64,000 nt of DNA from Vreelandella piezotolerans (lineage in GTDB: Bacteria; Pseudomonadota; Gammaproteobacteria; Pseudomonadales; Halomonadaceae), in contig NZ_CP048602.1 in assembly GCF_012427705.1 (NCBI RefSeq), positions 2,294,001-2,358,000 on the forward strand. Reading direction: 5' to 3'. Every line of letters starts with the position of its first letter. Within the stretch, counting starts at the first letter, position 1. The translations under genes were made by a program, and so were the position numbers. Below the pieces are notes generated by a model. The model was not told the origin of the DNA. It saw nothing but the letters and a program-made list of their open reading frames with translations, and did not search any database. Shown piece by piece: positions 1-64,000 of the stretch.

Positions 1-142
1 GAGTTTTTGCTTGAAGCTCTGCATCGCTTAGGCCCGCCAGGGTCTCTTCCAATGCATTGATGCTCTGCACACTTTTTTGCATGCGCTTGACTTCACGGTC
101 GTTCTTGGAGCCGACCACTTTACGTAACAAATTATTAATCAT
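1..142 (-). CDS. secA: SecA preprotein translocase ATPase, N-terminal fragment (runs off the window)
   Basis: The first 47 residues read from the ATG at 142 begin [20 protein letters not shown], which matches the conserved SecA N-terminus (the N-terminal helix followed by the GSxNDRxxKRM stretch). SecA is the cytosolic ATPase that drives preproteins through SecYEG. Everything after about residue 47, including the nucleotide-binding domains, lies outside the window. A short GGA 6-8 bases before the ATG is the only visible ribosome binding site. The gene is preceded on the same strand by a small reading frame with a signal-peptide-like N-terminus (222-578), as secM precedes secA in enterobacteria. 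Confidence 0.93.
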
Positions 143-160
143 GAAATTTCCAAATCATCG

Positions 161-185
161 TGAGCGCCCCATCCAGGTACGCTCA
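161..185 (-). promoter_or_regulatory. Stem-loop just upstream of the secA ribosome binding site
   Basis: On the minus strand a 6-base perfect stem (TGAGCG / CGCTCA, 161-166 and 180-185) encloses a 13-base loop. It lies between the stop codon of the small leader frame (222) and the secA start (142). It is placed where an RNA structure could respond to a ribosome paused at the end of the leader. The stem is short, so it may be chance. No structure that directly pairs with the weak GGA of secA was found by eye. Confidence 0.3.
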
Positions 186-221
186 GGTATCAGGCAAAAA
201 GGGTGGTAATCAAGCGAGGCA

Positions 222-578
222 TTATCGAGTAGGCGGGCCACGGGGCGTCACGACATCGCTTGCGGCGACGAGCGGGAGCGCAAACCGAAGAAAAGGTAAC
301 GGGCGACGGAAGGATTGGGGCTCTCGTCGCGTTTGGCGATGAAACCAGCGGCGAAGCGCGCGCCGTTTCTTCGCGATCCAATGAGACTGCGCGCGAAGCA
401 TGGCAGGCATCCAAAAGCAGATGCAAACACCACGGTCGCTGCTTCTCAACGCGTCGGATGGGTGTAAACTAGCGGGTAGTAAACAACTCACCAGCAAACC
501 AGCCAACCACCAACGCGCCAGGCCATAGCGTCGAGGACGCTTTAGCGAAGCGGATTCGATCTCTGACGTTGATGACAT
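222..578 (-). CDS. Putative SecM-like secretion-monitor arrest leader upstream of secA
   Basis: This frame encodes 118 residues and I do not recognise it as a named family. Seen directly: a basic n-region (KRPRR, 13-17), a hydrophobic core at about 21-38 (WWLAGLLVSCLLPAS), a likely signal-peptidase region around residues 39-43, an Arg/Trp-rich middle without obvious domain character, and the C-terminus TPRGPPTR with RGPP at 113-116, two residues from the stop. It ends 79 bases before secA on the same strand. An AGGAG lies 12 bases before the ATG. E. coli SecM shares this layout: a signal peptide, no other function, and a C-terminal RAGP arrest motif directly upstream of secA. Later-described monitors (ApdA, ApdP, ApcA) use RAPP or RAPG. 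I infer a ribosome-arresting leader that raises SecA translation when secretion is impaired. The alternative is a fortuitous frame; the other minus-strand frames here (190-426, 248-433) lack these features. Confidence 0.55.
   Translation of the reverse strand: MSSTSEIESASLKRPRRYGLARWWLAGLLVSCLLPASLHPSDALRSSDRGVCICFWMPAMLRAQSHWIAKKRRALRRWFHRQTRREPQSFRRPLPFLRFALPLVAASDVVTPRGPPTR
443..470 (+). promoter_or_regulatory. Candidate promoter for dciA
   Basis: TTCTCA (443-448), a 16-base spacer and TAAACT (465-470) each match four of six sigma-70 consensus positions and face dciA. A transcript from here would start near 477 and would be antisense to the first part of the secA leader frame (477-578). 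Confidence 0.3.
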
Positions 579-689
579 GCTGTGGACTGGCTCCTGAGCG
601 TGTTAGGCTCTGTCTATTGGCGGTCAATCACAGGTGATGCACGTAGTAACCAGTACGACGCCACTCGCAACACCCTAGGAATCAAGTTG

Positions 690-1160
690 ATGAGTATAAA
701 GGTTAAGCGTTCTCGCGCACAGCCCATTGCCCAACTGCTAACCAAGTCAGGCGGCGTCGGCCAGCTCATGCGACAATCACGCTTGATCGATCAAGCACAG
801 CGGCATCTCCGTGCTCATTTACCCGAAGAGATGCGTGAACATATTTTCGTAGGCGGTTTTAGCAATGGGCGCTTGACCCTCATCAGCGGGCAAGCGAGCT
901 GGCTGACGTGGCTACGCTACGAACAATCTCGCCTGTTATCGCTGCTTCACCAGCTCCCTGGCTTTGAGGGAGTGACAGGGTTCACCCTTAAAGTGCGCCC
1001 CGTACGCCCCATCGAGTCACCCAGACGCTTCACGCGAACGCTTTCCGACAGTGCGGGCAAAACCCTGGCCGAATGCGCCAAAGACGCTGACAGCCTCAGC
1101 CTCAAACATGCCCTAGAGCGCCTGGCCTCTCACGCTCGCCCGAAAGACACCAAAACGTAA
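690..1160 (+). CDS. dciA: DciA-family (DUF721) replicative helicase loader
   Basis: This 156-residue protein starts at ATG 690, chosen for the AGGA about 9 bases upstream and because the family N-terminus begins here; the open frame runs back to 582 without family-like sequence. The central part (about residues 35-110) is the DUF721 region, with the typical LRVxVxSxxWxxxLRY-like stretch visible as LISGQASWLTWLRYEQ. DciA is the ancestral loader of DnaB helicase in bacteria lacking DnaC or DnaI, and it is usually found beside secA and lpxC, as here. The gene is divergent from secA and convergent with lpxC. The C-terminal tail (after about 115) is variable and basic. Function is assigned by family and location. 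Confidence 0.85.
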   Translation: MSIKVKRSRAQPIAQLLTKSGGVGQLMRQSRLIDQAQRHLRAHLPEEMREHIFVGGFSNGRLTLISGQASWLTWLRYEQSRLLSLLHQLPGFEGVTGFTLKVRPVRPIESPRRFTRTLSDSAGKTLAECAKDADSLSLKHALERLASHARPKDTKT

Positions 1161-1185
1161 TTTAAAAGCGCCTCCCCTTACACGC

Positions 1186-1212
1186 AAAAAGCACCGCCGA
1201 AGCAGTGCTTTA
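1186..1212 (-). terminator. Intrinsic terminator at the end of the dcw cluster (lpxC)
   Basis: On the minus strand a 7-base stem (AAAGCAC / GTGCTTT, 1188-1194 and 1205-1211) with a 10-base loop is followed by a T-run (the complement of A at 1186-1190). It lies 60 bases after the lpxC stop. In the plus direction only three Ts follow, so it may act weakly for dciA too. Confidence 0.75.
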
Positions 1213-1272
1213 TAGATGGGGAGCCATGTCACGTTTTCAACTCAACGCCCCAGACATTTTTATTTTGACGAA

Positions 1273-2184
1273 TTACGCCATCGCTGGAGCCGCATAAGAG
1301 ATGGGTGCCACGGCTTTCTCTTCTTCGAACGTGACAATTTCATAGGCATCAGGCTGAGCCATTAGCTCACGGCACAGCTGGTTATTGAGCGCATGGCCTG
1401 ATTTCACGCCGCGGAATTCGCCAATCAAACTATAGCCCAACTGATACAGGTCACCGATGGCATCTAGCACCTTGTGTTTGACGAACTCATCTTCATAGCG
1501 CAGGCCACCTTCATTGACGATACGGTAATCATCAACAACGATCGCATTCTCGAGGCTGCCCCCAAGAGCCAAATTGTTGGAGCGAAGGTACTCGAGATCG
1601 CGCATGAAGCCAAAAGTTCGCGCACGGGAGACTTCTTTGACGAACGACGTGGTCGAAAAGTCGATCAGCGCAGTTTGCTTCTGCTGCTCGAAAACCGGAT
1701 GGTCGAAATCGATGGCAAACGACACTTTAAAACCTTGGTGAGGCAAAAAAGTGGCTTCTTTATCACCATCGGTCACACCAATGCGGCGCTTGATGCGAAT
1801 GAATTTCTTGGCCGCCTCTTGCTCCAAAATGCCCGCAGACTGAATCAAAAAGACAAATGGGCTGGCGCTACCATCCATGATGGGCACTTCCGGGGCACTG
1901 ATATCGACGTAGGCATTATCGATGCCCAAGCCCGCAAAGGCGGACATAAGGTGCTCGACGGTCGCGACTTTGACACCTTCATAAGAGAGCGCCGTGCACA
2001 GCGTGGTGTCTTCAACCAGTTCGGCACGGGCAGGCACATGTACCACGGGATCCAGATCGGTTCTGACAAACACAATGCCGGTGTTGGCCGGTGCCGGACG
2101 CAAAGCCATATGGACTTTTTTGCCGGAGTGCAGACCCACTCCAGTGGCGCGAATGACGTTTTGTAGTGTGCGTTGTCTGATCAT
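1273..2184 (-). CDS. lpxC: UDP-3-O-acyl-N-acetylglucosamine deacetylase (LpxC)
   Basis: LpxC is the zinc amidase that performs the committed step of lipid A synthesis, removing the acetyl group from UDP-3-O-acyl-GlcNAc in the cytosol. The 303-residue length is typical. Visible active-site signatures are VEHLM (catalytic Glu77, zinc-binding His78), HKVLDAIGD (zinc-binding His and Asp near 237-241) and SGHALNN (general-acid His near 264). It is the last gene of the dcw cluster, 156 bases after ftsZ, with a terminator downstream. E. coli LpxC is regulated by FtsH proteolysis through a C-terminal tail; the C-terminus here ends in small hydrophobic residues (YAAPAMA), so a similar degron is possible but unproven. 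Confidence 0.97.
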
Positions 2185-2275
2185 GGGTAGTGGTCAAGCT
2201 CTAATGACGGCGGCTTGCAGCAAGCTGCTACAGGATCCGCAAAGGAAGAAAGTTATCAAACAGTGTTCACTTTAA

Positions 2276-2316
2276 CAGCAAACGAGCGTTTTAACCAATA
2301 AAACTCTCGTTTGCTG
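2276..2316 (-). repeat. 11-base perfect inverted repeat between ftsZ and lpxC
   Basis: CAGCAAACGAG (2276-2286) and its exact complement (2306-2316) flank a 19-base loop. On the minus strand the stem is followed by TTAAAG, not a T-run, so it is not a canonical intrinsic terminator. It could stabilise the ftsZ 3' end, be a processing site, or attenuate lpxC. Confidence 0.6.
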
Positions 2317-2340
2317 CTGCAATGAACCCGATGGCGGGGG

Positions 2341-3525
2341 TTAATCCGCTTGACGACGCAGGAACGCGGGGATATCCAAGTAGTCGTCGGCATCCGCTGC
2401 ACGACGCTTTTCAGCACGCGGCTTTGGCGCTGCATCGGGAGCTTCGGCGCGTGCCGTGGCTTGCTGGCGCATGACAGTGGGTTGCTGCAATTTACGATAA
2501 TCGGAACCACCGGCTTCCGCCGCAGAGCGACGAGCCGGTTCTCGCGCCGCCGTCGCCTTGGCTTTGCTACCATCCAGTCCGGCCGCCACCACCGTAACGC
2601 GCAGCTCATCGGACATTTCCATATCGATGGAGGTACCCACCACGATGGTCGCCTCTTGAGATGCAAATTCTTGGACCGTTGCACCCACATCGTTGAATTC
2701 GCCGATGGAAAGATCCGGGCCTGCGGTAATGTTGACCAGAATACCGCGCGCGCCATGAAGATCGATATCCTCGAGTAGCGGGCTGCGAATGGCTTTTTCA
2801 GCGGCTTCACGGGCGCGGTTTTCCCCCGTAGCGCCGCCGGTCCCCATCATGGCCATGCCCATTTCTGACATGACGGTGCGCACATCGGCAAAGTCCACGT
2901 TGATGATCCCTGGGCTGGTGATCAGCTCTGCAATACCCTGCACCGCGCCCAGCAGCACATCGTTGGCTGCGCTGAACGCCGTCAGCAGCGTGGCGTTCTT
3001 GCCTAGGACCGACAGCAGCTTTTCGTTGGGAATAGTGATCAACGAGTCGACATGCTCGGAGAGCTCTTTCATTCCCTCTTCTGCCGCACGCATTCGCTTG
3101 GGCCCTTCGAAGGGGAAGGGGCGTGTCACCACGGCCACCGTCAAAATGCCAAGCTCTTTGGCGACTTGCGCTACGACGGGCGCCCCGCCAGTGCCGGTGC
3201 CGCCGCCCATACCTGCCGTAATGAAGACCATGTCGGCGCCGCTCAGCAGTTCGGCAATGCGCTCACGGTCTTCCATGGCCGCCTGCCGCCCTACTTCAGG
3301 GTTAGCACCTGCCCCGAGCCCTTTGGTGATTTCACCACCCAACTGCAGCACCGTCTTTGCCGATACGCGCTTGAGGGCCTGAGCATCGGTGTTGGCGCAA
3401 ATGAACTCGACGCCTTCGATGTTGCTTTCGACCATATGGTTGACAGCGTTACCGCCACCGCCGCCAACGCCCACTACTTTGATGACCGCACTGCTCGAGG
3501 GTGCGTTATCTACCAATTCGAACAT
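2341..3525 (-). CDS. ftsZ: Cell division GTPase FtsZ
   Basis: This tubulin homologue polymerises into the Z-ring at midcell. It has 394 residues from ATG 3525, which follows AGGAG at ideal spacing; the frame extends further upstream into ftsA without family sequence. Seen: an N-terminal nucleotide-binding start ([12 protein letters not shown], 18-28), the tubulin signature GGGTGTGG (107-114), and a conserved C-terminal peptide [15 protein letters not shown] that binds FtsA and ZipA. Residues about 320-375 form the usual variable Ala/Arg-rich linker. It follows ftsA by 34 bases, so the two are co-transcribed. Confidence 0.98.
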
Positions 3526-3559
3526 AAGCCCCGTCTCCTGAACCGCGCTTGCGGCCCTA

Positions 3560-4849
3560 TCAGAAATTTCCTTTGAACCAGCCTTTGATTCTTGCCAGCG
3601 CCGAATGGCCATCCTTGATATCACGCCGGGCTAATTCGTTACGCCCTTTATGGGCCGCAACGCCTCCCCCGTGGCTTTCTAGGCCTTGCCCATGACGCGT
3701 TTCCTGCAGTGCATAATGCAGCAAACCAACGCCCGTCGCATAGATAGGATTGCGAACCACATCTGCCAAGCCTCTGACATTTTGCGGGCAGGCAATACGA
3801 ACCGGCATGTGAAATATCTCTTCTGCCAGCTCGCTTACACCCTCCATGCGCGAAGTGCCGCCGGTGAGCACCACACCCGCAGCCACCATATCTTCATAGC
3901 CGCTGCGGCGTAATTCGTCTCTTACCAAGGTAAACAGCTCTTCGTAACGCGGCTCGACCACCTCTGCCAGCGCTTGGCGTGACAGATCTCTGGCCGGACG
4001 ATCACCGACACTGGGAACCTTGATCATCTCATCACTTGCCGCTAACTGGGTTAGCGCGCAAGCATACTTCACTTTGATCTCTTCAGCGTGCTGCGTCGGG
4101 GTACGTAACGCCATAGCAATATCGTTAGTGACTTGATCACCGGCAATGGGAATCACCGCCGTATGACGAATGGCACCTTCGCTGAAAATCGCCATATCGG
4201 TCGTGCCGCCACCAATATCGACCATGCACACCCCGAGCTCTCGCTCGTCTTCGGTCAGCACGGCCATACTCGACGCCAGCTGTTCGAGAATGATCGCGTC
4301 GACATCCAAACCACAGCGTCGTACGCACTTCTCGATATTCTGGACGGCGTTGAGGGCTGCCGTGACCAAATGCACTTGCGCTTCCAGACGAACGCCCGAC
4401 ATGCCCAGCGGCTCTCGGATGCCCCCTTGGGCGTCGATCGAGAACTCCTGAGGCAATACGTGCAGTACGCGTTGGCCTTCGGAGATCGCCCGCGCGCGAG
4501 CAGAATCGATCACCCGGTCGATATCGGACGGCGTCACTTCACGCTCTTTAATGGCCACTACGCCATCGGAGTTCATCGAGCTAATATGACTGCCCGCCAC
4601 ACCCACATACACCGAGTGGATATCGCAACCTGCCATCAACTCCGCCTCTTCGACAGCACGTTGAATCGACTGAACCGTTGATTCGATGTTGATGACGACA
4701 CCACGCTTCATGCCGCGCGACGGATGAGAACCGATACCGGCAATTTCAATTCCACCGTCATCGGTGGGTTGACCGACTATTGCGACGACCTTGGACGTTC
4801 CAATGTCCAGCCCGACAACCATATTGGATGCGTTGGGTGAGCCTGCCAT
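3560..4849 (-). CDS. ftsA: Cell division protein FtsA (actin-like Z-ring membrane anchor)
   Basis: FtsA is an actin-fold ATPase that tethers FtsZ to the inner membrane and recruits later division proteins. It has 429 residues. Seen: the phosphate-1 motif [13 protein letters not shown] (14-26), the SHI/FtsA insert region after it, the phosphate-2-like [14 protein letters not shown] near 200, the adenosine motif [14 protein letters not shown] near 335, and a C-terminal amphipathic helix ([10 protein letters not shown]) that acts as the membrane-targeting sequence. AAGGAGA lies about 12 bases before the ATG. Unusually, 314 non-coding bases separate it from ftsQ upstream, whereas these genes often overlap in other gammaproteobacteria. 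Confidence 0.98.
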
Positions 4850-5163
4850 GAGTCGGTAAATCTCCTTGCCATTGTTTTAATGAATACGGCGGGTACATTA
4901 TTTGCCTGAGCAAAAAAGAGCTTCCGCCAAATTAAAATTAGTAACGTTAAACTTGAAACTCGCTGATGCGGGTTAACCGCTGACTGGATAATAAAAACAG
5001 ACCCACAGCTCCGCTCGACACATAGTATAGAAACAATAGACGCTATACGACTAGTCCGTACCCACGATAATTGGCTTTAGCCGCAATTTAAACCCCATTT
5101 GCGGCTTTTTCAGCGTTGGCGATCACTCACCTTTACCCGCTTTTTGCACATTGTCATCGAACG
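4850..5163. other. Non-coding spacer between ftsQ and ftsA
   Basis: Apart from the ftsA ribosome binding site (around 4862-4868) and a hairpin near 5079-5110, I see no gene here. The stretch is A+T-richer than its surroundings, especially 4905-5050, with many stop codons in all frames. No sigma-70 promoter on the minus strand for ftsA could be picked out with confidence. Confidence 0.6.
5079..5110 (+). terminator. Terminator-like hairpin pointing against the operon
   Basis: An 8-base stem, AGCCGCAA (5079-5086) paired with TTGCGGCT (5099-5106), with a 12-base loop is followed by TTTTT (5106-5110) on the plus strand. On the minus strand, the direction of all flanking genes, the hairpin is not followed by Ts. 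No plus-strand gene that it could serve is apparent upstream. Confidence 0.55.
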
Positions 5164-5892
5164 TTACTCTGCACTGGGAGTGGACTCATTTTCCTGAAAC
5201 TCTGTTTCTCCATGCCAAGCGACCGCTACTCCGTTAGGGTAACGCAAATCGATGTAACGAATATGATCACTGACATTCGCCAGCTCGCGCTGCCATGAGG
5301 CTGACAATCTCGCTAAACGCTCGCCGTGCTGGCGGCGACCCAGCATGACCCAGGCACCACTGGATAGCTGCAAACGCCAAGCTCCGCGCGGTTCTAACCG
5401 CAGCTGAGAGAGGGATAGCGATAACCCGGCAAAATGGGGTAACAAGCGCTGATAGTAAGCCAACACCTCTTCACTGCTGCCACTTGGTCCTGCCAAGTCG
5501 GGAAGCCCTGCCGGTACGGTTAGAGGCGCAAAAGCAAACGGCTCGCCTTCGGGATTCAAAAGAAAGTCATCGTTCCAGCGCGCCACTGGCGTCTGCTCTA
5601 CCAGTTCGAACACCAACGCATTCGGCCACTCACGCGAGATTCGCACTTCATTGAGCCAGCCGATGGTGAGCGCACGGCGCCGAAGCTCCCCCAAGTCAGC
5701 CGATAGCCACGTTGCCTCTTGTACCAAGGGTGCTAACTGAGTGCGCAGATAGTCGGCGCTGACGTACTCCCATTCGCCTCGTATCGACACGCGCTCGATG
5801 GGGCGATCCAACCATAGCCATAGCGCTCGACCACCGGCACCCAGCAGCAGCGCCAATAGCACAACGCCCAACCATGCGTTGCGTTTTTTCAT
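5164..5892 (-). CDS. ftsQ: Cell division protein FtsQ
   Basis: FtsQ is a bitopic inner-membrane protein that links early and late divisome proteins through FtsB and FtsL. It has 242 residues from ATG 5892, preceded by AAGGGA; the longer open frame upstream overlaps ddlB and lacks family features. Seen: a short cytoplasmic tail (MKKRNAW), a single membrane segment at about 8-24, a POTRA domain starting with IERVSIRGEWEYVS (about 33-100), and the beta domain to about 220. It lies 22 bases downstream of ddlB, in the order found in most gammaproteobacteria. Confidence 0.95.
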   Translation of the reverse strand: MKKRNAWLGVVLLALLLGAGGRALWLWLDRPIERVSIRGEWEYVSADYLRTQLAPLVQEATWLSADLGELRRRALTIGWLNEVRISREWPNALVFELVEQTPVARWNDDFLLNPEGEPFAFAPLTVPAGLPDLAGPSGSSEEVLAYYQRLLPHFAGLSLSLSQLRLEPRGAWRLQLSSGAWVMLGRRQHGERLARLSASWQRELANVSDHIRYIDLRYPNGVAVAWHGETEFQENESTPSAE

Positions 5893-5914
5893 AACGTCCC
5901 TTTTACCGAGCCCA

Positions 5915-6853
5915 TCATGATGCGCTGGCCGCTGAGAGGGCAGTCTGTAGGATCCGCAAGACCAACTCGTCGAAGCCAATACCTGCGTGGGCAGCCGCCT
6001 GCGGAACGAGACTATGATCGGTCATTCCCGGCACCGTATTGACCTCGATGAGCCAGAACTGACCTGACGTGTCACGCATGACGTCAATACGTCCCCACCC
6101 CTCGCCTCCTACAGCGGCAAACGCCTCTTTGCACAACGCTGCCAGGGACTGCTCATCCTCCCAGGATAGACCACAGGGTAAGTGATACTGCGTAGTGTTG
6201 GCGATGTACTTGGCTTCGTAGTCGTAGAAACCGCCTGGCACCTCGACGCGAATGGCAGGCAAGACATCATTTCCCAGCAGCGCTACGGTGTACTCATCGC
6301 CGACGACAAATCGTTCGGCCATTACACGCGCATCGAATTTGGCCGCCTCCGTATACGCCGCTCGAAGCTCTTCTTGGCTCTTGACGATACTGATGCCCAG
6401 GGTGGAGCCCTCATGCACCGGTTTGACCATCATCGGGAGCCCGAGCCGCTCGACCACAGCGACCCAGTCGGCGCGCTCGTCGAGCATGATGCACTCAGGC
6501 GTGGGCAGGCCTACGGCCTGCCACACCTGTTTGGTGCGCTGTTTATCCATTCCCAGCGCAGAGGCCAAGACGCCGCTTCCAGTGTAGGGTACGCCCAGCA
6601 GCTCTAGCGCCCCTTGAAAGGTACCATCCTCTCCACCGCGACCATGCAGCGCAACGAACACCGCGCTGGGATCCAAGCGCTCGAGCCCAGCGAGGCCGCC
6701 CTCTTTAGGGTCATAACCGATCGCGTCGACACCCTGTCGCCTCAGGGCAGCTAAAATCGCCGCGCCACTTTTGAGAGACACCTCTCGCTCGGCGGAAATG
6801 CCGCCATATACCACGACGACGCGCTCCAAGGAGCCGACTTGACTGCCGTTCAT
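5915..6853 (-). CDS. ddlB: D-alanine--D-alanine ligase (DdlB)
   Basis: This cytosolic ATP-grasp enzyme joins two D-alanines for the MurF step. The 312-residue length is typical of DdlB. Seen: [17 protein letters not shown] (14-30), which carries the D-Ala-binding loop (family motif [14 protein letters not shown]), the [12 protein letters not shown] motif near 70, the ATP-grasp lysine region [15 protein letters not shown] near 145, and the metal-binding [18 protein letters not shown] near 265. The start ATGA overlaps the murC stop by four bases, indicating translational coupling. Confidence 0.97.
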
Positions 6854-8319
6854 AACGCCACCTCATCCAACTCCAATCTGGCCTGCGCCAAACGTAGCGA
6901 AATACCGCCCACGTCCCCTGCCCCCTGAGTAATTAGGATATCTCCGGGACGTAACACGTTGGTCAGCAAAGCGGGCAGTTCATGCTTGTGCTCGACAAAT
7001 AGCGGATCGACCTCGCCTCGCTGGCGAATAGAACCGGCTAGTGTGCGCCCTTCGGCTCCCGGCAGCACGGCTTCGCCCGCACTGTACACGTCCAAGAGCA
7101 CCAGCGTATCTACTTGGGAAAGAACACGCACGAAGTCTTCGTAGAGATCCCGCGTTCGGCTGTAGCGATGGGGCTGGTAGAGCATCACCAACCGGCGGTC
7201 GGGCCAACCCGCTCGCACGGCTTGAATCACCATGTCGACCTCGCGGGGGTGGTGCCCGTAGTCGTCCACCAGCATGACCTCACCTCCCCCCGTGGGGGCA
7301 GGGAAGTGTCCATGCACTTGAAAACGACGTCCAACACCTGCAAACCCGGTAAGGCCCCGTTGAATCGCCTCATCGCTAACGCCTGCGTCCGTCGCCACTA
7401 CGATCGCCGCCATAGCATTGAGCGCGTTATGCCGACCCGGCATGGCTAGTCGAATGGCCAACGGTGCAGCGCCACCTGGACGCAGCGCAGTGAACGACAC
7501 TTCGCCACCTTGCTGTGCAAAATCGACGATACGGTAGTCGGCATCGTCATCGAAGCCATACGTCACGAACTGCCGTTTTACTTGCTCACATAAACCGCGC
7601 ACATGCGGGTCATCTATGCACAGCACGGCCAATCCATAAAAAGGCAGATTATGTAGAAATTCGATGAAGGTGCTTTTGAGCCGCTCGAAGTCACCGCCAT
7701 ACGTCGCCATATGGTCGGCATCGATGTTGGTCACGATCGATACCATGGGCTGCAGGTGCAAAAACGACGCGTCGGACTCGTCGGCCTCGGCCACCAGATA
7801 ATCGCCCTCGCCCAAACGGGCATTGGCGCCTGCACTCGTCAGCTTGCCACCGATGACGAACGTTGGGTCCAACCCTCCTTCTGCGAGTAGCGTGGCCGTC
7901 AAGCTAGTCGTGGTGGTTTTACCATGGGTACCCGCCACGGCAATGCCGTGGCGAAAACGCATCAACTCTGCCAGCATCTCGGCACGACGCACCACCGGCA
8001 CCCGGTGCTCATGGGCCCAGCGTATCTCAGGGTTGGTTTCATCGATGGCGCTGGAGACGACGACCACGTCAGCCCCTCGAACATTTGCTTCTGCATGGCC
8101 GATCGCCACCGTGACACCGCACTGGCGCAGCCGCTCTACTACGGGGGATGCTTTCATATCGCTACCGCTGACTTGGTAGCCTTGGTTCGCCAATACCTCG
8201 GCGATTCCGCACATGCCTGCCCCACCGATACCCACGAAATGCAGCCGCTGAATACGACGCATACCGGGGCCCGACGGACGGACCCCTTGCGGCGGCATGT
8301 TAGTCACTGAATCGGTCAC
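6850..8319 (-). CDS. murC: UDP-N-acetylmuramate--L-alanine ligase (MurC)
   Basis: MurC is the cytosolic ATP-dependent ligase that adds L-Ala to UDP-MurNAc, the first amino acid of the stem peptide. It has 489 residues. Seen: an N-terminal Rossmann-type UDP-binding start ([17 protein letters not shown], about 27-43), the Mur ATP loop [11 protein letters not shown] near 130, the central-domain [15 protein letters not shown], and the C-terminal [11 protein letters not shown]. It overlaps both neighbours by four bases (murG upstream, ddlB downstream). Confidence 0.98.
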
Positions 8320-9410
8320 GCAGTTTCTCCTTGCTTCGCCAAGCCCAAACAGCCTGCTGCAAGACGCTCTGTAGCGTCGAGGTGCGCGGCCTGTCGCGCC
8401 TTCGACGCCATGTCTGCCAGCCTGTCAGGGTCTAATAATTCATCGAGTAATCGAGTCAAACGCTCCGGCGTGAGGGCCGATTGCACCACGCACTGCGCCG
8501 CTCCCGCCTTGACCAACACATCGGCATTGACACGCTGATGGTCATCGACAGCAAAGGGAAAAGGCACCAACAGGGCAGGCTTGGCGGCAGCCGCCAGCTC
8601 GGCCACTGTCAACGCCCCCGCACGGCAGACCACTAGATCAGCCCATGCGTAGGCTGCTGCCATATCATCAATAAAAGGGCTAACGTCCGCGACAATGCCC
8701 CGTTCCGCATAGGCTTGAGCCGTGGCGACATCACGCTCTTTACCGGCTTGATGACGAACATCGGGACGCCGCTCTGGCGGTAGCGCAGCCAGCGCTGCGG
8801 GAAGCCGCTCATTGAGCGCAACGGCACCCAGAGAGCCACCGACTACCAATAGCCTCAGCGGACGGCCCTCCAGCTCGGTCGTCTGTCTGGGGCACTCTCC
8901 CAACGCCGCGATATCTTCGCGCACCGGGTTACCGATGACCTCGGCGCGGTGGCCGAACGCATCGTCGAAAGCCGCATAGGTTCGAGTCGCCAGCCGAGAC
9001 AGCACCTTATTGGTGAGACCCGCGACGGCATTCTGTTCATGAATGACCAGCGGCACCCGTGACAACCACGCCGCTAACCCGCCAGGACCACTGGCAAACC
9101 CCCCCAGACCCACGACGACATCGGGCTTGAAACGCTGAATAACACGTCGGGCCTGCAACACCGCCTTGAAAAGATTGAGAGGGGCTTTGCACCAGCCAGC
9201 GAGCCCTTTACCGCGCAGCCCTCCGATGGCAATGGTGTGTAGTAGAATACCTGCCTTGGGCACCAACTGATTTTCGATGCCGCGCGGGCTTCCTAGCCAT
9301 TCCACGTCGACACCCTTGGCCTGTAACGCATGCGCCAACGAGAGCGCAGGAATGACGTGCCCGCCGGTTCCCCCGGCCATGATCAATATCCGTCGACGTG
9401 AGTTGGTCAC
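8316..9410 (-). CDS. murG: MurG, lipid II-forming GlcNAc transferase
   Basis: This peripheral GT28 glycosyltransferase on the cytoplasmic membrane face converts lipid I to lipid II with UDP-GlcNAc. It has 364 residues. Seen: the N-terminal G-loop [16 protein letters not shown] (11-26), a second G-loop [13 protein letters not shown] near 100, [15 protein letters not shown] near 125, and the donor-site signature [14 protein letters not shown] near 262. It sits 21 bases after ftsW and is translationally coupled to murC through ATGA. Confidence 0.98.
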
Positions 9411-9431
9411 TACAAACGGCTCCTTGAATAA

Positions 9432-10628
9432 TTACGATAAACGCGGCTCTCGGCGAGCGCGGTAGGGCGTCGGCGTACGACGCGGGCGATGACGGGTCTC
9501 GGCATCGACCCGAAGCAGCAGCCCAATCATCATACCGGTCACCAGTAGGCTCGAACCGCCATAACTAATCAGCGGCAACGTTAGCCCTTTGGTAGGGAGC
9601 AATCCTGAGCTCACCGCCATATTGATGAACGCCTGAGCGGCCACGATGAATCCAATGCCATAGCTGACGTAGGCACCGAATAGATGACCTGCCAGCTCTG
9701 CCCGGCGGCCTACCCACATCGCGCGTACAATGAATAGGGTAAACAGCAGGACCACGGCAATAGCGCCTAACATGCCCAACTCTTCGGCCACCACGGCAAA
9801 AATGAAGTCCGTATGCGCTTCCGGCAGGTAGTGAAGTTTTTGCACGCTATTGCCAAGGCCAGTGCCGGTGACATGGCCACGACCAAAGGCAATCAATGCC
9901 TGGGTCAACTGATAACCGGTGGCGAACTGATCGGCCCAAGGATCGAGAAAGCTGGTCCAGCGCGCCAAGCGATAAGGCTCCATGACGACCATCATGACCG
10001 CGCCAAACCCCAACACCCCGCCGCTGCCCAGTAGTAGCGTCAACGAGGCACCACTCATCATCAGCATGCCGATGACACACACGGTATAGACCACCATACC
10101 GCCGAAATCTGGGGCGAGAAACAATAGGCTAGCGGGCACGGCCAGTACGGCCAACGGCCGCCACATGGTAAATGCCCGTTGACGCAATTCGTAAGTGAAG
10201 CGGGACATGAACGCCGCCATGTAGAAAATCAGCCCCACTTTTGCCAGCTCCGAGACCTGCAGGCTCGGTAGTGGCCCCGGCAGAGAAATCCAGCGCTTAC
10301 TGCCGTTCACTTCTTGACCGACGATCAGTACCACCACGAGCATGAAAATACTGACGAGCAGGATGAGCGCCGCGTTCTGACGCCATAGCTCCAGCGGCAC
10401 GCACAGCATGAATAGGCAAGCCGTAATGGCCAGCACGAGAAAAATGCCGTGCTGCCGGGAATAGTGGTAGCTATTTTCTAGCAGTCCTATGGATGCAGAG
10501 CTGACCATGATCCAGCCCAGCCCAGCCAACGCTACGACGGCAAGAATCAACCAGATATCACAGGGAAGATGCTGGGTCGTCAGAGCAGCGCGCAGGCGCT
10601 GTAGCCGGCTAAGTGACTCGTCGCTCAT
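9432..10628 (-). CDS. ftsW: FtsW, septal peptidoglycan glycosyltransferase (SEDS family)
   Basis: FtsW polymerises lipid II at the septum together with FtsI. It has 398 residues with about ten hydrophobic segments between about 25 and 375. Seen: the extracellular loop rich in conserved residues (MEPYRLARWTSFLDPWADQFATGYQLTQALIAFGRG is in this region; the key Asp is in FLDPW) and the C-terminal PTKGLTLPLISYGGSSL typical of SEDS proteins. The basic tail (RHRPRRTPTPYRARREPR) is cytoplasmic. The start overlaps the murD stop by four bases. Confidence 0.97.
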   Translation of the reverse strand: MSDESLSRLQRLRAALTTQHLPCDIWLILAVVALAGLGWIMVSSASIGLLENSYHYSRQHGIFLVLAITACLFMLCVPLELWRQNAALILLVSIFMLVVVLIVGQEVNGSKRWISLPGPLPSLQVSELAKVGLIFYMAAFMSRFTYELRQRAFTMWRPLAVLAVPASLLFLAPDFGGMVVYTVCVIGMLMMSGASLTLLLGSGGVLGFGAVMMVVMEPYRLARWTSFLDPWADQFATGYQLTQALIAFGRGHVTGTGLGNSVQKLHYLPEAHTDFIFAVVAEELGMLGAIAVVLLFTLFIVRAMWVGRRAELAGHLFGAYVSYGIGFIVAAQAFINMAVSSGLLPTKGLTLPLISYGGSSLLVTGMMIGLLLRVDAETRHRPRRTPTPYRARREPRLS

Positions 10629-12004
10629 ATCGTCAACTCATTGCGTTTATGTATCACCCACTGACGAAAGGCATCACCACGGGCTTGATAGTTAGCAAAT
10701 TGATCCAAGCTGGCACAGGCGGGAGACAGCAGCACACAATCACCGGGCTCGGCCATGGCAAAGGCGACTTCCATGGCCTGCGTCAAGTGCTCGACCCGCT
10801 CCACGGGCAGTGCCCCTGCCAGCGTTTCCATCAAACGAGGCGCATCGGTGCCAAACACGATCGCCGCACGGGCACACTCAGCAAGTGGAGCCGTTAGGGG
10901 CGTAAAGTCAGCGCCCTTGCCCACGCCCCCCGCCAGCAGGATGAGCTTTCCATCGAGAGTGGGACCAATACCGTTGATGGCCGCCAGCGTGGCCCCAACG
11001 TTGGTTCCTTTGGAATCATTGACCCAGCGGACCCCGTTAATATCGGCGATCCATTCGCTTCGATGGGGCAAACCCGCGAATGCTCGCAGAGCACGGCACA
11101 TGTCCGCGCGGCCAAAGCCTAGCGCGTTTCCCATCGCCAGTGCAGCCAGCGCATTGGCATAATGATGCCGACCCGCCAACTGAAGCTCGTCAGCCGCCAA
11201 CCAAGGCGTCTGCCCATGCATCAACCACCAGCGCCCCTGGCGCTCGTCGAGCCCCCAGGACTGGCCGATGGGTGGCTCACTGCTGAAATACTCGACATGG
11301 TTTAGCATCGACTCTGGCCACGTCTGGTCGTCGTCTGCGTTCACCACGGCGTGATCGGCCCCCAGGAAGATGCGCTGCTTGGCCTGACGGTAACCCGCCA
11401 GGTCGCCGTGCCGATCCAGATGGTCGTCGCAAAGATTCAAGAACGCTACCGACGCAGCGCCTAGCCACGGGGTCGTTTCTAGCTGAAAGCTGGATAGCTC
11501 CAAAATGAAGAGCTCAGCGTCCGGCTGCTCCGCCAACAGATCGAGCGCGGGTGTCCCTAAATTGCCCCCCACCGCGGCCTTGATTCCCGAGGCAGCGGCC
11601 ATCTCGCCGAGCAGTGTGGTAACGGTGGATTTGGCATTTGACCCGGTAATCGCGGCGATGGGTGCCTTGACGGCACGCTTGAACAGCGCAATTTCCCCCA
11701 CGAGCATAGGCTCTCCGGTGGTCGGGTTATGACGCTCTAACAACCCCTCCAAACCTGCCGTATAGGGATCGACACCGGGACTGACGACGACCTCGTACGC
11801 ATCGCGCATATCCAACAGTGTCAAGGCACCGCAGTGTACGTGAACAGCAGGGTGCGCTTGCTGAAAGGCTTCGAGTCCCGGCGGGGTCTCGCGGGTATCC
11901 GCCACCATGAACGGCCTACCCAACTGGGTAAGATGACGGCAAATGGCCTGGCCAGAAACTCCTAGCCCGACGACCACCGTAAATCCGTTGGGTACCTGCA
12001 CCAT
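10625..12004 (-). CDS. murD: UDP-N-acetylmuramoyl-L-alanine--D-glutamate ligase (MurD)
   Basis: MurD adds D-glutamate to UDP-MurNAc-L-Ala in the cytosol. It has 459 residues. Seen: an N-terminal nucleotide-fold start TVVVGLGVSGQAICRHL (9-25), the ATP loop ITGSNAKSTVTTLLGEM near 120, LNLCDDHLDRHG near 185, WVNDSKGTNVGATLAAI near 315, and LLSPACASLDQFANYQARGDAF near 430. It lies 57 bases after mraY and overlaps ftsW by four bases. Confidence 0.98.
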   Translation of the reverse strand: MVQVPNGFTVVVGLGVSGQAICRHLTQLGRPFMVADTRETPPGLEAFQQAHPAVHVHCGALTLLDMRDAYEVVVSPGVDPYTAGLEGLLERHNPTTGEPMLVGEIALFKRAVKAPIAAITGSNAKSTVTTLLGEMAAASGIKAAVGGNLGTPALDLLAEQPDAELFILELSSFQLETTPWLGAASVAFLNLCDDHLDRHGDLAGYRQAKQRIFLGADHAVVNADDDQTWPESMLNHVEYFSSEPPIGQSWGLDERQGRWWLMHGQTPWLAADELQLAGRHHYANALAALAMGNALGFGRADMCRALRAFAGLPHRSEWIADINGVRWVNDSKGTNVGATLAAINGIGPTLDGKLILLAGGVGKGADFTPLTAPLAECARAAIVFGTDAPRLMETLAGALPVERVEHLTQAMEVAFAMAEPGDCVLLSPACASLDQFANYQARGDAFRQWVIHKRNELTI

Positions 12005-12028
12005 GTGGCTCCTTCTGCCTTGCGCTAA

Positions 12029-12048
12029 AGGCGGCCCTAACGCCGCCT
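12029..12048 (-). repeat. Short hairpin between mraY and murD
   Basis: A 7-base G+C-rich stem (AGGCGGC / GCCGCCT, 12029-12035 and 12042-12048) with a 6-base loop occupies the 57-base mraY–murD gap, one of the few real gaps in the cluster. It is followed on the minus strand by TTAG only, so termination is at most partial. Confidence 0.4.
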
Positions 12049-12061
12049 ATCGGGTCTAAAC

Positions 12062-13144
12062 TTATCGCAGTTTCAGCGTGGCGAGGCCGAGTAGTACCAG
12101 CACCACCGTAATAATCCAAAAGCGCACGATGACCCGCGGCTCCGGCCACCCTTTCAACTCATAATGGTGGTGTAACGGGGCCATGCGGAAGATACGGCGA
12201 CCGGTGAGTTTGTAGGAGCCCACCTGTAAGATCACGGAGACGGTTTCCAACACGAAAATACCGCCCATGATGAACAGCACGATCTCTTGACGAACGATGA
12301 CCGCCACCACGCCGAGCGCCGCGCCCAGCGCCAGGGCACCGACATCCCCCATGAACACTTGGGCGGGGTACGTGTTGAACCACAGAAAGCCAAGACCGGC
12401 GCCCGCGATGGTGGCGCAGAAGACCGCCAGCTCACCGGTACCGTGAATGAAAGGAATATGGAGATAGTTCGCGAATACCGCGTTGCCGCTGGCGTAGGCA
12501 AAGACCGAGAGCCCCATGGCCACAAGCACAGTCGGCATGATCGCCAAACCATCCAAGCCATCAGTGAGGTTGACGGCATTCGAGCTACCCACGATCACAA
12601 AGTAACTCAGCACGATGTAAAAGACGCCCAGCGGAAGCGCGACGTCCTTGAACATGGGAATGAGCAGGCTGGTTTCTGCAGGCGTGGTGGCCGTTGCGTA
12701 GAGCACCACGGCCGCTCCAATACCCACGACCGACTGCCAGAAGTATTTCCAACGCGCTGGCAGGCCTCGGGGATTCTTCTCGACCACTTTACGGTAATCA
12801 TCGACCCAACCAATCGCCCCAAACCCCAGTGTCACCAGTAGCACGACCCACACATAGTGGTTGGTCAAATCGCCCCAGACCAGCGTACTAATGGCAATTG
12901 CCAATAGAATCATCGCGCCCCCCATGGTCGGGGTGCCCGCTTTCGAGAGATGCGACTGGGGGCCATCATCTCTCACTGCTTGGCCAATTTGGCCTTCTAC
13001 CAGTCGGCGAATGACCCACGGTCCTAACCAAAGACACAGCATCAATGCCGTTAGCGCTGCCAAAATCACGCGTAACGTCAAATAGTTAAAAACTTGAAAC
13101 GTAGACTGATATTGGGCTAAGAAATTCGCCAAATGAAGTAACAT
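12062..13144 (-). CDS. mraY: Phospho-N-acetylmuramoyl-pentapeptide transferase (MraY)
   Basis: This integral membrane enzyme transfers phospho-MurNAc-pentapeptide to undecaprenyl phosphate, making lipid I. It has 360 residues with about ten membrane spans. Seen: the cytoplasmic loop [14 protein letters not shown] near 70, the Asp-rich [17 protein letters not shown] near 113, [17 protein letters not shown] near 190, the [14 protein letters not shown] loop near 266, and the His-rich [14 protein letters not shown] near 320. All of these line the active site in the family. Confidence 0.98.
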
Positions 13145-13153
13145 GAACGGCGC

Positions 13154-14509
13154 TTACCTTGTTTCATCCGCGCGCAATGCCGTAATGACCATTTCCATGC
13201 CAGCACTACGCGACCCTTTCACCAGCAATGTGGCGTGGGGTGGAAGAGAATGAATAATATGACGCACAAGCGTCTCGTGATCGTCAAAATGCTGCCCACG
13301 ACCAAAGGCATCCGAGGCCGCACGGGCTGCTTCGCCGTAGGTCACCAGCATATCGATGCCCAGCGACGCAGCGTAGCGACCCACCTCGGCGTGAAGGGCT
13401 TGCGACTCGCCGCCTAACTCCCCCATCGCCCCCAACGCGCACCAGCGTGGCGCTGGAAAGCTGGCTAGCGCGTCTAGCGCGGCTTTCACTGCGCCGGGGT
13501 TGGCATTGTAGGTGTCATCGAGCAGCGTAGAATGACGTAGACCAGCCACTAGGCTTAGGCGACCTGACAGTGACGTCAATCCGCCCAACCCGGCCACCAC
13601 GTCTTGCGATGACACGCCGAGCGCCAGTGCCGCTGCCGATGCAGCGAGTGCGTTGCTGACGTTATGCTTCCCAATCAGTGGCAGATTGACGTCACCGAGG
13701 CGCTGGCCGTGCGCAACAAGCGTGAAAGCATACCGCCCCTGAGGGTCGCAGGAAAGTGCCTGGGCGTGAACGTCGGCATCCTCATGTAAGCCGTAGCTGA
13801 CACAACGCCTAGGGGCGGCACAAGCTGACCAAAAATCGTGGTAGCGATCGTCTCGGTTGATGACGGCCGTGCCATCGGACCCAAGCCCAGATAAGATCTC
13901 ACTTTTTGCCTGAGCAATCTGCCCCATGCCGCCAAATTCGCCAACATGCGCCCCGGTCACGTTGGTTATGATCGCTACTTGCGGTGCGGTGAGCTGGCTC
14001 GTCCAAGCGATCTCGCCCAGATGATTAGCCCCCAGCTCGATCACGCCCGCTTGATGCTCGTGAGATAAACGCAACAGCGTCAGCGGCGCACCGATATCGT
14101 TATTCAAATTGCCCGAGGTCGCTAGTACGTCACCGAGCGGTGACAGCAAGGCAGCGGTGATCTCTTTTACCGTGGTCTTACCGCTATTACCGGTGACGGC
14201 GATGAGCGGGAGGTCGAACCGACGACGCCAAGCCTTGGCCAACAACCCCAGCCCAAGCCGCGTATCCGAACACACCAACTGCGGCAGAGCGCTTTCCACC
14301 GGACGCTCCACCAACGCGGCGACAGCCCCCTGCTCCCTTGCTTGCTCGACGAACGCGTGGCCATCGAAACGCGGTCCTTTTAACGCGACAAACAGGCATC
14401 CAGGAATGATTTTCCGCGTGTCGGTCACGACAGACGACACCCATTGAGCGCCGTTGATGGGCGACACGCCGACACCCAGTGCAGCGGCCACTTCTGTTAA
14501 CGTCCACAT
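13154..14509 (-). CDS. murF: UDP-MurNAc-tripeptide--D-alanyl-D-alanine ligase (MurF)
   Basis: MurF attaches the D-Ala-D-Ala dipeptide made by DdlB, completing the cytoplasmic precursor. It has 451 residues. Seen: an N-terminal substrate domain (about 1-90), the ATP loop AVTGNSGKTTVKEITAALL near 105, VIELGANHLGEIAWTSQL near 155, and TLLDDTYNANPGAVKAAL near 322. The ATG shares its A with the murE stop (TGATG), so the two genes are tightly coupled. The mraY start lies 9 bases downstream of its stop. Confidence 0.98.
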   Translation of the reverse strand: MWTLTEVAAALGVGVSPINGAQWVSSVVTDTRKIIPGCLFVALKGPRFDGHAFVEQAREQGAVAALVERPVESALPQLVCSDTRLGLGLLAKAWRRRFDLPLIAVTGNSGKTTVKEITAALLSPLGDVLATSGNLNNDIGAPLTLLRLSHEHQAGVIELGANHLGEIAWTSQLTAPQVAIITNVTGAHVGEFGGMGQIAQAKSEILSGLGSDGTAVINRDDRYHDFWSACAAPRRCVSYGLHEDADVHAQALSCDPQGRYAFTLVAHGQRLGDVNLPLIGKHNVSNALAASAAALALGVSSQDVVAGLGGLTSLSGRLSLVAGLRHSTLLDDTYNANPGAVKAALDALASFPAPRWCALGAMGELGGESQALHAEVGRYAASLGIDMLVTYGEAARAASDAFGRGQHFDDHETLVRHIIHSLPPHATLLVKGSRSAGMEMVITALRADETR

Positions 14510-15999
14510 CAGACGACACCTCGAGTCGCTAATGCATCTCGAACCTGCTCGTCATCTTGAAACGCATGACGCACGCCATCGATCTCTTGATAGGCTTCGT
14601 GACCTTTACCTGCCACGAGAACCACATCTTCCGGCGAGGCCTGATGTACCGCGTGGAGAATAGCTTGGCCACGATCACCGACCTCGTCGACCGTCGCACG
14701 TTCGGTAAAGCCAGTGAGAATTTGCTCACGAATACGCGCCGCCGACTCCCCGCGAGGGTTATCATCGGTCACCACGATGTGGTCGGCTAGCTGCTCAGCG
14801 ACGCTGGCCATTTCGGCGCGCTTTCCCGTATCGCGCTCTCCCCCACAGCCAAACACACACCACAACTTGCCCCGGCTACCCAGATGGGCGCGCAGCGCGC
14901 CTAGCGCACTCTGTAGCGCATCTGGCGTGTGGGCGTAATCTACTACCACGCTGGGTGCACGATCACCACCGAAGCACGCCATACGTCCCGGCACTGGGGA
15001 AAGGCTAGCCGCTGCCGCGAACAGCGACTCCAATGACTCGCCCAATCCATACAGCACGGCGATAGCCAGCAACACGTTGTCCAGATTGAACCGCCCCATG
15101 AGACCTAGCTGCAGCGCTTTCTCACCTTCCGGGGTCGCAATCAGCGCCTGCTGTCCAAGGGCATGCGGCTGCCAATCCAACACCCGTAGCGTGACGGCGT
15201 CATCGCTGCCAGTCGCCAACACGCGCACGCGCTGGTCACACCCGGCCAGCATCAAGCGAGCCAAGGGGTCGTCACCGTTCACAACGGCCAATGTCAACTC
15301 GGCTCGACGGAAGAGTTTTGCCTTTGCCGCTGCGTAAGCGGCCATACTGCCGTGATAATCCAAATGATCCCGGGTCAGATTGGTAAATACCCCGACGTTC
15401 ACATCCACCGCGTCCAAGCGCTGCTGATCCAGCGCGTGGGAAGAGGCCTCCAGCGCAACCCGCTTGACGCCCTGGCGCGCCAACTCACCCAGCGTCGATT
15501 GCAGGGCAAGGGGACCAGGCGTCGTCAACCCGCTTTCTAACAGCTGACCCGGTCGTCCTACGCCCAAGGTCCCAATCACACCGGCAGGTGTCCCCAAGCG
15601 TTCGCTGAGCTCGGCAATGTAGTGGGTCACCGAGCTCTTGCCGTTGGTTCCCGTGACTGCAATGATCTCAAGCCCACTCGGCACGTCAAACAACGCCCGA
15701 CCCAGCTCCCCCAGACGCAGCGACAAATGCGGCAAAAACAGCACGCGTTCGTCCAGGCTCACGTCACTCTCTTTGGTATGCGCCAGCACGAGGGCGGCTC
15801 CACTTGCCAACGCTTGTTCGATATACGCTCGGCCATCACTCTGGCTGCCGGGCACGGCAACGAACACATCGCCTGCCTGGAGCTTGCGAGAATCGGTGAT
15901 CAGATGAAGCTGCTGAGGTAGGTCAGGCAGCGCTGGCAGTTCGGCGCTCGGCCATACCAAGCGTAACGCTTTCCGTAACTGGTCTGGGCATAGAGTCAT
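14509..15999 (-). CDS. murE: UDP-MurNAc-L-Ala-D-Glu--meso-diaminopimelate ligase (MurE)
   Basis: MurE adds the third stem residue. It has 496 residues. Seen: the ATP loop VTGTNGKSSVTHYIAEL near 115, ALEASSHALDQQRLDAV, FTNLTRDHLDYHGSM near 205, and the DNPR motif (413-416) that selects meso-diaminopimelate over lysine. The peptidoglycan is therefore predicted to be the Gram-negative A1-gamma type. It starts 17 bases after ftsI and overlaps murF by one base. Confidence 0.98.
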   Translation of the reverse strand: MTLCPDQLRKALRLVWPSAELPALPDLPQQLHLITDSRKLQAGDVFVAVPGSQSDGRAYIEQALASGAALVLAHTKESDVSLDERVLFLPHLSLRLGELGRALFDVPSGLEIIAVTGTNGKSSVTHYIAELSERLGTPAGVIGTLGVGRPGQLLESGLTTPGPLALQSTLGELARQGVKRVALEASSHALDQQRLDAVDVNVGVFTNLTRDHLDYHGSMAAYAAAKAKLFRRAELTLAVVNGDDPLARLMLAGCDQRVRVLATGSDDAVTLRVLDWQPHALGQQALIATPEGEKALQLGLMGRFNLDNVLLAIAVLYGLGESLESLFAAAASLSPVPGRMACFGGDRAPSVVVDYAHTPDALQSALGALRAHLGSRGKLWCVFGCGGERDTGKRAEMASVAEQLADHIVVTDDNPRGESAARIREQILTGFTERATVDEVGDRGQAILHAVHQASPEDVVLVAGKGHEAYQEIDGVRHAFQDDEQVRDALATRGVV

Positions 16000-16015
16000 G
16001 CCATCTCCTTAAACA

Positions 16016-17722
16016 CTAATCGACCTCGTAATCCGGCGGCACATCCAACAGCCGCAGAGCGTTGCCGGTGACACTCGAAAACACCGGAGCGGCTACGGCG
16101 CCACCATAGAACTCGCCCGCTTTAGGGTGATCGATCATGACCACCGTCACGATACGCGGGTCCGAAATCGGAGCAATGCCAGCAAACACGCTGCGATACG
16201 CATCGGTGGCATACCCTTGCTGCCCCGTTTTACGCACGGTGCCGGTTTTACCGCCCACGCGATACCCCTCTACCCGAGCTCGTCGACCGCCGGTGTAAGC
16301 GCCCACCGACGTCTCCAAGATATCGAGTAGGTCGTTGGCAACGCTAGGCTCGATGGCAGGAATACCTGGCGGGGGCTCTGACAACCTCAACAACGAAGGA
16401 GGTAGACGCTGACCGTCATTGGCTAACGCCGTGTAGGCACTGGCCAATTGGACCGCCGTCACCGAGAGCCCATACCCATAAGAGAGCGCGGCTCGCTCGC
16501 TGCGTGACCACTGAATCCGCGCCGGTAACGTTCCCGTAGACTCTCCAGGAAACCCTGTACCTGGGCTTTGACCTAGGCCCAGTTGGTTGTATTTTTCCCA
16601 GATGGCCGTATCGCTGAGCTGAAGCGCCAAACGTGACATACCAATATTCGAGGACTTTTCGAGAATACCCGCCAGATCCAATTCGCCATAGTTACGGAAA
16701 TCGCGAATCGTGAACTGGTCGAGCCGCATCCACCCCGGCGAGGTATCTACGACCGCATCGCGCCCAACGATGCCGCTTTCCAGCACAGCGGCCATAGCAA
16801 GCGGCTTCATCACCGATCCCGGTTCAAACACATCGACCAGCGCTTGATTGCGTAAGCCGCGAGGGTCTAACCCGGCGCGATTGTTGGGGTTATAAGAGGG
16901 AAAGTTGGCCATCGCCAGTACTTCACCGGTACGGGCATCCATCATCACAAGCACGCCACCGTCTGCTTGGTGCTCGGCAACGGCGGCACGCAGCTCCCGA
17001 TAGGCCATGTACTGAATACGTTGATCGATCGCCAGGGTTAATTCTCCACCCGGCTGCGCTTCACGAATCACACCCAACTCTCGCACCAAGCGGCCGCGCC
17101 GGTCTTTGATGACGCGACGCTGCCCCGGGTGACCCGCTAGGTAGGGCTGATAAGCGAGCTCTAAGCCCTCCTGACCGACGTCGTCTACGTTGGTGACGCC
17201 GAGTATTTGGGCCGCCACCTCTCCAGCCGGGTAGTAGCGCTTGTATTCACGCTGGGGATAGACACCCGGCGTGCGCAGATCGAGGATGCGCTGCGCAGCG
17301 TCTGGGGTCATCTGTCGGCGCAAATACATGAATTCGCGGCTACTGTAGCGCGCCACTCGGGACTCGAAGTCATCCAGTGACATCCCCAGCGCCTGCGCCA
17401 GCATGACACGCTGGATGGCGTCTGTAGGCAACTCTTGAGGGTTCGCCCAAAGCGTCACGACCGGCGTCGAAATCGCCAGCGGCTCCCCGTTACGATCAGT
17501 GATCATCCCGCGGTGGGCGGGAATGGTTTCGTGGCGCAGCGTGCGGGCATCACCCTGGCTCTGCAAGAAGGGGCGGTCGATGACCTGAAGCAGCGTAATC
17601 CGTCCAATCAGAATCGCCGATGCCAAGCCAATGGCCAATAAGATGAAGAAAAAGCGCCCACCGGCAAGCGGCGGCGCGATGGGATATTGGCGGGACGTCC
17701 CTCCCCGACCTTCACGCCTCAT
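16016..17722 (-). CDS. ftsI: FtsI / PBP3, septal peptidoglycan transpeptidase
   Basis: This class B penicillin-binding protein cross-links septal peptidoglycan and partners FtsW. It has 568 residues. Seen: a basic cytoplasmic tail, one membrane segment at about 24-43, the PBP dimerisation domain (about 55-215), and the three penicillin-binding motifs SVMK (Ser303-Lys306), SSN (357-359) and KTG (492-494). ATGA overlaps the end of ftsL. Confidence 0.98.
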   Translation of the reverse strand: MRREGRGGTSRQYPIAPPLAGGRFFFILLAIGLASAILIGRITLLQVIDRPFLQSQGDARTLRHETIPAHRGMITDRNGEPLAISTPVVTLWANPQELPTDAIQRVMLAQALGMSLDDFESRVARYSSREFMYLRRQMTPDAAQRILDLRTPGVYPQREYKRYYPAGEVAAQILGVTNVDDVGQEGLELAYQPYLAGHPGQRRVIKDRRGRLVRELGVIREAQPGGELTLAIDQRIQYMAYRELRAAVAEHQADGGVLVMMDARTGEVLAMANFPSYNPNNRAGLDPRGLRNQALVDVFEPGSVMKPLAMAAVLESGIVGRDAVVDTSPGWMRLDQFTIRDFRNYGELDLAGILEKSSNIGMSRLALQLSDTAIWEKYNQLGLGQSPGTGFPGESTGTLPARIQWSRSERAALSYGYGLSVTAVQLASAYTALANDGQRLPPSLLRLSEPPPGIPAIEPSVANDLLDILETSVGAYTGGRRARVEGYRVGGKTGTVRKTGQQGYATDAYRSVFAGIAPISDPRIVTVVMIDHPKAGEFYGGAVAAPVFSSVTGNALRLLDVPPDYEVD

Positions 17723-18054
17723 GGCCGAATCACCTCGACATCGTTTACGTCAGGAATGCGCATCTCTAGCCGTTCCGTGGCAATTTGTTCAATGCGGGCC
17801 GGCGTTGACCAGGCCCCCTCCTCCAGCAATAACTGCCCCCACTCGGTTTGCAACTGATTCTTTTCCTGCTCCAACCGCTGCAACTCGGCAAACTGCGTGC
17901 GCGTCATGTGAGTCGTCGTGACCACGGCCAAACCGGTCAGCAAACAGGCCATAAACAGCCCGATCATCGTCATGGGCCACCAACGAAGACGTAGTTTGAA
18001 TGGCCACTCTGCCCTTAGCGTGGAAGCCCAGAGCCCTAACCGCTCCATACTCAT
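17719..18054 (-). CDS. ftsL: Cell division protein FtsL
   Basis: FtsL is a small bitopic divisome protein that forms a complex with FtsQ and FtsB and activates FtsWI. It has 111 residues. Seen: a cytoplasmic N-terminus of about 25 residues, one membrane segment at about 27-47 (WWPMTMIGLFMACLLTGLAV), then a periplasmic coiled coil (QFAELQRLEQEKNQLQTEWG) ending in the typical RIEQIATERLEMRIPD. It lies two bases after rsmH and overlaps ftsI by four. Confidence 0.96.
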   Translation of the reverse strand: MSMERLGLWASTLRAEWPFKLRLRWWPMTMIGLFMACLLTGLAVVTTTHMTRTQFAELQRLEQEKNQLQTEWGQLLLEEGAWSTPARIEQIATERLEMRIPDVNDVEVIRP

Positions 18055-18056
18055 GA

Positions 18057-19010
18057 TTAGCCTCGCTTACGCGCCGCCCGCATGACGGCACTTCGCGCGC
18101 GGGGGTTGGCATCGACTTCCTCGTCACTTGGACGACTGCCTTTACCCAGCGCTTCCAGACGGCGGTTCAACTGATCGTCACGGATGGGAACCCCTCGGGG
18201 TAGATGGGTATCTCCACGCACGTGATGTCGAATAAAACGCTTCACACGACGGTCTTCCAACGAATGGAAGCTGATCACCACCAAATGACCACCGGGGGCA
18301 AGCGCTTCGAGCGCTGCTTCTAAGGCGGCATCGAGCTGGTCGAGTTCCCCATTGAGATAAATGCGCAGCCCTTGGAATGCCTTGGTGGCCGGATGGCGTC
18401 CTTTTTCCCACGCAGGGTGCGCGGCTTTCAGCACCTCAGCCAAGTCCACCGTATGCGTAAAGGGCTTCTCTACTCGACGCTTTATCACGGCATTCGCTAG
18501 ACGTTTGGCGTAGCGCTCTTCCCCGTAGGCTTTGAAGACATGGGCAATATCGGCTTCATTGGCGCGGGCCAAAAACTCGGCGGCGCTCTCCCCTTGGGTA
18601 GGGTCCATGCGCATATCCAGCGGACCGTTACGCATGAAGCTAAACCCGCGTTCGGGGTCATCGAGCTGGGGGGATGAGACGCCCACATCTAGCAGAATGC
18701 CGGAAAGCTTGCCATAGAGCCCTTGCTCTTTGGCAAACTCCGCCAGCTGGGCGAACTCGCGCTGAGTGATAAGAAACCGAGAATCATCTATGTCAGCGGC
18801 CGCTGCGATGGCCTGTGGGTCGCGATCCATGGCCAGCAAGCGACCTTGATGACTCAAACGGGAAAGAATCAACCGGGAGTGACCACCACGACCAAAGGTG
18901 CCATCTAGGTAAACGCCTTCTGGATCATGCACCAGGGCATCTACCGCTCCTTCCAATAAAACGCTGGTATGACGAAAACGGGTGACCTGATCAGCGTCAG
19001 CAGAAGGCAT
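18057..19010 (-). CDS. rsmH: 16S rRNA (cytosine1402-N4)-methyltransferase RsmH (MraW)
   Basis: RsmH is a SAM-dependent methyltransferase that modifies C1402 of 16S rRNA at the P-site, with RsmI acting on the same residue. It has 317 residues from ATG 19010; the open frame reaches 19142 but that part overlaps the RNase P RNA and has no family sequence. Seen: [13 protein letters not shown] (about 14-26), SAM motif [14 protein letters not shown] near 40, and [18 protein letters not shown] near 260. It is the first gene of the dcw cluster; mraZ, which usually precedes it, is absent. Confidence 0.97.
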
Positions 19011-19033
19011 GGTACTCTCACACAAAATTTGGG

Positions 19034-19054
19034 AAGGCGCGCTGGGCACGCCTT
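19034..19054 (-). terminator. Probable rnpB terminator
   Basis: On the minus strand an 8-pair stem (AAGGCGTG with CGCGCCTT, including one G-T pair) and a 5-base loop is followed by CCCAAATTTT. It lies 13 bases past the RNase P RNA 3' helix and only about 24 bases before the rsmH start. The T-run is weak and offset, so read-through into rsmH is plausible. Confidence 0.55.
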
Positions 19055-19066
19055 TCATGGAAATGG

Positions 19067-19435
<369 letters not shown>

Positions 19436-19441
19436 GCGGCA

Positions 19442-19470
19442 AGCATACCAGTGCCCCGCGTTCGCCTCAA
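19442..19470 (-). promoter_or_regulatory. rnpB promoter
   Basis: On the minus strand TTGAGG (19465-19470), a 17-base spacer and TATGCT (19442-19447), preceded by TGG, make an extended -10 promoter. The predicted start, about 7 bases on, coincides with the first base of the P1 helix. The promoter overlaps the last codon and stop region of rsmI. Confidence 0.8.
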
Positions 19471-20324
19471 TGCTGACCTTTCATTGCCTGCAACCGGGCA
19501 TACCACTCCTGCTTGCGCCCGCCTAGCATTCGTGCCGCAACCGACGCCCCCTGCTTGACGCCAATACCTTCGGCCAGCAAAGCAGCGAGCAGTTCGTCGG
19601 CCGACATCGTCTGCTCATCGCTTGGCTCCATCTTGGGTGCACCCGAAATCATGATCACGAATTCGCCACGACTCTGGTTAGGATCATCCGCGAGCCGATC
19701 GCGCAGCGATGCCGGAGAGCCCTGCAGAAACGTCTCGTACGTTTTGGTCAGCTCACGGGCCAACACCACGGATCGATCGGGCATCTGGTCGCACAACGCT
19801 TCCAGCGTGTGAACAATGCGGTGGGGCGATTCATAGAACACAAGCGTTTCCTCACGACACTGCCACTGCTCGAGCGTTTGGCGGCGAGCGCTTGGCTTGG
19901 CAGGTAAAAAACCGCCAAACGTAAAACGATCAGTAGGCAGGCCCGCAGCGGATAGCGCCGTAATCAGCGCACAGGGACCGGGCAATGGCACGACGCTTCG
20001 GCCTCTAGCGCGTAGCTCACGCACCAACACGAATCCTGGGTCGCAAATCAGCGGCGTGCCCGCATCACTAATCAACGCAATGTTTTCGCCCGCCAACAAA
20101 TAGCCATCCAGGGTATCTACTCGCTGGGCTTCGTTATGTTCGTGCAACGACATCATCGGCGTATTCACACCAAGATGGCCGAGCAGGCGCGCACTATGCC
20201 GAGTATCCTCAGCCGCAATACGTGATACGTCGGCCAAGACGCGAGCGGCGCGCGGGGTCAAATCGTCCAAATTCCCAATTGGCGTGGCAACCACGTACAA
20301 TGTGCCCGGATGTTGGTGTGTCAT
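19467..20324 (-). CDS. rsmI: 16S rRNA (cytidine1402-2'-O)-methyltransferase RsmI
   Basis: RsmI is a tetrapyrrole-methylase-fold SAM enzyme that 2'-O-methylates C1402 of 16S rRNA, complementing RsmH. It has 285 residues from the second of two adjacent ATGs (20324), five bases after GGGAG; the first is at 20327. Seen: TLYVVATPIGNLDDLTPRA (about 8-26), AAEDTRHSARLL near 40, ALISDAGTPLICDPG near 85 and VVFYESPHRI-like LVFYESPHRIVHTLEAL near 160. It is divergent from lpoA, the usual yraL–yraM arrangement. Confidence 0.96.
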   Translation of the reverse strand: MTHQHPGTLYVVATPIGNLDDLTPRAARVLADVSRIAAEDTRHSARLLGHLGVNTPMMSLHEHNEAQRVDTLDGYLLAGENIALISDAGTPLICDPGFVLVRELRARGRSVVPLPGPCALITALSAAGLPTDRFTFGGFLPAKPSARRQTLEQWQCREETLVFYESPHRIVHTLEALCDQMPDRSVVLARELTKTYETFLQGSPASLRDRLADDPNQSRGEFVIMISGAPKMEPSDEQTMSADELLAALLAEGIGVKQGASVAARMLGGRKQEWYARLQAMKGQH

Positions 20325-20340
20325 CATGACTCCCGATTTG

Positions 20341-20371
20341 TTGATGGCTTGCCCTGACGGTGCGCTATGCT
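20341..20371 (+). promoter_or_regulatory. Possible promoter for the lpoA operon
   Basis: TTGATG (20341-20346) and TATGCT (20366-20371) face lpoA. The 19-base spacer is longer than ideal. Confidence 0.3.
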
Positions 20372-20437
20372 TGTGAAAAAGCCACGCTAACCAGCTGATA
20401 GACCGCGACAGCGCAAATGGAAACTAAGGAAGGATAC

Positions 20438-21946
20438 ATGAAACAGTCACTTCGTGGCCTATTGGCCACTGCCTTCATGGCACTTCTCATCACCGGGTGC
20501 GCCATGCAGCCCCCCAGCGTGGTTGATCGAGTGCCTGATCAGGATGCAGGACGCTTGCTCAGTCAGGCCGAGCAGCAAGCGCCGGAGCAAGCTGCCCGCA
20601 CCCGCTTGGAAGCGGCCAACATTCTGGCCCGCCAAGGCCAGCGTGAAAACGCCTTCGATGCCGCCAATAGCATCGACGAGGCGCAGCTCAACGATACCGA
20701 CCGTGTTCGCTGGGCCATGCTGTTCTCGGAACTTGCCCGCGGCCTGAACGATCCGCGTGCCGTCCTTCGCGCCACACAGGTATTGGATGACGAGCTGCCC
20801 ATGCAGGCGAACCAGCAGCAGACGCTGGCCGAGCGTCGTCAGTGGGCACAACAGGCTCTAGACCAGCAGCCGGGCTCTGTTCAAGTCGCGCTTCCTGAAC
20901 TGGACGGCACCGAGGTTCGACGTATCATTGTTGCACTGCCAGAGTCCGGCCCACTGAGCAGCGTTGCCAACACTATAGCCAGCGCCATGCGCCGCCATCA
21001 CGAGATTAGCGCTGACGGCGTTCAGCTAAGCTTCATCGACGCTGCGCAATTCTCCCTCGACGAGCTCTATAGCCGGGCGCAACAGATCAACGCGCAACTC
21101 ATGATCGGGCCGCTCGATAAAGACCAAGTCACTCAGCTCGAACAGCGTGACAGCGTGCCACTACCTACGTTGGCACTTAACTACGGTAGCAGCGCAAACA
21201 ACCAGGCCCAGCGTCTGCTGCAATATGGCTTGTCGGCGGAAGACGAGGCGCGCCAAGCGGCACGCCGCGCCTACCAGGATGGACAACGCCAAATGTCGCT
21301 CATGGTGCCCGATAACGACTGGGGCCGCCGAGTCGGTGAAGCCTTCTGGAACGAGTATCAGCGCTTAGGTGGCGAAGTCACGAATGCCGTGCGCTACAAC
21401 CCCAGCAGCCCGGTATCGAATGCGGTGCAAACGGCACTCAATGTCAGCGGAGAACGCGCTCGCCTTGGCAACATTGATGCCCTTTTCCTACTGGCGCTCC
21501 CGGACTATGCACGCCAAGTGCCGCCCACGCTGGATTACTACTACGCGCCGGACCTGCCCATCTACGCCACGTCACATCTCCATGAAGGCCGCTTACAAAC
21601 GCGCCTGGACCAAGATCTCAATGACGTCATGTTCATGGATATCCCGTGGCAAATTCCAGATGCCGCGGTAGGCGGTGAAGAAGTACTGCCGTTCTACCCC
21701 ACTTACCAAGCGCTACGCGATGAGGCGGACGCCTCCATGTTCCGCTTGATGGCCATGGGCGTGGACGCCTACGAACTGGCTAAACGCATGTCGGATCTGT
21801 CTGACCTGAACGGTTTGAACGGCAGCACCGGCACGCTATCGCTCTCCAATGATGGGCGCATTCACCGCGAACTCCCCTGGGCCAAGTTCCAGAACGGTAC
21901 GCCTTCCCCCATTTTGATCCCCGGTTTGCGGGATAATGAGCAGTAA
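20438..21946 (+). CDS. lpoA: LpoA, outer-membrane lipoprotein activator of PBP1A
   Basis: LpoA reaches from the outer membrane through the periplasm to activate PBP1A. It has 502 residues from ATG 20438, after GGAAGGA. Seen: a lipoprotein signal peptide with lipobox LLITGC (acylated Cys about residue 21), a helical TPR-like N-terminal part rich in Ala, Gln and Arg (about 35-145), then a periplasmic-binding-protein-like LppC/YraM domain beginning about RIIVALPESGPLSSVANTIASAM and running to the end. It is the first of four plus-strand genes matching yraM-yraN-yraO-yraP; its 3' end overlaps yraN by 11 bases. Confidence 0.93.
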   Translation: MKQSLRGLLATAFMALLITGCAMQPPSVVDRVPDQDAGRLLSQAEQQAPEQAARTRLEAANILARQGQRENAFDAANSIDEAQLNDTDRVRWAMLFSELARGLNDPRAVLRATQVLDDELPMQANQQQTLAERRQWAQQALDQQPGSVQVALPELDGTEVRRIIVALPESGPLSSVANTIASAMRRHHEISADGVQLSFIDAAQFSLDELYSRAQQINAQLMIGPLDKDQVTQLEQRDSVPLPTLALNYGSSANNQAQRLLQYGLSAEDEARQAARRAYQDGQRQMSLMVPDNDWGRRVGEAFWNEYQRLGGEVTNAVRYNPSSPVSNAVQTALNVSGERARLGNIDALFLLALPDYARQVPPTLDYYYAPDLPIYATSHLHEGRLQTRLDQDLNDVMFMDIPWQIPDAAVGGEEVLPFYPTYQALRDEADASMFRLMAMGVDAYELAKRMSDLSDLNGLNGSTGTLSLSNDGRIHRELPWAKFQNGTPSPILIPGLRDNEQ

Positions 21947-22307
21947 CCCACAGACCGCTCGTTCACGCGGCGCAGCCATTGAGCAAATAGCGGCTCAATG
22001 GCTGCAGCAGCGTGGCCTCAAGCTAGTGACCAGCAATCACCATGTAAAGGGCGGCGAATTGGACTTGGTGATGTACGACCGCGACACGCTGGTCTTTGTC
22101 GAAGTAAAACATCGCGCCACGACACGTCATGGGCATCCACTCGAAATGGTCAACGCGCAAAAGCGCCGCCGGTTGATTCGTGCGGCAACGCTCTATCTTG
22201 CACGACATGATCTCGCATGCCCCTGTCGCTTTGATATCCTAGCCATCACAGGCAGACCGCCCGCTCTCGAGTTCCAATGGGAGCAAGCGGCTTTCGACGC
22301 GTATTAA
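21936..22307 (+). CDS. yraN: UPF0102 (YraN) endonuclease-fold protein
   Basis: This 123-residue member of the YraN family has a restriction-endonuclease-like fold and unknown cellular role. Seen: RGAAIEQIAAQWLQQRGLKLV (about 11-31), GGELDLVMYDRDTLVFVEVKHR (about 39-60), which contains the family D...ExK-type putative nuclease residues, and the MVNAQKRRRLIRAA stretch. It overlaps the end of lpoA by 11 bases. The family is conserved beside lpoA and diaA. Confidence 0.92.
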   Translation: MSSNPQTARSRGAAIEQIAAQWLQQRGLKLVTSNHHVKGGELDLVMYDRDTLVFVEVKHRATTRHGHPLEMVNAQKRRRLIRAATLYLARHDLACPCRFDILAITGRPPALEFQWEQAAFDAY

Positions 22308-22320
22308 TACTCTTAACTAG

Positions 22321-22923
<603 letters not shown>

Positions 22924-22967
22924 TCACGCGCGTTTTGCGAATCCCTACTGATCAAGGAGTCATTCTC

Positions 22968-23540
22968 ATGGCCCTGCGCTTCTCCTCCAAAACCTTACTG
23001 GCTGCAACGCTTTGTGGTGCGATCGCACTCAGTGGTTGCGCCAACAATAGCGCCTCCAACCCGTCCAACTACGGCCAACGCAGCAATGACGTAGAAGCCG
23101 TCGATGCCACCATCGAGCGAGAAGTAGAGCGCGCCCTAGCCCGCGCAGATGCCCGCCTTGGCGATGCCCGCATCCGCGCTCACAGCTACAATGGTGCCCT
23201 ACTACTCGTCGGACAAGTACCCAGCGAAGAACTAAAAAACATGGCCGGTAGCGTGGCCTCCAACCTGCGTGGCGTGCAAAAAGTCCACAACGAACTGACC
23301 GTGGCGGCCAATCTACCCGCGACTCAGCGACTGACGGACACTTGGCTCACCACCAATGTCATCAGCCAGCTCGCCACCAATGACCGCATTGACTCTTCAA
23401 AGCTGAAGGTCACCACGGAAAATGCCAGCGTCTATTTGATGGGCATGGTGACGCGTGAAGAGGCTGACCGCATCGTCAATGCTGCCTCATCGGTAGGGGG
23501 CGTTCAGCGCATCGTGAAGGTGTTCGATTACCTCGACTAG
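22968..23540 (+). CDS. dolP: DolP, BON-domain outer-membrane lipoprotein
   Basis: DolP (YraP) is a periplasm-facing outer-membrane lipoprotein that binds anionic lipid and supports BAM function and envelope integrity. It has 190 residues from ATG 22968, after AAGGAG. Seen: signal peptide with lipobox ALSGC (Cys near residue 23), then two BON domains: first about 45-115 (ARIRAHSYNGALLLVGQVPSEE region), second about 120-190 (KLKVTTENASVYLMGMVTREEAD). It ends the lpoA operon, followed by a strong terminator. Confidence 0.93.
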   Translation: MALRFSSKTLLAATLCGAIALSGCANNSASNPSNYGQRSNDVEAVDATIEREVERALARADARLGDARIRAHSYNGALLLVGQVPSEELKNMAGSVASNLRGVQKVHNELTVAANLPATQRLTDTWLTTNVISQLATNDRIDSSKLKVTTENASVYLMGMVTREEADRIVNAASSVGGVQRIVKVFDYLD

Positions 23541-23553
23541 TCCCCATAAACGG

Positions 23554-23585
23554 AAAAACCTCGCCAGATGCCTGGCGAGGTTTTT
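23554..23585. terminator. Bidirectional intrinsic terminator between dolP and sspB
   Basis: A 14-base perfect inverted repeat (23554-23567 and 23572-23585; core CCTCGCCAG / CTGGCGAGG) has a 4-base loop and A- and T-runs at the outer ends. It can serve dolP on the plus strand and sspB on the minus strand. Confidence 0.93.
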
Positions 23586-23605
23586 ATGTATGACGCCCCA
23601 AGAAG

Positions 23606-24106
23606 TTACTTAACGACACGCAACGTGGGCTTCTTCTTGGGCTTTGCAGCGCTAGTGTCAGCCTCGGAAGAGTCGCTGGACGGCGTGTCCGGCGTGGACT
23701 CCGTTAGGGTCAGCTCAGGTTTCGAAGCCTCCGAACCCGCGCTTTCCGACTCGTCAGACGAATCATCATGCTCATCGAAGCCTTCTGCATCTAGCTCAGG
23801 CTCATGACCAAACACCATACCCGCACCATTCTCACGGGCATAAATAGCAATCAGCGCAGGCGTTGGGATCATCACCTGCATGGGCTGACCGCCGAAACGC
23901 GCATTGAAACCAATCGCCTGATTTTCCATGAACAGGTCGCGAACAGCCGTCGGCGCCACGTTGAGTACGATTTGTCCGTTTTGTACGAACTGCCTCGGCA
24001 CCTCGACACCAGGCTGAGTAGCGTCCACCACGAGGTACGGTGTCAGCTCATTATCCAACAGCCACTCGTAAAGAGCTCGGGCGAGATAGGGACGACTCGA
24101 CTTCAT
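23606..24106 (-). CDS. sspB: SspB, ClpXP specificity-enhancing adaptor
   Basis: SspB delivers ssrA-tagged and other substrates to ClpXP. It has 166 residues. Seen: the globular substrate-binding domain (about 1-112, with SSRPYLARALYEWLLDNELTPYLVVDA and NARFGGQPMQVMIP), a long acidic Ser/Glu/Asp-rich linker (about 115-155), and the C-terminal ClpX-binding tail KPTLRVVK. The linker is more acidic and repetitive than in enterobacteria, in keeping with a halophile. It is the second gene of the sspA–sspB pair. Confidence 0.96.
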   Translation of the reverse strand: MKSSRPYLARALYEWLLDNELTPYLVVDATQPGVEVPRQFVQNGQIVLNVAPTAVRDLFMENQAIGFNARFGGQPMQVMIPTPALIAIYARENGAGMVFGHEPELDAEGFDEHDDSSDESESAGSEASKPELTLTESTPDTPSSDSSEADTSAAKPKKKPTLRVVK

Positions 24107-24160
24107 AAGGCTCCCTCCTCCTAACGTGAATGGCCTCTAACAGGAAGAGGCCGAATGAAT

Positions 24161-24787
24161 TCAAGCGCGCATCTCTTTTTCACGCTCGTTCAGAGATGCT
24201 TTAAACGCTTCACGCTCGAATACCCGAGACATGTAACCCAGCAGCGGTTTGACCTGTTTTTCGGGCAGTTCGATGTTCAGCTCCGGTAAACGCCATAAAA
24301 TCGGCGCCAAACAGCAATCCACCAGCGTGAATTCTTCGCTCATGAAGTAAGGCATGTCTTCGAAGATCGGTGAAATACCGATCAGACTCTCGCGCAGCTC
24401 TTTACGCGCTTTCTCGGCCTCTTTTTTACCGCCAGTGCGAATCTGCTCGAGCATCGGACACCACTCCCGCTCGATGCGATGCATCCATAGTCGGCTTTGT
24501 GCACGCGCTACCGGATAGACCGGCAGCAGCGGCGGATGAGGAAAGCGCTCATCCAAGTACTCCATCATGACCTTGGACTCGTAAAGCACCAGATCACGAT
24601 CCAGCAGCGTCGGGACGCTGTTGTACGGGTTGAGGTCTGCTAACTCTTCAGGCGGCTGCTCTTCGGTGACATCAACGATGTCGACCGCCACTCCTTTTTC
24701 AGCCAAAACAATGCGCACTCGATGACTGAAATGATCATCACTACCTGAGTAAAAGATCATTGACGACCGCTTGGCCACAACACCCAT
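24161..24787 (-). CDS. sspA: SspA, stringent starvation protein A
   Basis: This glutathione-S-transferase-fold protein binds RNA polymerase and helps in stationary-phase and acid-stress expression. It has 208 residues. Seen: a thioredoxin-like N-terminal domain (about 9-85, including [13 protein letters not shown] and [28 protein letters not shown]), and a helical C-terminal domain to the end. The family lacks GST catalytic activity. It sits 54 bases before sspB and, unlike in some relatives, is separated from rpsI by the cytochrome bc1 operon. Confidence 0.95.
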
Positions 24788-24817
24788 GAAAGCATCCTCG
24801 CATCAAAACAATTTTCG

Positions 24818-24826
24818 ATAATAACA
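24818..24826 (-). promoter_or_regulatory. Extended -10 promoter for sspA
   Basis: On the minus strand TGT followed by TATTAT (24818-24823) forms an extended -10 element 31 bases before the sspA start. No good -35 is seen 17 bases further up, as is common for extended -10 promoters. Confidence 0.5.
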
Positions 24827-24884
24827 TGCCAGCACCCTCTTATGGGAAGGTAGCCAGCGATACAAAGCGATACTACAGACAAGC

Positions 24885-24912
24885 AAAAGGCGCACGGCTC
24901 TCGCCGTGCGCC
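24885..24912 (-). terminator. Terminator of the petABC operon
   Basis: On the minus strand a 10-base perfect stem (GGCGCACGGC / GCCGTGCGCC, 24889-24898 and 24903-24912) with a 4-base loop is followed by TTTT, 26 bases after the cytochrome c1 stop. Confidence 0.88.
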
Positions 24913-24937
24913 CGAACGACCTATCAGACTTTATCGA

Positions 24938-25705
24938 TCAGTGGACGTCTCGCCAGTACTCACGCTTGAGCAGGTAAGCAATCACACCAAAAATAAAGAT
25001 GAAGATGAGCACTTTAGGTGCCAGGGCTTGCGCCTGCAGCTTGGAGGGCTCACCCACGTAGGCCAGGAAGTTGGTCAAGTCATATACCGCTTCCTCGAAC
25101 TCGGCTGGCTCCATCGCCCCTGGTTGAGTCACTTGCAGCACATCACAAGACTGATACTTACCTGATAGCGGGTCGGGAGACTGCCCCGCCACCGGCTGAT
25201 CGGTTTCGGCACACACCAATTCCTGAACGCCTTGGAGAGGCTCCAACACGTTAGGCATCGCCACCAAATCAAAGACCGTATTGTTGACACCGGTTGGGCG
25301 GCTAGGGTCTTTGTAAAACCCTAACAGATAGGAGTAGATCCAGTCGGTGCCACGTAAACGCGCCTCCAGCGTCAAGTCAGGCGGCGGAGCGCCAAACCAA
25401 GACTCTGCATCCCCACGGTCCATGGCAATGTGCATTTGGTCATTGAATGCCAGGTCCGAGGAGAAGATCAGGTTCTCTTCCACTAGATCTTGCGGAATAC
25501 CCAAATCATCCGCAGCACGTGCAAAGCGTTGATACTCTAGTGAGTGACAGCCCATGCAGTAGTTGACGTAGAGCTTCATACCGTTTTGCAACGACGCCTG
25601 GTCGTGCAGGTCAGGCTCCATGCTGTGGGGCACGCTTGCGCCACCAGCCGCCATCGCGGTGACTGGCACGATTGCGAAGAGCAGTGCTAATAGTTGCTTT
25701 TTCAT
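24938..25705 (-). CDS. petC: Ubiquinol--cytochrome c reductase, cytochrome c1 subunit
   Basis: Cytochrome c1 is the haem c subunit of the bc1 complex, passing electrons from the Rieske protein to soluble cytochrome c on the periplasmic side. It has 255 residues from ATG 25705, which shares one base with the cytochrome b stop (TAATG). Seen: a signal peptide (1-20, ending AMA), the haem-binding motif CMGCH (50-54), the axial-Met region around VAMPNVLEPLQG near 165, and a C-terminal membrane anchor (about 228-246) followed by KREYWRDVH. Confidence 0.97.
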   Translation of the reverse strand: MKKQLLALLFAIVPVTAMAAGGASVPHSMEPDLHDQASLQNGMKLYVNYCMGCHSLEYQRFARAADDLGIPQDLVEENLIFSSDLAFNDQMHIAMDRGDAESWFGAPPPDLTLEARLRGTDWIYSYLLGFYKDPSRPTGVNNTVFDLVAMPNVLEPLQGVQELVCAETDQPVAGQSPDPLSGKYQSCDVLQVTQPGAMEPAEFEEAVYDLTNFLAYVGEPSKLQAQALAPKVLIFIFIFGVIAYLLKREYWRDVH

Positions 25706-26964
25706 TAGCCAGTCACCCTTTCCGGAACGGGTTTGGTCTTCTCCAGCTTGGTGTAGAACGGCATCAGCAGGAAGAAGGCGAAGTAAATGGCTGTACACAC
25801 TTGCGCCAAGATGGTGCGACCTGTCGTTGACGGCAACACACCTAGAACGCCCAAAATCACAAAGCTAATGCAGAACAGCAGTAGCATGACTTTGGACATC
25901 CAGCCTTTGTAGCGCATCGAGCGCACCGGGCTACGGTCGAGCCACGGCAGCACGAACAACACCGCGATGGCCGCACCCATGCAGACGACACCCAAGAACT
26001 TAGCGTCAAGACCAAACAGCGAGAAGGTAATCGCACGCAGAATGGCGTAGAACGGCGTGAAGTACCAGACCGGTGCAATGTAGTCAGGCGTTTTCAGCGG
26101 GTTAGCCGGCTCGAAGTTAGGCCGCTCGATGAAGTAGCCCCCCCCTTCCGGGAAGTAGAACACCACGACACTGAAGACAAACAAGAACACCGCAATACCC
26201 ACCAAGTCCTTCACGGTGTAGTACGGGTGGAAAGCGATGCCGTCGAGCGGCTTGCCGGTCTCGTCTTTCTTCTGCTTGATGTCGATACCATCAGGGTTGT
26301 TAGAACCCACTTCATGCAGAGCAATGATGTGAAGCACGACCAATGCCAAAATCACGATGGGCAACGCAACGACGTGAAGCGCAAAGAAACGGTTCAACGT
26401 GATGCCTGAAATCAGGAAGTCACCGCGCACCCACTGCGCTAGATCAGGGCCAATACCCGGGATGGCCGAGAACAGCGAGATAATGACCTGCGCCCCCCAG
26501 TAAGACATTTGACCCCATGGGAGCAGATAGCCCATAAAGGCTTCGGCCATCAGCAGAAGATAGATGGCCATACCAAAAATCCACACCAGCTCACGTGGCG
26601 CTTTGTAGGAACCATAAAGCAAGCCGCGGAACATATGCAGATAGATGACCACGAAGAAGGCGGATGCCCCCGTCGTATGCATGTAGCGAATCAACCAGCC
26701 CCATTCGACATCACGCATGATGTACTCGACGGAGGCAAACGCGCCTTCGGCAGAGGGATTGAAACTCATGGTCAACCAAACGCCAGTCAGGATTTGGTTG
26801 ACCAGCACCAGCAGCGCCAGCACACCAAATATATAGAAGAAGTTGAAGTTCTTCGGCGCGTAGTACTTCGTCAGATGGTCTTGCATCATTTGCGTGGCGG
26901 GGAATCGGTCGTCCACCCAGCGCATGATGCCACTCTCGGCCTTCGCCTTATTTGGATTAGCCAT
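25705..26964 (-). CDS. petB: Ubiquinol--cytochrome c reductase, cytochrome b subunit
   Basis: This integral membrane di-haem subunit forms the Qo and Qi quinol sites of the bc1 complex. It has 419 residues with eight or more hydrophobic segments. Seen: the haem-ligating His in HTTGASAFFVVIYLHMFRG (about 95-113) and RFFALHVVALPIVILALVVLHI (about 195-216), and the Qo-site PDYIAPVWYFTPFYAILRA, a variant around the usual PEWY motif. One-base overlaps join it to petA and petC. Confidence 0.98.
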   Translation of the reverse strand: MANPNKAKAESGIMRWVDDRFPATQMMQDHLTKYYAPKNFNFFYIFGVLALLVLVNQILTGVWLTMSFNPSAEGAFASVEYIMRDVEWGWLIRYMHTTGASAFFVVIYLHMFRGLLYGSYKAPRELVWIFGMAIYLLLMAEAFMGYLLPWGQMSYWGAQVIISLFSAIPGIGPDLAQWVRGDFLISGITLNRFFALHVVALPIVILALVVLHIIALHEVGSNNPDGIDIKQKKDETGKPLDGIAFHPYYTVKDLVGIAVFLFVFSVVVFYFPEGGGYFIERPNFEPANPLKTPDYIAPVWYFTPFYAILRAITFSLFGLDAKFLGVVCMGAAIAVLFVLPWLDRSPVRSMRYKGWMSKVMLLLFCISFVILGVLGVLPSTTGRTILAQVCTAIYFAFFLLMPFYTKLEKTKPVPERVTG

Positions 26965-27563
26965 TAGGCACTCTCCTCATCTTCGCCGACCACGATGATG
27001 TCATCGCTTTCAAAGCGGTAGGGCGGCACTTCAAGGTTCGTCGGCGCAGGAACGTTGCTAAAGACGCGACCGGCCAAGTCAAAACGAGAGCCGTGGCATG
27101 GGCAGAAGAAACCACCCGGCCAGTTATCGACGCCCACCCCTTCCGCATCCGGCTCGGGCCGATACAAGGGAGAACAGCCCAAATGGGTACAGATGCCGAT
27201 CAAGACACCAATCTCAGGCTTGATCGAGCGCAGACCACCCTGGATATAGGCAGGCTGCTGTGGCACTTCGGACTCTGGGTCCGCCAAGCTGTCAGCCCCT
27301 AGCGCTTCGGTCCGTTCGATCATCTCAGGCGTACGATTAATGATCCAAATCGGGCGACCACGCCACTCGACGGTCATACGCTGACCTGGCTCAAGCTTGG
27401 AAATATCCGCTTGAACCGGCGCGCCTGCCGCTCTTGCCTTGGCACTAGGCTGCCAAGATGCCACAAAGGGGACCGCAACCCCGACAGCGCCCACCGCCCC
27501 CACAACGGAGGTGGCGCCCACGAGGAAACGGCGCCGACCTTTGTTTACGCCGTTATCTGCCAT
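26964..27563 (-). CDS. petA: Ubiquinol--cytochrome c reductase, Rieske iron-sulfur subunit
   Basis: This [2Fe-2S] protein of the bc1 complex accepts the first electron from ubiquinol. It has 199 residues. Seen: an N-terminal twin-arginine-type start (GRRRFLVGATSV) with a membrane anchor at about 15-36, then cluster-binding boxes CTHLGC (Cys125, His127, Cys130) and CPCHGS (Cys154, Cys156, His157). Ribosome binding site GGGAGAA lies 9 bases before the ATG. It is the first gene of petABC. Confidence 0.98.
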   Translation of the reverse strand: MADNGVNKGRRRFLVGATSVVGAVGAVGVAVPFVASWQPSAKARAAGAPVQADISKLEPGQRMTVEWRGRPIWIINRTPEMIERTEALGADSLADPESEVPQQPAYIQGGLRSIKPEIGVLIGICTHLGCSPLYRPEPDAEGVGVDNWPGGFFCPCHGSRFDLAGRVFSNVPAPTNLEVPPYRFESDDIIVVGEDEESA

Positions 27564-27636
27564 TTCTGGTTTCTCCCATCAGCTTACCCGTTCCGTCGCA
27601 AAGGCGTCTTGCGACGACGAATATCAAATACAGTCT

Positions 27637-27665
27637 ATGTTAAAAAAACAAAACGCTCTGCACAA
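27637..27665 (-). promoter_or_regulatory. Candidate petABC promoter
   Basis: On the minus strand TTGTGC (27660-27665), a 17-base A/T-rich spacer and TAACAT (27637-27642) lie 75-100 bases before petA. The -35 match is weak. Confidence 0.35.
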
Positions 27666-27722
27666 GAACAACCGCCCCGGACCATGGTGGTAGGAGCGTT
27701 ATAATTTTTTGATATTCCAATA

Positions 27723-27755
27723 AAAAACGCCCAGGTCTTTGACCTGGGCGTTTTT
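27723..27755 (-). terminator. Terminator of the rplM-rpsI operon
   Basis: A 15-base perfect inverted repeat (27723-27737 and 27741-27755; core CGCCCAGGTC / GACCTGGGCG) with a 3-base loop is bordered by A- and T-runs. It lies 16 bases after the rpsI stop. Confidence 0.93.
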
Positions 27756-27771
27756 GCCGCATAGCGTAGAA

Positions 27772-28161
27772 TTAACGCTTGGAGAACTGCGGACGACGAC
27801 GTGCTTTACGCAGACCGACTTTCTTACGCTCGACCTGACGAGCATCACGGGTGACATAACCCGCTGCGCGCAGCGTAGGACGCAAGTCCTCGTTGTAATC
27901 CATCAGGGCACGTGTAATGCCGTGACGAATAGCGCCGGCTTGTGAAGAGCCGCCACCGCCTTCAACGGTGACGTACACATCGAACTGGTTCAGCGTCTCG
28001 GTCAGCTCGAGCGGCTGACGCACAACCATACGACCCGTCACACGACCGAAGTACTGGTCGAGTTCGCGGTTGTTGACGGTAATTTTGCCGGAACCCGGCT
28101 TCAGAAACACGCGAGCGGTGGAAGTCTTGCGGCGCCCGGTACCGTAATACTGCTGTGTCAT
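27772..28161 (-). CDS. rpsI: 30S ribosomal protein S9
   Basis: S9 is a small-subunit protein whose C-terminal tail reaches the P-site tRNA. It has 129 residues, one fewer than E. coli. Seen: [18 protein letters not shown] at the N-terminus, [19 protein letters not shown] near 72, and the basic C-terminal tail [17 protein letters not shown]. It lies 13 bases after rplM in the usual L13–S9 operon. Confidence 0.99.
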
Positions 28162-28174
28162 GGCGAAGATTTCC

Positions 28175-28603
28175 TCAGATGTTCAGTTCAAGCGGCTGCT
28201 GGGCAGCGTGCGGATGCTCGGCACCGGCGTACACTTTCAACTTGGAGTACATGGCGCGACCCAGCGGACCTTTCGGCAGCATGCCTTTGACGGCAGACTC
28301 GATGATACGCTCGGGAGCGTGATCGATCATTTTGTCGAATGTCATGGAGCGCAGACCGCCCGGGTAACCTGTGTGGCGGTAGTAAGTCTTGGCTTTTGCC
28401 TTGTTACCCGTCACTTGGACTTTCTCTGCGTTAACGACAACAATGTAATCGCCGGTATCAACGTGCGGGGTAAACTCGGGCTTATGCTTGCCACGCAGGC
28501 GGCGAGCAATCTCGGTTGCCAGACGACCGAGCGTTTTGTCCGTAGCGTCGACAATGTACCAGTCGCGCTGGACGGACTGCGGCTTAGCACTGAACGTCTT
28601 CAT
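28175..28603 (-). CDS. rplM: 50S ribosomal protein L13
   Basis: L13 is an early-assembling large-subunit protein. It has 142 residues from ATG 28603, the standard length; an in-frame ATG four codons up (28615) is less likely. Seen: [27 protein letters not shown] (about 13-39), [16 protein letters not shown] near 55, and [25 protein letters not shown] near 107. It is preceded by a strong promoter and a leader of about 105 bases with two hairpins. Confidence 0.99.
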
Positions 28604-28709
28604 GGATGAAATCACCAGATTAAGTGTGTTGGGTAACTCACACCGCCAAGCGGTGAAGCACCATCCCTATTTTTTTTGGTTGCCGACTAATGCCAGCAAC
28701 GTGCAGCGA
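28604..28709 (-). promoter_or_regulatory. rplM leader with hairpins (candidate L13 autoregulation site)
   Basis: The untranslated leader on the minus strand holds a GTTGC...GCAAC hairpin (about 28679-28700) followed by eight As, and a tight CACCGC-TTG-GCGGTG hairpin (about 28642-28656). Autogenous control of rplM-rpsI by L13 through the leader is known in E. coli; equivalence here is inferred. Confidence 0.4.
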
Positions 28710-28715
28710 GGCGGC

Positions 28716-28744
28716 ATTCTACAGCAACCATCTGCTCAAGTTAA
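28716..28744 (-). promoter_or_regulatory. Promoter of rplM-rpsI
   Basis: On the minus strand TTAACT (28739-28744), exactly 17 bases, then TAGAAT (28716-28721). The -10 matches five of six consensus positions. The predicted start is near 28709. Confidence 0.65.
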
Positions 28745-28775
28745 GTGTCCCATGACTTTTTTTACATCCCCCACG

Positions 28776-29957
28776 CTAGGGCTTGTGCGCCAGCGCCAAG
28801 TATTCGCGCGACTGCATTTCCTGCAGCCGAGATAGCGTGCGCTGGAATTCGAAGGTCAGCTTCCCGTCACTATAGAGGGATTCCACCGGCACCTCTGCCG
28901 ACATCAACAGCTTTACGCCACGATCATAAAACTCGTCCACCATATTGATGAAGCGTCGTGCTTGATCGTCTGTCTTGCCGTCCATACGCGGCACGTTGGC
29001 TACCAAAACGGTATGGAACTCGCGGGCTAGTTCGATATAGTCATTTTGGCTACGCGGCCCGTCACACAGCTCAGCAAACTCAAACCACACGACATCCTCA
29101 TGCAAGCGACGCGTTTTAAGCACCCGGTGATTGACCTCCAATGGCGCGTTCTCCTCACCTGACTGACCAGCAATCTCTCGAAAGCTGCGCGCCAGCTCTC
29201 TTTCGGCAGCAGCGTCGAGAGGCGCATGAAAAATTTCAGCACGCTCCAGCGCCCGCAGACGATAATCGATACCCGAGTCGACATTGACCACCTCACAATG
29301 ACGATTCAGCAATTCAATGGCAGGCACGAATCTCGCACGCTGCAATCCATCTTTATACAGCTCGTCGGGAACGATATTCGAGGTCGCCACTAACACCACG
29401 CCACGCTCGAAAAGCGCTTCAAGCAAGTTGGCGAGAATCATGGCGTCGGTGATGTCCTTGACGAAGAACTCATCGAAACAAATGACACGCGCTTCGGCGG
29501 CAAACTTACCCGCAATAAGTGTGAGTGGGTTTTTCTCGCCTTTATAATGGGTCAGCTCATTGTGAACTCGCTGCATGAAGCGATGAAAGTGCGTGCGCAT
29601 CTTTTCAGGAAACGGCAGCGCTTCATAAAAGGTATCGACCAAGTAGGTCTTACCACGCCCCACGCCTCCCCAGAAGTAGAGCCCTTTTACTTGGGGCAAC
29701 GGCGGTTTGGCAGGCGCATGCTTCTTACCCAGCAAACCTGCCATTTTGGCTTTGATTCCTTTGCTGGCCACCACAGCCTTGGGCACCGTCGTTGGCGTCG
29801 CCAACAGCTCATCATAGAGCCGCTGGAGATGCTTGACCGCCTGCTCTTGGGCCGGGTCATACTGAAAATCACTGCGCTGGAGGTCGTCTTGATAGCGCTC
29901 AAGCGGCGTGGGACGACGAGTGTGGCCGGAGGCCTGACGCTCAGATACTGATGGCAT
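28776..29957 (-). CDS. zapE: ZapE, AAA+ ATPase of the Z-ring
   Basis: ZapE is a cytosolic AFG1-type ATPase that associates with FtsZ late in constriction. It has 393 residues from ATG 29957, after GGGAG; the open frame extends to 30074 without family sequence. Seen: TPLERYQDDL near the N-terminus (family TPxxxY start), Walker A GLYFWGGVGRGKTYLVD near 90, Walker B ARVICFDEFFVKDITDAMIL near 155, and VLVATSNIVPDELYKDGLQR near 190. It is divergent from zapG. Its downstream neighbour is rplM, as in other gammaproteobacteria. Confidence 0.95.
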   Translation of the reverse strand: MPSVSERQASGHTRRPTPLERYQDDLQRSDFQYDPAQEQAVKHLQRLYDELLATPTTVPKAVVASKGIKAKMAGLLGKKHAPAKPPLPQVKGLYFWGGVGRGKTYLVDTFYEALPFPEKMRTHFHRFMQRVHNELTHYKGEKNPLTLIAGKFAAEARVICFDEFFVKDITDAMILANLLEALFERGVVLVATSNIVPDELYKDGLQRARFVPAIELLNRHCEVVNVDSGIDYRLRALERAEIFHAPLDAAAERELARSFREIAGQSGEENAPLEVNHRVLKTRRLHEDVVWFEFAELCDGPRSQNDYIELAREFHTVLVANVPRMDGKTDDQARRFINMVDEFYDRGVKLLMSAEVPVESLYSDGKLTFEFQRTLSRLQEMQSREYLALAHKP

Positions 29958-30173
29958 GAAGGTGCTCCCGCAACGCATGGCCCTTACCTTTTTGCAGGCA
30001 CCGCTAGGGGCGCCTAACAAAACGGACTCGACAAAAATGGGAGTGATTATACGTCGCTTGAAGGCTAAGCGCATGAGCGGATTGACCCAACCGACTGAGA
30101 CGCGCCTATAATGGGGCGGTTTTTAAAGTCACGCCCTGTACACAGCGGCGCGCATTACTTAGGGAGAAGGACT

Positions 30174-30611
30174 GTGGAAGCAAGCTCGCCATTTACTTTT
30201 GCACTTATCGGCTTGGCCGTAGGGTTCGTCATCGGCTTGGTATGCTATCGGCTCTTTAGCAAAGGTGCGCGAGACGTCGCTTCACTCAAGCAGACACTGC
30301 TTGAACGTGAACACCAGATCGCCGACTTGAAGAAAAACATGAGCAGCCACCTCACGGGCATACAGCAGCGCCTTGAGAACATTCGCCATGAGGCTGATCA
30401 CCTCGAACAGCACATCGAAGACGAGGCCAAGCAGTGGAAATTACCCAGCGTCAAAACGCCTTCTGAGCCCATTGCGATGCCAGACAGCGACTCAAGCGTT
30501 GCCATGCCAAGAGATTACGCCGCTGGCAAAAACGGTACGCTATCGGAAGATTTCGGCTTGAAAGAGAGCAAAGCAACCGACGTCGACTCTCCTCAGCCGC
30601 CACGCTACTAA
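30174..30611 (+). CDS. zapG: ZapG (YhcB, DUF1043), inner-membrane envelope protein
   Basis: This 145-residue protein links cell-envelope growth and division in E. coli. The start is taken as GTG 30174, three bases after AGAAGG; a longer frame from 30111 lacks a ribosome binding site. Seen: one membrane segment at about 6-25 (FTFALIGLAVGFVIGLVCYRLF), a coiled coil at about 35-90 (LKQTLLEREHQIADLKKNMSSH...), and a disordered acidic tail. It is divergent from zapE and next to the degS-type protease region, as yhcB is in E. coli. Confidence 0.88.
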   Translation: MEASSPFTFALIGLAVGFVIGLVCYRLFSKGARDVASLKQTLLEREHQIADLKKNMSSHLTGIQQRLENIRHEADHLEQHIEDEAKQWKLPSVKTPSEPIAMPDSDSSVAMPRDYAAGKNGTLSEDFGLKESKATDVDSPQPPRY

Positions 30612-30647
30612 CCTATTCATGAGCGCACTTTTGCGTAACTCAGACGC

Positions 30648-30679
30648 GACCAGGGCAACGTGTCAGTATCACCCTGGTC
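30648..30679. repeat. Inverted repeat between convergent zapG and the Nif3-family gene
   Basis: GACCAGGG (30648-30655) pairs with CCCTGGTC (30672-30679) around a 16-base loop. Neither strand has a T-run after it, so it is at best a weak terminator. Confidence 0.4.
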
Positions 30680-30708
30680 TGCACCTGTGCGACAGCTGAA
30701 GCCTTTCG

Positions 30709-31470
30709 CTAGGCGGGGTTATCAATGTCGACGAAGCGATGCTCAACATCGAACTCACTGGCCAGCCACTCGCCGAGCGCCTGCACACCGTAGCGCTCGG
30801 TCGCGTGATGGCCTGCTGCCAAGTAATGAATTCCCATTTCACGCGCTAAATGGGTCGTCCGTTCAGAGACCTCTCCTGAAACGAACACCTGCGCACCGGC
30901 CTCATAGGCTTCCGTAATCATGTCTTGCGCACCACCGGTACACCATGCGACTCGCTCGATTGGCTTCTGACACGGCGCCTCGACCAGCAGCGGCTCGCGG
31001 GCGAGAACACCCGCTACTTGGCGGGCCAACTCGCCAATTGATTGTGGAACCACCAACCGGCCCGACCAGAGCAGCCCCTCTCCCAACTCACCGTCTAGGC
31101 ATCCCTCGACTTTCCAGCCCATTCGCTTGGCCAACTGCGCGTTATTGCCCATCTCTGTATGAGCATCAAGCGGCAAATGGTAAGCCAGCAAGCTGATATC
31201 GTTGGCCAGCAACGTTTTGATCCGACGCTGCTTCATACCGGTGATGGCAACAGGCTCGTTCTTCCAGAAATAGCCATGATGAACGAGCACCATATCGGCC
31301 TGCCATGCGACGGCCTCGTCGAGCAGCGCTTGGCAGGCCGTTACCCCCGACATGACGCGACGCACTTGCTCTCGTCCCTCGATTTGCAGGCCATTGACCG
31401 TGAAATCTTTGAATTGAGCAGAGCGTAACTGGTGGTCACAGGCAGCGACCAGTTGATCACGATGATTCAC
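30709..31470 (-). CDS. Nif3-family dinuclear metal-binding protein (YbgI-like)
   Basis: This 253-residue member of the Nif3/YbgI family is often annotated as GTP cyclohydrolase 1 type 2, though the cellular substrate is unsettled. Seen: FTVNGLQIEG (about 24-33), the metal-binding VLVHHGYFWK near 62, AYHLPLDAHTEMGNNAQLA near 95, SGEVSERTTHLAREMG near 195 and YLAAGHHATERYGVQAL near 215; the paired His residues are the metal ligands. Located beside the DegS/AlgW-type protease, as in Pseudomonas. Confidence 0.93.
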   Translation of the reverse strand: MNHRDQLVAACDHQLRSAQFKDFTVNGLQIEGREQVRRVMSGVTACQALLDEAVAWQADMVLVHHGYFWKNEPVAITGMKQRRIKTLLANDISLLAYHLPLDAHTEMGNNAQLAKRMGWKVEGCLDGELGEGLLWSGRLVVPQSIGELARQVAGVLAREPLLVEAPCQKPIERVAWCTGGAQDMITEAYEAGAQVFVSGEVSERTTHLAREMGIHYLAAGHHATERYGVQALGEWLASEFDVEHRFVDIDNPA

Positions 31471-31610
31471 GTTCCCTCCTTTTCACAATTAAGTACAGCC
31501 CCGTGAGGCGCAGCGTCATTCGGTGTTACCATAGCGCCATTGTAAAACTCGCTTTACGTTATCGCGAACCTCGCGACCGTTTAGACTGCCACACGCTGAG
31601 GAACTTTCGC

Positions 31611-32876
31611 ATGCACCGTTCAGTGCTGCCTTATCTCTGGCCCGTACTTACGGGGCTTCTGCTAGCGGCCGTTATCCTGCTCGCCTTTCCGGAGCAGCTA
31701 CCCAACCCGTTCCGCCACACGCCCCCCGTGTCGGAGGCTCCGCCTGCTAACGTCGAGACTCCGCCCGCATTGGTGCCCACCACTAGCAGTGAATCAAGCG
31801 CGAATCGCCCGGCACCGGATATCAGGCAAGCGGCTCCGCTGACCCGACATCAAGGCCCAGCCAGTTACTCCAATGCCGTCAACCAAGCCGCTCCCGCCGT
31901 GGTGAACATTTACTCTTCACGCATCGTCGAGCGCGACCAGCACCCGCTAATGTCCGACCCGTTCTTCAACCAGTTTTTTAGCGGCGACGACGCCACCACC
32001 CACCAGCGTATGCTGTCGAGCCTCGGATCGGGCGTCATCGTTAGCAATGATGGCTATGTACTGACCAACCATCACGTCATCAACGGCGCCGACCAAATCC
32101 AGGTCGCGCTTCGCGACGGTCGCGAAACCCTGGCAGAGGTCATCGGCACCGATCCAGAGAGCGATTTGGCCGTGCTGCGGATCGGTCTAGAAGACTTGCC
32201 GGTCATCGAGCTTGCTGACTCGGAGGAGGTCGCCGTCGGCGATGTGGCGCTGGCCATTGGCAACCCCTTTGGCGTGGGGCAGACCGTCACCATGGGCATC
32301 ATCAGCGCCACTGGACGAAGCCATTTGGGCCTGAACGCTTACGAAGACTTCATTCAGACCGATGCAGCCATTAACCCCGGTAATTCGGGCGGGGCACTGG
32401 TCAATCCAGAGGGCGCTCTGGTGGGTATCAATACCGCCATTTTCTCTCGCTCCGGGGGCTCTCAGGGAATTGGTTTTGCGATTCCCGCCAACCTCGCACA
32501 CAGCATATTGGATGAGTTGGTGACGCGCGGAAGAGTCATTCGGGGATGGCTGGGCATCGAGGCCCAAGCGCTTTCGCGCGAGCTGGCCGCGTCGTTTGGG
32601 TTGCGTACGCCCCAGGGCGTCATCGTCGCAGGCGTGGTGAGTGGCGGACCTGCCGCCCAGGCAGGCTTACAGCCAGGCGACGTACTGCTCTCCATCGATG
32701 GACAGGTCATTCTGGATGCTAGGGCGACCATGAGCGATATCGCGTCGATCCCACCAGGGACGTCGCTGCCGCTGACGATCGTACGCGGCGGCGAACGCAT
32801 GGAAATGACCGTTGAGGTAGGCGAGCGTCCCGTGCCGACCAATGCCACATCGGCCGACCGGCAGAGCGGCTCCTAG
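31611..32876 (+). CDS. degS: DegS/AlgW-type periplasmic serine protease
   Basis: This is a membrane-anchored trypsin-like HtrA protease with a single PDZ domain. In the family it senses misfolded outer-membrane proteins and cuts the anti-sigma factor (RseA or MucA). It has 421 residues from ATG 31611, after GAGGAA; the frame extends to 31503 without support. Seen: one membrane segment at about 8-26, a Pro-rich linker, the catalytic triad His155 (TNHHV), Asp185 (DPESDLAVLRI) and Ser259 (GNSGG), and one PDZ domain at about 285-390. A single PDZ favours DegS/AlgW over DegP/DegQ. Named algW in Pseudomonas. Confidence 0.92.
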   Translation: MHRSVLPYLWPVLTGLLLAAVILLAFPEQLPNPFRHTPPVSEAPPANVETPPALVPTTSSESSANRPAPDIRQAAPLTRHQGPASYSNAVNQAAPAVVNIYSSRIVERDQHPLMSDPFFNQFFSGDDATTHQRMLSSLGSGVIVSNDGYVLTNHHVINGADQIQVALRDGRETLAEVIGTDPESDLAVLRIGLEDLPVIELADSEEVAVGDVALAIGNPFGVGQTVTMGIISATGRSHLGLNAYEDFIQTDAAINPGNSGGALVNPEGALVGINTAIFSRSGGSQGIGFAIPANLAHSILDELVTRGRVIRGWLGIEAQALSRELAASFGLRTPQGVIVAGVVSGGPAAQAGLQPGDVLLSIDGQVILDARATMSDIASIPPGTSLPLTIVRGGERMEMTVEVGERPVPTNATSADRQSGS

Positions 32877-32900
32877 CACCGCCCTGCCCGACCGAACTGC

Positions 32901-34220
32901 TCATCGATTGCGAATGCGATACTCCGCTGAACGGGCATGAGCCGTAAGGTATTCGCCACGCGCCAGTACGGAGGCCACCTTACCCAGCTCGGATGCCCCT
33001 TCAGGTGAGCAATGGATGATCGAGGAGCGCTTCTGAAAGTCGTACACGCCTAGCGGGGAGGAGAACCGCGCAGTTCCCGACGTCGGCAGAACGTGGTTCG
33101 GGCCTGCACAGTAGTCGCCCAACGCTTCTGACGTGTGTCGCCCCATGAAGATCGCCCCTGCATGGCGAATATCATCCAGCCATGCGCCGGGCTCGGCCAC
33201 TGACAGCTCGAGATGCTCTGGCGCAATACGATTGATCATCTCGACGGCTTCTGCCTGATCGCGACACAGAATCAATGCACCGCGGCGATTCAGCGACGCG
33301 CGTGCAATTGGCTCCCGCTCTAGCGTCGGCAGCAATCGTTCGATGGAACTCGCCACAGCATCCAAATGCTCGGCGTCCCAGCTCACGAGAATGGCTTGCG
33401 CATCTTCATCATGCTCTGCCTGAGAAAAGAGATCCATGGCGATCCAATCCGGGTCGGTTTTCCCGTCCGACACCACCATGATTTCCGAAGGCCCCGCAAT
33501 CATATCGATACCGACCTGCCCAAATACGGCCCGTTTAGCCGTGGCGACGTAGATGTTACCCGGCCCCACGATCTTATCGACACGTGGAACGCTTTGTGTC
33601 CCGTAAGCCAGCGCGGCGACGGCTTGAGCGCCGCCAATGGTGAACACGTAGTCCACGCCCGCCAGATGCGCTGCCGCTAATACTAGATCATTCAACACGC
33701 CATCGGGCGTAGGTACCACCATGACGATTTCACGCACGCCCGCCACGTGGGCAGGGATGGCATTCATCAATACGGAGGACGGATAGGCAGCCTTCCCACC
33801 CGGCACATAAATACCGGCCCGATCGAGCGGCGTGACTTTCTGGCCGAGCACCGTCCCGTCAGCCTCTTCGTATTGCCAGGAGGTCGGTTTTTGCCGCTCG
33901 TGGTAGCGCTTGATGCGCTCGGCGGCAATCGCTAGCGCATCCCGTTGCTCGGCAGGCAATCCGTCATACGCTTTTTTTAACTGGTCAGGCGTGAGGCATA
34001 GCTGCTCCATGGCGTCGACGGACAAACGGTCAAAACGATTCGTTGCCTCGATGACCGCCTGATCGCCACGCTGTTTGACGTCTGCCAAGATTTCCTCAAC
34101 ACGAGCCTGCACCGCTTTATCAGACACGCCCTCCCAATCCAACAGCGCATCTAGGCGCTGATGAAAAGCCGCATCACGGGTCGATAGGCGGGCAATGGTG
34201 GCTGTGGTTGTATCGCTCAT
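32901..34220 (-). CDS. hisD: Histidinol dehydrogenase (HisD)
   Basis: HisD is the zinc enzyme catalysing the last two steps of histidine synthesis (histidinol to histidine with two NAD+). It has 439 residues from ATG 34220, after AGAGG; an upstream ATG (34241) would overlap hisG. Seen: [16 protein letters not shown] near 120, [30 protein letters not shown] near 235 with the zinc-binding Gln and His, [36 protein letters not shown] near 355. It lies 13 bases downstream of hisG. hisC, which follows hisD in Pseudomonas, is not here. Confidence 0.97.
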
Positions 34221-34233
34221 GATGAACCTCTTG

Positions 34234-34887
34234 TCATTCAATAGGCTGCGCCTGACGCGATTTTACGGCGCTTTCCAGACGCGCTAGCAGCGGCTTGATA
34301 CGGTCGTGCTTCATGGTCATAGCGGCTTTGTTGACCACCAAACGCGTGCTGATGTGGGCAATGAGCTCGCGCGGCTCCATACCATTGGCGCGCAGCGTGT
34401 TACCGGTATCGACGATATCGACGATCTCATCGGCCAAATTCATCAGCGGTGCGAGCTCCATGGCACCATAAAGCTTGATGACTTCTGCTTGGATACCCTG
34501 CTCTGCGTAGTAGCGACGTGCCACGTTGACGAATTTGGTCGCTACTCGGCGTCGCGCTTTGGCGGGCGGCTGCCCCGTCACGCCTGCCGTCATCAGCTTG
34601 CACCGCGCAATATCCAGGTCGAGCGGCTCGTAAAGACCTTCCGCGCCGTGCTCCAGCAGCACGTCTTTACCGGCGATACCTACATCCGCCGCGCCTAGCT
34701 GCACGTAGGTTGGCACGTCAGTGGCACGAATAATCACCAGTTTGACGTCCGGCAAGTTGGTATCGAACAAAAGCTTGCGGCTTTTACTCAGATCCTCGGC
34801 AGGTGTAATGCCCGCATCTGCCAGTAGCGGAAGGGTTTCTTCCAAGATACGCCCTTTCGAAAGGGCCAAAATCAGTTGCTTACTCAT
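34234..34887 (-). CDS. hisG: ATP phosphoribosyltransferase, short form (HisGS)
   Basis: HisG performs the first step of histidine synthesis, joining ATP and PRPP. It has 217 residues from ATG 34887; the frame continues into murA without family sequence. Seen: [18 protein letters not shown] (about 4-21), [13 protein letters not shown] near 67 and [17 protein letters not shown] near 150 (PRPP loop). The C-terminal regulatory domain of long-form HisG is missing, so the enzyme should need HisZ, which must be encoded elsewhere. It lies 28 bases after murA. Confidence 0.96.
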
Positions 34888-34915
34888 GGTCAAAGGCCAG
34901 TGTTGTCCGCGTGGC

Positions 34916-36441
<1,526 letters not shown>

Positions 36442-36540
36442 GAGACAGGAAACTCCTTTGGGGTCGTTGAAATAGTGAGTAATGGGCGAACATGATAAAG
36501 AAAAGCGGCTCACTTGGCGATGCCGAGCCGTGCCCACCAT

Positions 36541-36566
36541 AAAGAGAGCAGCCCGGGGGCTGCTCT
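36541..36566 (-). terminator. Probable terminator of the mla operon
   Basis: A 9-base stem, AGAGCAGCC / GGCTGCTCT (36545-36553 and 36558-36566), with a 4-base loop is followed on the minus strand by CTTTA. The T-run is short, so leaky termination before ibaG-murA is likely. Confidence 0.5.
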
Positions 36567-36571
36567 AGAGA

Positions 36572-36910
36572 TCACGCGATGTCTGCAAAAACGTCTTGTG
36601 AAACCAAGGTATCGAGTTCTGCCAAAGACGCCAAACGCTGCAGCGGCGGCGACAGCACGATGGATCGCACCTTGACCTGGAGCGCCTGGCAGGCACGTAG
36701 CCACTCAAACAGCACGCTCAGCGCTGCGCTGCTCGCTTTATTGATTTTCGCAAAATCCAGACAGACCTCAGAATGATCGGACTGACGCAGCCACTGAACG
36801 CCGCGAGCGGCCACGTCGGCGGCGACACTCATGGTCAAGTCGCCTGCGACCATCAGCGAATCGCCCTGTGCTGACAGCGTCACCTCTGAGCGAGAGAGGA
36901 GCGATGTCAC
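36572..36910 (-). CDS. mlaB: MlaB, STAS-domain subunit of the phospholipid transporter
   Basis: MlaB is the cytosolic STAS protein that binds MlaF and stabilises and activates the MlaFEDB complex. It has 112 residues. Seen: a single STAS domain, with VAGDLTMSVAADVAARGVQWL (about 21-41) and VCLDFAKINKASSAALSVLFEWLRACQ (about 48-74); the conserved Thr of MlaB corresponds to the KINKASSAALS stretch, where Ser is seen. ATGA overlaps the end of mlaC. Confidence 0.93.
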   Translation of the reverse strand: MTSLLSRSEVTLSAQGDSLMVAGDLTMSVAADVAARGVQWLRQSDHSEVCLDFAKINKASSAALSVLFEWLRACQALQVKVRSIVLSPPLQRLASLAELDTLVSQDVFADIA

Positions 36911-37566
36911 GCATCGCCTCCCTGCTCCAGCTCATCGACACCGATTTCAGGCGCCCAACCACGTATGACTGCATCGTAATCGCGGTTATTGTCACGCATG
37001 GCTTGATCGAACTGATTACGGAAAGTCAGCCCCAGGTTGATGCCGTTGACGATGACGTTCACTACACGCCACTCACCATCCGACAGACGAAGGCTATAGC
37101 TCACTGGGTAGACCTGACCATTGTTTGCCACGACTTCCATATCCACGCTGGCCTGGTCTTCGTAGCGCTGGCCGCGCTGCTGGTTCAGCACACGTAGCTC
37201 GTTGTAATCAAACGTCACCAACCCACGCGTGTAAGTATCGATCAGCGTTTGGCGGAACACGTCGGCAAACCGGCTCCGCTGCTCGGGCGTTGCATTGCGG
37301 AAATAGCTACCCATGACGCTAGCGCCGATGTAACGAAAATCCGCCACGTCATCGAGGCTCTCGTCGACCAATGCTTTTAGCTCATCGAGGTTATCGGCAT
37401 AGTACGCTTTCTTACCATCGAGTTGGCTCATAAAGGATTCGACATTGTCACGAACCACTTCTTCGGGGGACTGCGTTTGCGCTTGCGCCATTAGCGGCGC
37501 CAGCATCAGCACAGCAGCCAACGCGAAGCGCTGAATAAAAGCAGAATAAAGGTTGAACATCTTCAT
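36907..37566 (-). CDS. mlaC: MlaC, periplasmic phospholipid shuttle
   Basis: MlaC carries phospholipid between MlaA–OmpC at the outer membrane and MlaFEDB at the inner membrane. It has 219 residues. Seen: a signal peptide (about 1-29, ending MAQAQ), then the MlaC/Ttg2 domain to about 200 (FRYIGASVMGSYFRNATPEQRSRFADVFRQTLIDTYTRGL). A C-terminal tail rich in Asp and Arg follows. Four-base overlap with mlaB. Confidence 0.96.
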   Translation of the reverse strand: MKMFNLYSAFIQRFALAAVLMLAPLMAQAQTQSPEEVVRDNVESFMSQLDGKKAYYADNLDELKALVDESLDDVADFRYIGASVMGSYFRNATPEQRSRFADVFRQTLIDTYTRGLVTFDYNELRVLNQQRGQRYEDQASVDMEVVANNGQVYPVSYSLRLSDGEWRVVNVIVNGINLGLTFRNQFDQAMRDNNRDYDAVIRGWAPEIGVDELEQGGDA

Positions 37567-37609
37567 GACCTCTTGCAGGAAAAAACCGATGGCAATGAGT
37601 GACTGACCA

Positions 37610-38077
37610 TCATCCGTTGCTGACCATATTGGATACGAATTGCTGAATAAGTTCTTCCAACACTAGAGCGGACTGTGTGTCGCGAATCACGTCGCCCTCT
37701 TCCAACACCTCTGGCGCTCCGCCAACACTCAACCCAATGTACTGTTCACCCAGTAAGCCAGCCGTCAAGATGGCAGCCGTGGTGTCTTGAGACAGCTGCC
37801 CTTCGAGCGCACTATCCAGCGTCATCGTTACACGGGCGTCGTACCACTGGGTATCGAGTTCGATGGCCTCTACTCGGCCTACGGTCACACCCGCCATAGT
37901 GACCCGAGCACGCGGCTTCAACCCGCCGATGTTGGCAAAATTGGCCTCAAGGCGGAACGTATCGGAGGGAGCCGACAGCGTTAAGCCGCTGACCCGCAAG
38001 CCGAGAAATACCAGCCCGACGATGCCAGCCAACATAAATAGGCCAACACCGAACTCCATGGTTTTGCTGCGTTTCAT
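37610..38077 (-). CDS. mlaD: MlaD, MCE-domain membrane-anchored subunit
   Basis: MlaD forms the hexameric periplasmic ring of the inner-membrane phospholipid transporter. It has 155 residues. Seen: one N-terminal membrane segment (about 8-28, GVGLFMLAGIVGLVFLGLRVSG), a single MCE domain (about 40-115, with FANIGGLKPRARVTMAGVTVGRVEAIELD), and a C-terminal helix (SALVLEELIQQFVSNM) that lines the central pore. It lies 15 bases after mlaE. Confidence 0.96.
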   Translation of the reverse strand: MKRSKTMEFGVGLFMLAGIVGLVFLGLRVSGLTLSAPSDTFRLEANFANIGGLKPRARVTMAGVTVGRVEAIELDTQWYDARVTMTLDSALEGQLSQDTTAAILTAGLLGEQYIGLSVGGAPEVLEEGDVIRDTQSALVLEELIQQFVSNMVSNG

Positions 38078-38092
38078 GACATTACTCCACCC

Positions 38093-38893
38093 TTAAAGAC
38101 CGCCGAACATCACGGCAGTTAAAACGAAATCCAATCCAAGCACGGCCAGCGAGGAATATACCACCGTGCGGGTGGTGGCTCGGGAGATCCCTTCGGAAGT
38201 CGGCACGAGGTCATAGCCTTGAAACACGGCGATCCAGGTTACGACGAGGGCAAACACCACGCTTTTGATCATACCGTTACCAACATCGTCGAGAAACGAC
38301 ACGCTGGCCTGCATGTTGCTCCAGTACGAGCCCTCGAACACGCCCAGCCACTCGACACCGACCAAGTAGCCGCCCCAAATGCCCACGACACTGAAGCCCA
38401 CGGTCAACATCGGTAACGCCACGAAACCCGCCCACAGCCTAGGCGCCACCACACGCCGCAGCGGGTCGACGCCAATCATCTCCATACTAGTGAGCTGCTC
38501 GGTGGCTTTCATCAGTCCGATTTCGGCGGTCAAAGCAGACCCGGCTCGCCCCGCAAACAGCAGCGCAGCCACCACAGGGGCAAGCTCACGCAGCAGTGAG
38601 AGCGCCACCATTTGGCCCAGCGCCTGTTCGGCACCAAAATCCACCAAAATGGTATATCCCTGTAGCGCCAGCACCATGCCAATGAACAGCCCCGACACGA
38701 GGACGATGGCCAGCGACAGCACTCCGACGAAGTGCATTTGGCGCATCCAAAGCGACCACCCTTCCCGTGACGGCACGCCTATCGCCGACTGCGCTAGAAA
38801 CACCGTCGCGCGCCCCAGCGCCTCGACGACATCGCAGCTTTTTCGCCCCAGACGGGCCACGCGCGACGCATATTGTGTCAATTTGCCCTGCAT
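38093..38893 (-). CDS. mlaE: MlaE, permease of the phospholipid transporter
   Basis: This is the integral membrane subunit of MlaFEDB. It has 266 residues with five or so hydrophobic segments. Seen: the family signature [53 protein letters not shown] (about 97-150), and [23 protein letters not shown] at the C-terminus. It directly abuts mlaF with no spacer. Confidence 0.97.
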
Positions 38894-39715
38894 CTACCCT
38901 GCCTTTGTGACTGAATCGTGACCGAAGATATCCCGGTGAAGTGGGTCTGCGGGATAGTGAAACGGCACGGGACCGTCTGGCTTGCCGTGCATGAATTGGT
39001 TGACGCGAGGATCCTGGTTCGTTTCCAGCGTGCTGGGGGTCCCGTGAGCAACGACTTGACCATCGGCGATCAAGTAGAGGTAATCCGCGATGCTCAGCGT
39101 CTCTTTGATGTCATGCGACACTACCACCGAGGTGAGTGACAGCGCCTGATTGAGCCGTTTGATCAGTTGCACCAGCACGCCCATGGAAATAGGGTCCTGG
39201 CCGACGAATGGCTCGTCGTAGAGTATTAGCTCAGGGTCGAGTGCCACGGCACGCGCCAACGCCACCCGACGCGCCATCCCACCGGACAGCTCGGCGGGCG
39301 TTAGGTGCTTCGCGCCGCGCAGCCCTACCGCCTGAAGCTTCAATAGCACCAGATCGCGAATCATTGCGTCCGGCAGGTCCGTATGAACGCGCAGCGGAAA
39401 CGCAACGTTTTCAAAAACGTCCAAATCCGAAAACAGGGCACCGCTTTGAAACAGCATGCCCATGCGTTTGCGCAGCGCGAATAGCGCTTTACGTGAGAGC
39501 CGATGCACGTCCTGCCCATCGATGAGGATACGTCCACGGTCGGGTGTGAGCTGGCCACCGATGAGCTTCAACAACGTCGTCTTACCGGTACCGCTTGGCC
39601 CCATGATGGCCGTCACTTGCCCGCGAGGTATGGTCATGCTGACACCGCGAAAAATTTCGCTCTCACCACGGGAAAAGTAGATGTCTTCGACCTGTATGAA
39701 GGATACATCCGTCAT
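38894..39715 (-). CDS. mlaF: MlaF, ATPase of the phospholipid transporter
   Basis: MlaF is the ABC ATPase that powers MlaFEDB-mediated phospholipid movement and outer-membrane asymmetry. It has 273 residues. Seen: Walker A MGPSGTGKTTLLKLIGG (about 38-54), Q-loop LFQSGALFSDLDVFENV, signature LSGGMARRVALARAVALDPELILYDEPFVGQDP (about 144-176), and H-loop VVSHDIKETLSIADY. It leads the operon after GAGGAAGG. Confidence 0.97.
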   Translation of the reverse strand: MTDVSFIQVEDIYFSRGESEIFRGVSMTIPRGQVTAIMGPSGTGKTTLLKLIGGQLTPDRGRILIDGQDVHRLSRKALFALRKRMGMLFQSGALFSDLDVFENVAFPLRVHTDLPDAMIRDLVLLKLQAVGLRGAKHLTPAELSGGMARRVALARAVALDPELILYDEPFVGQDPISMGVLVQLIKRLNQALSLTSVVVSHDIKETLSIADYLYLIADGQVVAHGTPSTLETNQDPRVNQFMHGKPDGPVPFHYPADPLHRDIFGHDSVTKAG

Positions 39716-39967
39716 ATGATGTTTGACCTTCCTCGTTGATGCCAGAACGCGTCAGTATAAACCGACAAGCCACAGGGCAGTTTAAAAAACAGTGTTTTCG
39801 AAATAGTATCGAACATCATGATCCAACGCTACTCTCAACAGCAGCGACGCTAACAGTGAGCGCACCATCGTTCATGCAATGGAGCCCTCCATACCATCGA
39901 CGACCTTGTCGTGATTTAGCTAAATAGCGCCGCAAGATGTTATTCTTACCAGCTACCCATTCACATC
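39716..39967. other. Divergent regulatory region between mlaF and kdsD
   Basis: No gene is supported in these 252 bases. On the minus strand TATACT (39754-39759) lies about 40 bases before mlaF and is a likely -10, without a good -35. Toward kdsD, TATTCT preceded by TGT around 39940 could be an extended -10, but is weak. Confidence 0.4.
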
Positions 39968-40972
39968 ATGAAAACGAGACATGCCATGGGCCAGCCACTC
40001 TCTACACCCAGCCAACTGCGTGAAAGTGCGCTGCGCACGCTGCAAATCGAGCAAGCAGCCATCGGCGGCCTCCAAGCCAAGCTAGACGACCAATTCGACC
40101 ATGCCTGCCAGCTCATTCTCGCCTGCCAAGGCCGCGTGGTGGTGACCGGCATGGGCAAGTCGGGTCATATTGCAGGCAAACTGGCTGCCACGCTGGCAAG
40201 CACCGGTACGCCCGCCTTTTTCGTACACCCAGGTGAAGCCAGCCACGGCGATCTCGGTATGATCACCCGTACCGACGTAGTGTTGGCGCTCTCTAACTCC
40301 GGCGAAACAGCTGAAGTCACGGCGCTACTCCCTCTACTTAAAAGGCTTGGCACCCCGCTGGTGAGCATGACTGGACGTCCAGGCTCTACCCTGGCACGCC
40401 ACGCCGATGCCCATTTGGACAGCGGCGTCGAGCGTGAAGCCTGCCCGCTGGATCTTGCCCCGACAAGCTCGACCACCGCCGCGCTAGCACTGGGGGACGC
40501 CCTTGCCGTGGCCTTGCTTGAAGCACGTGGCTTTACAGCGGAAGATTTTGCGCTCTCTCATCCGGGAGGAAGCCTCGGCAAGCGGCTGCTGCTGCGAGTT
40601 CGCGATCTCATGCACGACGGCACGCGGCTGCCTCAGGTTGCATTGGGTAGCCCGCTACGCGATGCGCTTTTAGAGATCACACGCCAAGGGCTTGGGTTCA
40701 CCTGCGTCATCGATAGCGAAGGCCGTTTGGCAGGTGTATATACCGACGGTGACCTGAGACGCACATTGGACCAATTTCATGACTTGCGCGATGTGCGAGT
40801 CGACGACGTCATGACGCGCCCAGGCAAACGCATCGGTCCTGACGTGCTAGCAGCCGAAGCGGTACGTATTATGGAAGATAGCCGGATAACCGCGCTGGCC
40901 GTCGTCGACGAGCAACAGCGTCCCATCGGCGCGCTACATATGCATGACTTACTGGCCAGCGGTGTGATTTAA
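39968..40972 (+). CDS. kdsD: D-arabinose 5-phosphate isomerase (KdsD)
   Basis: KdsD converts ribulose 5-phosphate to arabinose 5-phosphate, the first step of Kdo synthesis for LPS. It has 334 residues from ATG 39968, or 328 from ATG 39986, which matches E. coli length; neither has a strong ribosome binding site. Seen: a SIS domain (about 40-180, with VVTGMGKSGHIAGKLAATLASTGTPAFFVHPGEASHGDLGMI), then two CBS domains (about 210-325). It is followed 42 bases later by kdsC. Confidence 0.96.
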   Translation: MKTRHAMGQPLSTPSQLRESALRTLQIEQAAIGGLQAKLDDQFDHACQLILACQGRVVVTGMGKSGHIAGKLAATLASTGTPAFFVHPGEASHGDLGMITRTDVVLALSNSGETAEVTALLPLLKRLGTPLVSMTGRPGSTLARHADAHLDSGVEREACPLDLAPTSSTTAALALGDALAVALLEARGFTAEDFALSHPGGSLGKRLLLRVRDLMHDGTRLPQVALGSPLRDALLEITRQGLGFTCVIDSEGRLAGVYTDGDLRRTLDQFHDLRDVRVDDVMTRPGKRIGPDVLAAEAVRIMEDSRITALAVVDEQQRPIGALHMHDLLASGVI

Positions 40973-41014
40973 CTGCGTGATAACGCTTTTTGCCATGGAT
41001 GTTAAGGAGGCTAT

Positions 41015-41557
41015 ATGGCCCTACCCGATGCACTACTCGACCGGCTCCGCCGCGTAAAACTACTTGCGCTAGACGTAGATGGCGTTTTGACGGACGGCCG
41101 ACTCTACTTTCAAGCCGACGGCATCGAGATCAAAGCGTTTCACACTCAGGATGGGCATGGCTTGAAACTGCTCAAACGCGTTGGCATTCATGTGGCGCTC
41201 ATCACCGGCCGCGATTCGCCGATGGTCAGCCAGCGCGCTGCGGCACTAGGTATCAGCCATGTGCATCAAGGCTGCGAAGACAAACTCACGACCCTGAGAG
41301 CCCTCTGCCAGCGGCTGGATATTACGCTCGAACAAGTCGCTTACTGCGGGGACGACCTGCCAGACTTGGCACCCATCAAGCGCGCAGGCGTTGGCATCAC
41401 GGTCCCCAATGCACCCGATTATATGCATACCCACGCCGATTGGATCACCGAACGGCTGGGCGGGCACGGCGCGGTGCGTGAAATTTGCGATACGCTGCTC
41501 ACCTCCCAAGGGCATTGGGATGCCGTACTCGACACCTATCTTCACAGGCACTCATGA
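41015..41557 (+). CDS. kdsC: 3-deoxy-D-manno-octulosonate 8-phosphate phosphatase (KdsC)
   Basis: This HAD-family phosphatase releases Kdo from Kdo-8-phosphate. It has 180 residues. Seen: the HAD motif I ALDVDGVLTDGRLYF (about 16-30) with the nucleophile Asp, motif II ALITGRDSPMV near 64, and the late AYCGDDLPDLAPIKRAG near 108. AAGGAGG lies 5 bases before the start. Its stop overlaps the lptC start as ATGA. Confidence 0.96.
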   Translation: MALPDALLDRLRRVKLLALDVDGVLTDGRLYFQADGIEIKAFHTQDGHGLKLLKRVGIHVALITGRDSPMVSQRAAALGISHVHQGCEDKLTTLRALCQRLDITLEQVAYCGDDLPDLAPIKRAGVGITVPNAPDYMHTHADWITERLGGHGAVREICDTLLTSQGHWDAVLDTYLHRHS

Positions 41558-42129
41558 TGGGCGTAAAGCTCAGAAAACGAGTTTGGGTAACGGCACTGGT
41601 CGTCGTCCTGGGCATGCTTTTGGTTTGGCTCGACCCGCGCAGCGCCCAAGAGCGAGATATCGACGAGCAAGCGCGCGCTCAGGAGCCAGGTCATGTATTA
41701 GAGAATGCCGAAATCACCCTATTTGGGGAATCGGGGGCGATTCAGCAGTCGCTGGTCACTCCCCGGCTAGTGCATACACCTCAAACGGCCATGACAGATG
41801 TCGTGTCGCCACGTGCTACGCTGTTCGATAGCGAACAGCGGGAGTGGTTGGCGACCGCGGATACCGGCACCCTGAATACCGATACTCAGGCCTTGACGCT
41901 GCGCGGGTCTGCCCGGCTGCTCGCGCCTGAAGAGGGTTGGCAGCTCGATACACAGCAACTCAACTACGATGGCGTGACCCGCCACGCCTGGAGCACTACG
42001 CCCGTGCTGTTGCAGCAGCCCCCTCAGCGTATGGAAGCTTCCCGCATGGACGTTTGGCTGGATGACAGCCAGGTCCGCCTGACCAACAACGTGCGCGGCG
42101 TGCATCCGCCGGCCACTCGTACCCCCTAG
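41554..42129 (+). CDS. lptC: LptC, inner-membrane LPS export protein
   Basis: LptC is a bitopic component of the Lpt bridge that accepts LPS from LptB2FG and passes it to LptA. It has 191 residues from ATG 41554, which overlaps the kdsC stop by four bases; the frame upstream to 41485 lies in kdsC. Seen: one membrane segment (about 9-25), then the periplasmic beta-jellyroll domain (about 45-170: ENAEITLFGESGAIQQSLVTPRLVH, TGTLNTDTQALTLRG, RMEASRMDVWLDDSQVRLTNNVRGVH). Confidence 0.93.
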   Translation: MMGVKLRKRVWVTALVVVLGMLLVWLDPRSAQERDIDEQARAQEPGHVLENAEITLFGESGAIQQSLVTPRLVHTPQTAMTDVVSPRATLFDSEQREWLATADTGTLNTDTQALTLRGSARLLAPEEGWQLDTQQLNYDGVTRHAWSTTPVLLQQPPQRMEASRMDVWLDDSQVRLTNNVRGVHPPATRTP

Positions 42130-42137
42130 GAGTCGCG

Positions 42138-42632
42138 ATGAATGCCTCTCTCCGCACCACCCTCTTTGCTTTAACGCTACCGCTGGCGACGGCTGCCATG
42201 GCGCAAAGCCAAGCACCCATCGAAGTAGAAGCCGACCGCCTGGACCTCGACCAGCGCGCGGGCACCGCAGTTTACTCAGGTAACGTGGATATTCGTCAAG
42301 GCGAAATGCAATTGCGCGGCGAACGCGTAGAGATTCAGCGCAATGATGCAGGGGAACTTTCTCAAGCCATTGCCACGGGTGAGCGTGCCTACTTGCGCAA
42401 TCGTCTCGACGACCAGGAGACCCCCATGGAAGGTTGGGCGCGGCGCATCATCTATCACGTCGCCGAACGCCGCGTGGAGCTGATCGACCAAGCCGAACTG
42501 ACCCAGCAAGGCGACCGCTTTCAAGGGGGCCGCCTGGAGTACTTCATCGACCAGGAAGTGGTGCAAGCTCGCTCCGACGTGAACGGTAGCGACAACCAGC
42601 GCATTCGCATGACCCTTCAGCCGGAACAATAG
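42138..42632 (+). CDS. lptA: LptA, periplasmic LPS transport protein
   Basis: LptA polymerises head-to-tail to form the periplasmic LPS bridge. It has 164 residues. Seen: a signal peptide (about 1-22, ending AAMA), then the OstA-like beta-jellyroll ([39 protein letters not shown], then [40 protein letters not shown]). It starts 8 bases after lptC and precedes lptB by 11. Confidence 0.96.
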
Positions 42633-42643
42633 GGAGCGCCCAC

Positions 42644-43402
42644 GTGGCAGCATCAACGTCTGCAGATTCCGCACCTGTCAAAACGCTCTACGCCCACCAC
42701 CTAGCAAAGAGCTACAAACGCCGCCGCGTCGTCAAGGACATCAACCTGGAAATCGCCCAGGGCAGTGTCGTTGGACTGTTGGGCCCCAATGGAGCCGGTA
42801 AAACCACCTCGTTTTACATGATCGTCGGACTGGTCAAATCCGATGCGGGCAATGTGGGTATCGACGATCTGGATTTGACCCACGCGCCCATGCACGAACG
42901 CGCCATGGCAGGCATTGGGTATCTTCCCCAAGAGGCCTCGATTTTTCGCAAGCTCTCGGTAGCCGATAACATCATGGCCATCCTCGAGACGCGCAAAACG
43001 CTCGATCGCAGCGCCAGAGAAGCTCGCCTGGAGTCACTGCTCGAAGATTTTCATATCACCCATATTCGTGACAACCTAGGCATGAGCCTCTCAGGAGGCG
43101 AGCGCCGTCGAGTAGAGATCGCGCGGTCGCTGGCCACCGAGCCCGCGTTCATTCTACTCGACGAACCCTTTGCCGGGGTCGACCCTATTTCGGTCGGCGA
43201 AATCAAAACCATTATCCGTGCACTCAAAAAACGCCACATCGGCGTCTTGATCACCGACCACAACGTGCGTGAAACCCTGGATATTTGCGATATCGCCTAC
43301 ATCGTTGGCGATGGCCACATCATCGCCAGTGGGAACGCCCAGGAGATTCTCAATAACCAAAAGGTCCGCGACGTCTATCTGGGCGCTGATTTCCGGCTCT
43401 AA
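42644..43402 (+). CDS. lptB: LptB, ATPase of the LPS exporter
   Basis: LptB is the cytosolic ABC ATPase of LptB2FG. It has 252 residues from a GTG start at 42644 preceded by GGGAG. Seen: Walker [20 protein letters not shown] near 44, Q-loop [15 protein letters not shown], signature [35 protein letters not shown] (about 145-178), H-loop [15 protein letters not shown]. The N-terminal tail of about 15 residues is family-atypical. rpoN follows after 105 bases. Confidence 0.97.
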
Positions 43403-43431
43403 ACCGAGGCCTGACCAAACTTTTCTTTTAG

Positions 43432-43447
43432 TGGCATGCTTATTGCA
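43432..43447 (+). promoter_or_regulatory. Sigma-54 (-24/-12) promoter upstream of rpoN
   Basis: TGGCATG (43432-43438) and TTGCA (43443-43447) match the sigma-54 consensus TGGCAYR-N4-TTGCW. The invariant GG (43433-43434) and GC (43445-43446) are separated by exactly ten bases. The predicted start is near 43459, about 50 bases before the rpoN ATG. It suggests that rpoN is transcribed, or occluded, by its own product. Confidence 0.7.
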
Positions 43448-43507
43448 CTTGCACGTAGCCATAACTCGCTCTAGGGTGGAGCTTTCTGATTAACGAGTGG
43501 TTCTCAG

Positions 43508-44923
43508 ATGGTCATGAAAGCTTCTCTCCAATTGCGTATCGGCACACAGCTGACCATGACACCCCAGCTGCAACAGGCCATTGCCCTGCTGCAGCTCTCT
43601 ACGCTGGACCTCCGTCAAGAAATTCAGCAAGCGCTTGACGCCAACCCTATGCTCGAGCAAGAGGACGAGTTTGGAGAGCAGGCAGTCAGCGAGCCGCAAG
43701 AGGCCGAGTGGTCTGACAGCATTCCCAACGAACTCTCCGTCGACAGCGACTGGTCGGACACCTACCAAGACATGGGCAGTCTGAGCGGTGGTAGCGAAGG
43801 ACCCGACTTCGAGCGCCAAGCCGCTGGCCAAAGCCTTCATGGCCATTTGCTGTGGCAACTGGCCATGACCGATGTCAGCTCACGGGAATATGCAATTGCG
43901 GAGAGCCTGATCGATGCGCTGGACGCCAATGGTTATCTTACCCAGCCGCTCAACGACATTCGTGAAGGGCTCAAAGCACAAGGTCATGACGGCTTGAGCC
44001 AACGGGAAGTGGAAAATACCCTACTGCGCTTGCAGCAGTTCGAGCCGACCGGCGTATTCGCTCGCGACCTGCGCGAATGTCTGATGCTTCAACTTGCTGC
44101 GTTGCCGGAAGACACCCCGCTATTGATGCCAGCCAAACGGCTGGTACGACAGTTTTTGGAGGCGCTAGGCAAAGACGATATGCGCCTCCTCAAGCGCCGT
44201 TTGAGCCTGGACGATGAGCAGCTGGATGACGTCATTCGATTAATTCGCAGCCTCGATCCCCGACCCGGCAGCGCCTACGGCGTGACCGACGATAGCTACA
44301 TCACTCCCGATCTGGTCGTGCGCCATGACAACGAAGGCTGGCATTTAGAGCTCAACCCGGACGCTCTTCCACGGCTACGCATCCAACCCGACTACGCCAG
44401 CTTGATCAAACGCGCCGACAAGAGCCAGGACAACCAGTTCTTGAAAGAGCACCTTCAAGAAGCGCGCTGGCTGATCAAAAGCCTCTCTAGCCGCAATGAC
44501 ACCTTGCTGCGCGTGGGGCGTGAAATCATCGCTCGCCAAATTGGCTTTCTAGAGCACGGCGAAGAGGCCATGAAGCCGCTGATCTTGGCCGACATCGCCG
44601 AAGCCGTAGAGATGCATGAGTCGACCATCTCACGCGTGACGACACAGAAGTTCATTCATACACCGCGTGGCGTGTTCGAGTTGAAATACTTTTTCTCCAG
44701 TCAAGTCAGTGGCCAAGACGGCGGCGACAGCCACTCGAGCACGGCCATTCGCGCACGTATCAAAAAGCTCATTCAAGAGGAGCCCTCAGGCAAACCGCTC
44801 TCCGATAGTCGCTTGGTGACGCTTCTCGAAGAGGGCGGAATAAGCGTGGCACGACGTACCGTCGCGAAATATCGCGAGTCGATGGGCATTCCCTCTTCGA
44901 GCGAGCGCCGCCGTTTACGCTAG
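43508..44923 (+). CDS. rpoN: RNA polymerase sigma-54 factor (RpoN)
   Basis: RpoN directs RNA polymerase to -24/-12 promoters that need activator ATPases; it typically governs nitrogen and motility genes. It has 471 residues from ATG 43508; a second ATG at 43514 (MKASLQL) aligns better with other RpoN starts. Seen: the Gln/Leu-rich activator-interacting region I (LQLRIGTQLTMTPQLQQAIALLQLSTLDL), an acidic region II (about 55-100), the core-binding domain, and the DNA-binding RpoN box ARRTVAKYRE (448-457). It precedes hpf, ptsN, rapZ and npr as in other gammaproteobacteria. Confidence 0.98.
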   Translation: MVMKASLQLRIGTQLTMTPQLQQAIALLQLSTLDLRQEIQQALDANPMLEQEDEFGEQAVSEPQEAEWSDSIPNELSVDSDWSDTYQDMGSLSGGSEGPDFERQAAGQSLHGHLLWQLAMTDVSSREYAIAESLIDALDANGYLTQPLNDIREGLKAQGHDGLSQREVENTLLRLQQFEPTGVFARDLRECLMLQLAALPEDTPLLMPAKRLVRQFLEALGKDDMRLLKRRLSLDDEQLDDVIRLIRSLDPRPGSAYGVTDDSYITPDLVVRHDNEGWHLELNPDALPRLRIQPDYASLIKRADKSQDNQFLKEHLQEARWLIKSLSSRNDTLLRVGREIIARQIGFLEHGEEAMKPLILADIAEAVEMHESTISRVTTQKFIHTPRGVFELKYFFSSQVSGQDGGDSHSSTAIRARIKKLIQEEPSGKPLSDSRLVTLLEEGGISVARRTVAKYRESMGIPSSSERRRLR

Positions 44924-44959
44924 TTAAACGCTTGGTCGTGACAAACTCACCGCAAGGGC

Positions 44960-44987
44960 TTTGCAATAGCGTAAAAAGGGTTACAAT
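44960..44987 (+). promoter_or_regulatory. Promoter for hpf-ptsN
   Basis: TACAAT (44982-44987) matches five of six -10 positions. TTTGCA lies 16 bases upstream (44960-44965), or TTGCAA 15 bases upstream. It is 34 bases before hpf. Confidence 0.55.
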
Positions 44988-45020
44988 CGAAGTACAGCCC
45001 GATGGATAAGGAGCACGTCA

Positions 45021-45329
45021 ATGCAAGTAAACATCACTGGTCATCACGTTGAACTGACTGACGCCTTGCGTGACTACGTTAACGAAAAGCTGGAACGCGT
45101 CGAACGACACTACGACAATATCACCACGGTACAAGTGACCTTATCTGTCGAAAAGGAGCGCCAGCAGGCAGCGTGCACGCTACATGCCGCTGGTGCTGAC
45201 CTTCATGCCGAGGCACTCGATAACGATATGTATGCCGCCATCGATGCCCTTGCGGACAAAATCGATCGTCAACTCGTCAAACACAAGGAAAAAGCACAAG
45301 CTCGCGCTCAAGGCGCAGGTGTGCGTTAA
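45021..45329 (+). CDS. hpf: Ribosome hibernation promoting factor (short HPF)
   Basis: HPF binds the 30S decoding region and promotes 100S dimers in stationary phase. It has 102 residues, short-form length. Seen: the beta-alpha-beta-beta-beta-alpha fold sequence MQVNITGHHVELTDALRDYVNEKLERVERHYDNITTVQVTL, and HAEALDNDMYAAIDALADKIDRQLVKHKEK. AAGGAG lies 8 bases before the ATG. ptsN starts four bases after its stop. Confidence 0.96.
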   Translation: MQVNITGHHVELTDALRDYVNEKLERVERHYDNITTVQVTLSVEKERQQAACTLHAAGADLHAEALDNDMYAAIDALADKIDRQLVKHKEKAQARAQGAGVR

Positions 45330-45333
45330 CTCA

Positions 45334-45801
45334 ATGACGTTGGAAACCATTCTCCCCCCGGAGCGCGTGCTTTATGACGTACCCGGGGGCAGCAAAAAGC
45401 GGGTGCTGGAGTTTTTCAGCACCTTCATCGCCCAAAACACGCCCAGCCTTGACAGCCAAGAAGTGTTCAGTCGTTTGATTGGGCGCGAGCGTCTTGGCAG
45501 CACGGGGATTGGCAACGGTGTTGCCATTCCCCACGCAAGAAGCCCGCACTGCAGTGCCCCCATTGCTGGCTTTTTGAAACTGGCGGAACCCGTCGATTTC
45601 GATGCCATCGATGGGGACCCGGTCGATCTCGTGTTCGTTTTGCTGGTGCCTGAAGAAGCCGATGACACGCACCTTGCTTTGCTCGGACAAGTCGCGACGA
45701 TCATGAACGACGCCGATACTCGCCAACAGCTGCGCAAAGCAGGCAGTCAAAAAGAACTGTTGACGCTGATAACGGCCAAGATACGCGAACAAGCTGCGTA
45801 A
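45334..45801 (+). CDS. ptsN: PTS-Ntr EIIA component (PtsN)
   Basis: PtsN is a regulatory phosphoprotein of the nitrogen PTS, phosphorylated by NPr; it influences potassium and nitrogen physiology. It has 155 residues from ATG 45334; the upstream frame lies within hpf. Seen: a PTS EIIA type 2 domain with the phosphorylated His67 in GNGVAIPHARS, and VDLVFVLLVPEEADDTHLALLGQVATIM near 98. Co-transcribed with hpf, rapZ and npr. Confidence 0.97.
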   Translation: MTLETILPPERVLYDVPGGSKKRVLEFFSTFIAQNTPSLDSQEVFSRLIGRERLGSTGIGNGVAIPHARSPHCSAPIAGFLKLAEPVDFDAIDGDPVDLVFVLLVPEEADDTHLALLGQVATIMNDADTRQQLRKAGSQKELLTLITAKIREQAA

Positions 45802-45859
45802 CAGATCTACTCCTTCAATTTGTCTTTACTTCTTACGCTCAAACGCCAAGAGAGACGCT

Positions 45860-46777
45860 ATGCAACTGGTGATCATTAGCGGCCGTTCAGGTTCCGGTAA
45901 GTCTATCGCCTTACAAGCGCTGGAAGATCTTGGCTATTACGCGATCGATAACTTGCCTGCCATGCTGTTGGGCTCGCTTATCGACGAGTTGCGCGCCCAG
46001 GGTGAGCGCACACGGATTGCCGTCAGTATCGACGCACGCAACTTACCTACTGCGCTGGAGCGTCTGCCAGCGCTACTTGAAGAATTGCGCCACCGGGAAA
46101 TTCGTTTTCAGGTGATCTACCTGACAACCGATGCGCGTATTTTGCTGGAGCGTTACTCGGCCACTCGCCGTCGTCATCCCCTCACCCGTGATAGCGACAT
46201 GACGCTGGAAGAAGCGATCAACAAAGAAGAAGAGACGCTGAATGACATTCGCGACCTCGCCGATTTATTGATCGATACGTCTCGACTCTCCGTACACGAT
46301 CTGCGACGCCGCATTACCGACCAAGTAGCTCATCAGCGCCAGCATCAACTGACGCTCACCTTCGAGTCCTTTGGCTACAAACGCGGCGTTCCGCTGGATG
46401 CCGACCTCGTGTTCGACGTACGCTGCTTGCCCAATCCTTATTGGGACCCTACTCTGCGCCAATATACCGGTCGCGACGCCAACATCATCGACTTCTTGAG
46501 CGGCTACCCCGTGGTAGAGGCCATGGCAAGCGATATTGAAACGTGGCTGGAGAAGTGGCTACCGGCCTATCAAAATAGCCATCGCAGCTATATGACCGTG
46601 GCCATTGGCTGCACGGGCGGCCAACACCGGTCCGTTTATATGATCGAGCAGCTTGCACAGCGGCTGGTCAAACAAACAGGGGAAGTGCAGTTGAGGCATC
46701 GCGAGCTAGGGCTGCAGTACACGCTCAGCGAAACGCCGACAACCCAACATACGGCGGCGACGCCCAGTACTCCCTGA
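45860..46777 (+). CDS. rapZ: RapZ, RNase adaptor / nucleotide-binding protein
   Basis: RapZ (YvcJ/YhbJ) binds RNA and, in enterobacteria, guides RNase E to GlmZ to control glucosamine-6-phosphate synthesis. It has 305 residues. Seen: Walker A ISGRSGSGKSIAL (about 6-18), YYAIDNLPAMLLGSLIDEL near 28, DVRCLPNPYWDPTLRQYTGRD near 185, and the C-terminal RNA-binding region with AIGCTGGQHRSVYMIEQLA near 253. Whether GlmY/GlmZ exist here cannot be judged from this window. Confidence 0.97.
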   Translation: MQLVIISGRSGSGKSIALQALEDLGYYAIDNLPAMLLGSLIDELRAQGERTRIAVSIDARNLPTALERLPALLEELRHREIRFQVIYLTTDARILLERYSATRRRHPLTRDSDMTLEEAINKEEETLNDIRDLADLLIDTSRLSVHDLRRRITDQVAHQRQHQLTLTFESFGYKRGVPLDADLVFDVRCLPNPYWDPTLRQYTGRDANIIDFLSGYPVVEAMASDIETWLEKWLPAYQNSHRSYMTVAIGCTGGQHRSVYMIEQLAQRLVKQTGEVQLRHRELGLQYTLSETPTTQHTAATPSTP

Positions 46778-46815
46778 GCCCTCCCTAAAACCCCACTCGG
46801 CAAAAAGGAACCAGA

Positions 46816-47085
46816 GTGCCCGAAAGAACGTTGACCCTTACCAATCAGCGCGGCCTTCACGCCCGCGCAGCCACCAAACTGGTTCAGTGTGGCCAGCAGT
46901 TCTCTGCCCAGATTCATGTGTACAAGAAGCAGCAAAAAGCGGATGCTGCCAATATCATGTCACTGCTCATGCTCGCCGCGCCCTGCGGGACCGAGCTCAC
47001 CGTCATTGCAGAAGGGGAAGACGCCGAACGAGCGCTCGATGCTATCGAGGCGCTATTCGACGCTCGGTTTGAAGAAGATCAGTAA
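46816..47085 (+). CDS. ptsO: NPr, HPr-like phosphocarrier of the nitrogen PTS
   Basis: NPr carries phosphate from EI-Ntr to PtsN. It has 89 residues from a GTG start at 46816, preceded by AAGGA. Seen: active-site His15 in RGLHARAATKL, and the regulatory-serine region KADAANIMSLLMLAAP (Ser49). It ends 18 bases from the convergent pmbA. Confidence 0.95.
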   Translation: MPERTLTLTNQRGLHARAATKLVQCGQQFSAQIHVYKKQQKADAANIMSLLMLAAPCGTELTVIAEGEDAERALDAIEALFDARFEEDQ

Positions 47086-47103
47086 TCGATGCAGCGTGAA
47101 CGC

Positions 47104-48444
47104 TTAGCTGCCCGCCACGGTCATCGCATCCACCAGCCAGCTCCCCGTGTGAATGCTGCCCCGTGTATCCGTGTCATCCCCTACGCCGCTCAGCCCGGCA
47201 AACATCTTGTCCAGGTTACTGGCGATCGTGAACTCCTCGATTGGGTACTGAACTTCACCGTTTTCAATCCAAAAGCCTGCCGCTCCCCGCGAGTAATCAC
47301 CGGTCACACCGTTCACCCCCTGCCCCATGAGTTCGGTGACCCAAATACCTTGCCCCATCTGACTCAACAGCTCGGCTCGTGGCGTTAACGGAGCCAGCAG
47401 GCGTAAATTGCGCGCGCCACCTGCATTTCCAGTCGAGTGCATACCTAAACGCCGTGCGCTATAAGCAGAAAGCATGTAGCTGGCAACCTGCCCCCGATCG
47501 ATGAATCGATTATTACGGGTTTGCACCCCCTCGGCATCGAACGGCGAGCTCGCCGTCGCCCCCACTTCCATGGGTCGCTCTTCCAAGCCAAACCACTCGG
47601 GGAAAAGCGGCGTTCCCAGACGGTCACACAGAAAAGAGGCTTCTCGGTATAGCGCACCGCCTGCCAAGGCGCTCATTAGATGACCGATCAGGCCGCTGGC
47701 TAGCGTAGGGTCGAACAGCACCGGAAAGGTACCGGTCGGTGGCCGACGCGCACCCAGTCGGCGAAGCGTGCGAGTTGCCGCTTCTCGACCGACCTCTTCC
47801 GGGCTGCGTAAATGGTGTGGATTACGTGCGGCGGTGTAATCATAGTCGCGCTGCATACCCTGATCGTCCTGGGCGATCAGCATGCATGAGAGCGAGTGAT
47901 TGCTGCCTTTTTGAGTGCCCAAAAATCCGTGGCTGTTGGCATAAACACGGACACCCTCGCCGCTGGAGAGTGACGCACCCTCCGACTGATGAATCCCCTC
48001 CGCGCTGCGTCCAGCCTGCTCGCAGCGAAGGGCCAGGTCGATGGCCTCATCCGTGGTGAGCGTCCACGGGTGGTGGACTTTCAAATCGGGTAGCTCAGTG
48101 GCCATCAGCGACGCGTCTGCCAAACCGGCGGCAGGATCTTCTCCGGTATAGCGCGCGATCGCGAGCGCTTTCTCGACCGTTGCGCGAATCGACGCGCTGC
48201 TGGCATCGGTAGACGAGGCGCTCCCCTTTCTCTTGCCCACGTATAGCGTTACCGCAATTCCCTGATCGCGCGACAGCTCAACGGTTTCCACATCGCCTAA
48301 ACGAACGCTGACGCCCATGCCTTGATCGACGCTGGCACCCACTTCAGCAGCATCTGCTCCTAGCTGCTTTGCTAGGGCAAGCGCTTCTTCAGCGCGCTGT
48401 GTCAGTAATGCCTGCTGCGCCGATGCATCAAATGCCTGTGCCAT
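47104..48444 (-). CDS. pmbA: TldE/PmbA subunit of the TldD-TldE metalloprotease
   Basis: TldE partners TldD to form a heterodimeric protease that processes peptides such as microcin B17 and degrades CcdA. It has 446 residues from ATG 48444, after AAGGAGG; the open frame to 48678 is not supported and overlaps darP. Seen: a PmbA/TldD N-terminal domain (about 25-220) and a C-terminal domain with SGLIGHLMSALAGGALYREASFL near 250 and the Gly-rich TGNAGGARNLRLL near 355. The HExxxH zinc motif is absent, as expected for TldE. Confidence 0.96.
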   Translation of the reverse strand: MAQAFDASAQQALLTQRAEEALALAKQLGADAAEVGASVDQGMGVSVRLGDVETVELSRDQGIAVTLYVGKRKGSASSTDASSASIRATVEKALAIARYTGEDPAAGLADASLMATELPDLKVHHPWTLTTDEAIDLALRCEQAGRSAEGIHQSEGASLSSGEGVRVYANSHGFLGTQKGSNHSLSCMLIAQDDQGMQRDYDYTAARNPHHLRSPEEVGREAATRTLRRLGARRPPTGTFPVLFDPTLASGLIGHLMSALAGGALYREASFLCDRLGTPLFPEWFGLEERPMEVGATASSPFDAEGVQTRNNRFIDRGQVASYMLSAYSARRLGMHSTGNAGGARNLRLLAPLTPRAELLSQMGQGIWVTELMGQGVNGVTGDYSRGAAGFWIENGEVQYPIEEFTIASNLDKMFAGLSGVGDDTDTRGSIHTGSWLVDAMTVAGS

Positions 48445-48498
48445 GTGGCCTCCTTTTCGCCTGAAACGCGTTGGCGGATCAATGTTGTGGTCACAGCC

Positions 48499-48507
48499 TG
48501 ATATAAT
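48499..48507 (+). promoter_or_regulatory. Extended -10 promoter for darP
   Basis: TGA followed by perfect TATAAT (48502-48507) lies 33 bases before the darP ATG. No clear -35 is needed for this type. It is divergent from pmbA. Confidence 0.65.
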
Positions 48508-48539
48508 GCTGCGAACGAATCTAATCTGTGAGTAGCTAT

Positions 48540-49061
48540 ATGCCCAAGCAACGTCCCGAGCCAATTGACATCGACGAACAGGTAGAACGCCCCAGTAAAT
48601 CGCAGCTAAAGCGAGAAATGCACGCCTTACAGGCGCTTGGCGAAACCCTGATTGCCATGAACCCCACCGAACGCTCACGCTTTCCGCTGTCTGACGATAT
48701 GCTGCGCGCCATCGATGAAACCGCTCGCATTCGCTCCCATGAGGGCCGCCGACGTCATATGCAGTACGTTGGCAAGCTCATCCGCAAAGAGGATCTAACG
48801 GCCATTCAAGGCGTTTTCGACGCCATCGAACAAGAAAAAGAGCAGCGCGATCATGCTTTTCATCGCCTGGAAAAGTGGCGAGACCGCATGATCGACGAGG
48901 GCGACGATGCCGTCGATCTCTTCATGGTCGATTATCCCAATGCGGATCGGCAAGCGCTGCGCCAACTCGTGCGCAACACGCGTAAAGAACGCGAACAGGG
49001 CAAGCCCCCCACCAGCTCGCGCAAGCTGTTCAAACACCTGCGTGAGACGCTAGCGCTGTAA
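48540..49061 (+). CDS. darP: DarP (YjgA), 50S subunit assembly factor
   Basis: DarP associates with late pre-50S particles. It has 173 residues from ATG 48540; a GTG at 48528 is possible but lies only about 14 bases after the predicted transcript start. Seen: the DUF615 domain, with SKSQLKREMHALQALGETLIAM (about 20-41), IRSHEGRRRHMQYVGKLIRKED near 66 and the basic C-terminal SRKLFKHLRETLAL. It sits between pmbA and tldD, as yjgA sits beside pmbA in E. coli. Confidence 0.95.
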   Translation: MPKQRPEPIDIDEQVERPSKSQLKREMHALQALGETLIAMNPTERSRFPLSDDMLRAIDETARIRSHEGRRRHMQYVGKLIRKEDLTAIQGVFDAIEQEKEQRDHAFHRLEKWRDRMIDEGDDAVDLFMVDYPNADRQALRQLVRNTRKEREQGKPPTSSRKLFKHLRETLAL

Positions 49062-49066
49062 GCCAG

Positions 49067-50521
49067 TCATGAAGACTGCGTACCGCCGACGGTCAGCTCA
49101 TCCAGCTTAAGCGTGGGCTGACCGACACCGACGGGCACGCCCTGCCCCTCTTTACCACACACGCCAATGCCGGTATCCATCGCCATGTCATGGCCAATCA
49201 TCGACACTCTGCCCATGGCTTCGGGCCCGTTGCCTATCAGCGTCGCGCCCTTGACCGGCGCTGTGATCTTGCCATCTTCGATCATGTAAGCTTCGCTGGC
49301 CGAAAAGACGAACTTACCCGAGGTAATGTCTACTTGACCGCCGCCAAAGCTGACGGCATAGATACCCCGCTTGACGCTTTTGATGATGTCGTCAGGATCA
49401 TCCTGCCCCGCCAGCATGACCGTGTTGGTCATACGTGGCATTGGCAAATGCGCAAACGACTCGCGACGCGCATTACCGGTGGGCGCCATTTTCATCAAGC
49501 GCGCATTCAGCTTATCCTGCATATAGCCTGTCAAAATACCGTCTTCGATCAACGGCGTGTACTGACCGGGCGTGCCTTCGTCGTCCACACTGAGCGCGCC
49601 ACGGCTATCGGCCACCGTGGCATCGTCGACCACCGTGACGCCCTTGGCGGCGACCTGCTGTCCCATCCGCCCGGCAAACGCCGAGCTGCCTTTGCGGTTG
49701 AAATCGCCTTCCAATCCGTGCCCAACGGCTTCGTGCAGAAGAATACCAGGCCAACCCGCCCCTAACACCACCGGCATCTGCCCGGCCGGTGCGTCGACAG
49801 CCTCCAGGTTGACCAGCGCTTGACGCACCGCTTCTTTTGCGTAGCGCTCGGCCACGCCTTCATCACGCAGACGCGACATCGAGTAACGACCACCGCCGCC
49901 CGCGCCACCGCGCTCCCGGCGGCCGTTTTTGGCCGCAATCACACTGACGTTGAAACGCACGAGGGGGCGAATATCGGCGGCAAGGGTGCCGTCGCTGGCG
50001 CGTACCAACACGACTTCGTAGGTGCCAGAGAGCGACGCGCTCACTTGGCTGATACTGGGATCTGCGGCTCGCGCTATGCGATCGGCCTCTTTCAACATCG
50101 CGACCTTTTCTTCCGCTGATAACCCGGCAAGCGGATCGATTCCTGAATAACGCGCGGCGGCGCTGACCGGCGTTACTTTCTGACCGGGTAACTGTTTTCC
50201 GCTGCGAACGATACCAGCCGCCGTTCGCCCGGTGTCCATCAACGCATCGGCGGTGATTTGATTGGAGTACGCAAACCCCGTTTTCTCACCCGCCAGCGAG
50301 CGCACGCCCACGCCACCATCAATGTTATAGCTGGCCTCTTTGACCTCGCCATCCTCCAGCACCCACCCTTCTTGCCAAGTTCGCTGAAAATAGAGATCGG
50401 CATAATCGATGCCCGCTCCCAGGGCATAACCAAGGCCAGTATCCAGGGCGTCAAGATCGAGACCACCAGGGGTAAGCAAAATGGAAACGGCAGACTCGAT
50501 ATCGCTTGTTTGTGGGGTCAT
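49067..50521 (-). CDS. tldD: TldD, catalytic subunit of the TldD-TldE metalloprotease
   Basis: TldD supplies the zinc site of the TldD-TldE protease. It has 484 residues from ATG 50521, which overlaps the yhdP stop by four bases. Seen: the zinc motif [11 protein letters not shown] (HExxxH) near 265, preceded by [15 protein letters not shown], and the Gly-rich C-terminal GFGG-type stretch [19 protein letters not shown] near 405. tldE is the nearby pmbA, three genes away with darP between. Confidence 0.97.
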
Positions 50522-53500
50522 TGGGGGCCTTCTAAAGTCACTTGCGGCGAGGTCCAAGGACCTCGCACGCGATAATAGAGAGTGGTTGCTTGATCCAACG
50601 CATCGCCGAATAGCTGGTCGGCAATGAATAGCGCGCCGCCAACGATGGGCGCGCCGACCGCAATGGCGGCGATGGGTAAACTTTGGCTCACAGGCAGTGT
50701 GACGCCGAGACGCTGATCGAGTTCACGCTGTAAGAGGTTAACACTTCCTGTCAGCGTCAGCGTGGTCGCAGGGGCATCAATTTGTAGGGGGCCGCGCAGC
50801 AGCAGCTGCCCCTGGGCCACGTCAGCGGTACCGTGCACACGATCGAAGGCGGTGCCTTGACCCGTCAAATCGGAAAAATCGAAGCGCAAGCGGCGCAGAA
50901 TGTTATCGAAATTGAGCAGTCCAACCAGGCGGGCTGGCGTCGATTCGAGCGTCACGAAACGCCCATCACGAAGATCCGCGCTCATCTCTCCACCGGCTCG
51001 GCTCAAATCCACCTGCCAGGGTGCGCCGGGCCACGTGAGGTTGGCGGATACATCCGTCGTACGGCTTCGCATGGCCACCGGCTGCCCTAGCCGCTCTAGC
51101 GCCGTACCGACATCGCCTCCCTGAATAGAAATATCGGCGCGGGTTCGACTGTTCACCGCATTGCCCTCCCACACCAGTTCGCCTCGCGCAGAGAGCTGAC
51201 CGAGTGTCAGCCCCACCGGCGCAAGCGTAAAACGACGCTCATCGGCTTGCCAAAACGCGGTAAGCGGTCCGTAGCGGCGATTACCCACACTCACTTCCGC
51301 CAGTCGCAACCGGCCATTAGGCAGCGCCGCCAAGCCGTCTGGGATTGGCACGGGATCTGCGTACTGGGTATCGACCGCCTCGATCCAGGAGTCGGGAGCT
51401 GCGACGCTGGCATCGTGGGTGTTGGCGGGGAGATCGAACAATGGATCCAGCGTCAGCGTGGTGATGGCGATGTCCAGCGGACGCTCGCTGGCAGGTTGGT
51501 AGTCGACCCGGCCGTTCAGCACATCACCATTGAGGTTTAAGGCTGCACGCCGAGGTTCGATCGTTCCTGAGGCCGTCATCGCGCCCAGACAGGTCTCACG
51601 ATACATCAGACACTCAGTGCGCAGCCGCACGTCGAAAGGCGAACGGTCACCACGGCTGGAAGCGTTTTCCAGATTTCCTGACATCAGCGGAGCAAGGGCT
51701 GCTTGCCACGCCAACGGGTCCAGTGTGTCAAGACCTGCATCCAAGCGCCAGCCCGGCTGTCGGGACCAGCCGGAGCGCGATACCGCGCTGCCTAGCGCTA
51801 CTTGCCCTGCCTGTGCGCCACCCTCTAAAGAGTGTACCTTGGCCACGAGCTTATCGGCCAACTCAACGGAAGTACGCCCAGAGGCCAACTCAGCGCGTAA
51901 CTGTAACGGCCAGGCCTCTTCGCTGCGCTTGGCAAACGGCTCGGGCAGCTCGCTCGTCACGCCGAGAAGGCGACTTTGCAACGTCACCACGGGGCTAGGC
52001 GTCAGCGTGACCTCCCCTTGCCACGGCGTGCTACCGTCGATGATTTGACGAGCTTGTTCGGCAGGCACGCTCGCCAGCGACCAGAGCGCTGAGGTCGCTA
52101 CGCTCCCTTCAAGGGCGATGCGCTCATCGGCCAAGAATGTCGCCCGCAGATCCCCTCCCTGCCACTGACTACTCAAGTCGCCGGTCAGGGCATGCGCCTG
52201 CCCCACTTGTTGCCAGTGAAGTTCCCCCCCCAGTTCACGCAGCGTAATAGGCAGCGGCGCATAGCCGACAGCCGATAGCACCGGGCGGACATTGATCTCG
52301 AGCTGAAGCGTCTCTGGGGATTCGAGTGGCAGCTCCAGCGCGACGTCACCGTCAAGATGTCCCTGCGCCGACAGCGCGTCGAGGGGTAGCGTATCCATGT
52401 CGGGCATGGCGCGAAGGAAACTCAGCAACGCAGCGCCATGACTATGTACGTCTGCCGACAGCGTCAGTGGCTGCTTCTCTTCCATACGTACCACACCATT
52501 GGCGACTTCCACACCCTGACTCTGCGCATGCGCCACTTCGGCTTGCAATACGCCTCCTTGCCAGAGCAAGCGCCCCTCAAGATCCTCTAGTAGGGGCCAA
52601 TCAGGCGCTATCGGTAGATAGCCCTGCTCGATCGCCAGTGCCAGCGTTGCCGATAGCTGATCCGATGACGCGCGCGGCCCCAGCGGCTGGCTGAGCTTCA
52701 AAGAGCCCTGAGGCACCATGCCCCCTATATCGCTGGCCAACCAATCGCGCAGCGCTGGGTCGAACGCTTTCATCGGCAGCCACTGCGAGAGCGGACGAGC
52801 GCGCGCATCCACGTCGGCAAAGGCGATGTCGAGACCGAACTGGCCGTTTTGCTGCCCAGTGATCAGGCCAAAGCCACCGCTGACACGAGCTCCCTCCCAA
52901 TCGACGTTCAGATCGCGACCGCTGATCATGGTATTGGGGCCGTCGTAAACCCACTCGACGACCCCTTCTGCATGGCGAAGCTGCATCGGCGCATCAAACA
53001 GTTCAGGGAAGTAAAGCGCGCTATCGCCCGCGCTATTAAAGGTCACACGCCCACGCAAATCGCGCGCCTGAACCCAGGCATCCAGCGGCCCGCCGCCCGG
53101 TGCCTGCTGCCATGGCAAAACGGCAACGTTGGTCAGGGCTGCATCGACCCCCCAACGGCCGTCACGCTGGCCTAGACGTAAGCCCTGCACCTGCCCGCGG
53201 GGTGAAAGTGTTTGCAGAACCCGCGTCACCGACTCAGGCAATAGTGCATACTCACGCCACGCCGCCAAAGAGGCGAGCTCGAATGCGCTGGTGCGCAATT
53301 CCCACTGTCCGGGTTGATGCGATAGATACCAGTGACGTGGTAGTGCCGGGCCAGCGCTGCCCCCCTCGGGTTGTGCCCACTCGACGGTCTCGGCACTGCC
53401 GCTGAGCCATGCCTCCCCCCCATCGCCATCACGCAGCCACTGTCCGCTGGCCTGAATATTGCGAAGCACGGCGTATTCGACATCCTGACGCAGGGTGAGC

Positions 53501-54372
53501 TCAGGAACATCCAGTGCCAGCCGCGCATCGGCCAAGGCACCCTCTTGCCAACGACCCCAAAGCTGTACCTGGCCACCCACCTGCTCCAAAAAGGGCATCC
53601 AATCCGGACGAAACAGGGCGGCCAGTACCACCAAGTGGTCAAGCTGCATGTCCAGCTGAAGAGCCGCCGAAAAGTCGCTAAACCCCTGCTTTCCTGGCTG
53701 CATTTCGGCACGAAGGGTCATAGCCGGAAGCTCGGCATTCGCCGCATCAGGCGTATCGACGATGGTCAGTGCGCCCTCTAGACGCGTCCGTCGCCGATCA
53801 CCGCTCAACAAGAGCGTGGGCGCGTGTAGCATCACGGTTTGCTCCTCGCCATGCAGGGTGACACGACTATCATCCACCCAGACGCGCTGGCGCAGTAACA
53901 GGCCCGCCCAAGCATCTAAGGCGTCGAGGTCGACGTCGGGCTGGGGCGTCACGCCCAGGGGGAGTTCGGCCGGAGAGGGCCACCCCCATCCGCTATCCTG
54001 CTGTTGGTAAAGATGAAAGCGCAGCCCAAACATACGCGCATCGCTGAAGATGGGTGCCAACCGACGCAAGCTCTCCCAGACATCGAGACGTAGCGACAGG
54101 CGGTCGACCTCCACCAAGGCCTGTCCCTCAGGGGTTTGCGCCTTAAGTTCATCGAGCGCTAGGTGCAGAACATTACGTTCTAACGAGAGTGCTAGCCGGT
54201 CGACGTGTACCGGCACCCCGATGCGCGCTTCGAGCATGGCTTCGATACGTGGGGTCAAGGCATCCGCCTGGCTGGCCAATAGACGAAACGCCAGCATCAC
54301 CACAGCCAGCGTCGCCAGCACGGCAGCGACGCTGATCCAACAGCCACGAACGAGAGAGCGTGATGACATCAT
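50518..54372 (-). CDS. yhdP: YhdP, AsmA-like inter-membrane phospholipid transport protein
   Basis: This large envelope protein has 1284 residues. YhdP, with TamB and YdbH, is thought to bridge inner and outer membranes and move phospholipid outward. Seen: one N-terminal membrane anchor (about 8-32, [24 protein letters not shown]), the AsmA/DUF3971 repeat-rich beta body, and the C-terminal AsmA-like segment [59 protein letters not shown]. It is linked by one-base and four-base overlaps to rng and tldD. Confidence 0.96.
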
Positions 54373-55835
54373 TACATCAGTACGATGTCGTACTGCTCTT
54401 GAGAGTAGTGCTGCTCGACCTGGAAACGGATCGTTTTATTGATGAAGGTCTCCAGATCGGCGACAGCGGCAGACTCTTCATCCAGCAGGCGATCCACCAC
54501 CGGCTGCGACGCCAGCACCATATAGGTCTCTGCGCTATAGGCACGCTCTTCGCGGAGGATCTCCCGGAAGATTTCGTAACAGATGGTTTCTGGAGTTTTA
54601 AGGGTCCCGCGGCCGCCACAGGTCGGACATGCTTCGCAGAGAGTCTGCTCTAAGCTTTCCCGAGTACGCTTACGCGTTAACTGCACCAGTCCAAGCTCGG
54701 TAACACCGGTGCATTTGGTTTTGGCGTGATCACGCTCTAACGCTTTCTCTAACACGCGCAACACTTGACGCTGGTGCTCGACATCCACCATATCGATGAA
54801 GTCGATGATGATGATACCGCCAAGATTGCGTAAACGAAGCTGGCGCGCAATGGCAGTGGCGGCTTCCAAATTGGTCTTGAAAATCGTCTCTTCGAGATTG
54901 CGATGCCCCACGTAGCCACCGGTATTCACATCGATGGTCGTCATGGCCTCGGTCGGGTCGATGACCAAATACCCGCCCGATTTGAGTTGCACCTTGCGCC
55001 CCAGCGCTTTCTGAATCTCGTCTTCGACACTATAGAGATCGAAGATCGGACGCTCACCGGGATAGTACTCTATACGGTCGACCGCATCGGGCATGAACTC
55101 TTCTGCGAACTCCACGAGCTTGACGAAGTTTTCCCGGGAATCGATGCGCACCTTCTCGATGTCATCGCGCATCACGTCTCGGAGCGTGCGCATGAACAGC
55201 GGCAGGTCGTCATAAATGACGCTGGGCGGTGCAGCAGTGATTTTGCGCTCGCTGACTTTTCGCCAAATGCGCAACAGGAAGTACATATCGCTGGCCAGTT
55301 CTTCATCGCCCACGCCCTCTGCGGCAGTCCGCACGATGAAGCCGCCTGTCACCTCGAGGGTTTGCTCCTCGATGCTCTTGTCTAGCAGCATCTTCAAGCG
55401 TTCACGCTCACGCTCGTCCTCGATGCGCTGCGACACGCCGTGGTGTGGCGAGTCAGGCATGTAAACCAAGTACCGCGAGGGGATCGATAAGTGCGTGGTT
55501 AGACGTGCCCCTTTGGTGCCGATGGGATCTTTGGTGACCTGAACGACCAGGGCTTGGCCTTCGTGGAGCAGTTGCCCAATGGTTTGCTGCTCCTCGCTAG
55601 GAGTGCCGGGCGGCATGACTTCGTGTGCATGGATGAACGCCGCACGCTCCAAGCCAATATCGACAAAAGCAGCCTGCATGCCAGGCAGTACGCGAACGAC
55701 TTTGCCTTTGTAGATATTGCCTACGATACCGCGCCTGCGAGAGCGCTCGATGAGCGCCTCTTGCAATACGCCGTTTTCTACCAGCGCAACGCGGGTCTCC
55801 ATGGGCGTTAAATTGATGAGGACTTCACCGCTCAT
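54372..55835 (-). CDS. rng: Ribonuclease G
   Basis: RNase G is an endonuclease of the RNase E/G family, maturing the 5' end of 16S rRNA. It has 487 residues from ATG 55835, after AAGGAA; the upstream frame runs into maf. Seen: an S1 domain (about 35-125, GNIYKGKVVRVLPGMQAAFVDIGLERAAFIHAHEV), the DNase I-like catalytic part with VIDPTEAMTTIDVNTGGYVG near 295 and IIIIDFIDMVDVEHQRQVL near 340, and the zinc-link cysteines in CEACPTCGGRG near 405. It lacks the RNase E C-terminal scaffold. Confidence 0.97.
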   Translation of the reverse strand: MSGEVLINLTPMETRVALVENGVLQEALIERSRRRGIVGNIYKGKVVRVLPGMQAAFVDIGLERAAFIHAHEVMPPGTPSEEQQTIGQLLHEGQALVVQVTKDPIGTKGARLTTHLSIPSRYLVYMPDSPHHGVSQRIEDERERERLKMLLDKSIEEQTLEVTGGFIVRTAAEGVGDEELASDMYFLLRIWRKVSERKITAAPPSVIYDDLPLFMRTLRDVMRDDIEKVRIDSRENFVKLVEFAEEFMPDAVDRIEYYPGERPIFDLYSVEDEIQKALGRKVQLKSGGYLVIDPTEAMTTIDVNTGGYVGHRNLEETIFKTNLEAATAIARQLRLRNLGGIIIIDFIDMVDVEHQRQVLRVLEKALERDHAKTKCTGVTELGLVQLTRKRTRESLEQTLCEACPTCGGRGTLKTPETICYEIFREILREERAYSAETYMVLASQPVVDRLLDEESAAVADLETFINKTIRFQVEQHYSQEQYDIVLM

Positions 55836-55894
55836 GCAAAATTCCTTATTGGGTGTCCAATTCCTTGCCAGCGCAGCGGGCGATGAGTCGGTGG

Positions 55895-56497
55895 TTACGT
55901 AAGATAACGGCCCGCCCAAATGGGAACCCCTTGCTGGCGAAGCAAGCGCGTGGTTTCAAAAAGAGGCAGTCCTACCACGGCGGAATGACTGCCCTGAATT
56001 CGTTCGATAAAAATAGCGGCTAGCCCCTGGATGGCATACCCGCCCGCTTTATCGACAGGTTCACCGGTATGCCAATAGCATTCGATCTCGTCTGCCGTTA
56101 ACGCGCGCATGATGACCTCGGTGGTCACACAGCAGGAGAGTATACCCCGCGACCCGCTGACCGCTACTGCCGTGAGTACTCGGTGCGACCGCCCTGCTAA
56201 CAGCGATAACATATCAGCCGCGTGCTGCTGGTCGCGCGGCTTGCCCAGAATCGTATCGTCGACGACCACCGCCGTGTCCGACCCTAGCACGGGCAGCGTG
56301 GTTTTCCCCGTCGCTGCCTCTGCCTTGGCAATGGCCAGCCGCTCTACATAAGCGGCGGGGGATTCTCCCTCGATGGGCGTTTCATCGACGTTACTGGGCA
56401 TGACGGTGACGGGCACGCCGATCGACGCGAGCAGCGCCTGGCGTCGCGGTGAAGCAGAGGCCAAGCAGAGCACGGGAGTCGTGGCAACGTCACGCAT
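55895..56497 (-). CDS. maf: Maf-family nucleotide pyrophosphatase (dTTP/UTP)
   Basis: Maf is a house-cleaning pyrophosphatase hydrolysing dTTP, UTP and modified bases. It has 200 residues. Seen: LASASPRRQALLASIGV (about 12-28), VLGSDTAVVVDDTILGKPRD near 69, and GGYAIQGLAAIFIERIQGSHSAVVGLPLFET near 152. The placement next to mreD matches E. coli yhdE. It overlaps mreD by 8 bases and rng begins 59 bases later. Confidence 0.95.
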   Translation of the reverse strand: MRDVATTPVLCLASASPRRQALLASIGVPVTVMPSNVDETPIEGESPAAYVERLAIAKAEAATGKTTLPVLGSDTAVVVDDTILGKPRDQQHAADMLSLLAGRSHRVLTAVAVSGSRGILSCCVTTEVIMRALTADEIECYWHTGEPVDKAGGYAIQGLAAIFIERIQGSHSAVVGLPLFETTRLLRQQGVPIWAGRYLT

Positions 56498-56978
56498 TGG
56501 CCATGCGCCGTTCGATGGCGTGGAACATCGTCGCCAGCCAAGGCCACAGCAGCGCGCTCACCAGCGAAGGAATCAAGAAAGAGAGGTGGATCGAGAAGTC
56601 GCCGGTCAACGTGCGCAGCCACTGCTCGATGAGCTGAACCAACCCCAGCAGCACCAGCACCAGCACCGATTGCTGTACCAACGAGTAAGCGCGAAAACGG
56701 GGATAGACCAGCGCCGCTAAAAACGCCAGTAACGACAGGATGAGCGCGTGCTGCCCTAGTGCCGTCCCCTCGATGAGATCCATCAATAGGCCAAATACGA
56801 AGCCATGAAAGACACCAACCCTATCAGGGGCACGCATGCACCAGTAGATGAGCATGAGCCCCACCCATTCGGGGCGAAACACTTGCCAACCATCAGCAAG
56901 TGGCATGACCTGCAGGCACAGCGCCAATACGAGACTGAGCCAGACCACCACGAGCGGTACCATCGGCGCACGTGCCAT
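56490..56978 (-). CDS. mreD: Rod-shape-determining protein MreD
   Basis: MreD is an inner-membrane protein of the elongasome. It has 162 residues with about five hydrophobic segments spanning almost the whole protein. Seen: FRPEWVGLMLIYWCMRAPDRVGVFHGFVFGLLMDLIEGTALGQHALILSLLAF, typical of gammaproteobacterial MreD. It shares one base with mreC and 8 with maf. Confidence 0.95.
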   Translation of the reverse strand: MARAPMVPLVVVWLSLVLALCLQVMPLADGWQVFRPEWVGLMLIYWCMRAPDRVGVFHGFVFGLLMDLIEGTALGQHALILSLLAFLAALVYPRFRAYSLVQQSVLVLVLLGLVQLIEQWLRTLTGDFSIHLSFLIPSLVSALLWPWLATMFHAIERRMANA

Positions 56979-57919
56979 TAGCGCGCCTCCTCTTCGGACG
57001 GGGGGGCTGGTTGCCCAAGCCGCTGAGCAGCATGGAGCGCGTCGGCTGAAATCTCCATGGACTCATCCCAAATAGACGGATCCAACTCTTCGCGGGGAGG
57101 TGGAAAAAGCAGCAAAAAATGTCGCGAACGCTGGAGCTGGGCAGATGGTTCAGCGACCACACGAGCAAACGGCTGGCCAGGATCGTGATAAACCTCAGTT
57201 ACCCTCGCCACGGGGTAGCCCGGCGGAAAGCGCCCCGCCAATCCGGACGTGGTCAGCAGATCACCTTCACGGATATCGGCCGTATCCGGTACGTGAAGCA
57301 CGTTCACACTGCCGTAGCGGCCAGTGCCCTGAACGATGAAGCGCAGACCGTTGCGATTGACCTGGACCGGCAGCGCGTGGCTGGCATCGGCCAGCAACAA
57401 GACCCGACTCGAGTATGCCGAGACGGCCGTCACCTGGCCGACGAGTCCTGATGCATCGATCACCGGCTGCCCCACGTAGGCACCGTTACGATGCCCACGG
57501 TCGACCACCATCTGATGGCTAAAAGGGTCGTTGTCCAACGACAGCAGTTCCGCCGTCATATAGGGAATGTCCCGCCGCTCGGCGGCGCCCAGCAGTTGGC
57601 GCAGCTCCGCGTTCTCAGCAGTCAAATTCGCCAAGCGTTGACCACGGTGGGAAAGTGTCAATATTTGCTCGCGCAAGCGTCGATTTTCATCCACCAGCGC
57701 CTGCTGGTCGGAGAGCGCCAGCGCCCCCCAGTTCAGCAGGTCGCTGGGCACACTAACCGCCCACTGAATGGGTGCAACGATCGTGGTCATTTGGGCGCGC
57801 AGATCTTCCATGCGAGTGAAACGGTGGTCGACAAACATCAATGCGCTTGCCGCCACAACACAGAAGAATAGCCGGTAACCGGGTAGCGGCCCGTGTGAAA
57901 ACAGCGGTTTGATAGGCAA
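56978..57919 (-). CDS. mreC: Cell shape-determining protein MreC
   Basis: MreC is a bitopic periplasmic scaffold that activates the PBP2–RodA elongation synthase. It has 313 residues. Seen: a cytoplasmic start, one membrane segment (about 14-32), a coiled coil (about 70-110, LSDQQALVDENRRLREQILTLSHRGQRLANLTAENAELRQLLG), and the beta-barrel MreC domain (about 115-265). A Glu/Arg-rich tail follows. It lies 23 bases after mreB. Confidence 0.97.
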   Translation of the reverse strand: MPIKPLFSHGPLPGYRLFFCVVAASALMFVDHRFTRMEDLRAQMTTIVAPIQWAVSVPSDLLNWGALALSDQQALVDENRRLREQILTLSHRGQRLANLTAENAELRQLLGAAERRDIPYMTAELLSLDNDPFSHQMVVDRGHRNGAYVGQPVIDASGLVGQVTAVSAYSSRVLLLADASHALPVQVNRNGLRFIVQGTGRYGSVNVLHVPDTADIREGDLLTTSGLAGRFPPGYPVARVTEVYHDPGQPFARVVAEPSAQLQRSRHFLLLFPPPREELDPSIWDESMEISADALHAAQRLGQPAPPSEEEAR

Positions 57920-57942
57920 TCCCCCGCGATAAACCGCTGCGA

Positions 57943-58992
<1,050 letters not shown>

Positions 58993-59209
58993 CTAGTGCA
59001 GACCGGGAACCCTGTGCGGATGCAAACGGTATCACCGCAACCCCTTGGCAGCAAGCACGAGTCGTCCCGAACACTGCCCGCCAAGGCCAATATGTGGTAC
59101 CTTTTGCGGCTATTTTCCACGTCTGCTCCGTCAGACGAATTTAAGATGACCGTACGTATACCGCTCAAAGCGAAATATGTTCCATCACCATTGCGAGGAA
59201 ACCTCGATC

Positions 59210-59497
59210 ATGGCGCTTGAAGAATCTCATGTGCGCCGGGCCGCACACTTGGCCCGACTCGCCGTTAGCGACGACCAAGCCAGCGGCTTCGTCGACGATC
59301 TTAGCCGCATTCTGGACATGGTCGACCAGCTCCAGAGCCTGAACACCGAAGGCGTCGCGCCGCTGTCCCATCCGCTCGATGCGACCCAGCGCCTTCGCGC
59401 CGACGAGGTCACCGAAACGAATCAGCGCGATACGTTCCAACACTGCGCCCCGGCAGTGGAAAACGGCCTTTATCTGGTCCCGCGCGTGGTCGAATAA
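59210..59497 (+). CDS. gatC: Asp-tRNA(Asn)/Glu-tRNA(Gln) amidotransferase subunit C
   Basis: GatC is the small stabilising subunit of GatCAB, which amidates mischarged Glu-tRNA(Gln) or Asp-tRNA(Asn). It has 95 residues from ATG 59210, after GAGGAA; the frame extends to 59177. Seen: [35 protein letters not shown] (about 7-41) and a C-terminal [13 protein letters not shown]. It is divergent from mreB. Confidence 0.96.
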
Positions 59498-59556
59498 GCC
59501 GCGCTCATCGTTCGTTTCCACTCCTTCCATCCGCCTCTGAACGGAGCTTCCGGGTC

Positions 59557-61017
59557 ATGCATGACAAAACCGTAACGCAGCTCGCCGCCGCCTTAGACAG
59601 TGGTGAACTCTCCTGCCGAGAGCTGACGTCTCATTTTTTACAGCGCATCGAGAAAACCGACGACCAGCTGAATAGCTTCATTACCGTGACCGCCGAGCAG
59701 GCGCTCATAAAAGCCGACGCCGCTGATAAAGCACGAGCCAGCGGTAAAGCAGGCAAGCTCACCGGAATTCCTCTAGCGCTAAAAGATATTTTTTGTACCC
59801 AAGGCGTGAAAACTAGCTGCGGCTCCAAAATGCTCGATAACTTTATCGCGCCTTACGATGCCACCGTGGTCGAAAAACTGAGCGCTGCAGGCACCATTAG
59901 CCTGGGTAAAACCAATATGGATGAGTTCGCCATGGGCTCTTCCAACGAAAACAGCCACTACGGTGCCGTCAAAAATCCTTGGGATCTCTCAGCCGTGCCC
60001 GGTGGAAGCTCGGGCGGTAGCGCTGCTGCCGTGGCTGCCGGGCTCATACCCGCGGCTATGGGCACCGACACCGGCGGCTCCATACGCCAGCCAGCAGCAT
60101 TTTGTGGCATTACCGGTCTGAAGCCCACTTACGGACGTGTCTCTCGTTACGGCATGATCGCCTACGCCTCCAGTCTCGACCAGGCAGGCCCCATGGCACG
60201 CACTGCCGAAGATTGTGCGCACCTGATGAACGTGATTGCCGGTCACGATGTACGCGACTCCACCAGCGTCGCCCGTGGCGTGCCGGACTACACCGAGACG
60301 CTCAACGCTCCGCTCTCTGGCCTCAAAATCGGCCTACCGACGGAGTATTTTGGTGACGGCCTGGACCCCGAGGTCGAGAAGGCCGTTCGTGACGCGGTGA
60401 AAGTGTATGAATCGCTGGGCGCTTCGGTGCGCGACGTCAGCTTGCCGCACACCCACTACGCGATTCCGGCTTACTACGTCATCGCCCCTGCCGAGGCCTC
60501 GTCGAACCTATCGCGCTTCGACGGCGTGCGTTTTGGTCATCGCTGCGATGCGCCTGCGGATCTCGTCGACCTCTACACCCGCTCACGGGCGGAAGGGTTC
60601 GGTGAAGAGGTGAAACGCCGCATTCTCATTGGCACACACACGCTATCGGAGGGCTTCTTCGACGCCTACTACACCAAAGCGCAGCAGGTTCGTCGCTTGA
60701 TTCGTCAAGATTTTCTCGATGCTTTCGAGGATGTCGACGTGCTCATGGGCCCCGCCTCACCGACGCCTGCCTTCGACCTGGGTGCCAAGAAAGACCCGGT
60801 TTCCATGTATTTGCAAGACATCTACACCATCGCCGTCAACCTGGCAGGCATCCCAGGTATCAGCGTTCCCGCTGGCTTTGCCGGTGGCCGCCCGGTAGGC
60901 CTTCAGATTCTGGGCACCCACTTTGCCGAAGCGCAGCTGCTCAACGTTGCTCACCAGTTCCAGCAAGCGACCGGCTGGCACCTTCAACTGCCTGCCTTTG
61001 CCGAGGAGAACGCCTAA
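59557..61017 (+). CDS. gatA: Asp-tRNA(Asn)/Glu-tRNA(Gln) amidotransferase subunit A
   Basis: GatA is the amidase subunit that frees ammonia from glutamine. It has 486 residues. Seen: the Ser-cis-Ser-Lys catalytic set, Lys76 in LALKDIF, Ser151 in [14 protein letters not shown] and Ser175 in [16 protein letters not shown] precedes the ATG. Its stop shares one base with the gatB start (TAATG). Presence of GatCAB suggests indirect Asn- or Gln-tRNA synthesis. Confidence 0.98.
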
Positions 61018-62471
61018 TGCAATGGGAAACCGTGATCGGGCTCGAGGTCCACGTTCAGCTCGCAACGCGCTCTAAGATCTTTTCCGGCGCCTCCACTGCG
61101 TTTGGCGCCGAGCCGAACACCCAGGCCTGCGCCGTCGACTTGGGCCTGCCGGGCGTGCTGCCGGTGCTCAATGAGCAGGCCGTCGCCATGGCCGTGCAGT
61201 TTGGCCTCGCCGTCCACGCCGAGATCCCTGAAGTCTCGGTGTTCGACCGTAAGAATTACTTCTATCCAGATTTGCCGAAGGGCTACCAAACCAGTCAGAT
61301 GTACCACCCCATCGTGGGCGCGGGTGAAGTCGAGATCACGCTGGATGACGACACCACCAAACGGATTCGTATTCACCACGCCCACCTGGAAGAGGACGCC
61401 GGCAAATCGCTGCACGAAGACTTCCACGGCATGACCGGGATCGACCTGAACCGGGCGGGCACGCCGCTTTTAGAGATCGTCTCCGAGCCGGACATGCGCA
61501 GCGCCAAAGAAGCCGCCGCCTATCTAAAAGCGATTCACTCCATCGTGACCTACCTGGGTATTTCCGATGGCAACATGGCCGAGGGCTCGATGCGCTGCGA
61601 CGTCAACGTGTCGGTACGTCCAAAAGGCCAAGACGCGTTTGGCACCCGGGCGGAGATCAAGAACGTCAACTCCTTCCGCTTCGTCGAGCGTGCCATTGCG
61701 TTCGAAGTCGAGCGGCAGATCGAGCTCATCGAAGATGGCGGTAAAGTCGTCCAAGAGACTCGCCTGTTCGATCCAGAGCGTGACGAGACCCGCAGCATGC
61801 GGACCAAGGAAGAAGCCAACGACTACCGCTACTTCCCCTGCCCCGACCTGCTACCGGTGGTGTTGGATCAGGCCTATCTGGACCACCTGCGCAGCCAACT
61901 GCCGGAACTGCCCGCCGACAAGCGCGCCCGTTTCCAGAGCAAACTAGGCCTCTCGGCGTACGACGCCAACGTGCTGTCGGCCAGCCGTGACATGGCGGAG
62001 TTCTTCGAAGAAGTGCATCGCGTCTGTGGCGACGCCAAGCAGGCAGCCAATTGGGTACAGGGCGAGCTCTCTGGTGCATTGAACCGGGAGAACCTGAGCA
62101 TTCAACACAGTCCGGTATCCGCCCAACAGCTGGGTGAGTTGATCAGCCGCGTGCTGGACGACACCATCAACGGTAAGGCAGCGAAGCAGGTCTTCCAGGC
62201 GCTGTGGAACGGCCAGGGCGAGAGCGCAGATGCCGTCATCGAGGCCAAAGGCCTAAAACAGGTGACCGACACCGGCGCCATCGAAGCAATGATCGACCAA
62301 GTCATTGCCGAAAGCCCGGCACAGGTGGCGCAGTACCGTGATTCCGAGCCCGAGAAGCGTGGCAAGATGATTGGCTACTTCGTGGGCCAGGTGATGAAAG
62401 CCTCACGCGGCACCGCCAACCCCCAGCAGGTCAACGGCTTGTTGAAAGAGAAGTTGGATGCGCTGCTCTAG
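61017..62471 (+). CDS. gatB: Asp-tRNA(Asn)/Glu-tRNA(Gln) amidotransferase subunit B
   Basis: GatB activates the tRNA-bound acid by phosphorylation and accepts ammonia from GatA. It has 484 residues. Seen: [24 protein letters not shown] (about 3-26), [22 protein letters not shown] near 77, [20 protein letters not shown] near 142, [13 protein letters not shown] near 189, and the helical YqeY-like tail domain (about 330-484). Confidence 0.98.
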
Positions 62472-62499
62472 CCACGGCTAGTCGGCACGGCCATCAACC

Positions 62500-62529
62500 A
62501 AAAGCGGCTGCCTCGGCAGCCGCTTTTTT
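62500..62529 (+). terminator. Terminator of gatCAB
   Basis: A 13-base perfect stem (62500-62512 and 62515-62527; core AGCGGCTGCC / GGCAGCCGCT) with a 2-base turn is followed by Ts to 62529. It also carries an A-run on the other side and can serve convergent sixA. Confidence 0.9.
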
Positions 62530-62545
62530 GGTCTCGAGCGTCTCG

Positions 62546-63052
62546 TTAAGCCAGTTGACTCGGCTGAGTAAAACGCTTGAGCTGCGCGCAGCCTGCCGCC
62601 CAGACGTCAGCCTCTAGCTCGGCAATGGCCGCCGTGGGGAAGCCAACGCCCTGGCTTGGCGCGCCTTCGACCAACAGCCCAGCCAAGTCGCCCACCAGCG
62701 GCATGTGGCTAACCAGCATGATCGGCGAGTCAACGGGATGCCTGAGCAACCAGTCGCTGACATCGCCGGGCGGATCTTCCGGGGTAATGAAGGACAGCGT
62801 ATTGAGGGGGGCGCCCAGGGCATCGCTGATTCGCTGGGCGGTTTGCTGAGCACGGACGTAAGGGCTGGCGTAGAGCGTTGGCCTAGACAGCTCGCCTTGA
62901 TCGATACGCGTCGCCAGCCAGCGAGCCATGGTCTCGGCCTCGTGCTCCCCCCTGGGCGTCAGCGGCCGGGCGTGGTCTGGAAAACCTGGCGCGGCTTCGC
63001 CATGACGCATGATCAATACGCTGCAACTACCTTGCTGTCGGTGGCTATTCAT
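62546..63052 (-). CDS. sixA: SixA-type phosphohistidine phosphatase
   Basis: This histidine-phosphatase-superfamily protein has 168 residues. SixA dephosphorylates phosphohistidine, including the HPt domain of ArcB and NPr in E. coli. Seen: the catalytic RHG motif (Arg16-His17-Gly18) in [12 protein letters not shown], the [17 protein letters not shown] stretch near 62, and the second His in [14 protein letters not shown] near 115. The substrate here is unproven. It overlaps the end of gpsA by 8 bases. Confidence 0.92.
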
Positions 63053-64000
63053 GGGAACCTCCGCTGCCTTGCTGATCCTGATGAGCCTGCTCGCGATGCG
63101 CCTGCTGAACCGCTTCGCGGGGCAGAATGAACTCCACGTCGCTACTCTGCTCGCCCATCATGAGCGTTCCCGCCATGTCCTCGGCAGGCACGCCTTCGAA
63201 GAGCACACGATTCAACCCTTCGGCCAACGGCATATAAACCCCCATCTCGCGCGCTTTTGCGCAGACCAGCTTGACGGTATTGACGCCTTCCGCCACTTGG
63301 CCAAGCGCAGCCACCGCTTCCTCTAACGACAGCCCCGTACCCAGTGCATGGCCCACGCGGTAATTGCGCGACAAGTTAGACGAGCAAGTGACGATCAGGT
63401 CGCCCACGCCTGCCAAACCAAGAAACGTCATGGGGTTGGCCCCCTGGGCAACGGCGAAACGGCTCATCTCGGCCAGCGCTCGGGTCATCAGCATGCTGCG
63501 TGTGTTCTCCCCCATCCCCAGCGCCGCGGCCATGCCCGCTGCAATGGCGTAAATATTCTTTAATGCGCCCCCCAGCTCCACGCCGTGACGATCATTACTG
63601 GCGTAAACGCGGAAATAGCGACAGCCCAGCACTTGCTGTACTCGAGTGCGCGTTAGCGCATCCGCACTGGCGATCACCGTGGCGGTCAACTGCTTGTCAG
63701 CAATCTCGGAGGCCAAATTAGGCCCTGCAATGACGCCAATATGGGGGAAGCCGGTCTCTTGCTCCAGCACTTGGCTCATCAGTAAAAAGCCATCTTGCTC
63801 AATCCCTTTGGTGGTGCTGACCAGGATTTGTTCGGGCGAGAGCCAAGGCTTGGCCGCTTGCACCACGCTGCGAAACGCTTTCGACGGGATGGCAATCAGC
63901 ACCAGTTCGGCACCCGTCAGCACCGTTTTCAAGTCGGTCGATGCGGTGACGGCAGGGTTGATCGCATAGTCGGGAAGATAGCGGCCGTTGCGGTGCTCTC
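63045..64000 (-). CDS. gpsA: Glycerol-3-phosphate dehydrogenase [NAD(P)+], 5' end outside the window
   Basis: GpsA reduces dihydroxyacetone phosphate to sn-glycerol 3-phosphate for phospholipid synthesis. About 318 C-terminal codons are present and the frame stays open to the window edge. A TTG at 63932 is internal, not the start: conserved sequence ([18 protein letters not shown]) continues upstream. Seen: [30 protein letters not shown], the catalytic-Lys helix [35 protein letters not shown], and [23 protein letters not shown]. The C-terminal tail is Gln/His-rich. Confidence 0.96.

Follow-up and report, generated by a model that had tools for sequence, protein, structure and literature searches.

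What does the small open reading frame directly upstream of secA do? In the window, by which we mean the whole 64,000-nucleotide stretch of Vreelandella piezotolerans DNA analysed here, the initial annotation described a 118-codon minus-strand frame ending 79 bases before secA and read it as a secretion monitor, a leader peptide whose translational arrest would control secA. Our coordinates agree: the leader runs from an ATG through 118 codons to a TAA stop at 224-222, with 79 bases between this stop and the secA ATG at position 142. The AGGAG, the basic residues 13-17, the hydrophobic core and the RGPP at residues 113-116 just before the stop also read as described. Upstream of the leader lie the divergent dciA and then lpxC, the latter also visible beside divergent dciA in 74 of 80 named loci. 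The features are as follows.

222..578, minus strand: leader ORF, putative arrest peptide, 118 aa (frame read, homologues, dN/dS)
591..595, minus strand: AGGAG, Shine-Dalgarno-like, 12 nt before the leader ATG, which is rather far
528..542, minus strand: basic n-region, residues 13-17, KRPRR (sequence reading)
465..518, minus strand: residues 21-38 (ARWWLAGLLVSCLLPASL), the signal segment, which includes Cys32 as part of a lipobox-like LV[SG]C (alignment and dN/dS of 0.018)
231..269, minus strand: residues 104-116 (VAASDVVTPRGPP), putative arrest motif at the C-terminus, VAAxDVLTxRGPP in the family
231..242, minus strand: RGPP codons, R113-G-P-P116 (motif conserved among homologues)
222..230, minus strand: two-residue tail T-R plus stop (tail nearly neutral in the family)
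162..184, minus strand: RNA hairpin GAGCG/CGCUC, 5 bp, 20-42 nt upstream of the secA ATG (modest covariation)
2..142, minus strand: 5' end of secA, the gene running on outside the window (full SecA identified)
582..1160, plus strand: dciA, divergent neighbour, Pfam PF05258 (so oriented in all 80 named loci)

The hydrophobic stretch of the signal-like segment spans Trp23 to Leu38 as judged by eye, the middle of the leader is basic, and its C-terminal end is VAASDVVTPRGPPTR. Of 76 named ORFs, 64 have an [AG]GGAG no more than 20 nt from the start chosen for them, and the tail after RGPP measures 1-15 residues across the 76. The true dciA start may lie inside the annotated frame, near position 690. 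A promoter and terminator scan detected nothing. At window positions 1188-1216 there is a sub-threshold Rfam match to the RsmY 3' end (21.8 bits against a cut-off of 57), which probably is just a hairpin and T-run after lpxC.

A conserved gene before secA

The leader protein matches no Pfam family over the cut-off (one chance match to TilS has an E-value of 0.99), and NCBIfam and PADLOC searches with it returned no match. RGPP occurs once in the 20,075 residues of the 63 gene-like frames of the window, where 0.28 occurrences are expected, and the chance that it starts within the last ∼15 positions of a given protein is ∼2e-4. Whether the leader is real or a product of chance is settled by its conservation and by free synonymous change in its codons.

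A protein search returned 75 matches, and all those with an organism in the source name come from Halomonas, Vreelandella, Halovibrio or 'Halomonadaceae'. The leader is matched in 37 of 37 genomes of the window's genus examined, its own genome included, and in none of 21 genomes from other families of the order. A family profile matches 234 of 250 Halomonadaceae genomes and 20 of 24 genera, counts that refer to profile matches and not to RGPP ends; the 16 Halomonadaceae genomes with no profile match are counted against the arrest-monitor reading. Among the best 80 named loci, 79 have an R[G/A]PP end (78 RGPP and one RAPP, L137 from Halomonas litopenaei), and the leader stop is found 38-138 nt before secA in those 79. 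RGPP is present in 75 of 76 proteins (the query and its 75 matches), the exception, P0040, being unlike the other members over its final third. The initial annotation had named a missing frame or RGPP end in close relatives as evidence against its reading, and this is not what these genomes show. In L101 (Halomonas olivaria TYRC17, a complete genome) the leader is frameshifted, through either an assembly error or real loss, and this locus was excluded from the ORF counts after the 80-locus survey. A class-wide profile search gave weak matches outside Halomonadaceae in 9 of 323 genomes, all partial and seven with stops; the two stop-free ones (L213 and L214) have no secA nearby. The leader is a conserved coding gene kept by most of Halomonadaceae.

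We estimated dN/dS along the gene from 131 pairs (pS 0.05-0.55) among 39 close loci of the 76 ORFs; the values are descriptive, as pairs share branches. Segments were placed on L061, with one column common to the spacer and motif segments, and the set lacks L089, L113 and L129, which were lost to a strict anchor. The ratio is 0.29 for the n-region, 0.018 for the signal, 0.105 for the stretch that follows the signal, 0.31 for the spacer and 0.049 for the C-terminal motif (AAxDVLTxRGPP), and it reaches 0.87 in the tail beyond RGPP, a rough figure because the tail is short and gappy. Invariant residues are encoded by mixed synonymous codons (61 of 79 ORFs, with a stricter anchor), and the constraint therefore acts on the protein. 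Counting from the motif arginine in the 76 ORFs, Asp -5 is found in 76, Val -4 in 74, Ala -8 in 71 and Ala -7 in 70. Since the family is large and the comparative evidence clean, the important residues can be read from evolution: Asp -5, Val -4 and Ala-Ala at -8/-7. What we observe here is a conserved coding gene in its place before secA, with a signal-like segment and constraint up to RGPP. Protein alignments comprise A1, with 75 rows (P0066, of 66 aa, excluded), and A3, with 24 of the 76 proteins.

Relation to published arrest peptides

The RQH family is made up of peptides encoded by uORFs of secA or secDF, each with a signal, and their conserved C-termini carry RAPP-like motifs, among them RGPP (Fujiwara et al. 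2024, PMC10987492). The uORFs, small and of unknown function, were sought upstream of a sec or yidC gene, and signal and motif lie over 30 residues apart (PMC10987492). The leader is such a uORF before secA (at 79 nt in the window, and before secA in 79 of the 80 named loci); it has an N-terminal signal or transmembrane segment, read by eye, and a conserved C-terminus with a RAPP-like motif (VAAxDVLTxRGPP). Its spacer counts 77 residues in the window, from Leu38 to Pro115, and the distance from Cys32 to the motif arginine is 76-82. The leader probably belongs to the RQH group of secA sensors described in 2024.

One RQH group, uA_RQH_Pseudomonadales, has a tested member carrying R109GPP (PMC10987492). 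This peptide and uDF_RQH_Enterobacterales (R125GPP) arrest ribosomes of E. coli as well as of B. subtilis, with a fraction arrested above 0.9 (PMC10987492). RAPP and RGPP are reported to cause robust arrest refractory to EF-P (PMC12992588). The initial annotation had called the leader new: it is a new member, but RGPP leaders upstream of secA already form part of the RQH family, and stalling of a Pseudomonadales member has been demonstrated (PMC10987492). The leader and uA_RQH_Pseudomonadales have in common that they are secA uORFs with an N-terminal signal, a conserved C-terminus, RGPP and the same GTDB order. Halomonadaceae, which we take to belong to Pseudomonadales in GTDB, are placed in Oceanospirillales by the NCBI taxonomy. 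An arginine at position 109, as in the tested member, is present in 4 of the 76 named ORFs. The main text of PMC10987492 does not name Halomonas, and among the open-licence literature we found no Halomonas paper on an arrest peptide, or on SecM with secA.

We surveyed the stretch upstream of secA in 100 genomes from other families of the order, one to a few per family. Of these, 98 could be oriented (L264 and L273 could not; L180 comprises 214 bases only), and a uORF of at least 40 residues ending in R/Q/H-A/G/S-P-P within 350 nt of secA occurs in 0 of the 98. The published uA_RQH_Pseudomonadales group is thus, by exclusion, most likely the Halomonadaceae leader family itself. Six frames in the survey carry looser motifs, namely RGPS, RGPG (twice), RDPP, LPPP and RGPT (L175, L178, L229, L239, L242 and L257); RGPS, RGPG, RGPT and LPPP are also listed among the RQH motifs (PMC10987492).

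ApdA, ApdP and ApcA, like the leader, are linked to export, with RAPP- or RAPG-type arrest near the C-terminus (Sakiyama et al. 2021, PMC7897499; PMC10951233). They differ from it in being located upstream of secDF or yidC2 and in other lineages, and we set them against the leader by motif and place only. VemP of Vibrio has an arrest sequence different from that of the leader. It resembles the putative leader function as an export-sensing arrest peptide (PMC10987492) but controls secD2/F2.

A putative secretion monitor and its alternatives

We consider it very likely that the leader is an RGPP-type translation arrest peptide acting as a secretion monitor for secA. At the level of sequence, this reading is supported by the retention of frame and RGPP and by constraint that ends at RGPP. 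The N-terminal signal would direct the nascent chain to the Sec machinery, with the conserved VAAxDVLTxRGPP lining the ribosome tunnel. Toeprints of other RQH peptides place the third residue of the motif in the P site of the stalled ribosome (PMC10987492), from which we predict that the leader stalls with the P site occupied by Pro115 and the A site by Pro116; by analogy, the peptide bond between Arg-Gly-Pro and the incoming Pro would not be formed. When export is brisk, the pull of SecA/SecYEG would release the ribosome, as proposed for its relatives, and when export is slow, the ribosome would stay in place, ∼100 nt upstream of the secA start, and translation of secA would rise. The stall, its position and its release by pulling are here modelled on published relatives. 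That a stalled ribosome opens the secA start is a step that we infer and that our RNA analysis does not support in detail. Halomonas strains are grown industrially, and a native SecA feedback loop, if true, would therefore be of practical bearing on secretion.

Could the leader instead be an ordinary small secreted or membrane protein that functions after export, with RGPP merely its C-terminus and the adjacency to secA incidental? The dN/dS of 0.018 in the signal, together with the conserved ERxVxICFWVPAILRAQ, exceeds what a plain signal peptide needs and speaks for such a protein, but its spacer evolves faster and no domain is recognised. Strong constraint up to RGPP gives way to near neutrality right beyond it; an end of constraint at the second proline is predicted by ribosome arrest there and is unexpected for an ordinary protein. 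RAPP-like motifs are, moreover, reported to be excluded from proteomes (PMC12992588), and the gene precedes secA in 79 of 80 named loci. We regard an ordinary protein as very unlikely. A translated leader could also act on secA by plain translational coupling or RNA folding, with no nascent-chain arrest, and the short distance of its stop from the secA start (38-138 nt), with a hairpin between, would suit this. Coupling, however, needs no fixed amino acids, whereas the signal and the residues R, G, P, P and D hardly change while their codons vary, and of the alternatives weighed here we find this the hardest to credit.

A true SecM homologue, diverged past sequence recognition, would occupy the same slot upstream of secA with the same layout. 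SecM of Enterobacterales (PF06558) indeed shares with the leader its place before secA, a signal, a stall motif near the C-terminus and the presumed role, and a weak collinear N-terminal resemblance is seen by BLASTP (E-value 0.62, non-significant). Yet PF06558 has no match over the cut-off in 58 genomes, with E. coli positive as control, and is absent among the matches of the leader protein up to an E-value of 1. Two profile comparisons gave non-significant E-values of 0.05-0.06 and aligned unrelated parts; the SecM alignment holds 12 sequences (11 of 120 listed plus that of E. coli itself), the named ones being Enterobacteriaceae, and does not include distant forms, e.g. those of Pasteurellaceae. 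The leader has RGPP in place of RAGP. The SecM arrest sequence is FxxxxWIxxxxGIRAGP (PMC10987492), and this sequence, FxxxxWI included, is absent from the leader. In other families of the order, finally, the stretch before secA contains an M23 peptidase match in 72 of 100 genomes and an RxPP leader in 0 of the 98 oriented ones. In line with the initial annotation, which had seen no recognisable homology to SecM, we rejected this candidate after the profile search, both profile comparisons and BLASTP, and descent from SecM appears highly improbable.

The secA slot, Cys32 and the hairpin

New in the present analysis are an exclusion between leader and M23 peptidase gene, a conserved cysteine at a near-fixed distance from the motif arginine, and a hairpin before secA. 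An M23 peptidase relative is found upstream of secA in 14 of 14 leaderless Halomonadaceae loci examined, out of 16 leaderless genomes (L182, L184-L190 and L194-L199; genera g24, g26, g43 and g45), and in 0 of 84 leader loci (the 80 named ones and four from two diverged leader-bearing genera). Within the loci examined, leader and M23 gene are thus mutually exclusive in the slot before secA. Of the sizeable frames before secA, the M23 gene lies closest to it in the 14 (in L190 it ends 543 nt away), and Pfam confirms M23 in two of the peptidase relatives. No full-length M23 orthologue was found anywhere in 13 genomes of the window's genus, the best matches (38-45%) covering the catalytic part only. 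A leader in place of the M23 gene offers a bounded case of such sensors arising anew. Descent of the leader from the N-terminus of the M23 peptidase was considered and rejected (hhalign, non-significant E-value of 0.19).

Cys32 is invariant across the 75 rows of alignment A1. Among the 76 ORFs, for which the anchor demanded S or G, 48 have LVSC as the lipobox-like sequence and 28 have LVGC; outside this set, L089 and L129 carry LVGC and L113 carries LVTC. In a bacterial lipoprotein, the lipobox [LVI][ASTVI][GAS]C is preceded by a hydrophobic stretch no shorter than 7 residues. In the leader, six residues only separate Arg22 from the box, a short hydrophobic stretch for a lipoprotein. The signal segment ARWWLAGLLVSCLLPASL is conserved far beyond the need of a plain signal, and ERxVxICFWVPAILRAQ forms a second conserved stretch after it. 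The Cys-to-Arg distance averages 79.2 residues with an s.d. of 1.4 (76 ORFs). In secA-linked RQH peptides the signal-to-motif range is wide in most cases (PMC10987492), whereas that of the leader is nearly fixed, one family being a narrower sample than an order; this near-fixed spacing is counted against the arrest-monitor reading. At ∼77 residues, the signal-to-stall length is close to the 71 of short SecM forms (PMC10987492). The leader could be a specialised monitor as opposed to a general reporter of Sec activity: through its near-invariant signal, Cys32 and near-fixed distance, release would be tied to one membrane event, either processing of the lipoprotein type or pulling once the chain has a defined length. 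Such a monitor could have arisen within Halomonadaceae in the slot of a lost M23 peptidase gene; we offer this whole reading as a tentative and rather unlikely extension.

Most of the Vreelandella loci inspected (41 chosen rows) retain the hairpin between leader and secA. Alignment A4 consists of the window plus 40 loci chosen from the 50 that run up to L111; the 29 numbered above L111 were omitted, as were L067 and L087 (duplicates) and L098-L100 and L105-L109 (diverged, or hairpin not visible). In it, 91.7% of cells are paired, an upper figure given the omitted loci. Five cells are changed on both sides, compared with 1.4 in shuffles, and the covariation score is 0.181, compared with 0.143 in shuffles and 0.02-0.15 when the hairpin is slid; a version slid by -2 has equally many doubly changed cells. 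Of five measures, three are higher than in every one of the 500 shuffles and two fall within them: pairs changed on both sides (2 versus 1.1; 157/500) and further pair types (7 versus 6.9; 354/500). RNAalifold finds a local hairpin in 22 loci (z = -4.0 against column shuffles) and gives z = -1.0 for 17 Halomonas-type loci; for 18 long-spacer loci it predicts long-range pairs with the arrest codons that are no better than shuffles (z = -0.3).

A long-range RNA switch, in which the arrest codons would pair with the secA upstream arm, is strong in the window and failed both family-wide tests: the native pairing does not surpass that obtained with swapped partners (2163 of 20,000 permutations as good), and against synonymous recoding the mean z is -0.14 over 80 sequences, with -2.26 in the window. 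Blocking the footprint of the stalled ribosome lowers the predicted pairing of the secA Shine-Dalgarno region only from 0.50 to 0.42. Both the failed switch tests and this small change are counted against the arrest-monitor reading. RGPP is no better ruler for the distance to secA than the stop codon, with no real difference between s.d. of 15.5 and 17.0 nt. An inverted repeat, GCATGCTCT/AGAGCATGC (gapped consensus columns), is present between leader and secA in some of the 18 long-spacer Vreelandella loci.
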